The notes under the pieces: generated by a model
Told to the model about the DNA's origin: nothing
Seen by the model: only the letters and a program-made list of their open reading frames with translations
Databases searched by the model: none
In this document: in pieces, positions 1 through 64,000 of the stretch
Layout of the letters: every line of letters begins with the position of its first letter
How positions within the stretch are numbered: the first letter of the stretch is position 1
Origin: Haloarcula marismortui ATCC 43049
GTDB lineage: Archaea > Halobacteriota > Halobacteria > Halobacteriales > Haloarculaceae
Assembly (NCBI RefSeq): GCF_000011085.1
Contig: NC_006393.1
Location: forward strand, 62,001 to 126,000
DNA length: 64,000 nt
Direction: 5' to 3'
Translations under genes and position numbers: made by a program

Positions 1-1561
1 AATCGGCTGCACGAACTGGGACGCCAATGGTAAGTGAGCCAGTAAAGCGTGTATCTCCGTCGGACTCATCGTACCGAATCTCAACTGATGAACTATACTC
101 TTTTGTTAGGGCAGTATCGGAAGCACTCACTCGAAACGTTGCAGTTACAGTCTCACCGGGCTCAACAGTGCCGAGATAAGCACCATCGTCTGAAGACGAT
201 AGCGGGTCATTAGTGAATAATTTGATATTCGCGTTCGTTACTGTTTCATTTCCGGTGTACCTGATCGTAGTTGTCATCTCGCCGCTGCCACCCGGCGTTA
301 CTGTCGTATTTGTTCCGATAACTTGGAATCGGTCACGCTCCTCACCGATGACGACACGCTGCCGAAGTGGTGTCGACGGTCGAAGAACATCGCCAGCATC
401 GTTTTCATATTCAAGATCTAATGGAACAGAAATTGAGCCCGGCTCTGCTTCCTCGGGGATATTAACTGTGAACGACACCTCAGCGGATTCACCAACAGCC
501 AGATCACCGACTGCCGCTTCACCGCTAGTTACTGTGAGTGGAAGCTGCTCCTGTTGGCCGATGCGAACGACCATATTCTGTGCAGGTGCTGGCCCCTCGT
601 TCGTAATGGTAGCTTGGAGTGTTGCTTCAGGTTCATCTACTCTGAAATCGGTTGCCTGAACCTCACTGATTTCAAATGATCGGTCTGCTTGGACAGTAAA
701 ATTCGCTCGCGCAGTATCAGCTGTCTCTGTTATGCCGTTTCCGTTTTCGAACTCAATTGTTGCTGTGACTGGATATGTGCCCAAGTCTACATTTTCATTG
801 GCACCCATTCGAACACTCACCGTTGTGTCTTCCCCAGGTGCCAGTGAGCCAATCGAACGAGCGGTATTCTGTGAAGGGCTTGCTGCCTTTCCGAAGAACG
901 TTCCTTCAGTGGTCGTAGTGAAAGTGACCTCAGCGTTCGTTGCGGCGCGTGTCCCGGTATTCTCAACGGTATAGCGAACCATACCGTTGTCACCTGCGAT
1001 GATACTGTCTTTACCTACCCTTGTGACATTAAATCGGGGTTCATTTTCAACTTCAAGAGTTATGTCTCGGACAACCTCTCCTGAGCGCGTTTGCCGTTCC
1101 GTGTCGTCAAGTGGTCCGAAACTTACCGCTCGCGTGTGCGAATATTCGATTACGACTGGGACCTCATATATACCTGGTTTGGCGTTGCCGACCTCAATCC
1201 TGAAATCAAGCGGCACCTGCTGGCCGTCAGCAATGGTCCCAATTGTCTGTTTACCTGATTTTACTTCAATTGGTGCGTCGAGCTTATCATCCTGTATTTC
1301 AACCTGAACATTTTTTGCACGCTGTACTTCCTCTTCAAACGCTGCTTCGTTGCCCTTTCTGAGTTCACCATCATTGACAAGGACAACTTGCAATGATTGG
1401 GCTGATTCAGCGCTGACGACTGGTTCCGGTGTCGAAGCACTGATTCCCGGCTCGCCAATGACTACCGAATCCGCTGCTACCGGCGTCGCCATGCTGAGAA
1501 GTAAGCAAGCGCAAATAGCGATGCTTACCCATTTAGTCGAGTAGAACTGCGATAGACTCAT
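1..1561 (-). CDS. COG1361-type exported surface protein (3' end outside window)
   Basis: The minus strand is open from an ATG at 1561 to the window edge, about 520 codons. The N-terminus is a clear signal peptide (MSLSQFYSTKWVSIA, then a hydrophobic run ending in TPVAA). The rest is repeated beta-sandwich, CARDB/NEW3-like sequence with recurring phrases such as VENTGTRAATNAEV and SLAPGEDTTVSV, typical of haloarchaeal COG1361 'S-layer domain' proteins. In haloarchaea such genes often sit between a TetR regulator and an RND/MMPL exporter. The divergent TetR gene at 1698 fits this, and the exporter would lie beyond the left edge (inference). Plus-strand frames across the same interval are antisense shadows. 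Confidence 0.85.
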   Translation of the reverse strand, partial: MSLSQFYSTKWVSIAICACLLLSMATPVAADSVVIGEPGISASTPEPVVSAESAQSLQVVLVNDGELRKGNEAAFEEEVQRAKNVQVEIQDDKLDAPIEVKSGKQTIGTIADGQQVPLDFRIEVGNAKPGIYEVPVVIEYSHTRAVSFGPLDDTERQTRSGEVVRDITLEVENEPRFNVTRVGKDSIIAGDNGMVRYTVENTGTRAATNAEVTFTTTTEGTFFGKAASPSQNTARSIGSLAPGEDTTVSVRMGANENVDLGTYPVTATIEFENGNGITETADTARANFTVQADRSFEISEVQATDFRVDEPEATLQATITNEGPAPAQNMVVRIGQQEQLPLTVTSGEAAVGDLAVGESAEVSFTVNIPEEAEPGSISVPLDLEYENDAGDVLRPSTPLRQRVVIGEERDRFQVIGTNTTVTPGGSGEMTTTIRYTGNETVTNANIKLFTNDPLSSSDDGAYLGTVEPGETVTATFRVSASDTALTKEYSSSVEIRYDESDGDTRFTGSLTIGVPVRAAD

Positions 1562-1697
1562 GTATTATGCCCACTGCCTGCCAGATATAATCTTGGTGAA
1601 ACTACATACCACGCAATAACTGTTTATGAGCTAGTTGCTATTCAACTCGTCAAAGAAGTCACATCTATTATACAGATGAACTTGAAATCAGTACCTA

Positions 1698-2132
1698 ATG
1701 GACGATTTAGCAAGCCAGAGTTTTCCAGAACCTGAAAGGGCGATAATGAAGGCAACCTATCAGGTACTATGCGAGTATGGGTATGCAGATCTTACGATAC
1801 AACAGATTGCAGACGAATATGGAAAGACTACGACTGCAGTACATTACCACTGCGATACAAAAAATAAACTCCTCACAGCGTTCCTTGATTACCTTCTGGA
1901 GGAACTTGCCGACTCAGTTCACAATATCAGGACAACTAATCCCGAAAACCGCCTCAAGTTTCTGCTTGATGAACTTCTTGTCAAATCAAAAAATGAGCCA
2001 GTTCTCTCGATTGCGTTATTGGAAATGCAGAGCCAGACGCCATACAAGGAGCCCTTCCGTGAGCGTTTTAAACAGATGGCCGTGGTGAATCGCCAGACGG
2101 AGCTTGATTTCACTGTTTCAGAGACTGCTTGA
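1698..2132 (+). pseudogene. TetR/AcrR-family regulator, 3' end cut by IS5-type insertion
   Basis: The ORF starts at ATG 1698 and gives an N-terminal TetR DNA-binding domain. The helix-turn-helix spans about residues 25-60 (LTIQQIADEYGKTTTAVHYH), followed by the start of the ligand domain. TetR proteins are usually 180-210 residues. This one ends at 144, and its last dozen codons run into the IS whose transposase ends at 2110, so the ligand-binding part is lost. It is divergent from the surface-protein gene at 1561 and was probably its local regulator. The N-terminus resembles the intact TetR at 53306. A DNA-binding stub could still be made, but dimerisation and ligand response should be lost. 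Confidence 0.75.
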
Positions 2133-2937
2133 TATTGTGAACGACACACATCAAAACGAGTTCACGAAATTCACCGTACCAAGTTCGCGCACGCACGGCG
2201 TCGCCGAGCGTGCGCTTAACCGTGGAGAAGACGGTCTCACACATCGCTCGTTGGCGGTATCGAGGCCCATCGATCCGCGCGTTATGCGCGTGATCGATGG
2301 GCCGGAACTCACGATGTTTGATTAGCGGTCTTACCCCCTTTTCGCGGAGTTTTTTACGTAACTCCATCCAATCGTAGCCTTTGTCGGCAGCGAGGCTGGC
2401 GAGGTCGCCCGCGTTGCGGCGGGCGACCTGCCAGCCGAGCTGTGTGTCGTGACGTTTCTCAGTCGTACAGTGAACGTCCAGAATCGCTTGGCTTTCTGTG
2501 TCGACGAGAGCTGTCGCTTTGAGCGTCTGAACCCGGTAATTCGTCCGACGGCAGTAGTGGTTGCTAGCGTTTTCCCGGTCGAAAAACGTCGCGTCGATAG
2601 CGGCGTGACCGGATGGCTCGTGCTCCTGCGCCGAGAGGCGCAGCAGCACTCGCCAGATCGCTGTCTTGATTCTGTCAAACCACTTGACTAGCGTAGAGTG
2701 GTCGGGGAGATCGGCCGCGTTGAGGCCGATCTCCCCGAGTATTTGTGGCATCTCGTTCAGCAAATCAAGTGCTTCTCGGTAGGATTTTTCCAGGTAAACC
2801 CGCAGACAGTGCAGCGACACTACCGCATACTCGGCGAAGCCGCCACCCCCTTCGGGGGCGGCGACTTCGCCTCGCTCACCAACAGCATTTTTAGCTAACT
2901 GAACGACGTTGCTTGTGAAGCGGGAGATCTTAGATAT
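2110..2937 (-). pseudogene. IS5-family (ISH1-like) transposase, start codon lost
   Basis: This DDE transposase of haloarchaeal IS5 type is open over about 275 codons. Visible features are DHSTLVKWFDRIK, AAIDATFFDRENASNHYCRR, LAADKGYDW, RPLIKHREF and a C-terminal ETVFSTVKRTLGDAVRAR stretch carrying the catalytic Glu. The first usable start is a GTG at 2820. In-frame homology (SKISRFTS) continues upstream to 2937, where the expected ATG reads ATA, with a stop just before it. The ancestral start was therefore probably lost by a point mutation. The element cuts the TetR gene on its left and abuts an IS110 relic on its right. The exact terminal repeats were not resolved. Confidence 0.8.
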
Positions 2938-2999
2938 GAATCAGCGACGGTTTCCCGCTTCATCTTCCTAATTCTGACGGTCGAAGCCGACGCCGTCCA

Positions 3000-3994
3000 G
3001 TGATTCACCAGAGCCTCCACAAACGGTACGCACAGGTGGCAGTAGTGGATGAGGCTGGTGAGATCGTCGAAGAGGTTCGCGTCGAGAACGCGAACCTCGA
3101 CGACCTCGCCCAGCGATACGCTGGTGCTGAAGCCGCAATCGAAGCGACCAGCAATTACTACCACATCCACGATACGCTGTCGGAACATTTGGATGTGACT
3201 GTCGCTCACCCGAAGGAGCTGAATCAGATCGCTGACACCGACAAGAAAACTGATCGCGTCGACGCTAAAGAACTAGCGCGGATGGTACGGCTGAACTCTG
3301 TCCCTGAAAGCTATGTTCTAACCGACGAAGTCAGGGAAGCCCGCGCACTCGTGCGCGGGCGACAGACGTTAGTCGAAAACCGTACCAAATACGCCAACAA
3401 GATCCACGGGCTCCTTTCCGACCACGGTATCATTGAGGACGTGAAGCCGATAACCATAGAGGGACGAGAGTTCCTGCGGGAACTCTCGATCCCGTCACCA
3501 TGGGACTCGTTACTAGAGTCGTACATCGAGTTGATTGAGACGCTCACCGAGGAAATTCAGAACCTCGAAGAACGATCGAAGAGCGCGCTGGGTCTCTGAA
3601 GGAGACCCAGCTGCTGATGACGATTCCCGGCGTGAGTTACTATACGGCGTTGTCGATTTACGCCGAGTTAGGCGAGATCAGTCGGTTTGACGGTGACAAA
3701 TCGGTCGTCAGTTATGTCGGATTGAACCCGGTGATCCGCGAGTCAGGCGACTCGCGGATCGAGGGGAGTATTTCGAAACGTGGATCCGGTCGTGTCCGGT
3801 GGTTGCTCGTCCAGGCTGCAAATACAGCAGTTCACACCTGTAACGATGAGTATCTAAGCCGTTTCTATGAGCGGCTAGCAAGCCGGAAGAATTCACAGAA
3901 GGCGATCGTAGCCTGCGCTCGGAAAATGCTGGTGTTGATTTACCACATGCTAGACCGAGGCGAGGTGTACGATCCACCTGATGTGAGTGCGTAG
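3000..3994 (+). pseudogene. IS110-family transposase, frameshifted and altered at the N-terminus
   Basis: Two consecutive frames make one IS110-type transposase. 3000-3599 carries the DEDD RuvC-like domain (LHKRYAQVAVVDEAGEI, AAIEATSNYY, KTDRVDAKELARM). 3617-3994 carries the transposase_20 domain (MTIPGVSYYTALSIYAELG, SYVGLNPVIRESG, GSGRVRWLLVQAA). A frameshift lies near 3590-3605. At the very N-terminus the usual GIDVHKR motif with the first catalytic Asp is replaced by MIHQSLHKR, so even a repaired frame would lack that residue. The copy is judged dead. It lies between two IS5-type elements. Confidence 0.85.
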
Positions 3995-4002
3995 ACGAGG
4001 GA

Positions 4003-4033
4003 ACTGAGGGCCGCCGGGCGGGCGGCCCTCAGT
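4003..4033. terminator. Perfect 13-bp GC-rich hairpin after the IS110 relic
   Basis: ACTGAGGGCCGCC at 4003-4015 and its exact complement at 4021-4033 enclose a 5-nt loop, nine bases after the IS110 reading frame ends. It could be a terminator or part of the IS110 end. There is no long T-run after it, so its role is open. Confidence 0.5.
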
Positions 4034-4245
4034 GGTCGGTCGGGGCCAGCGTTAGCGACAGCTATCGCCGTATCGCGACCGCACCGCCTGAAGATATCCG
4101 CCGCCTGCCAGCTGGGAGAACGGCAGACCACAGTACGGCGAAACTATTTTTTCGAAAACGGTGGTTTGTGTAGACAGCAGCGTTTCCATAGGTGAATAGC
4201 GCCCTCTGAGCCACACTGAGACTATCTTGGTCTTGAGACCACTAG

Positions 4246-5076
4246 CGTCAGCTACTAACGAGCAACTCAAACTCCGACTACCCCGACCAACACCGCTATT
4301 CAACAGAGCAGGGGAAGCAAGCGGGCAAGCCCGACTCGGGCGGGCTTGCCCGCGAGGCCCACATAGTCGCTCACTGCATTCGTAAAGAAGAAGACCACAG
4401 CCACGCCGAGCTTGTTGATCGGCTCGGTCTCATGCCGGAGATATGCGACCGACTCGGCCTTCACTCGGATACGTTACCTGATCCAACCACGTTCTACCAC
4501 TCACTCGACCGGTATGCGATGTACATCTGGCGGGCGTTGCTGCGCGTTTCAGCGCAGCAACTCCCGCAATCAGGCCACGTTGCCTTGGACAGCACATTCA
4601 TCGAGCGGCAGCAGGCTTCTCAACACTACCTCCAACGCTGTGGCCGGCGCGTAAAAACGATCAAAGCGACGACGCTGACCGATACAGAGTCGTTAGCAGT
4701 GCTGGACGTACATTGCTGTATCGAGCGTGAACACGACACGAAGGCTGGACCGCGGGTCGTCCACCGGAACGTGGACGACCTGCGGTCTGTCGTCGCCGAC
4801 AATGGGTTCCAAGACTGGAACAGGGAATACCAAGTTGCTGCGCTCAATGTCGAGTATCTCGTTCACTACCGCGGATCTTCGATGATGGCAACCGCCAATA
4901 ACGCACTCATCCGAGCAAAGGGCTACACGCAACGCTGGATGGCTGAAACAACGTGCTCCTCGGTCAAGCGAACGCAGGCCGCTGCCCTGCGTTCGCGGTT
5001 CTGGTACCGACAGTTCCGTGAAATCGTTCTTCTCTTCGCTCTCAACAACATCAAGAAACTCGCTAGAACGCTCTAA
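4246..5076 (+). pseudogene. IS5-family transposase (second type), start codon not visible
   Basis: The frame is open from 4246, after a TAG at 4243, to the stop at 5076. The first ATG is at 4432. Family-like sequence (EQGKQAGKPDSGGLARE, HIVAHCIRKEEDH) already lies upstream of that ATG, so the ATG-started product would be truncated and the original start seems decayed. DDE-type motifs are visible: HVALDSTFIERQQASQHY, TLTDTESLAVLDVHC, VVADNGFQDW, and the C-terminal WMAETTCSSVKRTQ with FWYRQFREIVLLFALNNIKK. The sequence differs clearly from the IS5 copy at 2110. Possibly still transposable in trans. Confidence 0.75.
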
Positions 5077-5226
5077 TCGTCTTTCTGTCTTGCAGTTTCA
5101 ATAGAGCACACTAGACGACTCCTATGACCAGCGCGTGCGCAAAGTGAGTCTTTGCACCTCACGGCGACGCTCTAATTGAGACAACGATACCTCTATCTTT
5201 TTGTCGACCTGCGTACGTTTCTAATA

Positions 5227-5317
5227 TGGGTTGCGGTAACTCTTGGATCTATTATCCGTTGTGACAGACCGCAACCCAGCGCCAGGGCCTGCTTTTACGC
5301 AGGTCCATGATGGCGCA
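5227..5317. repeat. Two adjacent hairpins
   Basis: TGGGTTGCGGT near 5226-5236 pairs with ACCGCAACCCA near 5268-5278 across about 30 nt. Directly after it, GCGCCAGGGCCTGC pairs with GCAGGTCCATGATGGCGC around 5279-5317, with small bulges. They lie between the IS5 copy and a TnpB relic. They may be IS200/IS605-type subterminal hairpins or a small RNA. No gene is seen in 5077-5440. Confidence 0.45.
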
Positions 5318-5444
5318 AGTACGTGATTGTGACTGACGAGCGATTGATATGTGCGCCTTTGGACATTTAGGATCGACGCGTGCTAATTGACAGCAGGTGG
5401 AAACGGCGGGCTATATCGGGATGTAGGAATCCATCGGCTTCAAG

Positions 5445-5602
5445 TCGGCTCGGCGTACACGTCATAGCGGCGTTCTGATTGCGGATTCACGGTAGATGAG
5501 AATCGCTTGTCGCGCAACGACTTCCAGTGCATGAACTGTGGATTGGAAGCGAATTCAGATCACAACGCGGTAAAGAATATCCGTATACGGTATGCCCGTT
5601 GA
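5445..5602 (+). pseudogene. TnpB C-terminal remnant (zinc ribbon and last RuvC motif)
   Basis: In the frame ending at TGA 5600-5602 the sequence reads CGFTVDENRLSRNDFQCMNC followed by a D-H-N-A-V-K-N-I motif. This is the zinc ribbon and final catalytic Asp of a TnpB protein. An in-frame TAG near 5464 and the absence of the upstream two thirds show it is a relic. Sequence to about 5775 (CCCTACCCTCTACGAG, then GTAGGGTGGGGTAG) resembles the right end of the intact IS200/IS605 element at 50930-50995, suggesting a related element. Confidence 0.75.
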
Positions 5603-5779
5603 GGCCAACAGTCGTCTTGGCGGACTGGCGACAGTCAACTTGTCCTGAAGTCTGAAACGTTGAAACCGAACGCCGGATTTACCGGCTACCTCGATGGGTT
5701 CAATCCCGAGTTCACGGACGAGCCCTACCCTCTACGAGTGAAGTCGTCAGACTGAGCAAAGTAGGGTGGGGTAGTTGAG

Positions 5780-7666
5780 TTAGTACCCGAGGTAGATAGC
5801 TAACGATTTGAGGATTAAGTACCCACCTATGACGATGCTACCGAATACGATTAGTCCGTTTCGAACCAAATCCAGAGGAACAAGTCCCGAATCCTCACTA
5901 ACACTAATTTTTCCGGCGGGAGCGCTACCAACCTGTAGTGAGACATTTCCGGGTTTATTTGCAGTATACTGGAGACTCATATTTATAGTCGAATTCTTAG
6001 GAATCGTCTTATTTTGAGTGTAGATTACCTCCCCATTGGCAGCTACTGGAACCACTACGTCCTGATTTATTCTCCTTCTGTTCTCGATGGAGGCATTAAC
6101 GGTAACAGTATCACCAAGCTGTATTTGCGTTTGATTTATTTTGGCAACAACTACCGAGACACCAGTTGCCTCTATTGCCGTGCTGGCCGGTATTTCAGTT
6201 GGTTCAGTCGTGGCTCCTGTTGTTGTGGCAGTAATCGTCTCTTGTATTGCTTCATCTGTACCTGGTGTGTTTGAGCTGTTCGAGTCGTTACTACTCTCAT
6301 TACTCACAGCCTGTGTCTCGGTAGCGGTTTGAGCTGACCTCTCATCAGCTAACGAGGACTCATTAATAAATACCTTTCCAGATCTATTATCAGCTACTAG
6401 TACATTAGTATGTAGCTCCCCCTCTGAGTCAGTGGCACTCACTTGTACTTGGGTTCGGCCACCGGCCAAGGCAATAATCTCACCAATATCAACCCGCTCT
6501 CGCACGGTACCGCTATAGATTAACTGGAGGTCAACTATATCATTGGTAGTGAGATTGATTGTTTCAACACTTACACGCGTGATCTCGCCCTGAATTACTG
6601 CGGCTTGGAGGCTTAGGTTGCCATTTGTTATTTGGGTCTGATTGCGGTAGATAGTTATTTTCGGCTCAATCTGTCTGTTGTAGGTAATCGTAGCTGACTC
6701 TGAGGCGCTATTGCCGTCGCGATCTGTTGCAGTGACACTAATGTTGTTCTTTCCCTCATCTAAGCTGATGTTTCTGCTTATCTTAGTTGATAATAGGCTC
6801 GGGTCTGGTTCTGGATTGCTCTCTGTAATTGGCCGAAATCCTGTCCCATCAGGCCGTTCTACCGTCACCGTCTGGAGTTGGACATTGTCGGTGACTGACA
6901 CCTGCATCTCAACCTGCTGGTTGAATGTTCTGTTCGGCACTGTCAGGCTTATTTTCGGGTTTTCGCTATCAGAGACAGAGATTGTGAATTCATGGCGTCT
7001 AACGTTCCCCATCTCATCTGTGTATCGGGCTAGCAGTTCGTTCTCGCCACTGCCAAGAAACAGCTGTTGGTTGAACCTATTGCCAGGATTGTTGATTCTA
7101 TAGGTTCTAACAGACTGACCGCTTGATGCGTTAGAGCTATGTTGATATGTCCGACGGATGCTTACAGTGTTAACCCCGGTAGTATCTGATATATTCCCAG
7201 ATAAGTTCACATAGGCATTCTCTACGGTTACGTTGCTTGGCGAGGATCTACCACTATATCTCTGAACTGGGCTTGTATACTCTATAACTGGTGGTATGCT
7301 ATCTTGTACGATTGTATAATTGAATGTGGTGACCCTATCTGAACTAACGATTATTTCCACATTTTGCTCTCCGTCTCCGGTATCGGGAGTGGTTGTCTTT
7401 GAGAAGGTATTGGATTTTGGCTCATACGTTTTGACAACATCTCCATCTATTCGAATCTCGACAACAGTAATCATTGAGTCCGCAGCTGCGTTGATATTGA
7501 TTGTCACCTCATCAGTAGTTTTGATTGTTTCTCCCTCCGATATCTCTCCACTTGCTGTTGAAACAGTGACCACCGGCTCAGCAGTTGCTGTTCCCGCCAC
7601 TGTTGTGGACAACAGAACTATAATGATAAAAATTCTCATTATATGTCGTAGAGCAACTTTCTGCAT
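5780..7666 (-). CDS. Exported, membrane-anchored beta-sandwich repeat protein
   Basis: A 628-residue protein with an N-terminal signal peptide (MRIFIIIVLLSTTVAGTATA within the first 30 residues). It has several Ig/cadherin-like segments with DSIPPVIEYTSP, SDSENPKISLTVP and SATDSEGE phrases, many N-glycosylation sequons, and a Ser/Thr-rich linker near residues 440-500. A CARDB-like domain follows (VNASIENRRRINQDVVVPV), then one C-terminal transmembrane helix (LIVFGSIVIGGYLILKSLAI). It should sit on the cell surface, anchored at the C-terminus with most of its mass outside. An internal Met at residue 10 could also be the start. No specific function is recognised. It is flanked by IS relics on both sides and looks isolated from any operon. 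Confidence 0.8.
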   Translation of the reverse strand: MQKVALRHIMRIFIIIVLLSTTVAGTATAEPVVTVSTASGEISEGETIKTTDEVTININAAADSMITVVEIRIDGDVVKTYEPKSNTFSKTTTPDTGDGEQNVEIIVSSDRVTTFNYTIVQDSIPPVIEYTSPVQRYSGRSSPSNVTVENAYVNLSGNISDTTGVNTVSIRRTYQHSSNASSGQSVRTYRINNPGNRFNQQLFLGSGENELLARYTDEMGNVRRHEFTISVSDSENPKISLTVPNRTFNQQVEMQVSVTDNVQLQTVTVERPDGTGFRPITESNPEPDPSLLSTKISRNISLDEGKNNISVTATDRDGNSASESATITYNRQIEPKITIYRNQTQITNGNLSLQAAVIQGEITRVSVETINLTTNDIVDLQLIYSGTVRERVDIGEIIALAGGRTQVQVSATDSEGELHTNVLVADNRSGKVFINESSLADERSAQTATETQAVSNESSNDSNSSNTPGTDEAIQETITATTTGATTEPTEIPASTAIEATGVSVVVAKINQTQIQLGDTVTVNASIENRRRINQDVVVPVAANGEVIYTQNKTIPKNSTINMSLQYTANKPGNVSLQVGSAPAGKISVSEDSGLVPLDLVRNGLIVFGSIVIGGYLILKSLAIYLGY

Positions 7667-7694
7667 ATATCATGAACTCCGTATGCAATCATAG

Positions 7695-8084
7695 CCGTTT
7701 GATACTATTAATCAGTTTGCGTGTACGCTTAATGCATCGGTCGGTTCGGAACCCACTGCCAGTAGTTGACCAGTGCTCCTATGTAGGGAAGCCGCGCCGT
7801 TGACTGCGCGGAGACTGCTACCTGTCGCATTCTCAGCAAATGTCAACATCGAGTCCAGTCCATGACGAAGATATGCAGTAACTCGACTTCGAAATGCCAT
7901 CAGTCGATCACATTGACAGCCGCGTAACCCCGTTTGATGGCGGTGAACCAAACCGAACTAGCTGTGGAGCATCTTCGAACCGTTGGTGAGCATGATTTTC
8001 GGGATGGACCGTCGCTGTCGGCGGCGGACTGCCGCCGACGCGACAGTGTCACCACTGACGACCGCTGTCCGGCCCGATGGACAG
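7695..8084. other. Gene-poor spacer before the ISH3 copy
   Basis: No convincing gene. The right part (from about 7960) probably belongs to the 3' end of the ISH3 element, whose transposase stops at 8085. Short frames on both strands lack recognisable motifs. Confidence 0.5.
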
Positions 8085-9170
8085 TTACCGGAAGAACCGG
8101 TCGTCAAGTGGTTGATTCGCTGGAACAGACCTGCGGACACCGAGTGCTGTCCAAGCCGCGCGAAGCGTCATTTCGTAAAACTCCGTGAACGACCACTGCA
8201 AGAGGCGGCGCCCCCCGCGGCGGGGCGCCGCCGCGTACCTCCAGTGGAGATATCGCCAGTTGTTCTGAAGCAGTAGGCTCACTACAAACATTACCAACCG
8301 CAGTCCAGCATCCTGAGAACTAGTGAAAGCGAGGCTCTGCTTGGCTAATCGGTAGCTTGATTCGATGCCGAAGCGCTTGCTGTAGTGCTCTCGTGCATCT
8401 CGTGGCGTGTCGATAAAGGGCGCGTCAGCGGCGTAGCCGTGACGCGCCACCCCATGTTCGTCGTACCGTCCCTGCTGGTACACGCAGTCGATGAACACAG
8501 GGAACTCCACCTCGCCAGCGAGATCGCGTTCGATCTCGCGGCTCCAGCCTTCGCTGAGTTTGTTTTGAATCGTCTCACCCCACTTGACGATCGGCATCAC
8601 ATAGGCGTAATTGTGCGCGTACAGCAGCTTGAGACAGGTGCTGTTGTAGAAACCTCGATCAAGGTAGACGGCCTTGACGCCGAGGTCAAGGCCGTCAAGG
8701 AGTTCAAGAAACTCACCGAGGACATCGCTGGTGGTTTCGCCAGCAACGAGCTGGTGAACCGCCAGCGTGTATCGCTTGTTGCGTACGCGCACGTAGAGCG
8801 TTGCATAGGCGTGAAACGTCGTTGTTCCACGCTTGGCCTGTGAGGAGTACAGAGCCTCGGTTTCGTCCTCATCACCGTAGTAGGGATCGAGGTGGAGGTC
8901 TGCGCAGACCTCCACCGGTCGATCTGGAAGTGTCTCAAGCGTATCTCGTTGAAGCAGCGTGTCTCCAACCGATTCAACCGAATCCAGTTCAAACTGATCG
9001 CTGAGATGTCCACGGACGGTATTAGCGTGTGGTGAGTCGTCAGTCGTTTCGCAGACGTGATTGATCGAGGTCCCGCCGGCGCTGGTGCCGGCGAGGACCT
9101 CATAGAGCGTCTCTGCCGTGATCTTGACATTCTCGCCGAGATTGTCGTGGTTGTCCTTGATGAAGTCGAC
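8085..9170 (-). pseudogene. ISH3-family transposase, 5' truncated
   Basis: The minus-strand frame is open from 9170 (TGA at 9171-9173) to the stop at 8085. It reads as an ISH3-type transposase: KITAETLYEVLAGTSAGGTS, EVCADLHLDPYYGDEDETEA, AKRGTTTFHAYATLY, KAVYLDRGFYNS, HGVARHGYAADAPFIDTPRD and KRFGIESSYRLAKQSLAFTS, ending in RRSVPANQPLDDRFFR. The first ATG in the frame is at 8915, well inside the family sequence. The true N-terminus is missing because the element abuts an Orc1/Cdc6 fragment at about 9141-9180. It is therefore a truncated relic. A second, more divergent ISH3 fragment is at 54557. Confidence 0.85.
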
Positions 9171-9836
9171 TCAATCGGCGACAAGCACGAAATCCTTTAT
9201 TCGATTCCTCGAGCCCGGAAGCAGGGAGATGTAAAAAACACCAAGCTTGGGATTATCGGGATCACGAACGATTCCACGTTTCTCTCGAATCTGGACCCGA
9301 AAGTCAAGTCCTCGCAGTACGACTCAGTCATCCAGTTCGACGCGTATGAGTCGGAAGAACTCCAGCAGATTCTCTCGCGACGCGCTGACCGTGCATTCGT
9401 TGATGGAGCTGTCGATGACTCGGCTATCTCGCTGTGCGCTGCCTTCGCCGCACAGGACAAAGGTTCTGCTCGGCAGGCAATCGACTATCTCTACGAAGCC
9501 GGCGAGGTTGCGCTTGATCATTCGGATGATCTCATCGTCGATGACCATGTCCGAGAAGCTGAAGAGCGCGTTGAGAAACCAAACCTCTGTTCGGAAATTG
9601 GCGTCAATAAGCTAGCCTTTGACCGTATGTGGGACCACCTTCTTGAGTTGGATATGATCGGAACAATCGACGGGAAGAAACGCACGGGCGACGGTCAAGG
9701 TGGCGAGAAGTACTACTGGGAGATGAGTACGGGTACAGGGACGACTATCGAGGTCCTCGAATCAATTAGTCGCCTTGACGATGTCATTGACATTGTCGTT
9801 TCGTCAGCGCAGCACTCGAATATCACGAACTACTGA
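9141..9836 (+). pseudogene. Orc1/Cdc6 C-terminal fragment with internal deletion
   Basis: The frame begins abruptly at the Walker B motif (IVVVVLDEVDSIGDKHEI), where it meets the ISH3 end. It continues through sensor and lid regions (KLGIIGITNDSTFLSNLD, FDAYESEELQQILSRRA, GSARQAIDYLYEAGEVA) to a winged-helix tail (LCSEIGVNKLAFDRMWDHLL). Walker A and everything before it are gone. In full-length relatives several dozen residues separate the VREAEERVEK segment from the winged helix. Here EERVEKPNLCSEIG joins them directly, so there is also an internal in-frame deletion. It is evidence of a former second replication origin. The intact copy is at 44128-45492. Confidence 0.85.
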
Positions 9837-10419
9837 ATATTCCTTCGAGGTCGGCTAAACGACTGATATCGTCGATATTGATGCAAATGGCTCGTCCAGA
9901 GTTTACTATCACCCAGTGCTAGCCCTCCACATCTAATCTTCTGTAGTCTGGTTTCAGTCTGGCTCGCCTCATACCCTGATTTTGCCCTTGTATGAAACTA
10001 GCCTAATCATATTCTATTGGTCAGCTTCTATGCCCTTCTTGTATCCAATTATATTAAATATAACACCAGTTAGGACTGTCAATATACCTCCCCAACTGCC
10101 GTAATTTCTGATATACGGTTTGGAAACTTTGCGGCTGATAGTTTAGTTAACAAAGTTACCAGTTGATGTACTAATATATATGTATATTAGCATTATCATT
10201 CATGCGGCCCGAAAATTAAGGCATTGCCGAGTAGGACTACCTATCACAATCCAGAACTCTTCATCTTGTTCACAAGTTTTTTGATAGTCCCACTGTCAAT
10301 ACGTGCTGGCGAATTCAGAATAGGATTCACCAACTGTGTAAGAAAATCAACACAAGATCGGTAGCGGATTACCGGTGGGGAACCGGTGGGCAAGCAAGAC
10401 CGCAAAACCAGAGACATCT
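9837..10419. other. AT-rich intergenic region upstream of the transfer operon
   Basis: No gene seen. The stretch 10000-10200 is markedly AT-rich compared with its surroundings. Just before the first operon gene there is a tandem motif ACCGGTGGG at about 10371-10379 and again at about 10382-10390, a possible operator. The promoter of the 12-kb operon should lie here. Confidence 0.5.
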
Positions 10420-10875
10420 ATGTCAACACGGACCAACGCATCGAACGCATCGAACACACAACCAACACTCTACACTCACGCGAAGCGGCGGTTTGCTGAC
10501 GCGTGGCTCACGCCCGGCGTGCGACAGGCGACCCAACTGCTGTTGATCCTCACGCTGTTTGCTGGCTCGGCGATGGGCCAGACCGACGTCGGGAACATCT
10601 ACTGTGACACTGCTGTCGAGGACGGCGTCGACGTCGTCTTTGGCGCACTGGCTGGTCTTGGCCTGCCAGCGACGATGGTGTTCGTCGGTCGCAGTGGCCT
10701 GTCGTACATGCGGGCCTCTGGCAACCCGAACCAGCAAAACGAGGCTCGCCGGGACCTTATCCTCTCGCTGGTCGGCCTCGGCGTCGTCGTGCTGGCAATC
10801 GTGGCTCCAGAACTCATCACGAAGTTCGGGGACAACGTCGGTTTCGGCTTCTCTGACTGCGTGACGCCATTCTGA
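10420..10875 (+). CDS. VirB2-like pilin / small membrane subunit of the transfer apparatus
   Basis: A 151-residue protein from ATG 10420; an in-frame ATG at 10375 is less likely. It has an N-terminal hydrophobic signal (QATQLLLILTLFAGSAMG) after a basic stretch, then a short Cys-containing loop. Two further hydrophobic helices (VDVVFGALAGLGLPATMVFV and LILSLVGLGVVVLAIVAPEL) are separated by a short polar loop. A cleaved signal plus two helices is the layout of VirB2/TrbC pilins of type IV secretion systems. Its position as first gene, before VirB6- and VirB4-like genes, supports that reading. One Cys near each end could form a disulphide. Assignment is by architecture and context, not strong sequence similarity. 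Confidence 0.65.
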   Translation: MSTRTNASNASNTQPTLYTHAKRRFADAWLTPGVRQATQLLLILTLFAGSAMGQTDVGNIYCDTAVEDGVDVVFGALAGLGLPATMVFVGRSGLSYMRASGNPNQQNEARRDLILSLVGLGVVVLAIVAPELITKFGDNVGFGFSDCVTPF

Positions 10876-10882
10876 AGATACG

Positions 10883-12955
10883 ATGCCATCACTCCGCTCA
10901 CTGCTGATGATCGCGGCCCTTTGCTCGCTGCTCTCGACAGCCGCAGCTGCGGGGCCGGCGGCCACTGGCAGCAACCCAGCCCAGATTGAGCGGGGGACGG
11001 CACACTCTTACACCGACGCGAGTCACGGTGGCGTGGGGGTACTCCAACAAAACGCCACCGCGCCGAATGGCTCCAGCAACGAGGGAACACAGACGAATCG
11101 CACCGAAAACAACGAATCCAGCGTCCAAGACCCAGCAGGCAACGAGACAGCAGCCAACGGAACCGAAGGCAACGAGTCTGCCGACCAGGGACCAGCGGCG
11201 AACCAGACAGAGGTGAACAGGTCCGTCGAACTCGGAGCAAGGCAGAACCTCAGCGCGAAAGTCTCGTGCTACGAGAATGCCTCGAACCCGCCGGCCAATG
11301 CCTCTGTCGGGGACAACGCGACAGCAGGCGTTGTGCCTCCGAACCGGTCCTACAACCACAACCACACGTTCTTCCGTGCGCTGTGGTCTGGCGACCCCGA
11401 TCATCCGAACCTCACACGGGCTGACCGGGCCGAGGCTGAGAACGGCACGCTGGCCGTCCTCCCCTCATGCACGGGAGATATGGTTTCTCGCGAGCCCTCG
11501 AACACGACGCTGTGGAACCGGCCCGAACACGACTCGTTCCGGACTGGCATCGAGAACGCCTCGTACCCAGTAAACGTCACGGACACTCGCTCTGGCATCT
11601 GGATTCGTGACGCCTACGTCGCGTTCTTCAGCATCGAGCCATCGACGGTCGTCCATCAACAGGGAGGCACGGAACGGCTGGTCCGTCCGAACGGAACCGT
11701 GCGTGCCATTCACGACTACCGGGTGTACATCTCGGAGTTCTTCGAGGACGACTTTCAGGTCGTAGACACGTCGACGAACACGACGCTGTACGCCAACGGC
11801 ACTGCGATGGACAACAGCACTGCCGCCCAGCCCACGCTCAACTACACCGATATCAACGGGACCACGGAACTCCAGTTGGTCACGACGATCTCGACGAATA
11901 TCTCGGAGATTGGCGATGACGAGATTGACGAGTACGAACTGACGGTCACGGACTCGCGGACGGTCCGGGTGGAAAATCTCTCCGAGCGGGAGATGGTCGT
12001 CGAGCCCGGCGTCGTCCCCAACGGCAGAGGGGCCACGACCGACGACTATCGCATCGGGACTGTAATCCCCGGCAGCTGGCAGAGCGTCCAGTTCGACGGG
12101 GGATACGAAGTCCAGAGCAAGTGGCGGTTCTACACCCGCTCACCGCCCGGGTGGGAAAACTGGTCGGAGAACACGACCACGCCAGTACGACCACTCGAAA
12201 CCCACGCTGTCCGAACCACGGAAGGCCCAGAGGTCACGGTCAACCGCGTCCAAAACGAGAGTTCCGACGGCTGGCGGTTCGTGCCCTCACTGGAAGCAGT
12301 GTATCCGGCGAATGCGACTGTGAACACGAGGGCGAACGCGACCGCTAACGCGACCAATAGGACGACGCTCCCGCCGGAGATTCGGATCAACCGTTCGGAG
12401 ACGTTCACGACGGCGGACCGGTTCACCATTCGGAGTGCGGAACAACTCCGGACGGAGAACTTCGAAATCAACGGACTCGTCCGTGGGAACAGCATCGAAC
12501 AGCCAGCGGACTCGACGAACCCGACGCTAATCCGCGAGGTCAATATCACCTCTGAGGTCGTCAACTCGACCGACAACTCGACGGACGTGCTGGTCCGGGT
12601 CGAACCGACGGCTGGCTTCCCGATTGCGGCGGGGAACGTTACCGTCGCAACGGGACAGTCCCGGGTCGAACGGTCACTGTCTGGCGATGATTCGATTACG
12701 GTCACCGTCGACCAGGGCGAAGTCTCCTCGGCGATAGTCACGTACCGCCCGGCTCAGATCTGGTGGGAGCAAGGGCGTGCTGTCCCGGTACGAGACACCC
12801 AAGAGCGGGTCGCCTACGAAGTGAACCTCCCAGACCTTGCGGAGTTCATCGACCTCGCTGTAGTGACGCTCCTGACGGTGTTGCCGGCTGTGCTGGCGCT
12901 GTATGGCTACGACGTCTGGACGAGAGGCAAATTTGTTGGTTGGTATAATCCATGA
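10883..12955 (+). CDS. Large glycosylation-rich surface protein of the transfer operon
   Basis: A 690-residue protein starting seven bases after the pilin-like gene. It has a signal peptide (LRSLLMIAALCSLLSTAAAA), then a low-complexity region crowded with N-x-S/T sequons (NGSS, NRTENNESS, NGTEGNES), several beta-rich segments, and one C-terminal transmembrane helix (FIDLAVVTLLTVLPAVLALY) before a short positively charged tail. This topology places nearly the whole protein outside the cell, heavily glycosylated. The stop overlaps the start of the next gene (ATGA). No characterised domain was recognised. Location suggests a mating-pair or cell-surface component specific to haloarchaeal transfer systems (inference). 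GC-rich codon use matches its neighbours. Confidence 0.75.
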   Translation: MPSLRSLLMIAALCSLLSTAAAAGPAATGSNPAQIERGTAHSYTDASHGGVGVLQQNATAPNGSSNEGTQTNRTENNESSVQDPAGNETAANGTEGNESADQGPAANQTEVNRSVELGARQNLSAKVSCYENASNPPANASVGDNATAGVVPPNRSYNHNHTFFRALWSGDPDHPNLTRADRAEAENGTLAVLPSCTGDMVSREPSNTTLWNRPEHDSFRTGIENASYPVNVTDTRSGIWIRDAYVAFFSIEPSTVVHQQGGTERLVRPNGTVRAIHDYRVYISEFFEDDFQVVDTSTNTTLYANGTAMDNSTAAQPTLNYTDINGTTELQLVTTISTNISEIGDDEIDEYELTVTDSRTVRVENLSEREMVVEPGVVPNGRGATTDDYRIGTVIPGSWQSVQFDGGYEVQSKWRFYTRSPPGWENWSENTTTPVRPLETHAVRTTEGPEVTVNRVQNESSDGWRFVPSLEAVYPANATVNTRANATANATNRTTLPPEIRINRSETFTTADRFTIRSAEQLRTENFEINGLVRGNSIEQPADSTNPTLIREVNITSEVVNSTDNSTDVLVRVEPTAGFPIAAGNVTVATGQSRVERSLSGDDSITVTVDQGEVSSAIVTYRPAQIWWEQGRAVPVRDTQERVAYEVNLPDLAEFIDLAVVTLLTVLPAVLALYGYDVWTRGKFVGWYNP

Positions 12956-13785
12956 CACACAAGAATATACCACGAAACAGCAGTATCGACCGCAGAACAG
13001 TGCTTGGACTCCTTAGCGGGAGCCTTGCCGCGCTTGCAGGCTGCAGTGGCGGGCTGTCTGATAGCGGTGACGGAGGTGACGGAAGCGCCGGCCCACCAGA
13101 AGAGCAGTCCGACTACATCGAAGAGACGTCGATTGAGATTGTCAAGAACGGCCGCCAATTGGCTCTGGAAGTGGCTGTGACCGATGAGATCGAGCCCTCA
13201 TCGGTCAGCATCATCACAGAGTCCGGTCGGGAGTTCGTCAGCGATTACTTCAGTCCTGGCGAGACCCGGACCAGCCTATTGCTAACGGCGGGAGATGATA
13301 ACTACAAGCCATTGCCCCGGGGCCAGCACACACTCTATCTCCGTGGGGATGACGTTGAAACCGAAATCCCACTCGAACTGGGCACTACATTCGAACTTGA
13401 GAAAGTCGTTCCTGCCACTGAACATCCAGACGTTCGTGAAGGCCTCGGCCACTTGGTGGTGGTTGTCAGGAATGTGGGTGAGCGAACCGGTGCAGCTACC
13501 CGCGCATTAATGAACGGGAAAGAAAAAGAAGACGTGTTTGTCCCGGTAGAGCCTGGTGAAACCAATGTCGTCAGATATTTTTCCCTCATTGAAGACACCG
13601 TTTCTTCTTGTCCGAGAGTTGATGAGAGCGCTAAAAGAGATGAGCAATTAACCGTTGAATTCCTTTGGAGCGATCCAGTCACATTCACTCAGACGATCAG
13701 CTATGAAAATTCATCTGGATGCGAGCGGACTCTGATTGGGACTCCTGAAGAAGTCACTGCAAGTTCAACGGAGACGGAGACGTAG
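12952..13785 (+). CDS. Tat-exported lipoprotein of the transfer operon
   Basis: A 277-residue protein overlapping the previous stop by four bases. The N-terminus has a twin-arginine lipobox signal: RRTVLGLLSGSLAALAGC, with the lipid-modified Cys at about residue 31 followed by a Gly/Asp/Ser linker. The mature part is acidic and beta-rich (EETSIEIVKNGRQLALEVAV) with no domain recognised. It would be lipid-anchored on the outer face of the membrane. VirB7-type lipoproteins are common in bacterial type IV systems, but this one is much larger and no homology to them is claimed. Codon use becomes less GC-rich in the last third. Confidence 0.75.
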   Translation: MTHKNIPRNSSIDRRTVLGLLSGSLAALAGCSGGLSDSGDGGDGSAGPPEEQSDYIEETSIEIVKNGRQLALEVAVTDEIEPSSVSIITESGREFVSDYFSPGETRTSLLLTAGDDNYKPLPRGQHTLYLRGDDVETEIPLELGTTFELEKVVPATEHPDVREGLGHLVVVVRNVGERTGAATRALMNGKEKEDVFVPVEPGETNVVRYFSLIEDTVSSCPRVDESAKRDEQLTVEFLWSDPVTFTQTISYENSSGCERTLIGTPEEVTASSTETET

Positions 13786-13787
13786 CA

Positions 13788-15449
13788 ATGCAGTCGGGAA
13801 TAGGCGAGGACCTCGTTGAGGAGGTTTTCCAGAGATTGCTGAGAGAACTTTCGTCGGCAATCACATCTGGTATCAGTGGTTTCCTTGCTCAACTTAAAAC
13901 GCAGATAGTCAATTATCTTGATGGGTTCTTTAAGAACCTCATTGACCCGATGGTAGGGACACCCGCCCCCGAAGGACCGAATTCATCGGCCCCAGTTGAC
14001 ATTGCGTTCGAATCTGCGAGTAATGCCCCGTGGAACTCGCTAATATCGGGCATCTACTTCGATGGAATCGTTGGGTTGGCACTCGGGCTGCAGTTCATCG
14101 TCTTGGCAATGATTGGAGTTCGATACGGGTCGATGAACCCGGTCATTCGGAAGAAGCTCCTACGCCGACTTGGGGTTGCTTTCCTCTCACTGTTCTTTTG
14201 GCTTCCGGTAGCCTCACTGGGGACTCAGTTCTTCAATGCCATCGGTCGCGAGATTTACAAATCCGGTCAATCAACGACTGAAGTCGCCGCACTAATCGGC
14301 TCAGCCCAGCAGATTGCGGATCTCAGTCTTGGGATATTCCTCGTCCTCATCGTTGTCGGACTGTACGTCTACCTCAAGGCGGCGTTCATCTTCATCACTC
14401 GGTGGCTGCTGGTCTTCCTGCTGACCCTCTCGATGCCGCTGGTTGCGACGTTCTGGGCAGTCGAAGTCTGGCCGCTGAACCGCTTCTCGGGACTGGCGAA
14501 ACAGGTCGCCGGCGCGTATCCCGGAGTCCTCGCTGCGGGCATCCCGCCTGCAATCCTGATCCGCATGAGCTTTGAAGCGACAAACTGGGGACTGGCTTCT
14601 GACCTGTCGCTGTTTATCAGCCTCGTGACGCTGTACTTGGCGGCAAAATCTCAGAAGGTCCTCATCCAGCGCAGTAGCCGCGTTGCGATTCAAGTCAGCG
14701 AGCAGGCGCTCGCCGGCGGCAAAAAGCCACTCAAGATCGGTGCGGCGGCTGGTGGTGCAGCGGCGACAGCCGGCGCTGGCGCGGTCGGCGGTCCCGGCGC
14801 AGCAATGGCGACGGGTGGCACGATTCGAGCTGCCTCAGGCGCTGCAAAAGGACGTGTCGGCAGTGCTGCTACGGGTGCCCAAATGGTCCACCGCCAGATG
14901 GCAGCCAACCCCGCTGGCATGAAGAGGGGTTCTAGCGGCGGCCCCAACGGCTCCGGAGGTGGCGGCAACAATGGCTCCGGCGGCGGTGGCTCCGGTGGCT
15001 CAGGCGGTTCCGCTCCGCCTTCTGGCGGCGGCAGTGGCAGTAGCGGGTCTGGTGGCTCTGGTGGCTCACCACCCTCTGGCGGCGGGAGCGGGTCCGGTGG
15101 AAGTCCCCTCAACAGCCGATTCACCAACGGTGGTTCGTCCGACTCGTCTGGCTCGTCTGGCGACTCCGAGAGTGACGACACTCCGATTAGTGAACGCCAG
15201 ACGAAGATGGAGCGCCAAACCAAGATGGAGCGCCAAACACAGATCAACTCTGGCGATACCAGAGTGTTCGAGTCTGAGGTTGATCCGCCGTTCTCCGACG
15301 ATGACTTCGACGAGAACGATACCGAGACTACGGAGTCCGATGAGTCCGAGTCGTACGACTCGCTCAGGGATGTGTTTGCAACTGATGACGATATATTAGG
15401 GCCGGATGTGTACCGCGACGGCCTCCCTCACAAGGAGGATGACGACTAA
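13788..15449 (+). CDS. virB6-like: VirB6/TrbL-like polytopic channel protein
   Basis: A 553-residue protein. After an amphipathic N-terminus come about six hydrophobic segments between residues 85 and 290 (IVGLALGLQFIVLAMIGV, VAFLSLFFWLPVASLG, LGIFLVLIVVGLYVYL, WLLVFLLTLSMPLVATFWAV and others). An Ala/Gly-rich segment follows, then a long Gly/Ser-rich disordered region (residues 380-450) with a short KMERQT repeat, and an acidic tail. Polytopic membrane core plus long soluble tail is typical of VirB6/TrbL inner-membrane channel proteins. The gene ends exactly at the VirB4 start (TAATGG), indicating translational coupling. Confidence 0.75.
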   Translation: MQSGIGEDLVEEVFQRLLRELSSAITSGISGFLAQLKTQIVNYLDGFFKNLIDPMVGTPAPEGPNSSAPVDIAFESASNAPWNSLISGIYFDGIVGLALGLQFIVLAMIGVRYGSMNPVIRKKLLRRLGVAFLSLFFWLPVASLGTQFFNAIGREIYKSGQSTTEVAALIGSAQQIADLSLGIFLVLIVVGLYVYLKAAFIFITRWLLVFLLTLSMPLVATFWAVEVWPLNRFSGLAKQVAGAYPGVLAAGIPPAILIRMSFEATNWGLASDLSLFISLVTLYLAAKSQKVLIQRSSRVAIQVSEQALAGGKKPLKIGAAAGGAAATAGAGAVGGPGAAMATGGTIRAASGAAKGRVGSAATGAQMVHRQMAANPAGMKRGSSGGPNGSGGGGNNGSGGGGSGGSGGSAPPSGGGSGSSGSGGSGGSPPSGGGSGSGGSPLNSRFTNGGSSDSSGSSGDSESDDTPISERQTKMERQTKMERQTQINSGDTRVFESEVDPPFSDDDFDENDTETTESDESESYDSLRDVFATDDDILGPDVYRDGLPHKEDDD

Positions 15450-18400
15450 TGGCTGACTCAGAAGAAGAGTACAACACGAACATCATTCACGAATCCCTCG
15501 GAGACACGACCAACTTCTGGGGGGACTACACGCTGGGGGAACTCATCCTGTTCCTCATCCCGCCCTTTGGCTTCCTCGTCGCGATGGGGATGCCATTCGT
15601 GCCAGCGGCGCTGTTCTTCCCCACGTTGGCTCTCACAGCGGTCGTGGAAGTGTTCCTCTACATCCTGCACAAAGTCCGGCCAGATCACTATCGCCTGACT
15701 GAGTGGCTGCGGGTCAGACTGTTCTGGCTCGTCAAGAAGAAGCAGTACACTCACGGCCAGGGGAATCAGGACACTCGGCAGGTCACGCGACTAGAGCGGG
15801 TCATGCCCCACGGCATTGAGCGCATCGACGGAGCGTACGTCGGCGCGGTCGAGGTCGAGCCCGCCAATATGTCGCTGCAGGACGACGAGAAATGGGAGAA
15901 AGCCGTCAAGTCACTCACACGCCTGTCTGAATCCCTGACTGGGCGGGCGAAACTCCACGTCACGACGGCCGAAGTCGACAACGAGTCCCACATCCAAGCG
16001 CATATCGACCGACTCGACGACCCCGATGCAAAGAGCCATTCGATCTTCCGGGGCGTCCTCATGGAGTTCGTCAACCGCTACACCGACGACAGCGGCAACG
16101 TTGAAACTGAGACTGAACTCCAGCGCAAGTACTACATCGTCGTCTGGGTCACTGACGACGATATCCATGATCTCCAGATGAACAGCGACTCTATCGCGGA
16201 TTACTTGACCGGGATACCGGTTATTGGGCGGCTGTTCACTCGGTTCGACAGTGACACGCTCACTGACGCCGAGCGAGAGGAGTTCAAAGCCAAGAAGCTC
16301 CACGACCGGCTCGAAACCGTCGACAGAGCAGTCAACAATATGTTTCGGTGCCGTAGCCGGTCGGTCAGCCCGCATGAACTGGCGCACTTGACTGAGGACT
16401 ACTGGGCCTGCGAAACGCGGTCCGAGCGGGAGTACGAAGAGGCGGCCTCCGTCTCCCCGGTGACGTACTCGGCACGGGAACTCATCAAGCACGGCGAGGG
16501 TGCTACAGCCCATGACGCTGCGGAGGGCATGGACACCGACGACGTTGGCGGGACCGACTACGAGGTCGACGAGACTGACTTCGTCTCCCAACTGCACCGG
16601 CCCGGTGAGAACCATCGGTCACTGGTCGCGCCGACGGATATCGAGTGGGAAGTTGACCACGCCCTCATCGACCAAGAGACGTATACGCGGTGCTTCTGGA
16701 TCGAGACGTATCCCGAGCATCCGACGAGTGGGATGCTGGAGCAACTGCTGCTGGATACGGACCTCGCCGTCGACGTCTCAATCCACATCGACCCATACGA
16801 CGCTGATACAGCAGTGTCGGTGATGAAGGAGTGGATTTCCTCGCTGAAGATGCTGCAAAACGACAAGGGAGAGCTTGAAGCGGAGGATATCGAACAGGAG
16901 GTCCACCAGGCGAAGTACATCCGGCAGATGGTTCGGCGGAACCACACGTCGCTGTTCCGTGTCGGGGCGTTCATCCGGCTGACTGCGGAGACCGAAGAAG
17001 ACCTCCGGAAGCAAACGAACCGGCTCGAAACGCTCCTGCGAGACTCGCCATCGAACTGCGGGGTCAAGCGAACGACCCGCCGGCAGGAAGCAGGACTGGT
17101 GACCGTCTCGCCGATCGGGGCCAACGAACTGGGCCAGAATCGGCTTTCTTCGATGACCGGGGAAGCACTCGGGTCGCTGTTCCCGTTCTCGTCGAACTAC
17201 CTGCGGATGGAGGACGGCATCGAGTACGGACTGCACGGCCACAACGACTCCTCGCTGCTGATCGACCCGTGGGAACTGGAAACCGGCCACTCGGAGCTGG
17301 TGACTGGGATGCCCGGCGGCGGGAAGACCCACGGTACGCAGGCTCGGGCGATGCGGATGCTGAAAAAGCGGTCGGACGTCAAGCAGATCTACATCGACCC
17401 GGTCGGGGATATGCATGGCAGCGCGAAGATGCTGGATGCAAAGACGATCACAATCAGCGGCGAGACGCCGTTGAACCCGTGCGAGATGCATCCGACGCCT
17501 CAGCATGTCCTCGAACAATCCCCGGATATGCAGCCCGTCTCCGCCAAGAAAGACGAAGTGTACGGGGTCATCGAGAACTTCCTGCAATCCCGGGATGTCG
17601 ATCTGGAGATGCACAGCGGCCTCATCACGTTCCTGATCGACAAGATATTCTCCGAGTCCGATATCGACCCAGCGGACCCGTCGACACATACGCCGGAGAA
17701 CTCGCCGGACCTGAGTGACTTCCTCGAAGTCGTCGACCGCCTCCAGGAAGAGCCAGAAATGTTCCCGGGAGCGACGACAGAGTCCTCCCAGCAGAAAATC
17801 CAGCAGTACGCAAACGAACTCTCGATTGCGCTGCATCCGTTCCGCCCGGGGAGTACGTTCGGCAACCTCTCGAAAGAGTCGGACCTGCGGCTGATCGACG
17901 ACAGCAGCAAGGCCGTCTATCTGGACCTCCAGCAGGTCGAAGGCTCGGGGAGTGGCCTCGGCAAGCAGTCGTTCATTATGCAACTGCTGTTGTCGACACT
18001 GTACCAGCAGGCGAAAAATATGCAGCAGAAGGTCGAGATCATCATCGACGAAGCTCACTACCTGTTCAACGACGACGCAAATCTGGAGTCGCTGAACCAG
18101 ATTGCTCGCCACCAGCGCCACGCTGGACTCCGGCTAGTGATGCTGTCCCAGACGCTCTCGGAGTTCGAGGACAAGGGCGCAGCCGAGGAAATCGCGGGAA
18201 TGTGCCCGATCAAGGTGCATCACCGCGAGCCAGAGCTAGGCGACGAGACAGCAACAAGCGCTGGACTGACGGACGAACAGCAGTCCTACATCCAGCACGC
18301 CGAAGCCGGCAAGGAGTCACTGGGTGACGGTCAGGGCTACTCGCAAGCGTTGGTTCGCGTCGACGAACATGGCGATTACCCGCTGACAATCAAGACGTCG

Positions 18401-18715
18401 TGGGAAGAGAAGCAGATCATTGACCTCGACGCTGATGCGGAAGATGCGCTTGACGTTGTTGCTCACGAGGCCGACTCTCGCGCTGCTGATTTCGAAGAGT
18501 TCGTACGCTCGAAAGCGGTCGAGCAAGAGCTAGCGAATCGTGGATTGTCCCCCGAGAAGGCTGAACACGTCCTCAACGGACTCAGCGAAGACGAGTTGGT
18601 GGATGTGGTGTCTGTAGCGCTTGACCAGACACAGCCAGAAGCAGTTGTCGCTGACGGTGGTATCGAGGCAGAGACTGATACGGAGTTTGACACTACGGAG
18701 AATTCAAATGAGTGA
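15449..18715 (+). CDS. virB4-like: VirB4/TraC-like secretion ATPase with VirB3-like N-terminal domain
   Basis: A 1088-residue protein. Residues 20-75 hold two membrane helices (LGELILFLIPPFGFLVAMG, ALFFPTLALTAVVEVFLYIL) before the soluble domains, resembling a VirB3/PrgI-type domain fused to VirB4. A CagE/VirB4 N-domain follows. The ATPase has Walker A GMPGGGKTHG with Lys626, Walker B VEIIIDEAHYLF with Asp867-Glu868, and a RHQRHAGLRLVMLSQ segment, all features of the VirB4/HerA superfamily. It should power pilus assembly and substrate transfer at the cytoplasmic membrane. It overlaps the previous gene by one base and the next by eight. The large antisense frame over it is a GC-composition artefact. 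Confidence 0.92.
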   Translation: MADSEEEYNTNIIHESLGDTTNFWGDYTLGELILFLIPPFGFLVAMGMPFVPAALFFPTLALTAVVEVFLYILHKVRPDHYRLTEWLRVRLFWLVKKKQYTHGQGNQDTRQVTRLERVMPHGIERIDGAYVGAVEVEPANMSLQDDEKWEKAVKSLTRLSESLTGRAKLHVTTAEVDNESHIQAHIDRLDDPDAKSHSIFRGVLMEFVNRYTDDSGNVETETELQRKYYIVVWVTDDDIHDLQMNSDSIADYLTGIPVIGRLFTRFDSDTLTDAEREEFKAKKLHDRLETVDRAVNNMFRCRSRSVSPHELAHLTEDYWACETRSEREYEEAASVSPVTYSARELIKHGEGATAHDAAEGMDTDDVGGTDYEVDETDFVSQLHRPGENHRSLVAPTDIEWEVDHALIDQETYTRCFWIETYPEHPTSGMLEQLLLDTDLAVDVSIHIDPYDADTAVSVMKEWISSLKMLQNDKGELEAEDIEQEVHQAKYIRQMVRRNHTSLFRVGAFIRLTAETEEDLRKQTNRLETLLRDSPSNCGVKRTTRRQEAGLVTVSPIGANELGQNRLSSMTGEALGSLFPFSSNYLRMEDGIEYGLHGHNDSSLLIDPWELETGHSELVTGMPGGGKTHGTQARAMRMLKKRSDVKQIYIDPVGDMHGSAKMLDAKTITISGETPLNPCEMHPTPQHVLEQSPDMQPVSAKKDEVYGVIENFLQSRDVDLEMHSGLITFLIDKIFSESDIDPADPSTHTPENSPDLSDFLEVVDRLQEEPEMFPGATTESSQQKIQQYANELSIALHPFRPGSTFGNLSKESDLRLIDDSSKAVYLDLQQVEGSGSGLGKQSFIMQLLLSTLYQQAKNMQQKVEIIIDEAHYLFNDDANLESLNQIARHQRHAGLRLVMLSQTLSEFEDKGAAEEIAGMCPIKVHHREPELGDETATSAGLTDEQQSYIQHAEAGKESLGDGQGYSQALVRVDEHGDYPLTIKTSWEEKQIIDLDADAEDALDVVAHEADSRAADFEEFVRSKAVEQELANRGLSPEKAEHVLNGLSEDELVDVVSVALDQTQPEAVVADGGIEAETDTEFDTTENSNE

Positions 18716-19085
18716 CAAAGTTACAATTCGGCTGAGTACAGAGCAGCGAAAAGAGATCGCGAAGCAGGCTAACAAAACGGGAGAAGGGGTTTCAGAGTAC
18801 ATTCTGAAAGCTACGGAACAGCGTATATCTCGTGAACTACAGGAACAGCGTGCGGGGGAACTAAATCTTGGATCGGAACTGGACTACATCGCTGATGCCG
18901 TCGTCGAAGACGTTGAGGAAGCAACAAACGTTGACACGGAGCAGGAACTGTTCTACTCGGTCGCTCTGTGGGATTTAATAGCCTCTGAGTTCCCGGCAGA
19001 CAAGCGCGCTACTGCGATGGAGGAAGCGACTGGTAAACTAGAGGAAGAGGTTGAAACCATCCGAAACAAGGAGGGTCAGGAATGA
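18708..19085 (+). CDS. Ribbon-helix-helix protein, putative relaxosome accessory
   Basis: A 125-residue protein starting at ATG 18708, overlapping the VirB4 stop. Its first 45 residues (VTIRLSTEQRKEIAKQANKT, then GVSEYILKATEQRI) fit a ribbon-helix-helix DNA-binding fold: one beta strand and two helices. A longer acidic helical region follows. Small RHH proteins encoded next to relaxases (MobC/TraY/NikA-like) typically bind oriT and help load the relaxase. Position two genes before the relaxase suggests that role here (inference). The stop overlaps the next start (ATGA). Confidence 0.72.
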   Translation: MSDKVTIRLSTEQRKEIAKQANKTGEGVSEYILKATEQRISRELQEQRAGELNLGSELDYIADAVVEDVEEATNVDTEQELFYSVALWDLIASEFPADKRATAMEEATGKLEEEVETIRNKEGQE

Positions 19086-19555
19086 CTGAGAGACGCACTC
19101 TACTCCAGATTTACACGACCGAAGAGAACAAAAAATTGTTTGACCAGCTGGCTGACGCCGCGGGGACATCCACCTCCGAATATGGACACGAGGTTATCGA
19201 GGACTACGTTGAGTGGGAGACTGGAGAGAGTCAGTATCAGCGGTACAGCACTAACACAAAAATCGAAGCTCTGCTGGAGGAGGCAAAACGCGAGGTGACA
19301 GAGCTGTTAGAAGAATTTGAGTCTGGAACAATGGAGGAGGTAAAAACCGTCCAAAAAGTCCGGACGGCATACACCATCGCGATCTGGAAACTGATTCAAG
19401 ATGACTATTCAGCTGAACAGCGACGGCTTGCGCTGAAATTTGCCGGCGAGCATGTTGGGAGAGATCCAGACATAGAATCGCAAACACCAGACGAGGAAAG
19501 CAACCCTGAGTCAGATGCCTCGACCGCTGCTGAATCGGCAGGTGAGAGTGCATGA
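19082..19555 (+). CDS. Second small RHH-like protein next to the relaxase
   Basis: A 157-residue acidic protein, start overlapping the preceding stop. The N-terminal 45 residues (RRTLLQIYTTEENKKLFDQL, then TSTSEYGHEVIEDYVE) have the spacing of a ribbon-helix-helix domain but with weaker strand character. The middle is helical and shares a pattern with the preceding protein (VRTAYTIAIWKLIQDDYSAE against FYSVALWDLIASEFPAD), suggesting the two are paralogues. The C-terminus is a disordered Glu/Ser tail. Likely a partner of the upstream RHH protein in a relaxosome. It is tightly coupled to the relaxase gene (ATGATG overlap). Confidence 0.65.
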   Translation: MTERRTLLQIYTTEENKKLFDQLADAAGTSTSEYGHEVIEDYVEWETGESQYQRYSTNTKIEALLEEAKREVTELLEEFESGTMEEVKTVQKVRTAYTIAIWKLIQDDYSAEQRRLALKFAGEHVGRDPDIESQTPDEESNPESDASTAAESAGESA

Positions 19556-20307
19556 TGCTGAAAACAGATTATCAGGAGGGTGGTGCAGGGAACCTCGTCG
19601 ATTACATTCAGCGTGATCGCGAACAGGACGCCGGCGCGACGGTCGACCTCCGAAACCCCGCCGGGCGAGAACTGTCTGACTCAGAGGTGAATCGGTTTGT
19701 CGACAAGAGCCGCGAGTTCGGATTCCAGCGGCACATGATCGTCTCGCCAGACCCCACGGGACAATATTCGCCAGAAGAAGTCCGTGCCAACACTCGGGAC
19801 TTCATGAACAGTGAGTTTACACAGCAGCCGACAACCGACTGCGTGTATGGTGTTCACCGAGACACAGAGTTTCCCCATGCACATATCGCGGCGACTGGCG
19901 AGCGTGCGGAATTAGAAATGGGTCGGGAAGATATCCAGCAGATGCGCGAACAAGCAGCGACCGCGTTTGAAGAACCCGCTCGAACACGCGACCCAACGGC
20001 TGCCCCTCGCGATGCTCCGGAGGACATTGGCCGGGTCGTGGACGAAGAAGCTCGGGAGCAGTACCACGAGGCAGAACTATCGCTGAACCCCGAAGCCGAA
20101 AAAGCGCTCAAACGGGCGACTGAGAAGAGTCAACAGAAAGACGTCGGACAGCCTACGGCTGAGAAAGCGAGCGATGAGCGCCAAACTGAGCCACTCTCAG
20201 AACGTGCTGCGGAGAGAGCCGAAGAACAGGCGGCAACTGAACGCGAACCCGAAGTTGATATTGAACGCGAGCAGGAACCCGAACGCGAAGTCGGGTGGTG
20301 GCAGTGA
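19552..20307 (+). CDS. HUH-type relaxase (MobA/MobP-like)
   Basis: A 251-residue protein. Key segments: an N-terminal GGAGNLVDYIQRDRE with candidate catalytic Tyr18; a central FQRHMIVSPDP strand; and YGVHRDTEFPHAHIAATG with His102, Asp104, His109 and His111. This matches the HxD...PHxH metal-binding motif III of MobA/VirD2-type relaxases. The C-terminal half is a charged Glu/Arg-rich tail. A relaxase nicks oriT and stays covalently bound through the Tyr for single-strand transfer. It lies between RHH proteins and the coupling ATPase, the classic mobilisation order, with overlapping starts and stops. At 251 residues it is short and has no helicase domain. No experimental archaeal counterpart is known to me. 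Confidence 0.8.
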   Translation: MMLKTDYQEGGAGNLVDYIQRDREQDAGATVDLRNPAGRELSDSEVNRFVDKSREFGFQRHMIVSPDPTGQYSPEEVRANTRDFMNSEFTQQPTTDCVYGVHRDTEFPHAHIAATGERAELEMGREDIQQMREQAATAFEEPARTRDPTAAPRDAPEDIGRVVDEEAREQYHEAELSLNPEAEKALKRATEKSQQKDVGQPTAEKASDERQTEPLSERAAERAEEQAATEREPEVDIEREQEPEREVGWWQ

Positions 20308-22520
20308 GTTCTAGTTCCTCTGCACCACCGGGACAACGCTCTGGCGAAGTCCCGAATAGCCTCAAGTACGACAACGTCGTCGGGTTCGTCTGGGCCGGGT
20401 TCATGCTGTTGTTCCCGCCGATGATCGTCGACAGCGACAAGGTTCTCCCAAAGCGATTCTGGGCGTGGCGCTACATCTACCTCGGCTTTGGACTCATCAG
20501 CGCGGCGTTCTTCTACGACGTGCTTGTCCAAACTCCCAGCGCAGCGCTGTTGTTCCCGTTCGCACACGTTCTGGCTGCCATCTCAGTGGGGACATTGTTC
20601 GCTGGCTTCACCGTGCCCGGCCTGTCACTGCCGATGGTCTCGTACTCGACCACGGTGATCCTGTATGCCATCTCAATCGGTATCGTGTTCTCAGGGGAAC
20701 TACTCCGCCGGACCTCGCCGGAAATGCTCGCGATGAACCAGTGGGACCACGACGACGGAGAGTCCGTCGTCCCACTCGAAGAAGTCTCTCACGAACACGA
20801 AGAGGCCGAAATGCCGTTCACACTCGATCAGGATGTCTCAACGGCTGTCGTGGGCGAGACTGGGTCGGGCAAGACGTCGATGATGAAACTACTGGCCTAC
20901 CAGTTCCCGTATTACAGTAACACGGCAGTCATCGCTCACGATACCGGCGAGGACTTTCAAGCATTCTACGAGGAGTTGGGCTTCGATGTTCAGCGCATCC
21001 GCCACGAAGACAGCGACGTAGTCTGGAATCTGTTCAAGGACGCCGATTCAGAGTCGGACTTCCGAGAGGTCGCCGGCGCGATCTTCGGCGAAGCCGACGG
21101 CCACGACCCATTCCATCGGCCCGCAAAACAGACTTTCGCGGAGATGCTGATGTACCTCCATCTCAGCGCACAAAAGAACAATCGCCGTCACGCGCTCTGT
21201 CATGCCGATATCGTCTCACTACTCAACGAGGGCCACATCGCGCTCAAGAAAGCCCTTGACGAGTTCGACCGGCTGGACTCAGGTCATATCGACCCTGACA
21301 AGGGCAAAGGCGCACAGAACGTCTACCAGACTATCAAGGAGAACGTCGATCCCGTCTTCACCGGTGACTTTGGGGACTACGGGGAGTTCTCGCTGCAAGA
21401 GTACATCGAGAACCCGGAAGGCCGAGTCCTCATCATCGACTCGAATCCGACAGAACTGGAAACGCTCGGGCCGATGTACCAACTGCTCGTAGACTGGTCG
21501 ATCCGCTACGCGATGAATGCCTCGAATCCGACGGTCCATATCCTCGACGAGATTGACGCGCTGCCGGCGCTCACTCAGGTAACGAATCTTACGGCCCGAG
21601 GGCGGAAACACAAGGCTCGGGCACTAGTCGGCGTCCAGACAATCGGCCAGCTCAAAGACACGTATAGTACAATCTCTGGCATTGTCGGCAACTGCCCGCA
21701 GGGCGTTTACTTCGGTCCGGGTGACACTGAGTCGACGGACTTCATCCTTGACGAACTTGGCGAGAGTCGACAGTATGACCGGTCCGAGATGGTGTCGATG
21801 AGCCACCAGGGGCGCGGCGAGAACCCCCGAACACAGGCTCGGGACACGTACAAAGAGAAGGACAAGACGCCGGTCACATCCGGCCTGCTCCGAGACTTCC
21901 AGCCCGGTGAGTGCGTTGCCGTCTCTCGGACGACGTGGGTCCACGGGCAGTCTTATGAACTGGCGGACGTTCGCGATAGCCTTCCGGCGCAAGGTGCGGA
22001 GTCACCGGGCAGTTCGGAACTGGAGCCCTCTGAGGATGACACCGACATCGAGAGTGACAGCTGGTTCTCGTTCACTCGGGCCCGACTTGATGATGTGCTC
22101 TATGGCTCACTTGGTGAGGACGACGACGATGAGTCCAGAGAGAGTGGCCCGGATCGTGACGCCGAAGTCGAGCCGACCATCGACGCGACAGACGGGTTGG
22201 GCGACGACGAGTCGAGCGACCCACTCGACCAGACAACAGCAAACACTGCCGTCACGTCTCCGGACACAGATCACCCGAACCTATCAGATTCAGAAGATGC
22301 GTATGACGGTGGCGATCACGACCAGCAGTCCGACGACAACACTGGCGGACTCTTCTCTGAGCCGGACCCAGATCCCAGCTTAGGAGGGACGGAATCTGCC
22401 GAGCAGGAAGGTGGTGAATCACCCACTGAATCAGATGCAGAGGGGGACTCAAACGAGACTGAAGAGCGGGACGAAACTGAGTCAAAAGAGGAAGAGCGCG
22501 ACGTATCTGAGTTCATGTAA
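20304..22520 (+). CDS. virD4-like: VirD4/TraD-like coupling ATPase (T4CP)
   Basis: A 738-residue protein from the GTG at 20304, which overlaps the relaxase stop (GTGA); in-frame GTGs at 20295 and 20298 are also possible. Residues 20-130 carry several membrane helices (VGFVWAGFMLLFPPMIV, LISAAFFYDVLV, ALLFPFAHVLAAISVGTL). The ATPase has Walker A VGETGSGKTSMMKLL (Lys190), Walker B TVHILDEIDALPAL (Asp415-Glu416) and a RKHKARALVGVQTIGQL segment typical of VirD4/TraG coupling proteins. The last 170 residues are highly acidic and disordered. It would link the relaxase-DNA complex to the VirB4/VirB6 channel. It is the last gene of the operon; candidate oriT repeats follow. Confidence 0.88.
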   Translation: MSSSSSAPPGQRSGEVPNSLKYDNVVGFVWAGFMLLFPPMIVDSDKVLPKRFWAWRYIYLGFGLISAAFFYDVLVQTPSAALLFPFAHVLAAISVGTLFAGFTVPGLSLPMVSYSTTVILYAISIGIVFSGELLRRTSPEMLAMNQWDHDDGESVVPLEEVSHEHEEAEMPFTLDQDVSTAVVGETGSGKTSMMKLLAYQFPYYSNTAVIAHDTGEDFQAFYEELGFDVQRIRHEDSDVVWNLFKDADSESDFREVAGAIFGEADGHDPFHRPAKQTFAEMLMYLHLSAQKNNRRHALCHADIVSLLNEGHIALKKALDEFDRLDSGHIDPDKGKGAQNVYQTIKENVDPVFTGDFGDYGEFSLQEYIENPEGRVLIIDSNPTELETLGPMYQLLVDWSIRYAMNASNPTVHILDEIDALPALTQVTNLTARGRKHKARALVGVQTIGQLKDTYSTISGIVGNCPQGVYFGPGDTESTDFILDELGESRQYDRSEMVSMSHQGRGENPRTQARDTYKEKDKTPVTSGLLRDFQPGECVAVSRTTWVHGQSYELADVRDSLPAQGAESPGSSELEPSEDDTDIESDSWFSFTRARLDDVLYGSLGEDDDDESRESGPDRDAEVEPTIDATDGLGDDESSDPLDQTTANTAVTSPDTDHPNLSDSEDAYDGGDHDQQSDDNTGGLFSEPDPDPSLGGTESAEQEGGESPTESDAEGDSNETEERDETESKEEERDVSEFM

Positions 22521-22685
22521 TCCGCCGTTGTGAACTCGTTCCCCTGTATAGAATATCTAATACTTTTGTGCTGTTCTGTGACTGTAATTCTCTCTACGCC
22601 GCTGGTAAGAGTGGATTGCAAGAACGTCTATCTCCCATTCTATCAAATTTCGATACTTACCTTTATTGCTACTATTATATCGTTG

Positions 22686-22803
22686 AAATCGCAAGATGGC
22701 GGCGGTTTTCACCCGGTCTGAATCACCGGCAGTGAATCACCACCCCCGACTGACACAAACCCAAATCGCAAGATGGCGGTCGAATTATTCACCGAAAACC
22801 GCC
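22686..22803. repeat. Direct plus inverted repeat cluster, candidate oriT or regulatory region
   Basis: AAATCGCAAGATGGCGG occurs identically at 22686-22702 and 22763-22779. GGCGGTTTTC (22701-22710) overlaps the first copy and pairs with GAAAACCGCC (22794-22803). Between them are two GAATCACC copies. This lies 166 bases after the coupling-ATPase gene in AT-rich, gene-free DNA, a typical location and structure for a nic/oriT region. The nick site itself cannot be read from sequence. Confidence 0.5.
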
Positions 22804-22810
22804 GATGTAA

Positions 22811-23617
22811 GACACTCTTTATCTTGTCCTTTGGAGATTCAGTCGTGAGGCGGGCGCTGGAAGCAGCGGTACATAAGAAATAGAACATAAGAGTCGGTGA
22901 CGAACAGCGGACTTCAGGTAGAATAAAACCCGCCCACTCAGCCCCGGCTATAACTATTGGAGAACAGATATATCTCACCTCACTCCCCAGAGTCCGACCG
23001 GGACTGCACATGGCGGGCCAGCCCCACCGAGTGTCATGCGAGTCCACTGTGCCACGCACGTCGCCGGTCGCCGCCGTCTAGGGCCACGCCGATCACGACC
23101 ACACTCGAGTTGAGCCAGTGCTGGCAGACCCACGCTCGACCCTCGCTCACTTCCGCCCCTTCGTGGCGCACAACCCGGCAGCCACTGGCCGGCGACCGCA
23201 CCACTTTGTCCGGAGCTTTGTATCCGAACCCCAACAAGTACAACACGCCTTGTTTTCGCACTCTCCAAATACCGTAATTTAGTGCGGCATTCAGCCGGAG
23301 AACTGTCCGATTCCCGGCGGGGATCGCGCCCGCTACTGCAGGCACGATTGGACCGGCGTGAGGCGCGCGACCGCGCCGAGCGCAGCGCCCCGTCGTCCGA
23401 GTGAGCGAGAGTGAACGAGGACACGACAGACGAGCATCGCGAGTCTGTCAGTGGCGTCGCGCGCTGGGACGGTCCACCAGTCATCCAGCCTAGTTGCGCC
23501 CCGGCCGGCAGACCCACGCTTGCGATACACCTGGCACTCTGTGGGATCAGTACCTCGACGTGTGCCAGCTGGGGGAGCCACCCCAACCCAGAGCTTTTTG
23601 AGCGATGACGGACAAGT
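22811..23617. other. GC-rich gene-free region with dispersed repeat A
   Basis: No convincing gene on either strand. Long frames here have GC-rich composition without domains. At 23320-23390 there is a repeat (GATCGCGCCCGCTAC core, then a GAGGCGCGCGA core) found again at about 24675-24752. The function is unknown. Confidence 0.5.
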
Positions 23618-23635
23618 GTGCAACGCACCGTTCTC

Positions 23636-24001
23636 ATGTCACAGCCACACCTTTCTCCAGAGCCACAGCCATCCAACCAGCGTCAGATTCCGAGCATGGA
23701 AACGATCGGGCCGGTCGTCGACGAAGTGATCGACATTGCCCGGCAAGAACTCGATGCACCGCGGTCAGTGAAAATCAAAACATGGGAGGATCGCGAGTTT
23801 CTGGTGCGTGTCAAGCACGGCTCAGCACCAGGCGTAAACACCCGGTATGGATACGAGACAGCAATCCAGTATCACAGTGATCGGGAAACCGTCGAAGCCT
23901 TCCTGATCGAAGAGGATACCCACACTGATGAAGCAGAACGCCTCCTGAAGATGGAACTCGGAACGATACCCGATCCAGTACCAGAAAAAATTGGGGAGTA
24001 G
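23636..24001 (+). CDS. Hypothetical protein, 121 residues
   Basis: Start taken at ATG 23636; a GTG at 23618 and an ATG at 23696 (METIGPVVDEV) are alternatives. The protein has an acidic alpha/beta composition: METIGPVVDEVIDIARQEL, then VKIKTWEDREFLVRVKHG, then YETAIQYHSDRETVEAFLIE. It contains no Cys and no membrane segment. No family is recognised. It is the only plus-strand gene between the transfer operon and the minus-strand array of small genes. Codon use is typical for a real haloarchaeal gene. Confidence 0.65.
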   Translation: MSQPHLSPEPQPSNQRQIPSMETIGPVVDEVIDIARQELDAPRSVKIKTWEDREFLVRVKHGSAPGVNTRYGYETAIQYHSDRETVEAFLIEEDTHTDEAERLLKMELGTIPDPVPEKIGE

Positions 24002-24010
24002 ACGACTGAT

Positions 24011-24163
24011 TTACTTGTCTGTCAGTTCTCGATGGCAGTCCTCACAGACCTGCTCGTACTCTTCATCGCGCTCTGGGTCGTAGAAGGACCCGGCGCGAAA
24101 CCGCACGGGGTTGTACCGGGTATTGAAGACTTCCTCACAGCGTGGACACTGGACGTCTCCCAT
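24011..24163 (-). CDS. Small zinc-finger protein, 50 residues
   Basis: ATG 24163. The sequence has two Cys pairs, CPRC near the N-terminus and CEDC near the C-terminus, separated by about 32 residues. This is a zinc-ribbon/CPxCG-like small protein of the kind abundant in haloarchaea. It is preceded by a good Shine-Dalgarno-like GGGAGGTGAT and by the TTTTGTG-hairpin leader. Such proteins often act as regulators or adaptors; a specific role cannot be given. A longer in-frame version starting upstream is unlikely, because the leader lies inside it. Confidence 0.75.
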   Translation of the reverse strand: MGDVQCPRCEEVFNTRYNPVRFRAGSFYDPERDEEYEQVCEDCHRELTDK

Positions 24164-24224
24164 TTGAGATATCACCTCCCAGCGGCCCTGTCTGGCCGCC
24201 ACCCGCCTGCAGCCACACAAAATC
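24164..24224 (-). promoter_or_regulatory. TTTTGTG-hairpin leader of the 24163 gene
   Basis: On the coding strand ATTTTGTG (24223-24216) is followed by GCGGCC-agacag-GGCCGC and then GGGAGGTGAT before the ATG. A 32-bp stretch covering the box is almost identical to the leader at 24487-24515. Confidence 0.6.
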
Positions 24225-24272
24225 GAGATGTTCCGCCCGGGATACCGGGACCAGAAACTGAGTCGCCCGTGC

Positions 24273-24461
24273 TCACCGAAGTTGCCTGAGGCGGAATTTG
24301 AGCCGCCGTGACAGTGAGGCAGTGACCTTCGGATGCGTCGGGGGCAGTGCAATGTCGAATACGACCTCGGCGTCGTCTTCTGTGAAGGTCTGGTGACCGT
24401 GACTGTCTGCTTCTCTGTACGTCTCAAACTCTCTCTCGCAGTCTGGACACTCCCAGTTCAT
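24273..24461 (-). CDS. Small C2H2-like zinc-finger protein, 62 residues
   Basis: ATG 24461, chosen over an upstream in-frame ATG at 24536 because the shared leader element ends just before it. The N-terminus MNWECPDCEREFETYREADSH fits a Cys2-His2 finger (C5, C8, H21, H23). The C-terminus is basic (LSRRLKFRLRQLR). Likely DNA- or RNA-binding. It lies directly upstream of the other small zinc-finger gene on the same strand, each with its own leader. Confidence 0.72.
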   Translation of the reverse strand: MNWECPDCEREFETYREADSHGHQTFTEDDAEVVFDIALPPTHPKVTASLSRRLKFRLRQLR

Positions 24462-24515
24462 GGTTCTGACCGACGGCCCCAATTGGCCGCCACCCGCCTG
24501 CGGCCACACAAAATC
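24462..24515 (-). promoter_or_regulatory. TTTTGTG-hairpin leader of the 24461 gene
   Basis: ATTTTGTG (24514-24507, coding strand) is followed by a GGCGGCC/GGGCCGT hairpin, 45 nt before the ATG. Confidence 0.6.
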
Positions 24516-24554
24516 CACGCCGGCGGGCAGCGGCATCCGAGCGCTCCCCGACGC

Positions 24555-25029
24555 TTAACCAACATACCCGCGATCACCCGCCCAACGTTGGTTAAGACCG
24601 CTGCGCCACTCTCGCCGACGCCGGATCTCGACGAACCAGCCACGAATGCGGTTCCTGTCCACCTCCCGGCGGCAGGCCGGGATCGCGCCCGCTACCGCAG
24701 GCGCGATGGACCGCCGCGAGGCGCGCGATAGCGCCGAGCGGAGCGTACCGTCGGCGTCGCGCGCTGTCGCGACCCACCAGCCACTCAGCCCGGTTTCTCC
24801 CGGGCCGGCTGGCCCACGTCCACGCTCACACCAGGACATCGGCTCTCTCACAGCCCCCACCAGACTGACCCACGTTGACGCGCTGATGCGGTGGCGTGCC
24901 AGTCCGTGCGCGCGGTTGTCTCGCCGCCGCCCGCTGTGCCGGAGGCGGCGGCGAGGCCGCGTGCGCGAGCACCGTCGCACCGCCTGAGGAAGCCCCCCGC
25001 TCAGTGGGGGACGCCCTCGCTACCGGGCG
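24555..25029. other. GC-rich gene-free region with repeat B
   Basis: No convincing gene. At about 24675-24752 it contains the second copy of the repeat at 23320-23390 (shared GATCGCGCCCGCTAC and GAGGCGCGCGA blocks in the same order and spacing). GC content is high on both sides. Confidence 0.45.
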
Positions 25030-26181
25030 TTAGTCTGCGGAGTGGACCATGCCCTGATGGGTGGTGGCTCCATGCTCAGTGTCGAACAGGTCCGAACACC
25101 CGGGTTCAGGACAGCGGGCCTTCCCGAGCGTCACGGCGACCGCGCGGTCAGAATCCCGCTCGTTGGCCCACTGATGGGTGTCTGACTCGGCTTCCCATGA
25201 CGCCGCCGTTCGACTATCGCCGGACGAACCGAACGAACCGCCCCCGTGTCCAGTGGGCGCGGGACCGTCGCCGCGCTCGATGATGCACATGAGCGTGTCG
25301 CTCGTGACCGCCACCGTCTTGATACCGTTGTAGTCGTCAGGCTTGCCCCCGGAAATCCGAACTCTGTCGCCCTCGCGGAGCGTGCGCACCATCTCGCCGC
25401 CGTGCATGGACTTGCCCCAGACCGTGACCTTCGCGCTCGTTCCCTCGTCGTCCTCAATGTAGAGGACTTGGTACTGGTTCCGCGCGTCTGGCTCCGCGAT
25501 GATGTGGGTCACTTCGCCCTCGACCGTACACTCGTAGCCGTAGGGACTCACTTCGTCGATAGGCGTGGGGACTTGCAGTTCGTTCTGGGCCTCGTCCAAG
25601 ACAGTAAAGGAAGCCTCATACAGGCTGTTACAGTCGCCCATCTGCCCGGACACAAGGGCCGCGAGTCGGCGGCCTGCTGCCGCTCGTGACAGACTGGTTT
25701 TGTCTGCCAGCGTCGCGGCCTGCTGGTTGACTCGCGCCAGCGTGTCGCGGTCCATCCACTGCCGGGGGTCAGCCGGTGAGCGGAACCCGTCAGCCCGTCC
25801 GGTTTCGGCGTCGGTGAGCTGGCGAGCCGAGGCTTCGCGGTCGGCACCGTCGACGTGGGCGCGTGCGACCTCGGAGTGTCGGGCTTGCTCGGCTTCGCGT
25901 CCGTGACGTTCCTCCTGCTGTTCCAGCGTTTCGCCAAACCGCCGGTCCGGACCAACCTCGGTCGAGCGGGTCCAGTCGTAGTCGTATGCCTCCTCCTGAC
26001 GGGCGTAGAAGTTGCCACGGCTATCGCTACCCCGATTCATCCTGAAATCGAGTTCGTCGCCGTTTTCGGTCTCTGCGACCGCCTCTAGAAGCTGTTCGGG
26101 GCCACCGTCGACGTGGGCCGAAAGGGAAACCGTCTGGTTGCTTGCCGATGCTTTCTTACCGCTGGAATTGCTAGCGTACAT
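25030..26181 (-). CDS. OB-fold nucleic-acid-binding protein with C2H2 zinc finger (RPA/SSB-like)
   Basis: A 383-residue protein. Residues 214-298 form an OB-fold-like domain (YGYECTVEGEVTHII, YQVLYIEDDEGTSAKVTVWG, LREGDRVRISGGKPDDYNGI), as in archaeal RPA-type single-strand-binding proteins. The C-terminus has a C2H2 finger: Cys357, Cys362, His375 and His380. The N-terminal half is charged and probably helical. Single-strand binding would suit a plasmid with rolling or conjugative transfer (inference). The gene is transcribed away from a region with a 12-bp inverted repeat and a TATA-like TTTTTAAG at about 26310. Confidence 0.75.
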   Translation of the reverse strand: MYASNSSGKKASASNQTVSLSAHVDGGPEQLLEAVAETENGDELDFRMNRGSDSRGNFYARQEEAYDYDWTRSTEVGPDRRFGETLEQQEERHGREAEQARHSEVARAHVDGADREASARQLTDAETGRADGFRSPADPRQWMDRDTLARVNQQAATLADKTSLSRAAAGRRLAALVSGQMGDCNSLYEASFTVLDEAQNELQVPTPIDEVSPYGYECTVEGEVTHIIAEPDARNQYQVLYIEDDEGTSAKVTVWGKSMHGGEMVRTLREGDRVRISGGKPDDYNGIKTVAVTSDTLMCIIERGDGPAPTGHGGGSFGSSGDSRTAASWEAESDTHQWANERDSDRAVAVTLGKARCPEPGCSDLFDTEHGATTHQGMVHSAD

Positions 26182-26197
26182 TGTCTTACGTCACCTG

Positions 26198-26285
26198 ACG
26201 GAAAGACACTTGTCGGGTGCTAGTACACCCGATTTCTGCGGCGTGAAACTGCCCTGCCAGCGCCGCGTGCGTCGTGTCTTTCCGT
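26198..26285. repeat. 12-bp perfect inverted repeat upstream of the OB-fold gene
   Basis: ACGGAAAGACAC (26198-26209) and GTGTCTTTCCGT (26274-26285) are exact complements, 64 nt apart, immediately before the ATG at 26181. A TATA-like TATTTTTAAGTAG on the minus strand lies just outside at about 26308-26320. Probably a regulator-binding or looping site, or a long 5'-UTR stem. Confidence 0.5.
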
Positions 26286-26329
26286 ACGTAAATGCATGGG
26301 TGCAGACTACTTAAAAATAACGGACCATT

Positions 26330-27423
26330 TGGATTGTTTCAAGTGCAATATTCGGGTGTCTGAGTGGTTTCTAAGCGGCGTCTTGTGTTTCGCGTTTCGA
26401 GGGAGAATAGTATATAAAACCATAGGTGGTTGACACCCCGGCAGGCGGTCCCATCGTGTGCGGTTGCGGTGAGCCAGCATCCCGCGCGGCCAAGCGAGTG
26501 CCGGATGGGTGAAAGCCCGGCAGCGCAACGAAGTGAGCAGCCCGGAACACAGGGCACGCAGTGCCCGTCCTCGTTCCGGCGAGGGAGCGCCGGCCGCGAG
26601 GGTTCCTCACCCGGATCGCGCGCGACTCCGACGCGTGTGTTCGATTTTGCTGTGCTGTGCCGTAGCAGTTGGGCGGGACTGAAAGGGGCACGCCGCTGGC
26701 GCTTGCCGTGGTCGCGTCAGCGGCCCCTATCCGCGTGCGGTTTGCGCGGATATGTCGCTGAGCGACCGCCAGCGGCGTGGGGCTTTCAAGGTGTGCTGGT
26801 CCGACACCGAGTCCGTCGTCGCGATACCGTTCGGAGTAGTGCCGTCGAAGCCAGCAGTCCCGTCGCAGTCAGTCGTACCGCCGACGTCAGTGCCACGAGT
26901 CCCGCCCACAGCAGTCCCTCAAGTCCCGCCATCCGAACCGTCGCCCCCCTTGATACCGTCACGAGTGCCACACGACTCGACTCCAGGCCAAGCAGTTCCA
27001 GAATCCCCTGCCCGCCACACACGAGACGAATCCCACCCGAACCCTCTCCGCCGGCCCACAGCCCACGCACCGGCTCCGGCAAGAGCGAGAGTGCCGCCCA
27101 GCGGCGGCTGCCCGGCGGTCAGACGACACACCAGCCAACCATCCGTCCTGCCCGGCCGTCAGTCCCACGCCGACACACACTCGTCTCTCGCGCTCTCAGC
27201 CGGCCTGCCAGCCCCACGCCGCTATCCACCAAGCATCCGTCTGCTTCGCCCGGCTGTCTGCCCTACGCTGCTATCTACCAGGTATCCGTCTGTTTCGCCC
27301 GGCCGTCTGCCCCACGCTGAGAGGGACCGACTGCCAGCGCGAGTGCAGTCGTGTCCCTCTCGTCTCCAACCGCGCGCGACCCCGACGTGCGCGTCGTCAC
27401 TCCTCGGAAACGCAGACCAGCGA
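26330..27423. other. About 1.1 kb GC-rich region without a convincing gene
   Basis: Long frames occur on both strands but are Pro/Arg/Ser-rich, carry no domain, and lack the acidic bias of the real genes. The right part contains 49-bp tandem repeats (27212-27309). It may hold a non-coding RNA or decayed genes; nothing firmer can be said. Confidence 0.5.
27212..27309. repeat. 49-bp imperfect tandem repeat
   Basis: Two adjacent 49-bp units (27212-27260 and 27261-27309) differ at about eight positions. Shared blocks include CATCCGTCTG or TATCCGTCTG and TTCGCCCGG. A third partial unit starts at 27310. 49 is not a multiple of three, so the repeat does not preserve a reading frame. Confidence 0.7.
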
Positions 27424-27576
27424 TTACATAACTCGCTGGTGGCCCTCCCCGCAGGTGACGACAGGCTCGGTACGCGGGTCACGAGCGCGTGGGTCTGCCT
27501 CGACGTCGACAGTCTCGGTCTTGACGATTGCTGCGTCACAATCCTTTCTCGGGCATGAATCAGGAGTCTCCGACAT
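27424..27576 (-). CDS. Small Cys/His zinc-binding protein, 50 residues
   Basis: ATG 27576 to TAA at 27424. Sequence features: MSETPDSCPRKDCDAAIV, an acidic middle, and VTCGEGHQRVM at the end. Cys8, Cys13, Cys42 and His46 could hold one zinc ion. Acidic composition and a perfect leader hairpin (GTTCCT/AGGAAC) right before the ATG support it as a real gene despite its size. It heads its own translation unit on the minus strand. Function unknown. Confidence 0.7.
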   Translation of the reverse strand: MSETPDSCPRKDCDAAIVKTETVDVEADPRARDPRTEPVVTCGEGHQRVM

Positions 27577-27610
27577 TCGTGTTCCTCACCCGCCAGGAAC
27601 ACACAAAATC
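27577..27610 (-). promoter_or_regulatory. TTTTGTG-hairpin leader of the 27576 gene
   Basis: Coding strand: ATTTTGTG (27609-27602), then GTTCCT-ggcgggtg-AGGAAC, then four bases to the ATG. The Shine-Dalgarno-like AGGA lies inside the 3' arm of the stem. Confidence 0.65.
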
Positions 27611-27644
27611 GGATTCGACGAAAACTGACTGCCGCAGCTCTCCC

Positions 27645-28133
27645 TCAGAAGTGGACGTCGGCGGGGACGATCCAGAGGTTGTCACTCTCGTCCAGAAGCC
27701 GGTCAAGCTGCGTCCGATCGCGAATCCCGCATCCGTGTTCCTCGTACAGTGCAATCTCTGGACCCTTGGCGGCTCCGACTCTCTGGAACGCACATCGAGC
27801 GAGGTCTTTGTCGCGCATAATCTCCTCGTCTGAAAGCTCGTCGAGGGCGTCTTTGACCGTCTGGAGATTACGCTCGAACGCTGACTTCGTTGTCTCCCAG
27901 CCATCCCCAAGGAGTTCTTGGCCGGCCTCGGAGTCGACCGGGGCCGCGGTCGGACGCTCGCCCCACCGGGATTTGCCTGCGACGGTGGAACTCTCGTCGA
28001 ACGTGACGTAGTAGTCGAACACTGCGTCTGAGTGCCTGTCGACGCCGACCAGGTTGTCGAAGACGCCCTTGCCAGCGGCGAGTGCTGCGTCTGCTGTCGA
28101 TGCCTCAACGAGCGCGTAGATGAGCATATGCAT
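27645..28133 (-). CDS. Conserved haloarchaeal plasmid-type protein, 162 residues
   Basis: ATG 28133 (MHMLIYALVEASTADAALAA), chosen over an upstream GTG because the leader hairpin separates them. The protein is alpha/beta and acidic: FDNLVGVDRHSDAVFDYYV, AFERNLQTVKDALDELSDEE, LWIVPADVHF at the end. I recognise the overall sequence type from haloarchaeal accessory regions but know no function. No Cys cluster, signal or membrane segment. It is encoded within the array of small minus-strand genes. Confidence 0.75.
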   Translation of the reverse strand: MHMLIYALVEASTADAALAAGKGVFDNLVGVDRHSDAVFDYYVTFDESSTVAGKSRWGERPTAAPVDSEAGQELLGDGWETTKSAFERNLQTVKDALDELSDEEIMRDKDLARCAFQRVGAAKGPEIALYEEHGCGIRDRTQLDRLLDESDNLWIVPADVHF

Positions 28134-28210
28134 TGGTAGATCGTGACCTGCCGGTGCTCCACGCACTGCAGTCAGTGCAACGCCGGCACCCTCGTCGGCG
28201 CACACAAAAG
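28134..28210 (-). promoter_or_regulatory. TTTTGTG-hairpin leader of the 28133 gene
   Basis: CTTTTGTG (28210-28203) is followed by a two-part stem: TGCCGG/CCGGCA outside and GCACT-gactgc-AGTGC inside. The ATG is 69 nt downstream of the box. Confidence 0.55.
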
Positions 28211-28265
28211 TACGCTACACGAGGTCGGTCTGACATCGAGCCCACTCTAGAAGCTGGCGTCTCGC

Positions 28266-28631
28266 TTACAGGAGACGAGCGAGGGACTGCTTGAGACGGC
28301 CCTTCAGGCCGGATGTTGTGAGGACTTCAATCTCGACGACACAAGAACACAGTAGCAACAGTTCGCCACATGCGGGGCACTCCTCGTAGTCACAGAGCCG
28401 ATGATGGACCTCGCCGTGCTCGACGCCACACGCAGGACACGACTGGTCGCGCCACCGTTCGAGGTCGACGGTAACGGCCCGTTCGTTGCTCTGGAGGACT
28501 TGCAGCTTGTACGTGAGATACTGGCTCCCCTCGCCCCACGGGATCGGGTCATGGGCTTGCCCGTCGACGTAGTAGCGTTTGTCGACACACGCCGACGCCG
28601 ACCGTGGCCGGCGGCAGTCGGGACAACACAT
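28266..28631 (-). CDS. Zinc-finger protein with multiple Cys pairs, 121 residues
   Basis: ATG 28631 follows directly on the TAG of the upstream small gene (TAGATG), so the two are translationally coupled. The protein carries MCCPDC at the N-terminus, SCPACGVEHGEVHHRLC, ECPACGELLLLCSC and a basic C-terminus (LKGRLKQSLARLL). These Cys pairs could form at least two zinc ribbons. The middle (YLTYKLQVLQSNERAVTVDL) is beta-rich. Function unknown; nucleic-acid binding is plausible. Confidence 0.75.
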   Translation of the reverse strand: MCCPDCRRPRSASACVDKRYYVDGQAHDPIPWGEGSQYLTYKLQVLQSNERAVTVDLERWRDQSCPACGVEHGEVHHRLCDYEECPACGELLLLCSCVVEIEVLTTSGLKGRLKQSLARLL

Positions 28632-28769
28632 CTACCTCTCACCTCGGGGACGCCCCTGAAACACCTCGCCACTCGTCTGTGCCTGCCGGTGTTGGGCACG
28701 AATGTCCGGTCGGTCGTCGGCTTCGGTGCTTGGAGACTGTTCGTCGACGGACTGCTGTTCGGTGCTCAT
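28632..28769 (-). CDS. Small acidic protein, 45 residues
   Basis: ATG 28769 to TAG 28632, immediately abutting the start of the next gene. The sequence (MSTEQQSVDEQSPSTEADDR onward) is polar, probably disordered, with no Cys. Its leader hairpin and abutment with the following zinc-finger gene support its reality. It may serve mainly as a leader cistron for that gene. Confidence 0.6.
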   Translation of the reverse strand: MSTEQQSVDEQSPSTEADDRPDIRAQHRQAQTSGEVFQGRPRGER

Positions 28770-28809
28770 GTTCGGGTAACCCCTCACTCTCTCGGGGGGA
28801 CACAAAATC
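28770..28809 (-). promoter_or_regulatory. TTTTGTG-hairpin leader of the 28769 gene
   Basis: ATTTTGTG (28808-28801), then CCCC-ccgagagagtga-GGGG, then the ATG 31 nt after the box. Confidence 0.6.
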
Positions 28810-28837
28810 ACCAGTGCGAGTACGCGACCGACAGGAT

Positions 28838-29017
28838 TCAGGCCTCAGCGACGTCCCAGACAGAGAGATGACCACTGGAACAGACGCTGGCGTGACGCCC
28901 GACAGCCATGCAGGGCCCGTACTCTCCGTCGACAGACGCGATGCGCTTGGCGTCGAAGATCGGCGCGTCGCACTCGTCGGTTCTGCAGGTCATATACTGG
29001 GACGAGTCACTGGACAT
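28838..29017 (-). CDS. Small Cys/His protein, 59 residues
   Basis: ATG 29017 overlaps the stop of the upstream gene (TGATG), so the two are coupled and no separate leader is present. Features: MSSDSSQYMTCRTDECDAPI with a CxxxxC pair, then YGPCMAVGRHASVCSSGH near the C-terminus, giving four Cys and two His that could bind zinc. Function unknown. Confidence 0.68.
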   Translation of the reverse strand: MSSDSSQYMTCRTDECDAPIFDAKRIASVDGEYGPCMAVGRHASVCSSGHLSVWDVAEA

Positions 29018-29277
29018 CACGCATCGCCCGCCATCGCTTGGTGACGGAGCTCACTTTCGTCTGGCAGGTTCCAGCCGTGGTACTCGCGAGCGATGTGGCG
29101 TGCTCGCTTGACGTTGACTACGACGCCGGCTGCTGGAGACTGATGCGCCTCAACGCGCGCTTTCAGATATGCAGGATGGTTGCGTGTGTACGTGCCAAAG
29201 CCGAGGCTGTCTGGCCCGTTCTGAGTCATGACGACGTATCCCTCTAACTTGGTCTGGATCGCGTGTTCCTCTGACAT
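29017..29277 (-). CDS. Hypothetical protein, 86 residues
   Basis: ATG 29277. Sequence MSEEHAIQTKLEGYVVMTQN, then ARVEAHQSPAAGVVVNVKRA, then REYHGWNLPDESELR. Mixed alpha/beta without Cys, membrane or signal segments. First gene of a two-gene unit with the Cys/His protein at 28838. The leader element lies 51 nt upstream. No family recognised. Confidence 0.65.
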   Translation of the reverse strand: MSEEHAIQTKLEGYVVMTQNGPDSLGFGTYTRNHPAYLKARVEAHQSPAAGVVVNVKRARHIAREYHGWNLPDESELRHQAMAGDA

Positions 29278-29337
29278 AACTGGAGGTCAAGACGCTCTCT
29301 CTGGAACGCCTCTCGCCCGGCGGAGGCTCACAAAATA
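29278..29337 (-). promoter_or_regulatory. TTTTGTG-hairpin leader of the 29277 gene
   Basis: ATTTTGTG (29336-29329), then GCCTC-cgccgggcga-GAGGC. The ATG is 51 nt from the box, with GACCTCC and other purine-poor sequence between. The same leader, with substitutions, recurs at 30921-30928 without its gene. Confidence 0.6.
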
Positions 29338-29395
29338 CGGGTGAGTTCCCTTGTTGTCAGACTAAGATTGCTTTATTAGCTCGATCTATGCAATC
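29308..29395. repeat. Left copy of an imperfect duplication (leader plus end of a preceding gene)
   Basis: Aligns with 30891-30974: both contain GAGGCTCACAAAATACGGG, then a variable part, then a stretch that on the minus strand ends a reading frame with E-x-x-x-(K/E)-Q-S-stop. The left copy is the 3' tail of a lost paralogue of the 30951-31196 gene. The DNA between the copies (about 1.5 kb) carries the Mrr-like gene. No gene is seen in 29396-29655. Confidence 0.6.
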
Positions 29396-29655
29396 GCGCC
29401 GTCGTTGGACCCTCCCAACAGATCCTGGCGCGCGGTCGCACACTGTCAGGAGTAGTCTGGAAACCATCGCAACCCATGTGAACATTATACATAATTCAAA
29501 AAAGTGGAGGTGTCGCTGCCTCTCTCAGGCCGTCGTGACGACGTGTTGATGTTGTGGGGAAGCCAGTTTTACAATTCAACAACCGCAAAATGAACTTGCT
29601 ATCCTAGATAATACCTGAACCGTGACCTCAACAAACTCAGGGCTTTGTGAGTATC

Positions 29656-30771
29656 TTAACGCCCTTTATAATACGGGTCCCATTCACCGTCGGAGTAGTC
29701 TATGCAACCCACACTCCATCCACAACCATTCCAGAACCGATCAAGAACCGGTTTCAATGCCTGAGGTGTAGATTCGTCGAACGCTGTAATTTCAGCACGA
29801 GTAAGTGACATGGTCTCTCTTGGGATTTTTGCATCTTGTGGACCGTGAACGCGCTTTTCATACCACATCTCAACATCTTTGAAACCATGGACCGTAAGAT
29901 ATGCGAATATGGGCGGTTTCGCTCCAATCTCTTTCAAGCACTTCAACGATCCACGAACCGTTTTGACCACCTCTGTGTCGAATTTATGTGCTGGGAACGT
30001 TCCATCATGGCCGACAAAGTAGGTTGAAACAGCCTCAATCCACCCATCCTCGTGAATGAATGTGTAGTCACGATGCTCGTCAGCGCCTCTCTCACGAACA
30101 AAAGTTTTACCAATATCAATTGGATCGCCGTCGAACGGAGCCTCTTCATCTCCGAACTTAGGTGGCGTCGGCAATTCAGAGGGGGGAACCCCATATTCCA
30201 TGCTCTCCATTCCATTCGGTAGCAGGTGAATCGCCACAAAGGGACCGTCTTCAAGATTTACAGGGATTTCCTCCCGATCTATTATTGCTTCAATTCGTGA
30301 CTGCTTCAAATCTTCAATAGCCTCAATGCTGTCTGGCCTTCCCTGCGGATCGACACCCAAATGACGTTGAGCAATTTCGGGCAGGTCTGTCTCAAGCTTA
30401 TTACGCAACCGCTCAAGATGCCACAGATCAAGTTCCCAATCGTACTCTTCTCGAACTTCTTCTCGCATATCCATCTCCTGCTGACCAGTCACTTCTTGAT
30501 TCGTCACAAAGACAAATATCTCATATTCTCGCTCGTGATCTCCTGCCTTAGAAGCATCTTTACGAAGTTTCTGTCGCCACGTTTTTTGTTTACTGTAATG
30601 TGCTATACCTGCTTGACCACCGATGGTCACATATGCGTCTCGTCCGGCGTCAGTTCCTTGGGTTCCACTCGGATTAACATCGTATCCGTATGCGGAGAGA
30701 ACATCTGAAGCCAACTGTTCTAATGTGTCTGGTTGAATACGTAAAAGTGCGATCTCGGTATCTGTCGTCAT
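29656..30771 (-). CDS. Mrr-like restriction endonuclease-fold protein
   Basis: Start taken at ATG 30771 (MTTDTEIALLRIQPDTLEQL), giving 371 residues; an upstream ATG at 30855 is less likely. Residues 10-60 resemble the Mrr/PD-(D/E)XK N-domain: a helix (LEQLASDVLSAYGYDV), then GTQGTDAGRDAYVTIG and AGIAHYSKQKTW in place of the usual catalytic QxK strand. The rest is unfamiliar. It is likely a DNA-targeting defence protein. The gene is less GC-rich than its neighbours, lies between duplicated 80-bp segments, and begins a defence-like block, all suggesting acquisition by transfer. Confidence 0.65.
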   Translation of the reverse strand: MTTDTEIALLRIQPDTLEQLASDVLSAYGYDVNPSGTQGTDAGRDAYVTIGGQAGIAHYSKQKTWRQKLRKDASKAGDHEREYEIFVFVTNQEVTGQQEMDMREEVREEYDWELDLWHLERLRNKLETDLPEIAQRHLGVDPQGRPDSIEAIEDLKQSRIEAIIDREEIPVNLEDGPFVAIHLLPNGMESMEYGVPPSELPTPPKFGDEEAPFDGDPIDIGKTFVRERGADEHRDYTFIHEDGWIEAVSTYFVGHDGTFPAHKFDTEVVKTVRGSLKCLKEIGAKPPIFAYLTVHGFKDVEMWYEKRVHGPQDAKIPRETMSLTRAEITAFDESTPQALKPVLDRFWNGCGWSVGCIDYSDGEWDPYYKGR

Positions 30772-30890
30772 ATCTAAACACAACAGATTCCGACTATTTG
30801 ATTGTCCTGAACGAATTCTTGAGTGAAGTGTTACCGGTGAGATTATAATTGGCAAGTACGTTCTCTGTTACCGGGTTCTGATCGAATTTG

Positions 30891-30974
30891 GTCGAAATCC
30901 ACCTCTTCCGGTAGAGGCTCACAAAATACGGGCGAGTCCGTGCTGTTGGGCTAGGATTGCTCTAGTGGCTCGAC
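30891..30974. repeat. Right copy of the imperfect duplication, with an orphan leader
   Basis: Counterpart of 29308-29395. Contains the box (CACAAAAT at 30921-30928 on the plus strand) and a GCCTC/GAGG hairpin, but the gene it should precede is absent; the next ATG on that strand is about 150 nt away (Mrr-like gene). Confidence 0.55.
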
Positions 30975-31196
30975 CCACTCGGGAGCACAATCGTGTGTGC
31001 CGCCGTAGATCGAGTGGTCGGGATACTGGTCGTCGTCAGCCTCGACAGCGACGATCACGTTGCTGCCGGAACACGAAATCTCTGTAACGGTTCCGACGAC
31101 TACATCGAGTGGGCCGTCTCCCTCGGTCCAGTCGGCTCGAACGTGGTCGCCGCGGTCGAAGTCATACTCCTCGAAGGAAGGTGCTGTCGTACTCAT
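30951..31196 (-). CDS. Small beta-rich protein, 81 residues
   Basis: ATG 31196 (MSTTAPSFEEYDFDRGDHV), chosen over upstream frames because of the leader ending 25 nt before it. The protein (HVRADWTEGDGPLDVVVGTV, then TEISCSGSNVIVAVEADD) has the look of a small beta-barrel, perhaps SH3/Tudor-like, ending WVEPLEQS. Its 3' tail is duplicated at 29374. Function unknown. Confidence 0.7.
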   Translation of the reverse strand: MSTTAPSFEEYDFDRGDHVRADWTEGDGPLDVVVGTVTEISCSGSNVIVAVEADDDQYPDHSIYGGTHDCAPEWVEPLEQS

Positions 31197-31229
31197 GCTC
31201 TCCTCTGGCTCCGAGGGAGACACAAAATG
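31197..31229 (-). promoter_or_regulatory. TTTTGTG-hairpin leader of the 31196 gene
   Basis: ATTTTGTG (31228-31221), then TCTCCcTC-ggagcca-GAGGAGA, then GC and the ATG. The Shine-Dalgarno-like GAGGAGA is the 3' arm of the hairpin. Confidence 0.65.
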
Positions 31230-31281
31230 GCTCGGATGCCAGCCAGAGTGCTGATGGGTTTCGCCGAGAGAAGAAGAACTG

Positions 31282-31455
31282 ATGCCCGAATTCCGGGTCC
31301 GGAAACCCGATGGCTGGACGACCGTCTCGTTTCCCGACGAAGTTGCGACGATCTCGGTTGTCGGTGGGAAGGTCGACGGCCAACTTTGCCTGACCTTCAC
31401 CGGCGAACGGGAGGGCGGGACGAGTGTCGTTTTGGATCGGCTACTGCCGAGTTAG
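31282..31455 (+). CDS. Small plus-strand protein, 57 residues
   Basis: ATG 31282 to TAG 31455. Sequence MPEFRVRKPDGWTTVSFPDE, then VATISVVGGKVDGQLCLTFT and LDRLLPS. A compact, beta-rich, balanced composition and GC-rich third positions suggest a real gene between two minus-strand genes. No family recognised. It could instead be a fragment. Confidence 0.45.
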   Translation: MPEFRVRKPDGWTTVSFPDEVATISVVGGKVDGQLCLTFTGEREGGTSVVLDRLLPS

Positions 31456-31642
31456 TCATTTTTCTGTATACGGGTTCTTTGTTGATCAGAGGGTGTGAAA
31501 CAACTGCTCAGTAAGTCTGCGAATGTTCGCTGTAGATTCTCCCAGATTGCGTTGATGTTCATAACGGCTTGCTGAATACACAGCGCGAGTACAGCACTCT
31601 GATTGGTTGAGAACTCTCTGATATTGCAACCCAATTCCTGAC

Positions 31643-33487
31643 TCAATATGAGTACCTCGGTGTAGGCATGAGTGGGTGTCGCTCTGTAATCTCCGGCAAG
31701 AATTCCGAGAAGAGCATGGATAGATCATCAGTGTTGCTGGTATTGAGCTCCGAACTCTCAGTAACACAGGAGACAGTGATATCGTGTGTTTCGAGCGATT
31801 CTACAGCCGATTCTGCTGGTGGTTCCCAGGTCCATACTTCGCCCTTGACCGTCCAATCTGACTCGAATCGATCTGTCTTCCGCAATAGCTGCTGACGTGT
31901 CTTATCAACGCCAGCTGCAGCGAGGTCCGTCTTGCACTCGATCACCCGAATGAATCCATCATGTTCAACCCAGACATCGATTTCCTCGCCGTCCCGTGTA
32001 TCACTCCAGTGAACCTGCGAACCGGTATACCGGTGTGCCAGAACATATGCCGTGAGTAACTCCACAAGTACCCCGCGGCCAGCCTCTATCGCCTTCAGCA
32101 TCTGAGTATTCGCCCGTGTCTGAAGAACGTAATCGTCGGATAACCGACCGGCAACAGCATCAATAAACTCCTGCCGTTCGACCTGAATCGCTGTCCTTTC
32201 AACTGGCGTATCTGGGATCTCCTCAATAAGCGATTCAATGCGTTTGATTCTGTACTCTCCCTCGATTTCGAAATCCGCCGCTACGTTGTTGAATATCAGC
32301 CAGCCCGATGGATCACCGAGGCTCCTCTCAGGCACTCTTTGCAAAATCGCATACGAGACCAGATTCCCTCTTTCGACTGGGTGATTGAATCGAGTGACGT
32401 GAAGCGGGACCGTCTCATCGAATTGGTCGTATGTGGCTGTCAGTCCCCGGATAACTGTCTCAATGAGCGGCGTTCGACTGAAACTCCCTCCGCCCAGCCA
32501 TTCACCCTGCTCAAACCATATCAATCCGTACCCAACCCTCGCGGCTGGTTCTAACTTATCTAACGGTGGAGCACTGCTATCGGAAATAAGTGGGCCGATA
32601 TACTGCTTGAGAGGTCCACCCGTCCAGTGGAGGAGATCTCCCGCTTCGAGGGAGAGACTAGTGAGATCGTCTGGATAACGAGCGTCCAAGGGCTTCAAGA
32701 CGACCTCCTCGATCTGAGGCCGATACAAACTCAACGCGGTTTCATTACTCTGTTCGATGCCAACCTGCTCCCGTTCCCACAAGTCACGCCGCGTGTAGCG
32801 GTCGCTCTGTGTGAGATCTTCAATCCCTGAATCAACGTATTCCTCAGGGTTGAGAACGGTTGACCACAGATACTGAAGAGTTGCAGCGTAGCCCTGCACA
32901 GAGCTTTCTCTGAAACCTCCGTCTAACCAACTGTTGAGATTCGACGGTCCATAACCGACCGGCCGGTTATTTCGGGTCTGTTGGAACGCGATGTAGAGGT
33001 TCAAAATAACAGCGTCACGGCGTATTCGGGCAGGGGGTACATCCACATTGACCGGGTCGAAATTCTGCTCAAGTCGCCTACGTATCTCTAACAGTGGTCC
33101 TATCGCTTCTGCAACTTCGGAAATGAGCGACGCAGGTTCAGGTGAAGAGCACCCTCGGAGGGCTGACTGTATTTGATTGCAGTTCCGATACAGGTTCAGT
33201 GTCTCTGAGGAGTGTGGAATCTCTGAGAGTGGTGGAAGTTGCGCCAGTGCACGGCGTGTAATATAATCTTCTTCCAGTTCCAAGTCTTGGTTATGTCGGG
33301 AAAGATATAGAAAATGACGGAGTCCGGTTTCGATGAACACTGGATAGCCGGAAACAAAGGTTTTAGCGGTGACCTCGCTCTCAGCGAGCCACTCGGTTAC
33401 TGCCTCTGACTGCGTAGCAGTACGTAAAATCTCCAGTGTTGACCAGATGTCGCCTGCTCGCCATCCAAGTTCGTCTGTTGCACTCAT
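31643..33487 (-). CDS. PD-(D/E)XK nuclease-domain protein, 614 residues (candidate defence effector)
   Basis: The N-terminal 430 residues are helical and unfamiliar. The C-terminus carries a PD-(D/E)XK core: a helix with GVLVELLTAYVLAHR, then VHWSDTRDGEEIDVWVEHDG and FIRVIECKTDLAAAGV. Asp of EIDV and Glu/Lys of ECK are the expected catalytic residues, at about residues 500-525. A large unknown domain plus terminal PD-(D/E)XK nuclease is common in anti-phage or plasmid-competition systems (established pattern; application here is inference). The gene has moderate GC and lies between an Mrr-like gene and two HEPN-like genes. It is apparently monocistronic. Confidence 0.7.
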   Translation of the reverse strand: MSATDELGWRAGDIWSTLEILRTATQSEAVTEWLAESEVTAKTFVSGYPVFIETGLRHFLYLSRHNQDLELEEDYITRRALAQLPPLSEIPHSSETLNLYRNCNQIQSALRGCSSPEPASLISEVAEAIGPLLEIRRRLEQNFDPVNVDVPPARIRRDAVILNLYIAFQQTRNNRPVGYGPSNLNSWLDGGFRESSVQGYAATLQYLWSTVLNPEEYVDSGIEDLTQSDRYTRRDLWEREQVGIEQSNETALSLYRPQIEEVVLKPLDARYPDDLTSLSLEAGDLLHWTGGPLKQYIGPLISDSSAPPLDKLEPAARVGYGLIWFEQGEWLGGGSFSRTPLIETVIRGLTATYDQFDETVPLHVTRFNHPVERGNLVSYAILQRVPERSLGDPSGWLIFNNVAADFEIEGEYRIKRIESLIEEIPDTPVERTAIQVERQEFIDAVAGRLSDDYVLQTRANTQMLKAIEAGRGVLVELLTAYVLAHRYTGSQVHWSDTRDGEEIDVWVEHDGFIRVIECKTDLAAAGVDKTRQQLLRKTDRFESDWTVKGEVWTWEPPAESAVESLETHDITVSCVTESSELNTSNTDDLSMLFSEFLPEITERHPLMPTPRYSY

Positions 33488-33901
33488 TTGTGTGACTGTC
33501 GTTGTAACGATTTGCTTCTGCGGATAATTATACTGTTCCGATACTTGTTGACGTGGATATAATATTGATGTTGTTGTAGATTATCTCAGTAGAGAATACC
33601 GGTGGTCAACCACACCGACCAAATGGTCACTGGGAGAATCGTATGGGGAGACACTGCTGAATTCATTCTCTATCTCGTACACCGATTTGTCAATTCCAGA
33701 GTATTTCAACAGAGCCTAATATCTGAGTCTGAAGGCCAGATTGATTGTATTCTTATGTGTATGGATGACGGTATTCCTCTTGCTTTGAGCCCCCTTCTAA
33801 TACCGACCAGAATTTGGAAGCATTACTGAATAGGCGTGTTTTCAACTACTGCTAGCGACGGGTAATTGATTTGGCAGTGACGCAACGAGTAGTAGACAAC
33901 A
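33488..33901. other. Divergent intergenic region of the defence-like block
   Basis: About 400 bases between two divergent genes. A 75-codon GTG-started frame (33602-33829) is possible but has no recognisable motif. AT-rich promoter-like DNA (ATATAATATTGATG) is at about 33558-33571. Confidence 0.4.
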
Positions 33902-34882
33902 ATGGCTGAGGATGAGGACCAGCATACCGGCTTCGTTCCTTGGAGCAAACGCAACACCTCCTTTGAGGAAAAAGTCAAGGAAGACTTGGCTGGGACGGCA
34001 CAGGACCGCCTCGCCAACGTGGTCTCCGAGTACTCCAAGAAATGGGTGATCATCGAAACCGCCCGGAAGCACGAAGGCGAATTCGGGGTGACGAAAGGTG
34101 ACTTCGACCGGAGCCAGTCGGTGAACGACTTGCGGAGACTGCAGACTGGGTTGCTGAAGCACGTGGACAGGGACAAGGCATTGACCTACATCGAGTTCCT
34201 GTTGAATACGTCTTGGTCGGAGTGTGATGGGCACAAGGACCGGGTGGCTGACTTGATGAAGATGGATGATAAGATCCGTCGGGTACTACGGGAAGAGCGG
34301 ATTATGATGGAGTTGAAGCCGGAGCGAGACCAGCTTCCGTTGGTCGAAACCGAGGACCATCTCGGTAGGGAGACCGAGACGCTATACGACCCCGATGAGT
34401 TCGGTTCGTTCCAGTTCGAGAAGTTGGCGGACCAGTCGTTTGTCGAGGCGGATCAGCGGCTTCGCGGCTTGACCAAGGGTGAGAGGTGGGAGGACGAGTT
34501 AGCAGGGTACAATGAGGCGTGGGAATTGTACGAGGACGGGACGTTTACCTTCCATATCGCTGAGAAATTGTACAATAGCTTGGAGGCGGTGACTCAGAAA
34601 ATCTGCGTCGAACTTGAGGATTGGGGAGATGAGGGCGATAGCTTCGGGGATTATATTGAGCAGATGCGGGGAAACGGCTTGTTTGAGCCAAACGGTGCGA
34701 TGCAGCATGAGTGGCAGCAGATTCTAAAGGGAGTGCAGACCGGTGTGGGTCGGACCGGCGGTGATCGGAAACGGCATGGACGGATTGACCAGGACTACGC
34801 GATCCTGCTGCTTCACCAGGTGGCGTCCTTCCTCGGATTCATCATCAAGAGATACGAATCAGAATACGGCATTTCCTCCTGA
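33902..34882 (+). CDS. HEPN/Abi_C-like protein, 326 residues
   Basis: A charged helical protein. The C-terminal 120 residues resemble the abortive-infection C-terminal type of HEPN domain: TFHIAEKLYNSLEAVTQKIC, EWQQILKGVQTGVGRTGGDR, RKRHGRIDQDYAILLLHQVA. The Arg...His arrangement in RTGGDRKRHG recalls the HEPN ribonuclease motif. HEPN proteins often act as RNA-cleaving toxins in defence. The next gene is also HEPN-like. No antitoxin-like partner is seen beside it. Family assignment is by pattern and remains tentative. Confidence 0.55.
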   Translation: MAEDEDQHTGFVPWSKRNTSFEEKVKEDLAGTAQDRLANVVSEYSKKWVIIETARKHEGEFGVTKGDFDRSQSVNDLRRLQTGLLKHVDRDKALTYIEFLLNTSWSECDGHKDRVADLMKMDDKIRRVLREERIMMELKPERDQLPLVETEDHLGRETETLYDPDEFGSFQFEKLADQSFVEADQRLRGLTKGERWEDELAGYNEAWELYEDGTFTFHIAEKLYNSLEAVTQKICVELEDWGDEGDSFGDYIEQMRGNGLFEPNGAMQHEWQQILKGVQTGVGRTGGDRKRHGRIDQDYAILLLHQVASFLGFIIKRYESEYGISS

Positions 34883-34984
34883 ATAACCCGTCCTCAGTTA
34901 CTGTTCCTCATTGACTGCTACCTGAAGGTAACGCTAACGCACCATTTTATCCCGAGTTAAGTCCAAAACACCGGGAGAGCCGTA

Positions 34985-36115
34985 ATGTGTGAGAGTTTCT
35001 GGGTGGCCTACCGCCTCCATGGCCCTGTCGAAATACGATCAGAATATCAGCTCTCAGAGAAGATCATATTGAAGCCCAAGGAGAATCCGAACTCTATAAC
35101 CGGGACACTGGAGATCATCTTCGAAGCCGATGATCGGAGTGATGCCAAAGAGAAGGCAGACGAAGAGATAATGGCCAAGGCCAGCCGGATTATCAGCGCC
35201 TTAGCATTCACTTTTGACGAAGGAATCGTTCTCGGTGATCACTACAAGGTCAGACCGGTAGATGCTCCGAACAAGTCAAAAATGGATGCCTCCCTGAAGG
35301 CAGGAGAATTTATCTTGGATATCGGGAGTCAGGTCCACGAGAATATCGATGACAAGCTCTCTGAGGACGATGAACTCGGTAGAGCAATCAACTGGTATAA
35401 TCTCGGGCTTTCCACTGAAACACCGGAAGACGCGCTCGTTGCGTTTTGGACTGGGTTGGAGTCTCTTGCTGAGCGGGAGGATGCGGACTTGTCTGAGGAG
35501 AAGGAGAGGGCCTTGGACGCTGCAAAAGATGCGGCATTAGACTCGATAGACGATGATAATCATTCGCTTCGGGGAGGGGTAGGAGGTGAGATTGGAGAAT
35601 TGAAGAAGGAGTCTATTTCCCAAGCCGTCGTTCGGATGGTCGGTGAACTCGTGGATGAGGATCTTCTAACTCTCAACCACGTTGATGCAGATGGTCTCGG
35701 CAGTGCTGTCGAGATGGTGTACAAGGAGCGCTGTGACATCGTTCACGAAGGTAGGAAAACGGACAACGCTCATCACAAGGTGGCTGTAGCTGAGCAGATT
35801 CTGAAGGAGGTGTTGATTGCGAAACTTCCAGAAGCGTATTCCGGGTTTATTTCTGATGTAGTCCCTGAGCGGTATCCGTATTCTTCGATGGCGATTGATG
35901 TGGATCACTGGGTTCCGGTCGTGTTTGAACGTGATCCTGACCTAGTGTTGGATGAGTGGGAAGTGAAGAGGCGAGCTATTGCTATGGCTCGTGATTTGCA
36001 GGATGGTTATGGGTTTCCGGTTAGGAATTTTGCTGGAGAGGGCAATCCTTTGATTCAGGTGGAAGATGGTGTATTCCGGCTTGATCCGGAGTTTTTCGAC
36101 GATCTGGGTCAATAG
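34985..36115 (+). CDS. ApeA-type HEPN-domain protein, 376 residues
   Basis: The N-terminal part is beta-rich (WVAYRLHGPVEIRSEYQL, TGTLEIIFEADDRSDAKEKA). The C-terminal helical half has ALVAFWTGLESLAE and, near residue 245, VEMVYKERCDIVHEGRKT. The latter contains the Arg-x4-His (R-C-D-I-V-H) motif of HEPN ribonucleases. This architecture is common among anti-phage effectors of the ApeA/Swt1 type. It lies 102 bases after the other HEPN-like gene on the same strand, so the two may be co-expressed. Confidence 0.65.
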   Translation: MCESFWVAYRLHGPVEIRSEYQLSEKIILKPKENPNSITGTLEIIFEADDRSDAKEKADEEIMAKASRIISALAFTFDEGIVLGDHYKVRPVDAPNKSKMDASLKAGEFILDIGSQVHENIDDKLSEDDELGRAINWYNLGLSTETPEDALVAFWTGLESLAEREDADLSEEKERALDAAKDAALDSIDDDNHSLRGGVGGEIGELKKESISQAVVRMVGELVDEDLLTLNHVDADGLGSAVEMVYKERCDIVHEGRKTDNAHHKVAVAEQILKEVLIAKLPEAYSGFISDVVPERYPYSSMAIDVDHWVPVVFERDPDLVLDEWEVKRRAIAMARDLQDGYGFPVRNFAGEGNPLIQVEDGVFRLDPEFFDDLGQ

Positions 36116-36232
36116 CTGCGTTTGACTTCGGGTTAGGAACCTGTGGCTTGGGTTAGTTATTTAAATTATTCATTCCCCATTCTTTGATTATTCCATTATT
36201 GGATTTATATTCACAGATAGAAAATAAAATAG

Positions 36233-36607
36233 ATGTCCACATCTCAAAACCCATTAGTAACTAGCTTCTACAACCCATGCAAGGCGGGTTTCTTGATACC
36301 TCCACTGGCGATCCCTGGTGTGAAGATCGTCCTTCCCGAAGAACGTGCGGCGATTGGGCGCCTCGGAGACTACCATAGATACGCAAAACCGAGATTCCAC
36401 GTCGTCCCGTTCATCGAGCAAATTAACAGGGTCAATATCTCCGAGCAAATGGTGAACGTTGAACCAAGCGACATGATCACCAAAGAGTATCTGAACGCCT
36501 AAGTCAACCTCGAAGCCTACTTCAAGCCGCTGACCACCTTAGATCAGCCAACAGAGGAGAACAAGAACATAGTCTCGGACGAACAAAGTTCAACACCCTG
36601 TGCTTGA
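36233..36607 (+). pseudogene. SPFH/band-7 protein fragment with nonsense codon
   Basis: The frame from 36233 reads IVLPEERAAIGRLGDYHRYA, FHVVPFIEQINRVNISEQM, then VEPSDMITKEYLNA. This is the start of a stomatin/prohibitin-like SPFH domain. A TAA at 36500-36502 interrupts it exactly where GAA (Glu) is expected. The same frame then continues VNLEAYFKPLTTLDQ to a stop at 36605-36607. The protein lacks most of the domain and is dead. Confidence 0.7.
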
Positions 36608-36831
36608 TCTATGATACGGTCATATTGGCTATTTAGAAACCGTCAACCAAAGTGTGCCGTGCTGAATTCAGGCTCTGTATCTCGCACGGACCTACTGACA
36701 GGGTTCCGGTAGTTGTAATCCTCCACCCATAGGTGAGTCTCCTGTACCGACCGCTCACCGAGAACTACAATGTGAGCTATGAATGGTTCTATGGCACCCT
36801 GAACAACCGTTACGCTTTGCCGACACGACAG
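36608..36831. other. Intergenic remnant
   Basis: No intact gene. The 36733-36800 part (YEWFYGTLNNRYALP in one frame) may be debris of a coding sequence. Nothing else recognised. Confidence 0.35.
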
Positions 36832-37851
36832 CTACCGTTCCCACGGGAAGAAGCCATTCCGCTCGCGATAGGCACTGATCTGGTCCTGAAACTCTTGTTC
36901 CTGGAAGTCTGGCTCGTCGCCGTGGATATCCTCCGGTGAGACGCCGTCGGGAAGATGCTCATAGCCCGTGACGTCCGCCGTGTCATCTTCCTGTTCGGGC
37001 TCGTGTCGGTGCTGCCCACACTCCCTGCAGGTCCAGATCATGCGGTCAAGATGTGGGTGGCACTCGAAGCCATCGAGTCCGTGAGATTCGTGTCCTGTCA
37101 CGGCGCCACACTGGCGGCAGTAGAATCCGATGCCGATCATTTCCGGTTCTGCCCTTGCCTGATGGCGCTTCACAACGCCGGGAACAAGCCAGTACGTGCC
37201 GTCGTCTTCCCGGAACTCATCCGTGAGCTGCTGGAACTCCGAACGGTCGGTGACCGGCGACCCGTCCTCGAGATAGATCCGTGGCTGGACGTCGTCCCCA
37301 TCCCCGTCCCAGTTGGTCTGCTCGTCGGCTGTCTCCAAGAGCGCCTGTCCGGGTTCCTCGTCGATCGTGGTTTCGGTCGGCAGGTCGGGCCAGCCCTTCG
37401 TGAGAGTGGCGGCTGGCTCGGTCCCGAAGGCTGCTCGGCACTTCACCGTTCCATGGGAGGTGTCTTCGCCGGTCGCGATGCTGTCGGAAACGGAGAAGGC
37501 CGCAGCGCCGAGCGCTCGTGCATGGAAGTCAGTGTTCGCTTCGACGAGCGCGAGTACTACCCGCCCGAACGTCCACTCCCCAAGTGGACTACTACCTTGA
37601 TCGTCGAACGAAGTCTCTGAGATGCCGGTTTGAGCGCAGAATGGACACTGGCGTTCATCCCGTGGGATATCCTGTCCACAGGTCGTACAGGTACGAGTCT
37701 CATCCTCTGTACGGTCGGGATAGCCGGTGGAGTCGAGGACTCGTTCCCGTCCGTTCCCCCTCGTTTCAGGATCTGAACTCGCTGCGCCGAGGATATCAGC
37801 GGGATCGTACTCAGGATTTCGATCAGTCACACGCTTGGTTGCGTTCGTCAT
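36832..37851 (-). CDS. Multi-zinc-finger protein, 339 residues
   Basis: Start at ATG 37851 (MTNATKRVTDRNPEYD); a TATA-like TTTAAATA lies five bases upstream. The N-terminal region has CTTCGQDIPRDERQCPFC, a double CxxC zinc ribbon. The C-terminal region has FYCRQCGAVTGHESHGL, ECHPHLDRMIWTCRECGQH. The middle (FGRVVLALVEANTDFHARAL, AAFSVSDSIATGEDTSHG) is helical. Conserved in haloarchaeal accessory DNA as far as I recall; function unknown. It forms a pair with the 38496 gene, both on the minus strand with leader-like elements. Confidence 0.7.
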   Translation of the reverse strand: MTNATKRVTDRNPEYDPADILGAASSDPETRGNGRERVLDSTGYPDRTEDETRTCTTCGQDIPRDERQCPFCAQTGISETSFDDQGSSPLGEWTFGRVVLALVEANTDFHARALGAAAFSVSDSIATGEDTSHGTVKCRAAFGTEPAATLTKGWPDLPTETTIDEEPGQALLETADEQTNWDGDGDDVQPRIYLEDGSPVTDRSEFQQLTDEFREDDGTYWLVPGVVKRHQARAEPEMIGIGFYCRQCGAVTGHESHGLDGFECHPHLDRMIWTCRECGQHRHEPEQEDDTADVTGYEHLPDGVSPEDIHGDEPDFQEQEFQDQISAYRERNGFFPWER

Positions 37852-37888
37852 GGTATTTAAACTCCAGCCCCGAGGGAAGCACAAACCG
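37852..37888 (-). promoter_or_regulatory. Variant leader of the 37851 gene
   Basis: The coding strand reads GGTTTGTGC, then TTCCCTCGGGGCTGGAG and TTTAAATACC before the ATG. The box is degenerate and the stem weak; listed as a divergent member. Confidence 0.35.
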
Positions 37889-37914
37889 ACAGAGACCAAG
37901 ACAGGACGAGTTGG

Positions 37915-38496
37915 CTACTCGTCGCCCGTGCTGTCTGTCACTTCTGCGATGAACGTGTCCGTGGCCCTGTCCAGATCATACTGGTTGATGAGTTCGAGGG
38001 CAGCCAGCGCTGCGCCTGTGTCTACGAGGTCTGCGGCGAGCAACCGTTTGAGACGAAGAGTGCCTTTGTGGGCACGGTCGGAATCTGAACCGCGCATCTG
38101 GGAAAATTCCATGAAGAGTCGTCGCCAAGCAGTCGCCGAGCCGGTCACCGTGAGATTCCAGTCCGGGGCTTCATACCTAGAGGACGACTGCCGGCGGTAG
38201 TGGCCTTCAAGTCTGTCGAGCAAGTCGTCGATAATCGTGCCCTTCTCAACGGTCCGTCCGTGTATGGCGTAGTCTGGGTCGACGAGATTGCGCCACTCGT
38301 CGTAGGAGGCGATATCGTACTCGACAGCTAGCTCGACCTCGACTGTTTCGAGACAATCAGCCTTCCCGGGTTCATTCACGCGCCGAAGTCGATCTGCGGT
38401 CCCCTCGGCGCGGACTGTGAGGTCTGGGAACTGCGCTTCGCTGGATGCTGATTGCTGTTCTCCGGTCTGATCGCTGTTGGTGGTCTTCGATGCCAT
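37915..38496 (-). CDS. Hypothetical protein, 193 residues
   Basis: ATG 38496 (MASKTTNSDQTGEQQSASSE). A polar N-terminus is followed by an alpha/beta domain: FPDLTVRAEGTADRLRRVNE, VEVELAVEYDIASYDEWRNL, DDLLDRLEGHYRRQ. No Cys or membrane segment. No family recognised. Upstream of the zinc-finger gene at 36832 on the same strand, 63 bases apart. Confidence 0.65.
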   Translation of the reverse strand: MASKTTNSDQTGEQQSASSEAQFPDLTVRAEGTADRLRRVNEPGKADCLETVEVELAVEYDIASYDEWRNLVDPDYAIHGRTVEKGTIIDDLLDRLEGHYRRQSSSRYEAPDWNLTVTGSATAWRRLFMEFSQMRGSDSDRAHKGTLRLKRLLAADLVDTGAALAALELINQYDLDRATDTFIAEVTDSTGDE

Positions 38497-38562
38497 GGGT
38501 ACTGTCGGGGACGCTCTCACTGGACCGCCCCGCACCCGACTGGGGGTGCAAAAAATTGCTAT
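38497..38562 (-). promoter_or_regulatory. Variant TTTTTTG-hairpin leader of the 38496 gene
   Basis: Coding strand: ATTTTTTGCA (38556-38547) runs into GCACCC-ccagtc-GGGTGC. The ATG is about 50 nt further. Same layout as the canonical leaders, with a modified box. Confidence 0.45.
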
Positions 38563-38727
38563 CGGCTTACGAGATCAATCGCTGAATATAGTTTCTTCAC
38601 CTATTCAAGTGAGTGAAACAGCTGTAGCGTGTACCTCCGCACATGGTGGTATCACGTCTCTGAGAGACCTCACCCCACGGCAAATTTAGAGGCAAATTAT
38701 TTTAGCGACTACCCCGAACCTGTACAT

Positions 38728-38976
38728 ATGTCCCACGAAGTCGAAGACGAAACGACAGTGAACGAGAGCTATTCTGTGACGGTCCCAGCAGCGGTACGGA
38801 GAGAGGCTGGTGTTGAAGCTGGTGACAAAATCCGCTGGCATGTCGACGATGACGGGAAGCTTTCAATCAAACTCGTCAAGCAACACTATGGAGCGTTCTC
38901 ACAACTAGAGCCAGTCGACGTAGGCGAACCAACTGATGCCGCTGACGACCACGATCTCATTGCTGGAGACTACTGA
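38728..38976 (+). CDS. vapB: VapB-like AbrB-fold antitoxin
   Basis: ATG 38728, 82 residues. It contains an AbrB/SpoVT swapped-hairpin domain: YSVTVPAAVRREAGVEAGDK, then IRWHVDDDGKLSIKLV. The acidic C-terminal tail would bind the toxin. The stop overlaps the ATG of the PIN gene (TGATGG). The two form a type II toxin-antitoxin operon that stabilises the replicon; antitoxin and complex usually repress their own promoter. Confidence 0.88.
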   Translation: MSHEVEDETTVNESYSVTVPAAVRREAGVEAGDKIRWHVDDDGKLSIKLVKQHYGAFSQLEPVDVGEPTDAADDHDLIAGDY

Positions 38977-39407
38977 TGGCCGCGGTTGTTGTCGACGCAA
39001 ACGTCCTCATCGCTACTCGTCTCTCTCGCGATCAGAATCACGAACGTGGCAAAGCAATTACGCAGGCGGTAGACCAAGGAGTCCTCCCGACAGCGTACAT
39101 CCTGAGTGACGTGCTCGAAGAGGTCATCAACTATCTTCAGGCAAGGGCTGGGCACAATGTTGCGACTGAAACGCTTGATGCTATCATCGAGAGCAGCGGG
39201 TTCTCACTCAGACAGAGTTCAAAGTCTGATTTCGACACTGGCCGGTCGCTGTTCCGACGCTACGAGTCCCTTTCACTGACTGATGCCATTATTGTCGCAA
39301 CGATGCAACGAGAAGAGATCGAATATCTCTACAGCTTTGACGACGGATTTGACGATGTTTCCTCACTCACTCGCCTCACGACACCTGATAACCCGTTTGA
39401 GCAGTAG
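38976..39407 (+). CDS. vapC: VapC-like PIN-domain toxin
   Basis: A 143-residue PIN ribonuclease. The first acidic residue is in VVDANVLIATRL near the N-terminus, a Glu is in LEEVINYL, and a later acidic site is in SLTDAIIVATM, followed by YSFDDGFDDV. This matches the four-acid PIN active site that cleaves RNA when the antitoxin is lost. Overlaps vapB by one base. Full length for the family. Confidence 0.88.
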   Translation: MAAVVVDANVLIATRLSRDQNHERGKAITQAVDQGVLPTAYILSDVLEEVINYLQARAGHNVATETLDAIIESSGFSLRQSSKSDFDTGRSLFRRYESLSLTDAIIVATMQREEIEYLYSFDDGFDDVSSLTRLTTPDNPFEQ

Positions 39408-39452
39408 CACCTCTGTCCCGACTACAGGAAAGCTCAGTATACCAATGAGCGC

Positions 39453-40445
39453 TTATTCGGTCGCTGAAGACGTGTGATAGGACGCCCCAGAATCAAACGA
39501 GGTCAGCTCCTCGATGCGCTCCTCGAGTTCCGCAATCTCATCTTGGAGCTGCTGGACTTCCTCATTATCAGCATCGCTGGCGACAAGGCGATCTTTCAGC
39601 CCCTGAAGCCGGGTCTCTTTGGTCTCCTCGTCAACATCGGCTTTGCGGACGTACTCGGTACTCTCAATGTCATACAGATCCGCCTCTGACAGCTCGGTCA
39701 CCTCAAGAGCATCGTCCACCTTGTCTCGATCAACACTCGTCACGCGCTCGCGGTCAACCCCAGCGGCCTCCAGTGCGTTCAGCACAGTCTCTTCGTCTTT
39801 GAGCGAGCGTTGACGGCGTGCAGTTCGCTGGACGGAGCCAAACTGCCCACTGACTGGCTGGTCGTGATGGAGCCGACTCAGGATGACGTCAGCGACCTCT
39901 TTCCGGAGGTCGTTGGCACTCCGCTGGACATCCGACAGCATCGTGTACAGGTCCACGAGCGTATCCGTCTCGATATCGCCAAACGTGTCGACGTCGTGGC
40001 GCTCAAGCGCATCAGTCAATAGAAGTGCGTCGCTGTACACTTGCAGATCCGGTTCAGTGCGTTCGGTTCCTTCATCCTCATCGCCGGTCGTGGCGATCTG
40101 TGTCGTGGTTTCGAGGTCGCTCTGTCGAATGATACCGGCGTCTTCGTCAATCTCTATTCGTGGATGAAGCGACCAGACCGTAGCGAAGGGTTCGGCGTCG
40201 GGTGGCAATCGGTCAAGAGCGAACTCCTGATTTGGTTCGTCATGCACCCGCCGAAACAGCGTTTCGAACTGCTCGCGCTGGAGTGGTCGTGTCTCATCTT
40301 TTTCGACGTAGTCGACGATGATTCGGTGTTCCTGTGTCTCACTGATCTGGAATGGCATATGTGAGAGTGGCGTCACCAGCACTGCATCAGATGGGAGTTC
40401 ATCAGCCTCCTCCAACAGCGTATGCCAGTTGACACTGAACGACAT
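39453..40445 (-). CDS. Hypothetical coiled-coil protein, 330 residues
   Basis: The N-terminal domain is alpha/beta (SVNWHTLLEEADELPSDAVL, EHRIIVDYVEKDETRPLQRE). The middle is helical (LLTDALERHDVDTFGDIETD, then SDVQRSANDLRKEVADVILS). The C-terminus is a Glu/Leu coiled coil (VQQLQDEIAELEERIEELTS). Strongly acidic, no Cys cluster. It occurs beside plasmid maintenance genes, but I do not recognise the family. Confidence 0.68.
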   Translation of the reverse strand: MSFSVNWHTLLEEADELPSDAVLVTPLSHMPFQISETQEHRIIVDYVEKDETRPLQREQFETLFRRVHDEPNQEFALDRLPPDAEPFATVWSLHPRIEIDEDAGIIRQSDLETTTQIATTGDEDEGTERTEPDLQVYSDALLLTDALERHDVDTFGDIETDTLVDLYTMLSDVQRSANDLRKEVADVILSRLHHDQPVSGQFGSVQRTARRQRSLKDEETVLNALEAAGVDRERVTSVDRDKVDDALEVTELSEADLYDIESTEYVRKADVDEETKETRLQGLKDRLVASDADNEEVQQLQDEIAELEERIEELTSFDSGASYHTSSATE

Positions 40446-40599
40446 ATTCGATCCAGCACTGCCATCATCAAATGACTACTGCTCACACGTGCATACACAC
40501 CACCGTTTCCGGTGAAAAACCACCAGACAGCAGTAGTGTTTACACTCGAAACACGGTGTGGTGAACCTGGGATGTGACCATGCTCAGCGCAGGAATGGC
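40446..40599. other. Short intergenic region
   Basis: No gene. Contains ACCACCGTTTCCGGTG and partner-like motifs of weak symmetry. Presumed promoter of the 40445 gene. Confidence 0.3.
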
Positions 40600-41424
40600 C
40601 TACACTTCGAGTGGCTCCATCGGCTCAACCTCGAAGGTCAGCAGATGCGACCGGAGTTGGGCGTAGGCCCCGTCGCCGTCAGTGGTGACGCAGTACCGGT
40701 TCAGCCGGGCCTCGCGAGGATTGCCGTCGTTCTCTTGCCACTCTTCCAGAGTAAACTCAAGCGCCTCCAACTCGCTGTCAGCGTCTTCAAATACGGCCGC
40801 GACCGATGGCGTCCCGTGGTTGTCAGCGACGTATGCGACCTTGACAGCGTCGTGGTTGGCGTCAAGTCTCGTCCACCCATCGAGCGCTTCCGGCGGGTCC
40901 TCGGCGAACTGCTCGATTTCGCGCTGAGTCAGTTCGGCTTCTGCGGCGTCGCGCCACGCTTGCTTGATGTCCTCGGCTTGGGACCGCTCGATCTCCTGAA
41001 AGACATCGGTGTCGATACAGTCGGCGGCCCACGCAAGCACGGTCTTGGCCTTCTTGTACCTCACCTTGGGTTCGCCGTCCAGCTGTCCGAAGTTCATCTC
41101 TTGGGGAGACATCAAGAGAACTGACGACCGCCAGTAGCCGGGGTCAGCGTCGCATTCCTCGTCGGCATCGGGAGCCCACGACTCCATTGAGGTTCGGACT
41201 TCCTCGTGGTGTCCGAAGCCGGTTCGGACGCCGCCGGCGCGCAGGATTCGCTCCGCGAGGTCGATAGTTCGCTCGCGCTCGTCAGCGGGCGCTTCATCGG
41301 GGCGGTCAACGTCGGCATAGAATGGCAAGCCGACTTTGCTGATGATCGTCTCTTTGTAGTTTGGGATAAGCAGCGGTTCCTCGACGAAGATCGGGTCGAA
41401 CGGTGGTTCGGTTGTCGGCAACAT
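40600..41424 (-). CDS. Hypothetical protein, 274 residues
   Basis: ATG 41424 (MLPTTEPPFDPIFVEEPLLI), directly after a perfect leader hairpin. Features: YKETIISKVGLPFYADVDRP, TIDLAERILRAGGVRTGFGH, and an acidic C-terminus ending EVEPMEPLEV. Two Cys only; no membrane or signal segment. No family recognised. Downstream of the 41760 gene on the same strand, each with its own leader. Confidence 0.68.
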   Translation of the reverse strand: MLPTTEPPFDPIFVEEPLLIPNYKETIISKVGLPFYADVDRPDEAPADERERTIDLAERILRAGGVRTGFGHHEEVRTSMESWAPDADEECDADPGYWRSSVLLMSPQEMNFGQLDGEPKVRYKKAKTVLAWAADCIDTDVFQEIERSQAEDIKQAWRDAAEAELTQREIEQFAEDPPEALDGWTRLDANHDAVKVAYVADNHGTPSVAAVFEDADSELEALEFTLEEWQENDGNPREARLNRYCVTTDGDGAYAQLRSHLLTFEVEPMEPLEV

Positions 41425-41461
41425 ACTGGAAAGCCTCCAGCCATGGAGGCGACACAAAATC
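41425..41461 (-). promoter_or_regulatory. TTTTGTG-hairpin leader of the 41424 gene
   Basis: ATTTTGTG (41460-41453), then GCCTCC-atggct-GGAGGC, then TTTCCAGT and the ATG. The GGAGG Shine-Dalgarno-like sequence forms the 3' arm of the stem. The clearest example of the series. Confidence 0.7.
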
Positions 41462-41481
41462 GCCCTGCGGCAGAGTCCGAT

Positions 41482-41760
41482 CTAGAGGTACTGGTCGGCA
41501 GTGTCGCCGTGGTTCGCTTCCAGGGCTTCCCAGTCCGCCATCGCGTCGTACTCTGGTCGAACCTCGCCGTCCGAGAGCATATCGTCGACGAAGGCTTGGA
41601 CTTGTTCGTCGACGGGCGCGCCCTGCAGGTCGCGCTCCCGAGCCATAAACTGGATACCACAGAACGAGCGTCCGTCTGCTGCAAGTTGCCAGAGCAGGAG
41701 CTTTCGGTTCTGGTAGGTTGCGAGTTCGGTCAGCAATGCGTCGTCTGGTGGATTGGACAT
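41482..41760 (-). CDS. Hypothetical protein, 92 residues
   Basis: ATG 41760 (MSNPPDDALLTELATYQNRK). Helical and acidic: LLLWQLAADGRSFCGIQFMA, then DEQVQAFVDDMLSDGEVRPE. No family recognised. The upstream in-frame extension to 41922 overlaps the leader and the divergent PadR gene and is rejected. Confidence 0.65.
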   Translation of the reverse strand: MSNPPDDALLTELATYQNRKLLLWQLAADGRSFCGIQFMARERDLQGAPVDEQVQAFVDDMLSDGEVRPEYDAMADWEALEANHGDTADQYL

Positions 41761-41797
41761 CGTGTGGAGCCTCCGACTGCGAGGGCTGCACAAAACG
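41761..41797 (-). promoter_or_regulatory. TTTTGTG-hairpin leader of the 41760 gene
   Basis: GTTTTGTG (41796-41789), then AGCCcTC-gcagtc-GGAGGCT, then CCACACG and the ATG. GGAGG is again inside the 3' arm. Confidence 0.65.
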
Positions 41798-41916
41798 GAC
41801 ATTGTGAGTAAGGCAAAAGGCCGATACAGCGCTTCAGGAGGCTCCCCAAGGCGGGTTTCTGGTGAGTGCGAATAAGTAAGATTATGGCTCCCGGACGTGG
41901 CGGTTGATTTGACAGG

Positions 41917-42225
41917 ATGCACGATCTGAATAGTTTTAAACGTGATATGTTAGTCGTGATCGCAGGCATGGATAATCCGAAGGGGACAGAACTCACCGCC
42001 GAGTTGCAGGAGCACTATCCTGAAGAGATCACAGCCGGACGCGTGTATCCACAGCTGGATGACTTGGTCGAGAAAGGGCTTGTCAAGAAGGGGAAGAAGA
42101 ACGGACGAACAAACGAATATCGGCTGGCAGGGCGTAGCGTGCGAGACCTCCAAGATCACCGAGAGTGGGAGAATCAGTATCTGGCTCCGATTGACGAGCT
42201 ATCCACATGGCAAGCAGTGACGTGA
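41917..42225 (+). CDS. PadR-family winged-helix regulator
   Basis: A 102-residue protein: FKRDMLVVIAGMDNPKGTEL, LQEHYPEEITAGRVYPQLDD, LVEKGLVKKGKKNGRTNEYR. The AGRVYPQLDDLVEKGLV recognition helix and wing are diagnostic of PadR-like regulators in haloarchaea. Divergent from the 41760 gene and close upstream of the partition genes, so it may control one of them. A second PadR gene begins at 63919. Confidence 0.85.
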   Translation: MHDLNSFKRDMLVVIAGMDNPKGTELTAELQEHYPEEITAGRVYPQLDDLVEKGLVKKGKKNGRTNEYRLAGRSVRDLQDHREWENQYLAPIDELSTWQAVT

Positions 42226-42239
42226 TTTGGCATGGGCAG

Positions 42240-42608
42240 TCACTCGGTTTCGTCGGCATCTGCCTCTAAACCCAAAAATTTCAAGAATTCTGTCCGTTTG
42301 TGATCAGTCACGAAATCAACCAGTGCAGGGTAGAACTCGTCATTTTTCGATATTTCTCCATCATCAGCAAGGACAGACTGTGCGTTGGCCTCTTGAAACA
42401 GCTTGGAGATGTCATCTTCTCGGTCGTCACCGAGATACATCGTAACCTGATTCCGATCTCTGACTGGGATCTCTGCTTTGGGTCGAGAGTTTGCTGCTTC
42501 TGCCTCAGCCTGTCCGGTTTCTTCTTCTGCGATTTCAGTATCTTCAGCGTCCTTGTCGCTACTTTGATCTTGATGATCGCTGAACCGCTCTTTCAGGTCT
42601 TCACTCAT
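42240..42608 (-). CDS. Small partition partner encoded after ParA
   Basis: A 122-residue acidic protein. The first half is disordered (SDKDAEDTEIAEEETGQAEA). The second half contains RDRNQVTMYLGDDREDDISK and FYPALVDFVTDHKRTEFLKF. It overlaps the ParA stop by eight bases. Position and size match the small second component of ParA-type partition cassettes; RVTMYLxD could be a ribbon-helix-helix strand that binds the centromere (inference). Confidence 0.65.
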   Translation of the reverse strand: MSEDLKERFSDHQDQSSDKDAEDTEIAEEETGQAEAEAANSRPKAEIPVRDRNQVTMYLGDDREDDISKLFQEANAQSVLADDGEISKNDEFYPALVDFVTDHKRTEFLKFLGLEADADETE

Positions 42609-43428
42609 TGTTTATTTCCTCCAGTAGCTCTGCGATGCTGAGATAACAGTCGCGAAGCTCATTGATTGGGTCACTATCCCACGGATAACCCGCGTCGTCT
42701 GGATCATAGGCATAAATTGATGTTTCGTATTCGATAGCGTGTTCAATTGCGTCTCTGTCTGGGACTGAGAGAACTCGATCTTCCCCGAACGTCTCAGTGA
42801 ACCAGTCCTGCATATCTGCTGCGATGGAGCCTTGTGCTGGGACTTGATTTAGGATGGCTCCAATAGCCCTAATCTTGACCTCGAACTGGTCTTCTAGAGT
42901 CTCTACTTCATCAAACAAGATCTTAAGCGACTCCTGAGCGATAACATTCGGCTCGCTTGGGAATAAGACGTTCTCTGCAGCGAGAAGTGCAGCATCGGCG
43001 AGCGGCCCAAGATTTGGAGGCGAGTCGATCAGGACATAGTCATAGTCGATGTCAGAGCGGTTGAGAGCGATTTTTAGAGACTCAAAGCCTCGCCGATCAG
43101 TGTACAAAGACTTCTCGGCAAGGAAATTCCGCATATGCGCAGGAATAATGTCGTACTCCCCACCGGAGATGATGAGATCATCTAACTGGTCGAATTCCAT
43201 ATCTCCATCTTGGGTTAGGACATCAATCAGTGCCTCCGCGTCTTCATTTGGGTTGTCAGAGAACCGTCTATATTGCTCTTTATGTCCGAGTTTGAGCGTT
43301 AAAGCTCCCTGCGGATCAGCATCTATTGCGAGCACGTCATGGCCACGTTCAGCGAGTGCGCCTGCCGTGTTGATCGTTGTCGTTGTCTTTCCGACTCCCC
43401 CTTTCTGCATACCAATTGTGACTCTCAT
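42601..43428 (-). CDS. parA: ParA-type partition ATPase
   Basis: A 275-residue deviant-Walker ATPase. Walker A' is KGGVGKTTTTINTAGALAE at residues 9-27. Walker B/A'' are DVLAIDADPQGALTL and YDYVLIDSPPNLGPLADAAL. It would move replicon copies over the nucleoid, stimulated by its partner bound at the centromere-like repeats. These repeats lie immediately upstream (43437-43635). Full length for the family, ATG start. Likely autoregulated through those repeats. Confidence 0.93.
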   Translation of the reverse strand: MRVTIGMQKGGVGKTTTTINTAGALAERGHDVLAIDADPQGALTLKLGHKEQYRRFSDNPNEDAEALIDVLTQDGDMEFDQLDDLIISGGEYDIIPAHMRNFLAEKSLYTDRRGFESLKIALNRSDIDYDYVLIDSPPNLGPLADAALLAAENVLFPSEPNVIAQESLKILFDEVETLEDQFEVKIRAIGAILNQVPAQGSIAADMQDWFTETFGEDRVLSVPDRDAIEHAIEYETSIYAYDPDDAGYPWDSDPINELRDCYLSIAELLEEINNE

Positions 43429-43436
43429 GTACGCAC

Positions 43437-43635
43437 CTCTCGAAATTTTCGAAGTTTGCGAAGTTTTCGGGCCATTCGTATATGTCGTATATTACGCCAT
43501 GTACATAAATTCCAGTGCGACAGATATAAGACATATATTGCGCAACTTCCGTAAGGCTTGGAAGTTGCGGAATATCCGTAATATACGTAGTGTCCGTAAT
43601 TTCCAGCTATTTCGAATAGTACGGCTGTCACTGTC
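43437..43635. repeat. Centromere-like (parS) repeat region upstream of parA
   Basis: Contains short direct repeats of the CGAAGTTT type (TTCGAAGTTTGCGAAGTTTT at 43447-43466) and a perfect 10-bp inverted repeat CGCAACTTCC/GGAAGTTGCG at about 43540-43568. It also has several CCGTAAT copies (43571-43605) and CGTATAT/ATATACG-type motifs. AT-rich and gene-free. This is the layout of a parS site combined with the parA promoter. Confidence 0.6.
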
Positions 43636-43740
43636 GAATCAAGGGTAGCTAACTGATACTTACCCTACCCCCATCGGAGTCGAGTCCGGGTACTAGATTT
43701 AGCGTCTCAAGCAGTTGTCAACCACTTTTCGGACACCCAC

Positions 43741-44104
43741 ACACCGTCTTCGAAGTATCCTCCTGGATTGGTGTTTGTGGAGAATAGTCGATAACCAACT
43801 CATGCGGTGCAGTTTGAGGAATAATGGATAATTGAAACGGTAGAAGATAAGATATTAAATTGACTATTATAGGAGATAGATTTAATAAGAAGGGAGAAAA
43901 ACCAAACCCGTATCACTACTTGAGTAATAGTATGAACAGACTAAGAATCATCAAGAGCATCGTAAAGTATGCCCATAACTCCACTACTCGCTTATTTTAA
44001 GCAAAGATACTTCGAAGACGGTGTCTCTCTCTCTATCCATTCTGATTATGCTTCAGAACAACTTATCCGTGGAACCGGCCACAAAGATACTTCGAAGACG
44101 GTGT
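43741..44104. repeat. Replication origin, left repeat cluster
   Basis: The 18-bp motif ACACCGTCTTCGAAGTAT is at 43741-43758, and its reverse complement is at 44007-44024 and 44087-44104. Between them is an AT-rich stretch (about 43840-43960) suited to be the unwinding element. With the two copies at 45617-45668 these flank orc1/cdc6 on both sides, as in other haloarchaeal origins. Confidence 0.82.
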
Positions 44105-44127
44105 GTGGCCCCCCCTATGTAGATATG

Positions 44128-45492
44128 CTAATCCTCCGCAAAATTGCGCTTCTGTGCCTGAATCACTCGGTTAAGGCCATCTTCGTGGTGACTCAAATCA
44201 GCAATACGTTCATCTTGCTCTAACCGCTTCTTGATTTCTCCGGGGTCACGCTTGAACTCATACATCAAGTACATCCCCCCACCTTGTTTTCCGCCAAGGC
44301 TTTTCCTCTCGTGATCGAGCTGCCCATACGTCCCGACCTCACGGACATAGTTGTTGAACGTCTCCCGTGTCCGTCCATCTGCATCAAGCACATCCGTCAG
44401 AAACTGGTACACCGGGAACGCCACCCGCGATGACGCCGTCGTTGACCCACTCTTCCCGAACTCCGCCACCGCGGCTGTCGCATATAACGAGATCTTCTTC
44501 TGTGTCGTCAGCCCTTCCACAAGCTTGAGAGAACGGTCAGTCTCAACATCCTCTTGAGCTTCCCGAACGTGATTCTCGGTCACAGTCAGATCACCGTTCT
44601 CATTCGCGACGTCGCCTGCCTTCCGAAGAAGATCAATAGCTTTCCGAGCGTCTCCATGGCTTTGAGCAGCGAAGGCAGAAGTCAACGGGATAACGTCCTC
44701 GGATAATGCGTCCTGAATAAATGCGTCTTCCCGGTTCCGGAGAATCTCCTGTAGTTGGTTAGCATCGTAGTCTGAAAAGGGAATGTCCCGTGGGTTGAAC
44801 GAACTTTCCGCTCGTGCGTCCAGGTTATTCATGAACTCAGGGTCGTTGGTTAGTGCAGCTACTGATACCTGAATATCGATGCTCTCAATGCTGGCGCGGC
44901 TGAGTTGGTAGATTAAATCCGAATATGCGGGTTCGCTTGAAGATGACCGCCGACCGAGTAGCAAGTCAATTTCGTCTAAGACAAACACGACAGAGTCGTA
45001 TCCTTCATCTAGCAGATCGTAGAGACGGTCATACTTCGTACTCGTAGAGACGCCATGCCGCGCGACTCCGATTTCTTCGTTGAGGTCATGAGCAGCTTCA
45101 CGGACAAGTGCGTACACGGCTTCGTCAAGACTCCTGAGATTTTGGCAATTAATTCGGAGTGTACCGAACTCATAACCCCGATTCTTAGATATGTCTCGGA
45201 TTTGCCGTGCAACAGCGTCAAATATCAGCGATTTCCCTGTTCCTGCAGGACCGTAGAGTAGTAAGTTCGGTGGGCGGTTTTCATTCAGAACCTTCCGAAG
45301 ATTAGAGACGACAGTTCTCAGTTGATCGTCACGGCCAACAATACGGTCTCTGTCGATAATCGTGTCGGGCTCCACTAGATTCCGATTTCTGAACACTGAC
45401 TCCTCGTCTGCCTGTTCAATCATCTCCCGCACGGTGAGTGAATCGTCAGTATCTCCTACGTTATTTCCTGATGAGTGGCCGCTGTCAGTCAT
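44128..45492 (-). CDS. orc1/cdc6: Orc1/Cdc6 replication initiator
   Basis: 454 residues from ATG 45492; an upstream in-frame codon at 45549 would add a Trp/Cys-containing leader unlike the family. Walker A is LLLYGPAGTGKS with Lys87. Walker B is SVVFVLDEIDLLLGRR. Sensor motif VAALTNDPEFMNNLDARAES and lid region HGDARKAIDLLRKAGDVA follow. The C-terminal winged helix includes VREVGTYGQLDHERKSLGGK. It binds origin repeats and loads the MCM helicase. The flanking 18-bp repeats are its probable binding sites. More divergent from the fragment at 9141 than a recent duplicate would be. Confidence 0.93.
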   Translation of the reverse strand: MTDSGHSSGNNVGDTDDSLTVREMIEQADEESVFRNRNLVEPDTIIDRDRIVGRDDQLRTVVSNLRKVLNENRPPNLLLYGPAGTGKSLIFDAVARQIRDISKNRGYEFGTLRINCQNLRSLDEAVYALVREAAHDLNEEIGVARHGVSTSTKYDRLYDLLDEGYDSVVFVLDEIDLLLGRRSSSSEPAYSDLIYQLSRASIESIDIQVSVAALTNDPEFMNNLDARAESSFNPRDIPFSDYDANQLQEILRNREDAFIQDALSEDVIPLTSAFAAQSHGDARKAIDLLRKAGDVANENGDLTVTENHVREAQEDVETDRSLKLVEGLTTQKKISLYATAAVAEFGKSGSTTASSRVAFPVYQFLTDVLDADGRTRETFNNYVREVGTYGQLDHERKSLGGKQGGGMYLMYEFKRDPGEIKKRLEQDERIADLSHHEDGLNRVIQAQKRNFAED

Positions 45493-45616
45493 ATATCCCG
45501 ATGTATCTCCCAGCCACATAAGTATACTACACCACGTTCGAAGTAACATCTCACTATTCTTGGCAACTGCAGTCTCTTATACCCGGAATATCGTTATCTA
45601 CTAAAATAGAATTCAT

Positions 45617-45668
45617 GCACCGTCTTCGGAGTATCATTGGATATCCAAACACACCGTCTTCGAAGTAT
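45617..45668. repeat. Replication origin, right repeat cluster
   Basis: GCACCGTCTTCGGAGTAT (45617-45634, two mismatches to the consensus) and ACACCGTCTTCGAAGTAT (45651-45668), both in the same orientation as the copy at 43741. They lie in the promoter region upstream of orc1/cdc6, so they may also serve autoregulation. No gene in 45669-45892. Confidence 0.8.
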
Positions 45669-45909
45669 TATCGTCATGTCCACAACAAGAGTGAATAAAA
45701 AACTCATACCATTACTTGGATGAAAATTATGTTGCTTCTTGGAGGTCAGAATCTGAGGCCAGAAGTTGAGACTGGTCATCTCAATGCATACGGTTTTGCG
45801 ATCACCCTTCTCCCCAGTTCAGCCAGTAATCCACGAACGGGCTGAACACTGTGAGGATCCGAGTTAACGACACAGATTTTTGTAAGGCTCGTAGAGGGTG
45901 TCATAGAAC

Positions 45910-46654
45910 GGCACTGTCTAGTTGAGCGAGTTTGAGAAGCGAGGAGGTCGTAGCGAGAAGTGCCTATGCAACTCGCAGACCTCCTCAGAGAAACGTTGGA
46001 TGAGGACAGTCAAGACGTTTGGGAGAATGAGCGCACCCCGACACCCGTCCGGCGGTTTGGGGTGCGTCTCCATACTGCGGGGCTATCGATTAGGGAGACG
46101 GTTGCTGTCCTAGACCTGCTGGGTGTCGATCGCTCTCACGGAGCAGTCTGGAATTGGGTGCATACACTGTCTGAAGCACAGAGCGACCCGCCGACGGCGG
46201 AGCCGTCGCGGGTCGCGGTCGATGAGAAACAAATCGAGATTGACGGAGAAAAGAAGTGGTTGTACGCCGCTGTTGACACCGAATCAAAGTTGCTGCTCGA
46301 AGTGGACGTGTTCAGCCGCCGCGGGACTGACCCCGCGGCGGCGTTCCTGCATCGACTCACTCAGAAACATGATGTCGATGATACAGTGTTTCTCGTCGAT
46401 GCTGGCGGCTATCTGACTGCCCTCTCACGTCATGATTTGAGCGGTCGGCTTGACTACCGAATCCGGAACCATATCGAAAAGTGGTTCCAGACTGTGACCA
46501 TGCGCATCGACCGCTTTCACTCTTACTGGCGGGGCAGTCAATCCAGCGCGAAACAGTGGTTACGACGCTTCAGACACCACTACAACCACGAACGACCGAA
46601 CCAAGCGCTCAACGGACGAACGCCAGCTGAGGAGATTCAGAACTAGACAGTGCC
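45910..46654 (+). mobile_element. Intact IS6-family element with 8-bp target duplication
   Basis: Ends GGCACTGTCTAGTT (45910-45923) and AACTAGACAGTGCC (46641-46654) are perfect 14-bp inverted repeats. The flanks CATAGAAC (45902-45909) and CATAGAAC (46655-46662) are an exact 8-bp target duplication, as expected for IS6 elements. It is inserted inside the terminal inverted repeat of a DDE-transposase element (the 46668-47531 relic). The intact ends and target duplication indicate a recent insertion. Confidence 0.92.
45966..46646 (+). CDS. tnp: IS6-family transposase, 226 residues
   Basis: A DDE transposase of IS6/ISH15-like type. Motifs: RRFGVRLHTAGLSIRETVAV, SHGAVWNWVHTLSE (helix-turn-helix), RVAVDEKQIEIDGEKKWLYA (first Asp), VFLVDAGGYLTALSRHDL (second Asp) and HYNHERPNQALNGRTPAEE. 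The start is at ATG 45966; a GTG six bases upstream is possible. Length is normal for IS6. The reading frame is intact, so this copy may be active. A decayed relative is at 61990-62326. Confidence 0.92.
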   Translation: MQLADLLRETLDEDSQDVWENERTPTPVRRFGVRLHTAGLSIRETVAVLDLLGVDRSHGAVWNWVHTLSEAQSDPPTAEPSRVAVDEKQIEIDGEKKWLYAAVDTESKLLLEVDVFSRRGTDPAAAFLHRLTQKHDVDDTVFLVDAGGYLTALSRHDLSGRLDYRIRNHIEKWFQTVTMRIDRFHSYWRGSQSSAKQWLRRFRHHYNHERPNQALNGRTPAEEIQN

Positions 46655-46667
46655 CATAGAACTCTTC

Positions 46668-47531
46668 TCACACCGTGATGATCGTGCTTCCCGGATTGTC
46701 TCCGCGTTCGTAGTTGGTGATTGCGACGACGAGACGAAGGCACAGAGCGAGGAACACTTGTGCTCGTGCGTGAACGCGGCCTCGGGCGTGCGTTCGCCCG
46801 AGGCCGCAGTCCTTCACTGAGTCGTTAGTTCGTTCGACTCCCGTACGTCGGTTGTACGTCTCATCCAACGTGGACTGCTTCAGTTGAACGTCCTCGCCGT
46901 GTTGTTCGATACGGTCTTCGACCCTGTACTCGATGTCTTTCGGGTCGTCGGTGTTTCGCGCGTTGTACGGGGCGACTGGCACGACCCCTGCAGCCAGCAG
47001 GTGGTCGTACCAGTCAAGTGTGTCGTAGGCGCTGTCACCAACCATCCAGATCGGTGTGGCGACGGCGAGCGCGTCACGTGTGACGCGCATCGCCGTCTTC
47101 TTCTGGCGCTTGCTTACTCTCTGTGAACTCCGCCGCAATCGGGATCTTTTGTCCGGTCGAGACGATCGTGCAGCCGTAGCCGTAGTAGTACTCGTCGTCG
47201 GTTGGATCATAGCATTTCGACGCGTCTTGATCGGCGGGCATCGCCCTCACGTCGGTTGAATCGATACAGTAGGTCAAGTCGAGCAGGCCGCGGCGGGCGG
47301 CCTGCTCGACGAACCGGTCGAATACGTCGTCGACGACGTGTTCGAGGTCGGTGAGAAAGCGATCGACCGCGTCTCTCGACGGCGGTGAATCAAAGCCACG
47401 GCCAAGCCAGACAACCGTGTTGTGCAGCTCTCTTCCAACAGGACGAATCCCGTAGATGTCTTTGTAATAGCAGTGGAGGAAGCCACGCATCATTTCTGGA
47501 GGCCCGTGCTCTCGTGTTCGCCCCGACTTTA
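46668..47531 (-). pseudogene. DDE transposase, C-terminal half (frameshifted; N-half now at 57038)
   Basis: On the minus strand the frame enters from an IS630 end at 47531 (SGRTREHGPPEMMRGFLHC). It continues through DLTYCIDSTDVRAMPADQDA and DDEYYYGYGCTIVSTGQK, shifts frame near 47095, then reads VGDSAYDTLDWYDHLLAAGV and NRRTGVERTNDSVKDCGLGR. The right terminal repeat (GTTCTATG...ACACCCTC) is split by the IS6 insertion. After it follows ACGAGCC, the duplicated target also found left of the N-half at 57038. It is therefore one half of an element separated by inversion. Confidence 0.88.
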
Positions 47532-48679
47532 GTACCTAGCGTAACTTTTGAAGATAGCCACCGAGATAGTTGTCGATCCAAGAGGCCGCGAAACTCAGCT
47601 GAGCTGTGAGCTTCTCAAAGAGTTCGGTGAGGAGAGCGCGGTATTCTGCCGCGCTCTCCACAATCAACGGTGACGCTTCCCATTTCAAACTCTTCCAGAT
47701 CTGCTCGATCGGGTTGAGATCAGGTGAGCCAACGGGCAGAAACACGAGGTCAATTCCGAGTTGATGGGCTCGCTTGCGCGTGTGTTCGCACACGTGAGAA
47801 GAGAAGCTATCTAAGACGAGCAGAATCCGAGTCAGCGGATTCTGCTCGCTGATCCCCCCAGACACTCGCAGATTCGTTCTTTCTCCTGATTACTCGGAAA
47901 CTGAACGACACTCTCACCAGAGATGGCATAGAACCCGACCGCTGGTTCGTTTAATTTCACCAGCGGTCGGGTGATGTGAGGGTCGTCGACGGTGTAGAGT
48001 CGCCGTGAGTTGTCCCACGGTTGCGGATGCGATGTGTCGAGAAATCCAAGTACAGTTCCACCGTCCGTACGAATCTCTTCGTCGACGATCCAGCCTTCCT
48101 CGTTGTCTCCATCGCGTTTGTTGTGCGACTCATCAGAACCCTCGTCGAACGCGTCGGCGACGCGTTCGTCGAGTATCTCTTCAGCATTCTCTGGCCGTGA
48201 TGGGCGCTTAGTCCGCGGAATTGCGTAGGAGAGGCCGAGCTTTTCGAGGAATGTAGTGAGATGAGCGGGATGAAATTCAACGTCGAATTCCTCGTTGATG
48301 AGGTGCTGTATCTCCTGTTTCTTCCACGGTTGGCCCTCACGGAGCAGTTCTAGGAGGCGTTACTGTTGTTCTTCGCCGAGCTTCGGGGGCCTGCCGCCCC
48401 CGAAGTTCGGCATCAGGAGTCCGAGACCGCCCTTGTTCCATCGGCGAGCCCAGCGTGTTCCTGTCGCGGAGGATCTGCCGACGTCGTCGGCAGATCCTCC
48501 AAGGTTGCACCCTTGTAGAGCCGCTTAACGAAGATCAACCGCTCAGTGAGTTTTTCATCCGTAGACTCTGCGAGGAGTCGATCGAGATCGTCCTCACTGA
48601 GGTGACGGACGATCTCTTTGCGGCGATCTCCAGACATATCCATACATCAAACTCTACCTTCATAACTTCCACTAGGCAC
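47532..48679 (-). mobile_element. IS630-family element, copy 1 (transposase with several lesions)
   Basis: Ends GTACCTAG (47532) and, reverse-complemented at the right, GTGCCTAG are bounded by TA on both sides, as expected for IS630 target sites. The transposase runs 48643 to 47536 on the minus strand. It starts MDMSGDRRKEIVRHLSEDDL and ends PDLNPIEQIWKSLKWEASPL and LSFAASWIDNYLGGYLQKLR. It carries a single-base loss near 48475, a CAA-to-TAA change near 48361 and a G-run slip near 47850. Copy 2 at 57232 is in opposite orientation. The flanks of the two copies have been exchanged. Confidence 0.88.
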
Positions 48680-48681
48680 TA

Positions 48682-49141
48682 TAAGGTTGCCGCCCAGCGC
48701 CCCGGAGGAAAGACAGCGTCATCACTGGCGCACTCTGTCACCAGCGCCAGCAACTCACGGCTCACTAACAGCGACAACAGCGCCGCATACACCAGAATCT
48801 TCACGACGTGCTCTTTCGTTGTGTCGAACTCATCCAGCTCGTACTGTGTCTTGAGCTCCCGAAACAACCGCTCAACAGCCCATCGGCACCGATAGATCGT
48901 CACTAAGTCTTTCGGGAGGAACTCCTCACGCGACAGATTCGTGATGTATAGGTGGTAGTCGTCGGCGTCCTCGTCGCGGACGCCGACGACACGAAAGCGC
49001 TTGGTATCAAGCGACAGCGTTCCATTGTACGGCCCGCGCTTGAACTCGGCTTCTACCTCTACATCGATGTACTTCCGATAGAGGTCGTCCGCAACATCCT
49101 GGATCTTTTCTCCCTCCAAGGGAATGGTGTCGATAGTGGTT
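48682..49141 (-). pseudogene. ISH8-type (IS4 family) transposase, internal fragment
   Basis: Minus-strand frame: LEGEKIQDVADDLYRKYIDV, RFRVVGVRDEDADDYHLYIT, IYRCRWAVERLFRELKTQYE, ALLSLLVSRELLALVTECAS, ending DAVFPPGRWAATL at the IS630 end. The YRxRW...ERLFRELK block is the C-terminal catalytic region with the Glu. The missing C-terminal tail is at 58632-58797, on the other side of the second IS630 copy. The N-terminal part is cut at about 49141 by the neighbouring IS200/IS605-type element. Confidence 0.88.
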
Positions 49142-49327
49142 CACAGAAGATTTAGCTGAAAGTAGGCGCTAAGCCCCCTTCCTCAGCGAGCGCCGACCGA
49201 ACGGGAGGCGCGAGCAGGGAGGGGATACAGCGCCGCACAGTTCTCATACACGATTCGGTGGCAGGCTCACAGGCCCACGCAGTCGCAATTTTTTTGCAGT
49301 AGGGTAGCATAGTATTAACCGAACCCA
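49142..49327. other. Left end of an IS200/IS605-type element
   Basis: No gene. GC-rich, partly self-complementary sequence precedes the tnpA start. It should contain the left-end hairpin recognised by TnpA. A T-run (ATTTTTTTGC) lies at about 49290. Confidence 0.45.
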
Positions 49328-49732
49328 ATGGGGTACGACCTCGACTCGGGAGCACACTCGACGTATTCCCTGCACTACCACCTGATACTCACCACGAAGT
49401 ATCGGCGTGGCGTGCTAACCGAAGAGCGAACCCAATTCATTCACGAGGTTATCAGCGGGTTCACGGACAACTACGGCGTCGAACTGACGAACCTCGACGG
49501 CGAGGACGACCACGTACACATCCTATTCCGAGCGAAACCAACCACAGACCTCGTGAAGTTCATCAACACGGTCAAGGGCGCGACCGCCCGCCGTATCCGA
49601 AACGAGTACGCGGATGAACTGAAGACCGAACTGTGGGGCGACTCGTTCTGGAACGATTCGTACTGCCTCATCTCGACGGGGCAGGTGTCGCTGGATGTGC
49701 TGAAACAGTACGTAGAGGACCAACGCGAGTAG
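49328..49732 (+). CDS. tnpA: TnpA, Y1 HUH transposase of IS200/IS605
   Basis: A 134-residue protein with YSLHYHLILTTKYRRGVL at the N-terminus, the HUH motif in DDHVHILFRAKP, and catalytic Tyr in VLKQYVEDQ near the C-terminus. Full length and intact. It performs single-strand cut-and-paste at hairpin ends. It sits one base before tnpB on the same strand, the usual IS605 arrangement. Confidence 0.94.
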   Translation: MGYDLDSGAHSTYSLHYHLILTTKYRRGVLTEERTQFIHEVISGFTDNYGVELTNLDGEDDHVHILFRAKPTTDLVKFINTVKGATARRIRNEYADELKTELWGDSFWNDSYCLISTGQVSLDVLKQYVEDQRE

Positions 49733-49733
49733 A

Positions 49734-50975
49734 ATGTACTACGCCTACAAGTACCGTCTCAATCCGTCCGACGCCCACCGTGATGAGTTGGACCGCCACC
49801 GAGACATTTGTAGGCAACTGTACAACCACACGCTCTACCGTCTCAACGAGTACCAAGACGAACACGGCGAACTGCCGTCCATGACCACGCTACGGTCGGA
49901 GCTACCCGACCTCAAGAAGTGGTGGGACGGCCTCTCCGACGTGTACTCGAAGGTTCTCCAAACCGTCGTGGAACGCCTGTTCGACAACCTCAAAGGTCTC
50001 TCCAAACTCAAGGAGAACGGCTACGGCGTCGGTCAACTCAAGTGGAAGCCGCCACGCGAGTTCCGCAGTCTCACGTACAGTCAGTCTGGCTTCAAGCTCG
50101 ACAAGAAGGGCGGTCAGACTGTCCTGTCACTCTCGAAACTCGCGGACATACCGATTCGGCTCCACCGAGCCATCCCCGACGACGCAAAGCCCAAGCAGGT
50201 CACGCTCAAGAAGGAACCGACGGGCGAGTGGTTCGCCACCTTCGGCGTCCAAATGGACCGTGAACCGCCCCAACCGCCTGAGAACCCCGAGAAGTGCGTC
50301 GGTATCGACGTGGGCATACTCAAGTACGCCCACGACACCGACGGCACGGCGGTCGGGTCGCTCGACTTGTCCGACGAACGCAAGCGGTTGGAACGCGAGC
50401 AACGGAAGCTCTCGCGCAAACAGCACGGGTCGAACAACTACGAGAAGCAACGGCGTCGAGTCGCGGAGTGTCACGCCGACCTCCGACGGAAGCGCCGCGA
50501 CTTCTTGCACAAGCTCTCGGCGTACTACGCTCGGGAGTACGACCTTGTGGCGGTCGAAGACCTGAACGTGAAGGGGATGATGGAGTCGCCGTCGAACAGC
50601 CGCAACACGGCGTCTGCCGCGTGGCGAACGTTCCTCTCGTTAGTCGAATACAAGTGCGAACGTGAAGGAACGCACTTCATCGCGGTCAACCCGGGAGGGA
50701 CGACCAAGGAGTGCGCGTCGTGTGGCGTTTCGACCGACAAGCCGTTGTGGGTCCGTGAACACTCCTGTCCCGCCTGCGGGTTTGAGGCGGACAGGGACTC
50801 GAACGCGGCGTGGAACATTCTTTCTCGCGGCCTCGAAGACGTAGGAGTGGGATACTCCGAATCAACGCCTGTGGAGACTGCGCTCCCTGTGGATACGCCT
50901 GTATCTGCAAAGCGCGTCGTGGAAGCAGGAAGCCCTACCCTCAAGGAGCGAACGGCGTCAGCCGTGAGCGAGTAG
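49734..50975 (+). CDS. tnpB: TnpB, RNA-guided nuclease of IS200/IS605, canonical RuvC site
   Basis: A 413-residue protein. RuvC motifs: Asp in CVGIDVGILKYAHD, Glu in DLVAVEDLNVKGM, and Asp in FEADRDSNAAWNIL, so the catalytic triad is complete. The zinc ribbon is CASCGVSTDKPLWV...HSCPACGF. TnpB proteins use an RNA made from the right end of the element to cut the donor site and help keep it. The right end (about 50930-50995, CCCTACCCTC...GTAGGGTAGGGTAG) should encode the 3' part of that RNA. A relic of a related element is at 5445. Confidence 0.93.
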   Translation: MYYAYKYRLNPSDAHRDELDRHRDICRQLYNHTLYRLNEYQDEHGELPSMTTLRSELPDLKKWWDGLSDVYSKVLQTVVERLFDNLKGLSKLKENGYGVGQLKWKPPREFRSLTYSQSGFKLDKKGGQTVLSLSKLADIPIRLHRAIPDDAKPKQVTLKKEPTGEWFATFGVQMDREPPQPPENPEKCVGIDVGILKYAHDTDGTAVGSLDLSDERKRLEREQRKLSRKQHGSNNYEKQRRRVAECHADLRRKRRDFLHKLSAYYAREYDLVAVEDLNVKGMMESPSNSRNTASAAWRTFLSLVEYKCEREGTHFIAVNPGGTTKECASCGVSTDKPLWVREHSCPACGFEADRDSNAAWNILSRGLEDVGVGYSESTPVETALPVDTPVSAKRVVEAGSPTLKERTASAVSE

Positions 50976-51030
50976 GGTAGGGTAGTTCACATAGGGACGA
51001 GCATGTCTAAATCTAAGTGGGTGTTCATGA

Positions 51031-51252
51031 CTACTGCTGAAAGGCCCATGAAGCCAGACTCACCATCTCTCTGAGCGTCAAGCCAGCAGCGAATACATAG
51101 ATGGCTTGGACCGGAATATCAAATGTCGTCGCGACCGCTACAAAGAGTGACATAATGAGTGCCATGCTAATCCACGCAATTGCGAACATTCGACCTGACG
51201 ATGTTGTATACGAGCCCAACCCTGACATAGATAAGATATTAGTTGAGATCAT
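51031..51252 (-). CDS. Possible small membrane protein, 73 residues
   Basis: ATG 51252. Two hydrophobic helices (MFAIAWISMALIMSLFVAVA and VQAIYVFAAGLTLREMVS) joined by a short loop. It lies between two TnpB elements and opposite to them. The AT-richer composition differs from its neighbours. No family recognised; it could be the end of a truncated gene. 51253-51639 holds no other gene. Confidence 0.45.
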   Translation of the reverse strand: MISTNILSMSGLGSYTTSSGRMFAIAWISMALIMSLFVAVATTFDIPVQAIYVFAAGLTLREMVSLASWAFQQ

Positions 51253-51639
51253 AATAAATCATCTGTCTCTACTAATGATACTTACCCGAGAGAATGGCAG
51301 GTTTATTCGTCATTACCTATGGGAATTCTGCTACCTGAACAAGCCACCGTTGACGACATAGTATCTTCGACCGCCGAGCTGATTGGTCCTGAGAGAAAGA
51401 AAATCGCCAGATATCAGACGGATCCTATGCTCGATCAGCGGCAGGCGAGAGACATCGTGTGCGGTAGCTGTGGCTGATGCGGCCTGCGACCCAGCCACTG
51501 ACCGCCGCCGGCAGGCTGTGGATACGCGCCGTCACTCCGTGACACATTCTACTGACTCCGACAGGGCTGGATATTCCACCGCTATCAATCCCAGTCTTTA
51601 TAAGAAAAGTGAGTATAAGCTATTATACAGACGTTCAGA

Positions 51640-52956
51640 ATGCTGGAAGTCCACCGAACCCATCGAGCGAAAATCCTCAATTACAGTCAGGTAGAGGACT
51701 CGCTCAACCGTCACGGGTGGAGTGCCAGCAAACTCTGGAACGTCGCCAACTACCACTCCCGCCAAGTCTGGGAGGAGACTAGGGAGATTCCCGGCCATGA
51801 GGAGTTGAAAAACGAGTTGAAAGGTCACGACAAGTACAAGGGACTGCACAGTCAGTCCAGTCAGCGGGTTCTGGAGGAACTCGCTGAAGCCTTCAACTCG
51901 TGGTACTCCAGTGATGACGAACGGGACAATCCGCCCGGCTATCGCAAACAAAACTACTACGACCAACAGGGTCGTCGCGTCCACGAAGAACACCCACTCA
52001 GTACGGTGACGTGGAAACAGAACGGCATCCGCCACGACACTAAGAACAACCGTGTCCGCCTCTCTAAGGGAGCGAACCACAAAGAACATCCGAAAGCGTG
52101 GGAGTACATCCTTGTCGAATACGAGACACGCCCCGGCGTCGAGGTTGAGAACCTGCAACAGGTTCGTGCTGTTTACGACCAAACAAAGGAGCGATGGGAG
52201 TTACACCTCGTCTGCAAGGAAGAAATCGAGACGCCCGACGCTCCCGGAACCGAGACTGCGGGCATCGATCTCGGTATCAGCAACTTCGCCGCTGTCGCCT
52301 ACAGCACCGAAGACGCCGACCTCTATCCCGGCAACCGCCTGAAACAGGACGGGTACTACTTCCCGAAAGAAATCGCCAACTGTGACGACAGCAGTGGCGA
52401 CAGGGCCACGCGACTTCATCACAAATGGTCGGAACGCCGCACCCACTTCTTCCACAGTCTCGCCAAACACATCGTGGAGAAATGTATCGAGCGTAGTGTG
52501 GGTCGCATCAATGTCGGGGACTTGGAAGGCATCCGCGAGGACGAGAACGCCAAGTCGAAGAACTGGGGTCGGCACGGCAACCTCGACCTACACGGGTGGG
52601 CGTTCGACCGCTTCACGTCGATCCTCGAATACAAGGCGAAGGTTGAGGGCATCGAGGTCATGGAAGTGTCCGAACGCGACACGAGTAAAACGTGCTGCGT
52701 TTGTGGAAGAGAGGACGACAGTCAGCGTGTCGAACGCGGGTTGTACGTCTGTGAGTCGTGTGATGCGGCGTTCAACGCGGATGTGAACGGGGCGGAAAAC
52801 ATCCGTCTGGATATCGACGAGGAAAGTAACTCCGAGTCTACCGGGCAGTTGTCCGGGGATAGGAGTACCGGCTGGTTGGCACAGCCCGGAGTCTACCTGT
52901 ACGACCTCTCCTGCGGATTCCAACCGCAACGAGAGGTGGTAGACTCCAAACCCTAA
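51640..52956 (+). CDS. tnpB: IS1341-type TnpB, RuvC-II Glu replaced by Gly
   Basis: A 438-residue stand-alone TnpB. N-terminal segment RHGWSASKLWNVANYHSRQV. RuvC-I Asp is in TAGIDLGISNFAAVAY. RuvC-II reads RINVGDLEGIRED, with Gly where canonical TnpB has Glu. The zinc ribbon is CCVCGREDDSQRVERGLYVC and the final Asp is in FNADVNGAENI. The missing Glu may be compensated by another Glu (LEYKAKVEGIEVMEV), as reported for rearranged TnpB/Fanzor lineages, or the protein may be inactive. No tnpA is attached; mobilisation would need one in trans. The right end is conserved with the element at 62323. Confidence 0.88.
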   Translation: MLEVHRTHRAKILNYSQVEDSLNRHGWSASKLWNVANYHSRQVWEETREIPGHEELKNELKGHDKYKGLHSQSSQRVLEELAEAFNSWYSSDDERDNPPGYRKQNYYDQQGRRVHEEHPLSTVTWKQNGIRHDTKNNRVRLSKGANHKEHPKAWEYILVEYETRPGVEVENLQQVRAVYDQTKERWELHLVCKEEIETPDAPGTETAGIDLGISNFAAVAYSTEDADLYPGNRLKQDGYYFPKEIANCDDSSGDRATRLHHKWSERRTHFFHSLAKHIVEKCIERSVGRINVGDLEGIREDENAKSKNWGRHGNLDLHGWAFDRFTSILEYKAKVEGIEVMEVSERDTSKTCCVCGREDDSQRVERGLYVCESCDAAFNADVNGAENIRLDIDEESNSESTGQLSGDRSTGWLAQPGVYLYDLSCGFQPQREVVDSKP

Positions 52957-52993
52957 TATCCCAACCTCGGGATTCCTCCGCGTTCACGCGGAG
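52950..52993 (+). promoter_or_regulatory. Right end / guide-RNA scaffold region of the IS1341-type element
   Basis: ACCCTAATATCCCAAC, then a GGGATTCC part and the stem CCGCG-ttca-CGCGG, ending GATGTCAAA. The same order recurs at 63583-63650 after the other IS1341-type TnpB. Conserved right ends with hairpins form the TnpB guide RNA and the transposase-recognised end. Confidence 0.6.
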
Positions 52994-53305
52994 GAAGATG
53001 TCAAACCGCTGAACCTCGGAAGTACTGCTATGACACCCCCATAGTAACCAGATACGCGACACCCGTCAGCTGTGACAACACGGCTTCCAGAGCGTTTGAA
53101 TATTCCCGCGTGTTGTTAAGTCCGATCTTTCTAGAATCAAAGGACCGTTGAATACCCAATCATGCCGACTGCGCTCCGTGTGGACGGCTATACGTGTCTG
53201 CAGTGTATGCCAGACGAAAAGTCTCTGGAATTGGTCCAAGGTGATCTACGGTGCAGGCGGTGACAAGCGAAGTACCTTTATTGCTAACTATAATGATTGA
53301 GTCAT

Positions 53306-53938
53306 GTGAGTGATTCAGTTCCATTTGCCGAAGACCCGGAAGACACCTATGACGCTATTATGTACGCTACCTTTTCGGCACTCAAAAAGTATGGATATGC
53401 GGAGCTATCCATTCAACGGATTGCCAGTGAACTCAATTTCAGCAAGTCTACCTTATACCACCACTTCTCTGATAAAGATGACCTCCTCCTCTCGTTTTTC
53501 AACTTCCTATTGGATGAATTAGAGCAATTCTGCAAATCTAGTTCAACCAACGAGCCAAAAAAAGAGCTTTTGGACTTTGTCGATGTCCTTCTCGATGAGG
53601 GCATAACACAGAAGGAACAATCAGCGAAAGGTGAAATACTTGCAGCGTATATTGAACTGCGCTCCCAAGCGATTCATGATACTAAGTATAGAGAACGTAT
53701 CACAAGGACAGACAAGCGCTTCGTCAAACAGATAGCGGTAATTATCGACGCAGGGATTGATAAGGGAGTATTTCAGCCAGTTGAGCCGGAGGAAACAGCT
53801 GAGTTCATATTGGCAATACTAAATGGAATACTTATGCAAGGGTCAACTCGAAAGCGTGCGCCGTTCCAGCAGCTACGTCAGAATCTTATTGAGTATATTC
53901 AAACAGAGCTATTTGTAGAGTCAGCGACCCGCTCCTAG
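53306..53938 (+). CDS. TetR/AcrR-family regulator, intact
   Basis: Start taken at GTG 53306, giving 210 residues; a TTG at 53297 is in frame. The N-terminal helix-turn-helix contains KYGYAELSIQRIASELNFSK, then STLYHHFSDKDDLLLSF. The ligand domain ends with AEFILAILNGILMQGSTRKR. Full length for the family. Its N-terminus resembles the truncated TetR at 1698, so it may be a surviving paralogue. Its target gene is not adjacent: IS relics follow, and inversion may have separated them. Confidence 0.85.
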   Translation: MSDSVPFAEDPEDTYDAIMYATFSALKKYGYAELSIQRIASELNFSKSTLYHHFSDKDDLLLSFFNFLLDELEQFCKSSSTNEPKKELLDFVDVLLDEGITQKEQSAKGEILAAYIELRSQAIHDTKYRERITRTDKRFVKQIAVIIDAGIDKGVFQPVEPEETAEFILAILNGILMQGSTRKRAPFQQLRQNLIEYIQTELFVESATRS

Positions 53939-54112
53939 CGGTGGACTTCTGCGTGTTACAACTGTGAATTTCGTCTCTATCGTTCCGCAGGATGTCGATG
54001 CCAAAGAGATACGTCAGCAATCCTTACTGTAGGACAAGTTGATGCCGAGGGCGTCGTGGCTGTGGTCGGGGTGCGCGGTCGCTATACAGGACAGTATAGT
54101 TGATTAGGGGGG

Positions 54113-54545
54113 TGTTATAAAACGAGTGGCACACCAAAGAGCAGGGTGAACGCTGAGGTAGATGAGTTCAGCTTCCCTGCAAGGAGACCCTTCAGTAGAG
54201 TTGTTCTTCAATGTCGCGGAGACCGAGACGCTAGCGTTGTTTGAACACCCTTCCTCGGAGTTTCTCGAAGAAGTTGACGTGTTTGCCCCGGCGGAGACGG
54301 AGCGAACACGCGATCACGAAACTCCAGAGATGATGCGTGGTTTCCTCCACTGCTACTACCACGACATCTACGGGATTCGTCCCGTTGAGCGAGAGCTTCG
54401 GAACACGGTCGTTTGGCTGAGCTGCGGGTTCGATCGACCGCCGTCGAGAGACGCGGCCGATCGCTTTCTCACCGACCTCGAACACGTCGTTGACAACGTC
54501 TTTGACCGACTTGACCTACTGTCAGTACTTCACGAAGCCGGTTAG
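54113..54545 (+). pseudogene. DDE transposase N-terminal fragment (second copy of the 46668/57038 type)
   Basis: The end GGGTGTTATAAAAC resembles the GGGTGTCATAGAAC repeat of the other copy. The reading frame (54162-54545) gives DPSVELFFNVAETETLALFE, FHCYYHDIYGIRPVERELRN and FLTDLEHVVDNVF. It then leaves the family and stops. The catalytic part is missing, replaced by the ISH3 fragment that starts around 54525. Confidence 0.8.
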
Positions 54546-54556
54546 CTGAGAGGTCT

Positions 54557-55300
54557 GCTTGCTGAAGATGTGCCTAATACCAAGCAAGCAGACGGTGAAA
54601 TCCACGAAGACCAGCTACTTAACTTCCTCGTCAACCGCTTGACGAGGAAGTTGATCTCGGTCTTGGCGCTAATGCTGAAATCGATGCTGAGGATATCTAC
54701 GAGGTCCTCGTCGGCGCTTGCTCCGACGGGACCTCGGTATCTGAACTCTGTGAGACCAGCGAAGATTCTCCCCATCAAAACACGATTCTGTACCACCTCC
54801 GCGAGAAGTTCGAGCTAACGTCGGTTGAACAAGTCGGGAACGCACTCCTGCAAAAGGACGTTCTAGAGGTTCTCCCCGAGCAGGTGGAGGTCGTCGCAGA
54901 CCTCCACCTGCGGCCCTACTACGGTGACGAGGACGAGACAGATGGCCTCTACCACTCAGAGGCAAAGCGTGGAACCACAGCGTTCCACGCCTATGCGACA
55001 CTCTACGCGCGTGTGAAAAATAAGCGATATACGCTGGCGGTGCGCCGTCTCGTTGACGGCGACACCGCCAGCAGTGTCCTCGCTGAGTTTCTTGGTCTCC
55101 TCGACGGCCTTGACGCTGAGGTCAAGGCCGTCTATCTGGACCGAGGATTCTACGATAGCAAGTGTCTCACGCTGCTTCAAGCCTACAACTATGCGTACGT
55201 GATGCCGATCGTCCGGTGGGGAAAGACAATCAAGCAGGAACTCTCGGAAGGATGGAGCCGCGTCATCCAACACGAGCTGACAGGGAAACTCGACGGTCAC
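54557..55300 (+). pseudogene. ISH3-family transposase fragment, frameshifted and 3' truncated
   Basis: The N-terminus NTKQADGEIHEDQLLNFLVN (from GTG 54570) shifts frame after NRL (about 54640) by one base. It continues AEIDAEDIYEVLVGACSDG, VVADLHLRPYYGDEDETDG, AKRGTTAFHAYATLYARV, VKAVYLDRGFYDSKCLTLL, GWSRVIQHELTGKLDGH, then breaks off. The last two catalytic regions are absent. Its last open frame runs without stop into the TrmB-type gene. More similar to family consensus in the middle than the 8085 copy. Confidence 0.85.
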
Positions 55301-55333
55301 CACGGTGGGTTTCACGAGACTGGTGACGAGTCA

Positions 55334-56128
55334 ATGTCCGACGACCTATCCGACCAAGCACGATCTACGGCCGTCAAACAGCTCAAAGCACTCGGCCTCA
55401 GTACCTACGCCGCCCGGACATTCGTCGCACTTATCAGTCTCGGCGAAGGGACTGCGCAGGACGTGAGTGAAGTTGCCGATGTCCCCCGAACTCGCGTCTA
55501 CGACGCAGCTGACGAGCTCCGTGACCGCGGTCTCGTCGACGTGAAACAGTCGAGTCCCCGGCGATATTGGGCCATTTCGACAGAGACGGCTGGCCGTCAC
55601 TTCGAACAGGAGTACGACCACCGGGTGACGGTTCTGACAAACGCGCTCGACCGGCTTGCATCAGCGAATCGTAGCACTGAACAGCAAGGTGTCTGGACGG
55701 TAACCGGCCGGGATACCGTGACCGGACGCGTAGTGGATTTCATCTCGTCTGCTGATGATGAGGTCGTTTACATGACTGCCGAAGAGCTACTGACCGACGA
55801 AATCGCTGAATCCCTCTCGACCGCCAGCGACCGTGGGGTCACAATTCGGCTCGCAGAGATGTCACAATCCGTCGAAGCCCAGCTCGAACGGGACGTCCCT
55901 GACGCGCAACTGTTCGAATCGGCGTGGGAGTGGTCGGATACGCCTGCTGGTCGCCTACTCATGATAGACCAACAAAAAACGCTCGTGAGTGTGCTCGTCG
56001 GCGCCAATGGTGGCTACTCACTTGAGCCCTCCGACGAAACCGCTATCTGGGGCACGGGGCAGAGCAACAGCCTTGTTGTCGTGCTGAAAGCGCTGTTCGC
56101 CTGGCAGCTTGCCAACAACCGCGAATGA
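55334..56128 (+). CDS. TrmB-family transcription regulator, 264 residues
   Basis: ATG 55334 (MSDDLSDQARSTAVKQLKAL). The N-terminal winged helix is YAARTFVALISLGEGTAQDV...ADVPRTRVYDAADELRDRGL. A linker and a PLD-like C-terminal domain follow: VVDFISSADDEVVYMTAEEL, RGVTIRLAEMSQSVEAQL, LMIDQQKTLVSVLVGANGGY. Such haloarchaeal regulators respond to sugars or redox; the ligand here is unknown. The frame is also open upstream into the ISH3 fragment, so a longer chimeric protein is possible, but the ATG at 55334 is at the natural family start. Confidence 0.85.
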   Translation: MSDDLSDQARSTAVKQLKALGLSTYAARTFVALISLGEGTAQDVSEVADVPRTRVYDAADELRDRGLVDVKQSSPRRYWAISTETAGRHFEQEYDHRVTVLTNALDRLASANRSTEQQGVWTVTGRDTVTGRVVDFISSADDEVVYMTAEELLTDEIAESLSTASDRGVTIRLAEMSQSVEAQLERDVPDAQLFESAWEWSDTPAGRLLMIDQQKTLVSVLVGANGGYSLEPSDETAIWGTGQSNSLVVVLKALFAWQLANNRE

Positions 56129-56251
56129 ACACTAAGCAGTCACTCAGACAATCACAACAATGTTATTCCAGCCCAGATCGTAGAGATGACACCTGAAGTC
56201 ATAGCGGTTTCCGCTGCTGTTGCTTCTCCCTACCACAACCAGTGATGGAAA

Positions 56252-56590
56252 ATGCACGACGATACAAATGAGGAAAGTGGCTCAGGTCCAGCCGATCAAC
56301 CCGAAAGCGAAGATACAGGTTCCACTACAGTACGTGATAACTGGAAGGAATCGGATCGCCCCAGTGTTGCGACCGTCGAAGCAGTCGCAGCGGCTACCAA
56401 TCGTGAAATGACTGACCTGCCACCCTTGCACGAGACGATCGATGCCAGTGCACTCGATACACTGCTCAATGGACAGCCATCATCAGTAACAATCTCCTTC
56501 CGGTACGCAGACACCGCTGTCTCGATGAGCGGGGATGGAAGTATCGAAGTCCACGTCGAGAGAAACTCTAGAGAAGAAGATAGCGGATAA
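56252..56590 (+). CDS. HalOD1 output-domain protein, 112 residues
   Basis: A disordered N-terminus (SGSGPADQPESEDTG) is followed by the haloarchaeal output domain 1: RPSVATVEAVAAATNREMTD, LPPLHETIDASALDTLLNG, SSVTISFRYADTAVSMSGDG. HalOD1 proteins are small signalling outputs often beside regulators of the DUF7344 and bacterio-opsin-activator type. Here TrmB is upstream and a DUF7344-like gene is convergent downstream. Function unknown. Confidence 0.82.
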   Translation: MHDDTNEESGSGPADQPESEDTGSTTVRDNWKESDRPSVATVEAVAAATNREMTDLPPLHETIDASALDTLLNGQPSSVTISFRYADTAVSMSGDGSIEVHVERNSREEDSG

Positions 56591-56619
56591 GTTCTGCAGT
56601 CTATCGAGCAAATGAGTAA

Positions 56620-56973
56620 TCAGGAGTTAGCTAGCCATGTATCTTTTCTGTGGTCGTCGATGACCTCAAGCAAGGAGAAAACAGTTTGGAACTCTCGGCT
56701 CCGATGCACGGTGCCTCGGTTAGTATCGTACTCGAGCACGTTTGCTTCTTGTAACTTCGGTAGGTGAAGGTGATGAAGGTCGCTGTCCCAAGATCGCGTG
56801 GGGCCGTTACCGTCTGGTTGTAGTGAATCTAACCCTCGCAGATGCTGCGTGAGTTTGTCGACAGTCGTTCCATCGGACGCCTCAGCCACGTGACGGAGGA
56901 TCTGTCGTCGCTCCTGCTTAGTCAGTAATTGCAGTGCTGTCTCAGTCGATATCCGTTGTTCTGAGTTGCTCAT
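56620..56973 (-). CDS. DUF7344-like winged-helix protein, 117 residues
   Basis: ATG 56973 (MSNSEQRISTETALQLLTKQ), preceded by a GGTGAGG site; an ATG at 56988 is in frame. Features: ERRQILRHVAEASDGTTVDK, RSWDSDLHHLHLPKLQEANV, LEYDTNRGTVHRSREFQ. This is the haloarchaeal ArsR-like fold of DUF7344 proteins (helix-turn-helix plus wing). It was the last gene before the original insertion of the element whose N-half is at 57038. Confidence 0.8.
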   Translation of the reverse strand: MSNSEQRISTETALQLLTKQERRQILRHVAEASDGTTVDKLTQHLRGLDSLQPDGNGPTRSWDSDLHHLHLPKLQEANVLEYDTNRGTVHRSREFQTVFSLLEVIDDHRKDTWLANS

Positions 56974-57037
56974 TGGTGTCCTCACCATGTTCAGTTGGGA
57001 CGTTGGCTCGCGTGAACACGTAAGCGATATCTTACGA

Positions 57038-57231
57038 GCCTGAGGGTGTCATAGAACAGTTAACACACCAAAGAGCAGGGTGAATGCTGAGGTGGTATGG
57101 ACTCAGCGACCCTGCAAAATGATCCTTCGGTCGAGTCGTTCTTCAATGTCGTGGAGACAGAGACGCTTGCGTTGTTCGAGCACCTCTCCTTCGAGTTTCT
57201 CGAAGAGTTCGACGTGTTCGCCCCGACGATA
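57038..57231 (+). pseudogene. DDE transposase, N-terminal half (C-half now at 46668)
   Basis: The left end GAGGGTGTCATAGAAC, preceded by target copy ACGAGCC, leads to a frame starting at about 57096 (MDSATLQNDPSVESFFNVVE, FEFLEEFDVFAPT) that stops at the IS630 end at 57231. Joined to the C-half at 47531 through the shared TA, the frame restores as FAPTIKSGRTREHGPPEMM, in register. The matching flank ACGAGCC is at about 45884-45890 (reverse strand), confirming a single original element. Confidence 0.88.
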
Positions 57232-58629
57232 GTGCCTAGTGGAAGTTATGAAGGTAGAGTTTGATGTGTGGATATGTCTGGAGATCGCCGCAAAGAGATC
57301 GTCCGTCACCTCAGTGAGGACGATCTCGATCGACTCCTCGCAGAGTCTACGGATGAAAAACTCACTGAGCGGTTGATCTTCGTTAAGCGGCTCTACAAGG
57401 GTGCAACCTTGGAGGACGCTGCCGACGACGTCGGCAGATCCTCCGCGACAGGAACACGCTGGGCTCGCCGATGGAACAAGGGCGGTCTCGGACTCCTGAT
57501 GCCGAACTTCGGGGGCGGCAGGCCCCCGAAGCTCGGCGAAGAACAACAGCAACGCCTCCTAGAACTGCTCCGTGAGGGCCAACCGTGGAAGAAACAGGAG
57601 ATACAGCACCTCATCAACGAGGAATTCGACGTTGAATTTCATCCCGCTCATCTCACTACATTCCTCGAAAAGCTCGGCCTCTCCTACGCAATTCCGCAGA
57701 CTAAGCGCCCATCACGGCCAGAGAATGCTGAAGAGATACTCGACGAACGCGTCGCCGACGCGTTCGACGAGGGTTATGATGAGCCGCACAACAAACGCGA
57801 TGGAGACAACGAGGAAGGCTGGATCGTCGACGAAGAGATCCGTACGGACGGTGGAACTGTACTTGGATTTTTCGACACATCGCATCCGCAACCGTGGGAC
57901 AACTCACAGCGACTCTACACCGTCGACGACCCTCACATCACCCGACCGCTGGTGAAGTTAGACGAACCAGCGGTCGGGTTCTATGCCATCTCTGGTGAGA
58001 GTGTCGTTCAGTTTCCGAGTAATCAGGAGAAAGAACGAATCTGCTCGTCTTGGATAACTTCTCTTCTCACGTGTGCGAACACACGCGCAAGCGAGCCCAT
58101 CAACTCGGAATTGACCTCGTGTTTCTGCCCGTTGGCTCACCTGATCTCAACCCGATCGAGCAGATCTGGAAGAGTTTGAAATGGGAAGCGTCACCGTTGA
58201 TTGTGGAGAGCGCGGCAGATAGTGATTCAGGTCAGAGGTGGGAACAGGGATGGGAAATGAGGTGTAGAGAGCTTCTTCCTCTTGTTCTGTGAAAATTCAG
58301 ATTCCCGATTCGCCATTTATGTGTGGGTGCTGAAAATAGGCCTCTTAGATTATCTACGCCGTGAATAGAACCACTGAGTGAGACCGTGACCACGCACTAT
58401 CGCTCTATCTACCTCGACTGAGGTAGTAATTACTTTCTGCAGAGAGCCTCTAAAAGCGTCTAATCGCGTTAGAGCAGAATCTATGACTAGTCCCCAATCC
58501 TTGTCTGAACTACTAAATACCGCGCTCTCCTCACCGAACTCTTTGAGAAGCTCACAGCTCAGCTGAGTTTCGCGGCCTCTTGGATCGACAACTATCTCGG
58601 TGGCTATCTTCAAAAGTTACGCTAGGTAC
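57232..58629 (+). mobile_element. IS630-family element, copy 2 (internal deletion and insertion)
   Basis: Same ends as copy 1 (GTGCCTAG at 57232, CTAGGTAC at 58622-58629, TA on both sides). Transposase from ATG 57274 (MSGDRRKEIVRHLSEDDLDR): helix-turn-helix DVGRSSATGTRWARRWNKG, linker FGGGRPPKLGEEQQQRLLEL, then catalytic part GWIVDEEIRTDGGTVLGFFD. A deletion of about 53 bases between two TCTGC copies (near 58040) breaks the frame before LDNFSSHVCEHTRKRAHQL and PDLNPIEQIWKSLKWE. A 295-bp insertion (58222-58516) breaks it again. Dead. Confidence 0.88.
58222..58516. mobile_element. MITE-like 295-bp insertion inside IS630 copy 2
   Basis: Absent from copy 1, where GCGGCAGAATACCGCG is continuous. 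Flanked by ATA on both sides (58219-58221 and 58517-58519). Its ends, GTGATTCAGGTCAGAGG and, reverse-complemented, GTAGTTCAGACAAGG, match at most positions as imperfect inverted repeats. No reading frame. Probably a non-autonomous element; parent unknown. Confidence 0.6.
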
Positions 58630-58631
58630 TA

Positions 58632-58797
58632 CCGGTCGCACGCCTAGCTCATCCTCAACGATCTGGGTGAGTTCCTCGGCTACTCGCCACCACCGCTGTT
58701 GGAGCGTCTCATCGAAGATGCACAGAAAATCCACCAGCAACGACCGATACTACAGGAGACGCTCGCTACCGCTACACAACCAAGGGGTGAGGCTTAG
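58632..58797 (+). pseudogene. ISH8-type transposase C-terminal tail
   Basis: The frame after the IS630 end reads RSHA, a TAG in place of the expected Gln codon, then LILNDLGEFLGYSPPPLLER and ILQETLATATQPRGEA followed by a stop at 58795-58797. This is the exact continuation of the ISH8 fragment ending WAATL at 48682. The two parts are now on opposite strands, about 10 kb apart. Confidence 0.88.
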
Positions 58798-58835
58798 CTA
58801 AAGACGCATGGTTGTCCTAACTACTATCCGCCGTC

Positions 58836-58919
58836 CGAGCGCGTGACTGGTTCCGCCAGTTCCGGGAGATAACGCTCATAGCCGGCGTTTACAACGTGGA
58901 GCAGGCAATTGAACGCTGA
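58836..58919 (+). pseudogene. IS5-type transposase C-terminal scrap
   Basis: WFRQFREITLIAGVYNVEQA followed by IER and a stop at 58917-58919 matches the C-terminal end (WYREFRELVLM...) of IS5-type transposases. Nothing upstream of it remains. Confidence 0.65.
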
Positions 58920-58971
58920 AACGCCGAAATTCGTCGGATTCAATTGAGCCCTCTTCACAGAACACAAAGTA

Positions 58972-58979
58972 TTTATAAA
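58972..58979 (+). promoter_or_regulatory. TATA box of the S-layer gene
   Basis: TTTATAAA, about 149 bases before the chosen ATG 59121. With a start site about 27 nt downstream this leaves a 5' leader of roughly 115 nt, similar to what is known for haloarchaeal csg genes. A strong promoter is expected. Confidence 0.6.
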
Positions 58980-59120
58980 CACTCGCGTTTGTCTAGCCCG
59001 TACCCCTACCATGCTGTCAGTAGTGAGTAAGTCAGGCGAAAGGCTTGGTGTGCACGTGACTGTTGTGTCACCGGTCAAGCGCAAATGAAAACTGCTGGTG
59101 GCGATTGCAACAGACAAACT

Positions 59121-61748
59121 ATGACAAATACAAAACAAAAAATTAACGCAGTGTTCCTGTCTGCGCTTATGGTGATGTCCGTATTTGCGGCCGCCGTAGC
59201 GTTTTCAGGAGCTGCTGCAGCCGCAAACCGCGGTGCAGGTTTCACGTATAGTACAGGACCAACTGACAGTAATGGCGGCGGCAACGGCGACAGCGTTGGC
59301 CAAGTCGGCCCTGGTGCAGTTGTCTTCCAAGGTGAGGAGGATCTTGAGGACGGCGGTAACTTCGGGAGCAACACTGATATTGGCCAACTTCAGAAGGTGT
59401 CAGGAGACAACTCTGGTATTCTGCTCGGGAACCCAATCCCACAGGATCAGCCTACCGGTAGCTACACCTTTGATGGCAATTCTGGCACTGATGGCGTAAC
59501 TCTGCAAACGCCACGAGTTACCAGCGTTGAGGTACAAAACGGTGGCAGTGGTGACGTAACCGGGAGTACCCTGCAGACATCATCTTCCGGCCCTGATGCA
59601 TTCGTGCGTGCTGATTACAACTTCCAAGAAGCAGAGGATCTCGAGATTACTGTTGAGGACGAAAACGGTCTGGAAGTCACCAACGAAATTGTTGTGCAAA
59701 AAACCGGTCTCCCGACTGCAGACCGCAACAATGATAATGGTGCCTCAGGCTCGAATGGCGACTTCGATGTCGGCTGGGAGCTTGACACCACTGACATTGA
59801 TGAAGGACAGTACACTATTACAGTTGAAGGTACCGAGGACCTGACCTTCGGCGACGCCTCAGAGACTGTCACGGTCAACATTACCAGCGATCAGCAGGCT
59901 TCGCTGAACCTCGACAATGATGAGGTTGTGCAGGGAGAAAACCTCCAGTTCAATGTTGAGAACAGTCCTGAAGGGAATTACCATGTTGTCCTAGTTGAGT
60001 CCAGTGAATTCCGTGATGGGATCACGGCTGACCAAGCTAGTCGCATCTTCCGTAATGTTGGCGATGTACAAGAAGTTGGACTTGTCGACAACACGGGGCC
60101 CGTTAGTGCTAGCACGGTCGCTAGTAACGTTGGCTCAGATCAAGAGGTCGCCGATGTGACCCGGTACGCATACGGTGTCGTCGAGATTGACGGTGGTAGC
60201 GGTGTTGGTTCCATCGAAACACAGTTCCTTGACGACAGTTCTGTTGACGTGGAACTATATCCTGCAAGTGATTCTAGCAACGATGGCTACGCTAGCGGTG
60301 GGTCGCACGCGAGTAGTGTCACGGTTCGAGACACCGATGGCGATGGTACAGACGATAGCGAAGACGCCATCGTAACTGACCTACTTGAGACAGACGATGA
60401 TCAGTCCTTCGACGTTGTTGAGGGTGAAATCACGCTTGATAGTCCCTCTGGAGCGTATATTACCGGTTCACAGATCGATGTGAATGGGACAGCAAACCAG
60501 GGAGTGGACCAAGTTGCACTGTACGCTCGCGACAACAACGACTACGAACTCATCGAAATCGATGGGTCAAACACCGTCAGCGTTGACGGCGACGACACGT
60601 TCAGCGAAGAAGATGTCGTCCTCAGCCAAGGGAGCAAGGGTGGCAACAGCATCGTTAGCCTTCCGGGGAGCTACCGGATTGGAGTAATTGATGTTCAAGA
60701 CGCCGATCTTGACTCCGACGGTACAGTTGACGACACGCTAACCACTTCTGACTTCAATAGTGGTGTCAGTGGGGCTACTGCGCTCCGTGTTACTGACACT
60801 GCCCTGAATGGCACGTTCACAACGTACAACGGCCAGATTGCAAGTGATGATGGCCAGATTGACGTTGATGGACAGGCACCTGGTAAAGACAATGTCATCG
60901 TAGCATTCGTTGACTCGCGAGGCAATGCCGCCGCTCAGGTAGTTTCGGTTGACGATGACGATAGCTTCAGCGAAGAGGATATCGACATCACGAGCCTTAG
61001 TGAGGGCACTGTCACTGCACATATCCTGTCGTCTGGACGTGACGGTGAATACGGTGATACCGGTACTTCCAGCGACAGTGCGTTCGTAAACACGATTGAA
61101 ACCGGTTATGCTGGCGGTAGCAGCACTGGTGACCAAGTCCGTGAGCAGATCTTGGCAAACACTGTTGATGACACTGCTAGTGATGACCTCATTGTGAATG
61201 AGCAATTCCGTCTTACGGACGGATTGACGACTATTGAGTCTGTTAGCAGTCCAGTTGAGGCCAATGGCACTCTGGAAGTGCAGGGTAATACCAATCGTGT
61301 TCCAGACGATAACACGATCACGGTTGAAATCCTCAACAGCGAGGACGAGTCCGTCACTGTCGAAAGCACCGACGAGTGGGGTTCCGACGGCCAGTGGTCT
61401 GTCAATGTTGACCTATCCGATGTCGACATTGAGCCCGGCAACTACACCGTCGAAGCTGACGACGGTGACAACACTGATCGGACCAGTGTCACTGTCGTTG
61501 AGGCAGGCTCGCTAGAGGAAGAGCAGCCGGACACGGAGACGCCGGAGCCGGACACGGAGACGCCGGAGCCGGACACGGAGACGCCGGAGCCGGACACGGA
61601 GACGCCGGAGCCGGACACGGAGACGCCGGAGCCGGACACGGAGACTGAAGAGGCCACGACCGAAGCAAGTGGTCCTGGCTTCACGGCAGCCATCGCGCTC
61701 ATCGCGCTCGTTGCTGCTGCACTCCTCGCTGTTCGCCGCGATAACTAA
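59121..61748 (+). CDS. csg: S-layer glycoprotein (PGF-CTERM)
   Basis: 875 residues from ATG 59121 (MTNTKQKINAVFLSALMVMS), the usual start of Haloarcula-type S-layer precursors; ATG 59085 would add 12 residues before a normal signal peptide. The mature part has GADFxY-type beta domains (ASLNLDNDEVVQGENLQFNV, GEITLDSPSGAYITGSQIDV). It then has a Glu/Thr/Pro spacer of six PDTET units and the C-terminal PGF-CTERM sorting signal (SGPGFTAAIALIALVAAAL) for archaeosortase removal and lipid attachment. It forms the cell wall. Few N-glycosylation sequons are seen compared with the 10883 protein. It is encoded beside IS relics, unlike a stable chromosomal context. Confidence 0.95.
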   Translation: MTNTKQKINAVFLSALMVMSVFAAAVAFSGAAAAANRGAGFTYSTGPTDSNGGGNGDSVGQVGPGAVVFQGEEDLEDGGNFGSNTDIGQLQKVSGDNSGILLGNPIPQDQPTGSYTFDGNSGTDGVTLQTPRVTSVEVQNGGSGDVTGSTLQTSSSGPDAFVRADYNFQEAEDLEITVEDENGLEVTNEIVVQKTGLPTADRNNDNGASGSNGDFDVGWELDTTDIDEGQYTITVEGTEDLTFGDASETVTVNITSDQQASLNLDNDEVVQGENLQFNVENSPEGNYHVVLVESSEFRDGITADQASRIFRNVGDVQEVGLVDNTGPVSASTVASNVGSDQEVADVTRYAYGVVEIDGGSGVGSIETQFLDDSSVDVELYPASDSSNDGYASGGSHASSVTVRDTDGDGTDDSEDAIVTDLLETDDDQSFDVVEGEITLDSPSGAYITGSQIDVNGTANQGVDQVALYARDNNDYELIEIDGSNTVSVDGDDTFSEEDVVLSQGSKGGNSIVSLPGSYRIGVIDVQDADLDSDGTVDDTLTTSDFNSGVSGATALRVTDTALNGTFTTYNGQIASDDGQIDVDGQAPGKDNVIVAFVDSRGNAAAQVVSVDDDDSFSEEDIDITSLSEGTVTAHILSSGRDGEYGDTGTSSDSAFVNTIETGYAGGSSTGDQVREQILANTVDDTASDDLIVNEQFRLTDGLTTIESVSSPVEANGTLEVQGNTNRVPDDNTITVEILNSEDESVTVESTDEWGSDGQWSVNVDLSDVDIEPGNYTVEADDGDNTDRTSVTVVEAGSLEEEQPDTETPEPDTETPEPDTETPEPDTETPEPDTETPEPDTETEEATTEASGPGFTAAIALIALVAAALLAVRRDN
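61527..61652 (+). repeat. 21-bp tandem repeat coding for PDTETPE units in the S-layer protein
   Basis: Six in-frame 21-bp units (CCGGACACGGAGACG core) encode five PDTETPE and one PDTETEE. This O-glycosylation-prone spacer lies just before the membrane anchor. The near-identical DNA units suggest recent slippage. Confidence 0.9.
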
Positions 61749-61989
61749 CTGGACTCGTTCCAGTCTTTAACGCTCCATTTTTTGATTGTGTCGCAAAGCG
61801 GTCTAGAGTTTGCCTCTGGTACTCTCAATTGAGTCATCATAGCCACTGCTTCGCACTTAATTGACTACCCCGCCAGAAAGGGTAGAAGCGGTCGATTCGC
61901 ATGGTCACAGTAAAGAACCAGTTTATATGTGGTTCCGGAAACTGTAATCAAGCGGACCGTTCAAATCCTGATGTGAGAGCACAGTCAGA
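61749..61989. other. Intergenic region after the S-layer gene
   Basis: No gene. A T-rich TCCATTTTTTGATTGTG run at about 61773-61789 is a plausible transcription stop for the S-layer mRNA. Nothing else is recognised before the IS6 relic. Confidence 0.4.
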
Positions 61990-62326
61990 TGGCTACCAGC
62001 ATTGACGAGAAACACTGACTCGGCGATATCGTGTTTCTGAGTGAGCCCATGTAAGAACGCCGCTCCGAACGGACCCCGCGGCGGATCCGCAGTCGGTGGT
62101 CGCTTTGGGCTTCAGACAACGTATTAACCCAAGTCAAAACCGCGCCATGAGGACAGTCTACGCCGAATGGAGACCCATCCCAAATCGCCAGACCTGTGTC
62201 GGGGTGGGCTCGTTCTGTTAAACAACTTGACTGTCCTCGTCTAACGCTCTGGACAAGTCAGCGAGTTTCATTGCCAACACTCACTAAGACCACCCCGCTT
62301 CGCAAACTCGCTCAACTGGACAGTGC
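61990..62326 (-). pseudogene. IS6-family element, heavily deleted remnant
   Basis: The minus strand aligns with the intact IS6 copy in order. 62040-62070 matches the LTQKHDVDDTVFL region, 62080-62130 the HTLSEAQS region, 62165-62240 the DSQDVW and RFGVR regions. CGCAAACTCGCTCAACTGGACAGTGCC near the right matches the terminal repeat. Several internal deletions remove most of the catalytic core. The terminal repeat ends at the very GTG that opens the following TnpB frame. Confidence 0.75.
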
Positions 62327-63573
62327 CCCGCACCTATGTCTGTCGCATCACCAACCATTCACAAGTGGCTGGTGTGCTGGACAGACACGGCTGGTCGGCC
62401 AGCAAACTCTGGAACGTTGCACTCTACTACGCCCGACAACAGTGGGACGAAACCCGCGAAATACCCGACGAAAAGGAACTCAAACGCGAGCTGAAAACCC
62501 ATCCAAAATACAAGGGACTGCACAGCCAGTCCAGCCAGAAAGTTCTTGAAGAGCTTTCCGAAGCGTTCAGTTCGTGGTTTGGTTCCGACGACGACCGGGA
62601 CAACCCACCGGGCTACCGCAAAACCAACTACTACGACAGCGACGGCAACAGAGTCCACGAAGAACATCCCCGCTCAACGGTAACGTGGAAGAAAAAAGGC
62701 ATTCGCCACGACACAAAACACGACAGAATCCGCCTGAGCAAAGGGAAAAACCACAAAGACGGACGTGATTTCATCCTTTGCGAGTACCAGACACCACCAG
62801 CAGTTAACTTGGAGAACATCCAGCAGGTTCGTGCTGTCTACAACAGTGCGAAGCGTCGATGGGAGTTGCACGTCGTCTGTGAGACGGAAATTACCGCAGA
62901 GTCACCCGATGAGAAGACGGCAGGCGTTGACCTTGGCATCTGCAATCCCGCCGCTGTCGCGTTCCCTGACGACGCCCTGCTGTATCCGGGCGACACGTTG
63001 CGCGAAGACAAGCACTACTTCCAGCAAGAAGAGTACCAGACAGAAGGCCCGCACGGCCCCAGTCAGAAAGCACAGTGGGCGCGTGAAAAGCTGTCGCGGC
63101 GTAAAGACCACTTCCTTCACGCCCTGTCGAAGGACATTGTTGAGCGGTGTGTTGACCACGACGTTGGCACTATTCTTGTGGGCGACCCAAGTGGTGTCGA
63201 TGAAGACGACTGGGGCAGACACGGCAACAAACGCCTCGACAACTGGGCGTATAAGCGATTGATGAACCTCATCGACTACAAAGCTCGTGAACGTGGCATC
63301 GAGGTGGAAATGCCCGACGAACGTGGCACGTCATCGTCGTGTAGTGTCTGTGGACACGAAGATGAAGACAGCCGTGTTGAACGTGGACTGTGGAAGTGTG
63401 ACTGCTGTGGCATTGTCGCACACGGCGACGTGAATGGAGCCGATAACATCAGACAGAAAACGCTACCCGTGACCCCTCCACTGGGGGGTAGCGGTAACGG
63501 CTGTTTGGCCCAGCCTTGCGTCATTCAATTCAGCCGGACTCGCGGATTCCAACCGCGAGCACCCGCCGAGTGA
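62323..63573 (+). CDS. tnpB: IS1341-type TnpB, RuvC-II Glu replaced by Gly (N-terminus possibly cut)
   Basis: A 416-residue TnpB related to the 51640 copy: RHGWSASKLWNVALYYARQQ, RuvC-I Asp in TAGVDLGICNPAAVAF, RuvC-II TILVGDPSGVDEDD (Gly for Glu), zinc ribbon CSVCGHEDEDSRVERGLWKC, last Asp in AHGDVNGADNI. The GTG start lies inside the inverted repeat of an IS6 relic. The first residues (VPRTYVCRITNHSQV) therefore come partly from that repeat, and the natural start is probably lost. No tnpA nearby. The right end is conserved with the other copy. Confidence 0.85.
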   Translation: MPRTYVCRITNHSQVAGVLDRHGWSASKLWNVALYYARQQWDETREIPDEKELKRELKTHPKYKGLHSQSSQKVLEELSEAFSSWFGSDDDRDNPPGYRKTNYYDSDGNRVHEEHPRSTVTWKKKGIRHDTKHDRIRLSKGKNHKDGRDFILCEYQTPPAVNLENIQQVRAVYNSAKRRWELHVVCETEITAESPDEKTAGVDLGICNPAAVAFPDDALLYPGDTLREDKHYFQQEEYQTEGPHGPSQKAQWAREKLSRRKDHFLHALSKDIVERCVDHDVGTILVGDPSGVDEDDWGRHGNKRLDNWAYKRLMNLIDYKARERGIEVEMPDERGTSSSCSVCGHEDEDSRVERGLWKCDCCGIVAHGDVNGADNIRQKTLPVTPPLGGSGNGCLAQPCVIQFSRTRGFQPRAPAE

Positions 63574-63582
63574 CGCGCGAAC

Positions 63583-63650
63583 CCTAATATCCCAACGCTT
63601 GCGGTGCGGTCGGGATTCACCCCGACTTCAGGCGGGTGAGGAGGTCAAAA
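63583..63650 (+). promoter_or_regulatory. Right end / guide-RNA scaffold region of the second IS1341-type element
   Basis: ACCCTAATATCCCAAC at 63583, then GGTCGGGATTCACC, then a CCCGACTTCAGGCGGG-type hairpin and GAGGTCAAA. Same block order as 52950-52993 with changed stem sequence. Confidence 0.6.
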
Positions 63651-63751
63651 TACGATCCGCTACTTTAATCTGGAGTATCTCATCTGGGCACAAGTCGATA
63701 AGTCGACATAGCTTCTCCCGTTGGATGCTACCTTCTAATAGGAACTGATCA

Positions 63752-63922
63752 AGAGGCCACGGTGCACCCGCTGGGGACGTACTGGACACGCTCGCCCGGG
63801 AGTACGGAGCCGATCGGGCGCTGACGGCCCTGCTGGATCTCTTGGTGCAAGGTGACTGTTACCAGCCCGAACCAGCGACGCTGCGGCGGGCCGACGCCGA
63901 CGAGTTGGGAGGCGACCGATGA
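63752..63922 (+). pseudogene. C-terminal fragment of an unknown gene upstream of PadR
   Basis: The frame is open from a TGA at about 63749 to the stop at 63920-63922: GDVLDTLAREYGADRALTAL, then QGDCYQPEPATLRRADADEL. Composition is typical of a real haloarchaeal protein. No start codon is visible. It overlaps the PadR start (CGATGA), so it is the end of a coupled gene whose beginning was cut by the TnpB element. Confidence 0.5.
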
Positions 63923-64000
63923 CGACCTACCACGACCTGACGGGCTTCCAGCGCAATCTCCTAGAAGCTATCGCCGCCGTCGACGATGATCCGTATGTCC
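63919..64000 (+). CDS. PadR-family regulator, 3' end outside window
   Basis: ATG 63919: MTTYHDLTGFQRNLLEAIAA, then VDDDPYV to the window edge. The start fits the haloarchaeal PadR family (helix 1 before the recognition helix). It is coupled to the preceding fragment by stop/start overlap. Confidence 0.7.
   Translation, partial: MTTYHDLTGFQRNLLEAIAAVDDDPYV

Follow-up and report, generated by a model that had tools for sequence, protein, structure and literature searches.

A probable origin of conjugative transfer following the relaxase cassette of a Haloarcula plasmid

According to the analysis of a 64-kb stretch of DNA (hereafter, the window), which is part of a 132,678-base contig, positions 22686-22830 are very probably the origin of conjugative transfer (oriT) of a Haloarcula plasmid, with a probability of about 0.9. 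A sequence-only reading had placed a candidate oriT directly after the coupling-ATPase gene, and this proposal is supported by the conserved architecture of the element, its fixed spacing and its link with a relaxase cassette, as well as by the conserved catalytic residues of the relaxase.

22686-22830, + strand: proposed minimal oriT, architecture conserved in relatives

The window is nearly identical to the plasmid pHMA133 (pNG500) of H. marismortui, and its coupling protein shows 100% identity over the matched part with that of pHMA133 of Haloarcula marismortui ATCC 43049. Judging by strain and size, we take pNG500 and pHMA133 to be a single replicon. A 2011 survey of conjugative plasmids found only one of this class in archaea, namely, pNG500 (PMC3158045). 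The following transfer genes were identified.

15449-18715, + strand: VirB4-type ATPase (profile matches)
18708-19085, + strand: RHH1, NikA-like, below the Pfam cut-off (profile match)
19082-19555, + strand: RHH2, whose best solved profile matches are the RHH proteins AvtR, ORF56 and CopG (weak)
19552-20307, + strand: relaxase, PF03432, with invariant Tyr18, His102, His109 and His111
20304-22520, + strand: VirD4/TraD-type coupling ATPase (profile matches, annotation)

Each of these five genes overlaps the next; therefore, the candidate stretch is the first free non-coding DNA, and the upstream part of the cassette has no space for an oriT. The absence of genes from this stretch, noted previously, agrees with the near-identical pHMA133, where no gene is annotated. 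The relaxase passes the Pfam cut-off for PF03432, and the four residues listed above are kept in all aligned relatives. NCBIfam MobP1 was the best family for this protein, with a score far below the cut-off. Its predicted structure has middling confidence, and the best solved-structure matches, MobA of R1162 and MobM of pMV158, were weak; a profile search against solved structures found no relaxase. The matches of the RHH1 and RHH2 profiles to NikA and to solved RHH proteins were also weak. In addition, the MOB-suite program typed 20 of 21 plasmid records with this relaxase as non-mobilizable.

The non-coding DNA after the coupling gene contains the following features.

22686-22702, + strand: direct repeat copy 1, AAATCGCAAGATGGCGG (repeat comparison), kept in relatives; proposed RHH binding site
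22700-22710, + strand: inverted repeat, left arm, 11 bp, CGGCGGTTTTC, not kept in all relatives
22720-22741, + strand: two GAATCACC motifs (22720-22727 and 22734-22741), partly conserved in near relatives
22763-22779, + strand: direct repeat copy 2, AAATCGCAAGATGGCGG, with its start 64 nt upstream of the predicted nick; proposed RHH binding site
22794-22804, + strand: inverted repeat, right arm, 11 bp, GAAAACCGCCG, not kept in all relatives
22818-22828, + strand: nick core TTTATCTTG/TC (the slash marks the predicted nick, 22826/22827), from the locus alignment and comparison with the MOBP consensus (PMC3772185)

The 17-bp direct repeat and both GAATCACC motifs were thus found as described in the sequence-only reading, the two AAATCGCAAGATGGCGG copies being 100% identical with a spacing of 77 bp. 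The inverted repeat also exists, with arms one base longer than the 10 bp initially given. As for base composition, the 118 bases at 22686-22803 had been called AT-rich, which proved incorrect: their GC content is 54%, and the AT-rich DNA (40% GC) is the preceding 165 bases. Shuffling of the 330-nt region showed that a 17-nt direct repeat was reached in none of 5000 shuffles. With no limit on the distance between the arms, 433 of 5000 shuffles had an 11-nt inverted repeat, so that the inverted repeat taken alone is weak evidence; when its end had to be near the predicted nick, none of 200 shuffles matched. A structured RNA was considered and rejected, the one sub-threshold Rfam match being located elsewhere and no tRNA being found.

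The best-conserved part of the element, TTTATCTTGTC (22818-22828), lies just past the end initially set at 22803. The proposed location is supported, and the element reaches approximately 22830. The nick consensus of bacterial MOBP systems is (C/T)ATCCTG(C/T), with cleavage at the end of the core and attachment of the relaxase to the 5' end so created (PMC3772185). The corresponding sequence of the window, TATCTTG/T, agrees with this consensus at seven of eight positions, and the nick is therefore predicted at 22826/22827 on the + strand. Among 29 aligned sites, T-9, T-8, C-4, T-2, G-1 and C+2 are invariant, and position +1 is always C or T. Position -3, which is T in 28 of the 29 sites and C in MOBP, counts against this assignment. 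The pattern TTTANCTTGYC has 25 matches in approximately 0.9 Mb of locus sequence, and 24 of them (including two re-reads of the Haladaptatus plasmid) are at predicted sites. The sole off-site match among the loci, L015:1065 of Halorussus limi, is located 5.2 kb before the RHH gene and is possibly a displaced oriT.

The comparison of the element covered 13 plasmid loci, 8 more loci and 12 from genome contigs, with some duplicates; many of the loci are related, so their counts are not independent. In relatives with T4SS plasmids, the coupling-protein gene is followed by two same-strand copies of AAATCGCAAGAYGGC and then by the conserved TTTANCTTG/YC. The AAATCGCAAGAYGGC repeats have diverged in L028, L030 and L031 with the nick core retained, and the core of L029 and L030 reads TTTTACTTG/CC. 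The repeat-to-repeat spacing is 64/65 or 76/77 bp, and the distance from the start of copy 2 to the nick, where measured, is 53 or 64 nt. We infer that these steps of about one helical turn fit proteins that have to sit on the same side of the double helix. Homologous operons with coupling-protein identities as low as approximately 59% are accompanied by the repeats, so that the refuting outcome named in the sequence-only reading, their absence there, did not occur. No clear element was found directly at the cassette in Halorussus limi (L015) and Halobacterium noricense (L021), which counts against the oriT proposal. A DNA search of plasmids for more copies found the three closest relatives only.

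The inverted repeat varies in sequence among the relatives (for example, ACACGGTGTGAG and CTCACACCGTGT in L007). It was found beside the predicted nick in the window, L003, L007-L009 and L023, and did not exceed shuffles in many other relatives, which also counts against the oriT proposal; because of this absence or weakness, it was dropped as a defining feature. The conserved part of the element consists of the direct repeats at a fixed distance from the nick core, whereas the inverted repeat varies. Short repeats together with an inverted pair could also be left by an insertion sequence or MITE, yet the genome has no second perfect pair, and the conservation of a single site per plasmid in a homologous place with fixed spacing contradicts such an origin, which is the least probable explanation of all those considered here.

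In smaller modules consisting of one RHH gene, the relaxase and the coupling gene, the nick core is located 5' of the RHH gene; such modules were found in Haladaptatus, Haloarcula pHsi55, Halomarina and Halalkalicoccus. The best match of the repeat matrix, which was trained on T4SS plasmids only and gave background p values of 0.0004 to 0.04 in these modules, lies at a distance of 53 or 54 nt from the nick, on its 5' side, in all but one of the eight small modules, the exception being L014 with 49 nt. Since the core is 5' of the RHH gene here and after the coupling gene in the T4SS plasmids, the element travels with the relaxase cassette and not with one neighboring gene. The number of RHH genes equals the number of repeats, two in the T4SS plasmids and one in the small modules, a correspondence that is confounded by descent.

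The same comparison bears on two further explanations. The element could be a regulatory site that serves a downstream gene or RNA as promoter or operator; TTTATCTT would then be a TATA-like box, and the repeats would be operators bound by RHH proteins. RHH proteins are frequently repressors, the core includes TTTAT, and AT-rich DNA is located upstream. However, conservation runs on through CTTGYC, the core lies anywhere between 58 nt and more than 800 nt from the next gene, L007-L009 have their next annotated gene on the other strand, and the same element is found 5' of the RHH gene in other plasmids. In addition, no core-like motif with fewer than three mismatches was found elsewhere in the 64-kb window. 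Taken together, a regulatory role is very improbable. The simpler possibility that the region is only a terminator or a promoter, named in the sequence-only reading as the alternative, is unlikely for related reasons: no terminator-like site was found, the distance to the next gene varies, and the element is placed 5' of the RHH gene elsewhere. Direct repeats in plasmid non-coding DNA may also indicate iterons of a vegetative replication origin or a partition site. This is less probable still, as the orc1/cdc6 and ParA genes are approximately 20 kb away, predicted orc/cdc6-associated origins were already described for pNG500 (PMC3528665), and the element accompanies the relaxase cassette across differing plasmid backbones.

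A composite pattern was searched in 391 Halobacteria genomes; it had been built from Haloarcula loci, and the matches include some of these. The pattern gave 25 matches in 16 genomes, and the reversed control gave none. Of the 25 matches, 23 adjoin mating genes (22 a coupling gene and one a relaxase). The other two (L062 and L064) are on short contigs with neither a coupling nor a relaxase gene within the contig; orphan oriT copies were rejected as an explanation, being indistinguishable here from the effect of contig ends. A slightly stricter pattern had no matches in a viral contig collection. Two motif copies, L065 and L066 (G106:C1:830000-849000 and 950000-969000), were found in a single contig of 3.48 Mb. 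One is accompanied by a complete VirB4-RHH-relaxase-VirD4 set, and the other by VirD4 with no relaxase nearby. Because a complete gene set with the motif is present in a contig of this size, an integrated form seems to exist.

If 22686-22830 is the oriT, transfer could proceed as follows. The direct repeats would be occupied by the RHH proteins, whose genes immediately precede that of the relaxase, and these proteins would bring in the relaxase, whose Tyr18 would cut the + strand at TTTATCTTG/TC, with 22826/22827 as the predicted site. The relaxase would remain attached to the new 5' end, and the coupling ATPase would pass the cut strand into the T4SS with the 5' end leading. With this direction of transfer, DNA to the right of 22827 would be the first to reach the recipient, and the transfer genes would follow at the end.

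The predicted leading side contains same-orientation copies of a GC-rich non-coding element (23316-23395 with 23453-23518; 24675-24753 with 24753-24818). This element is present in one to four copies in relatives and, within the genome, in this plasmid only. Its role as a folded single-stranded DNA promoter was rejected, as the DNA fold is no better than that of shuffles (z = -0.08). A 68-bp direct repeat with 79% identity is also located on this side (29317-29384 and 30908-30973), as is the following gene.

25030-26181, - strand: OB-fold protein, annotated as SOSS complex subunit B, encoded by one of the first genes on the predicted leading side

This gene is on the strand opposite to the transfer genes and recurs in L001, L002, L003, L005 and L006. 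The leading side of pHMA133, pHsi139 and CBA1115 plasmid 4 contains long gene runs opposite to the coupling gene, which include an OB-fold single-stranded DNA-binding protein; opposite-strand gene runs with such a protein were described for bacterial leading regions (PMC11541004). This resemblance is only suggestive, since L002 and L004 have no clean leading-side gene run. A broader proposal would give haloarchaeal plasmids a complete bacterial-style relaxosome together with a leading region adapted to expression from, or priming on, single-stranded DNA as it arrives, with 23316-23518 and 24675-24818 as an archaeal counterpart of Frpo/ssi and the OB-fold protein gene entering early; we regard it as rather unlikely.

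Among known systems, the element resembles the MOBP-type oriT (RP4/IncP TraI, Agrobacterium VirD2, H. pylori tfs4) in the ATC(C)TG/Y-like nick core with repeats 5' of the nick and in the VirD2/MobA-type relaxase with an adjoining RHH accessory protein. It differs in T instead of C at -3, a variable -5 position, two direct repeats at fixed helical steps, its placement behind the coupling gene when a T4SS is present on the plasmid, and the archaeal host. As in R64, where NikA precedes NikB, a NikA-like RHH gene is located immediately before the relaxase gene, whereas the haloarchaeal RHH1 is below the Pfam NikA cut-off and the T4SS plasmids have two RHH genes. The oriT of R64 also has a repeat upstream of the nick, as in the haloarchaeal element. 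The conjugative plasmids of Sulfolobales and Thermococcus (pNOB8, pT33-3) are likewise archaeal and encode VirB4- and VirD4-like ATPases, but have no recognized relaxase (PMC9905601, PMC12857230), in contrast to the relaxase and oriT-like element of the haloarchaeal plasmids. A literature search at the title and abstract level, covering open-licence papers, found no archaeal or Haloarcula oriT; an earlier description elsewhere is possible.

Archaeal conjugative plasmids have been described as lacking recognizable relaxases, and archaeal conjugation as possibly working differently from that of bacteria (PMC9905601, PMC12857230). The conserved oriT, its MOBP-like core and the catalytic relaxase residues suggest that the mechanism of bacteria, in which a relaxase leads a single strand, is also present in haloarchaea. 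The predicted nick, given to one base, provides a precise and testable place for archaeal mating. If the haloarchaeal oriT works, mobilizable vectors would be possible, and its motif would mark transferable plasmids that are now mostly typed as non-mobilizable.
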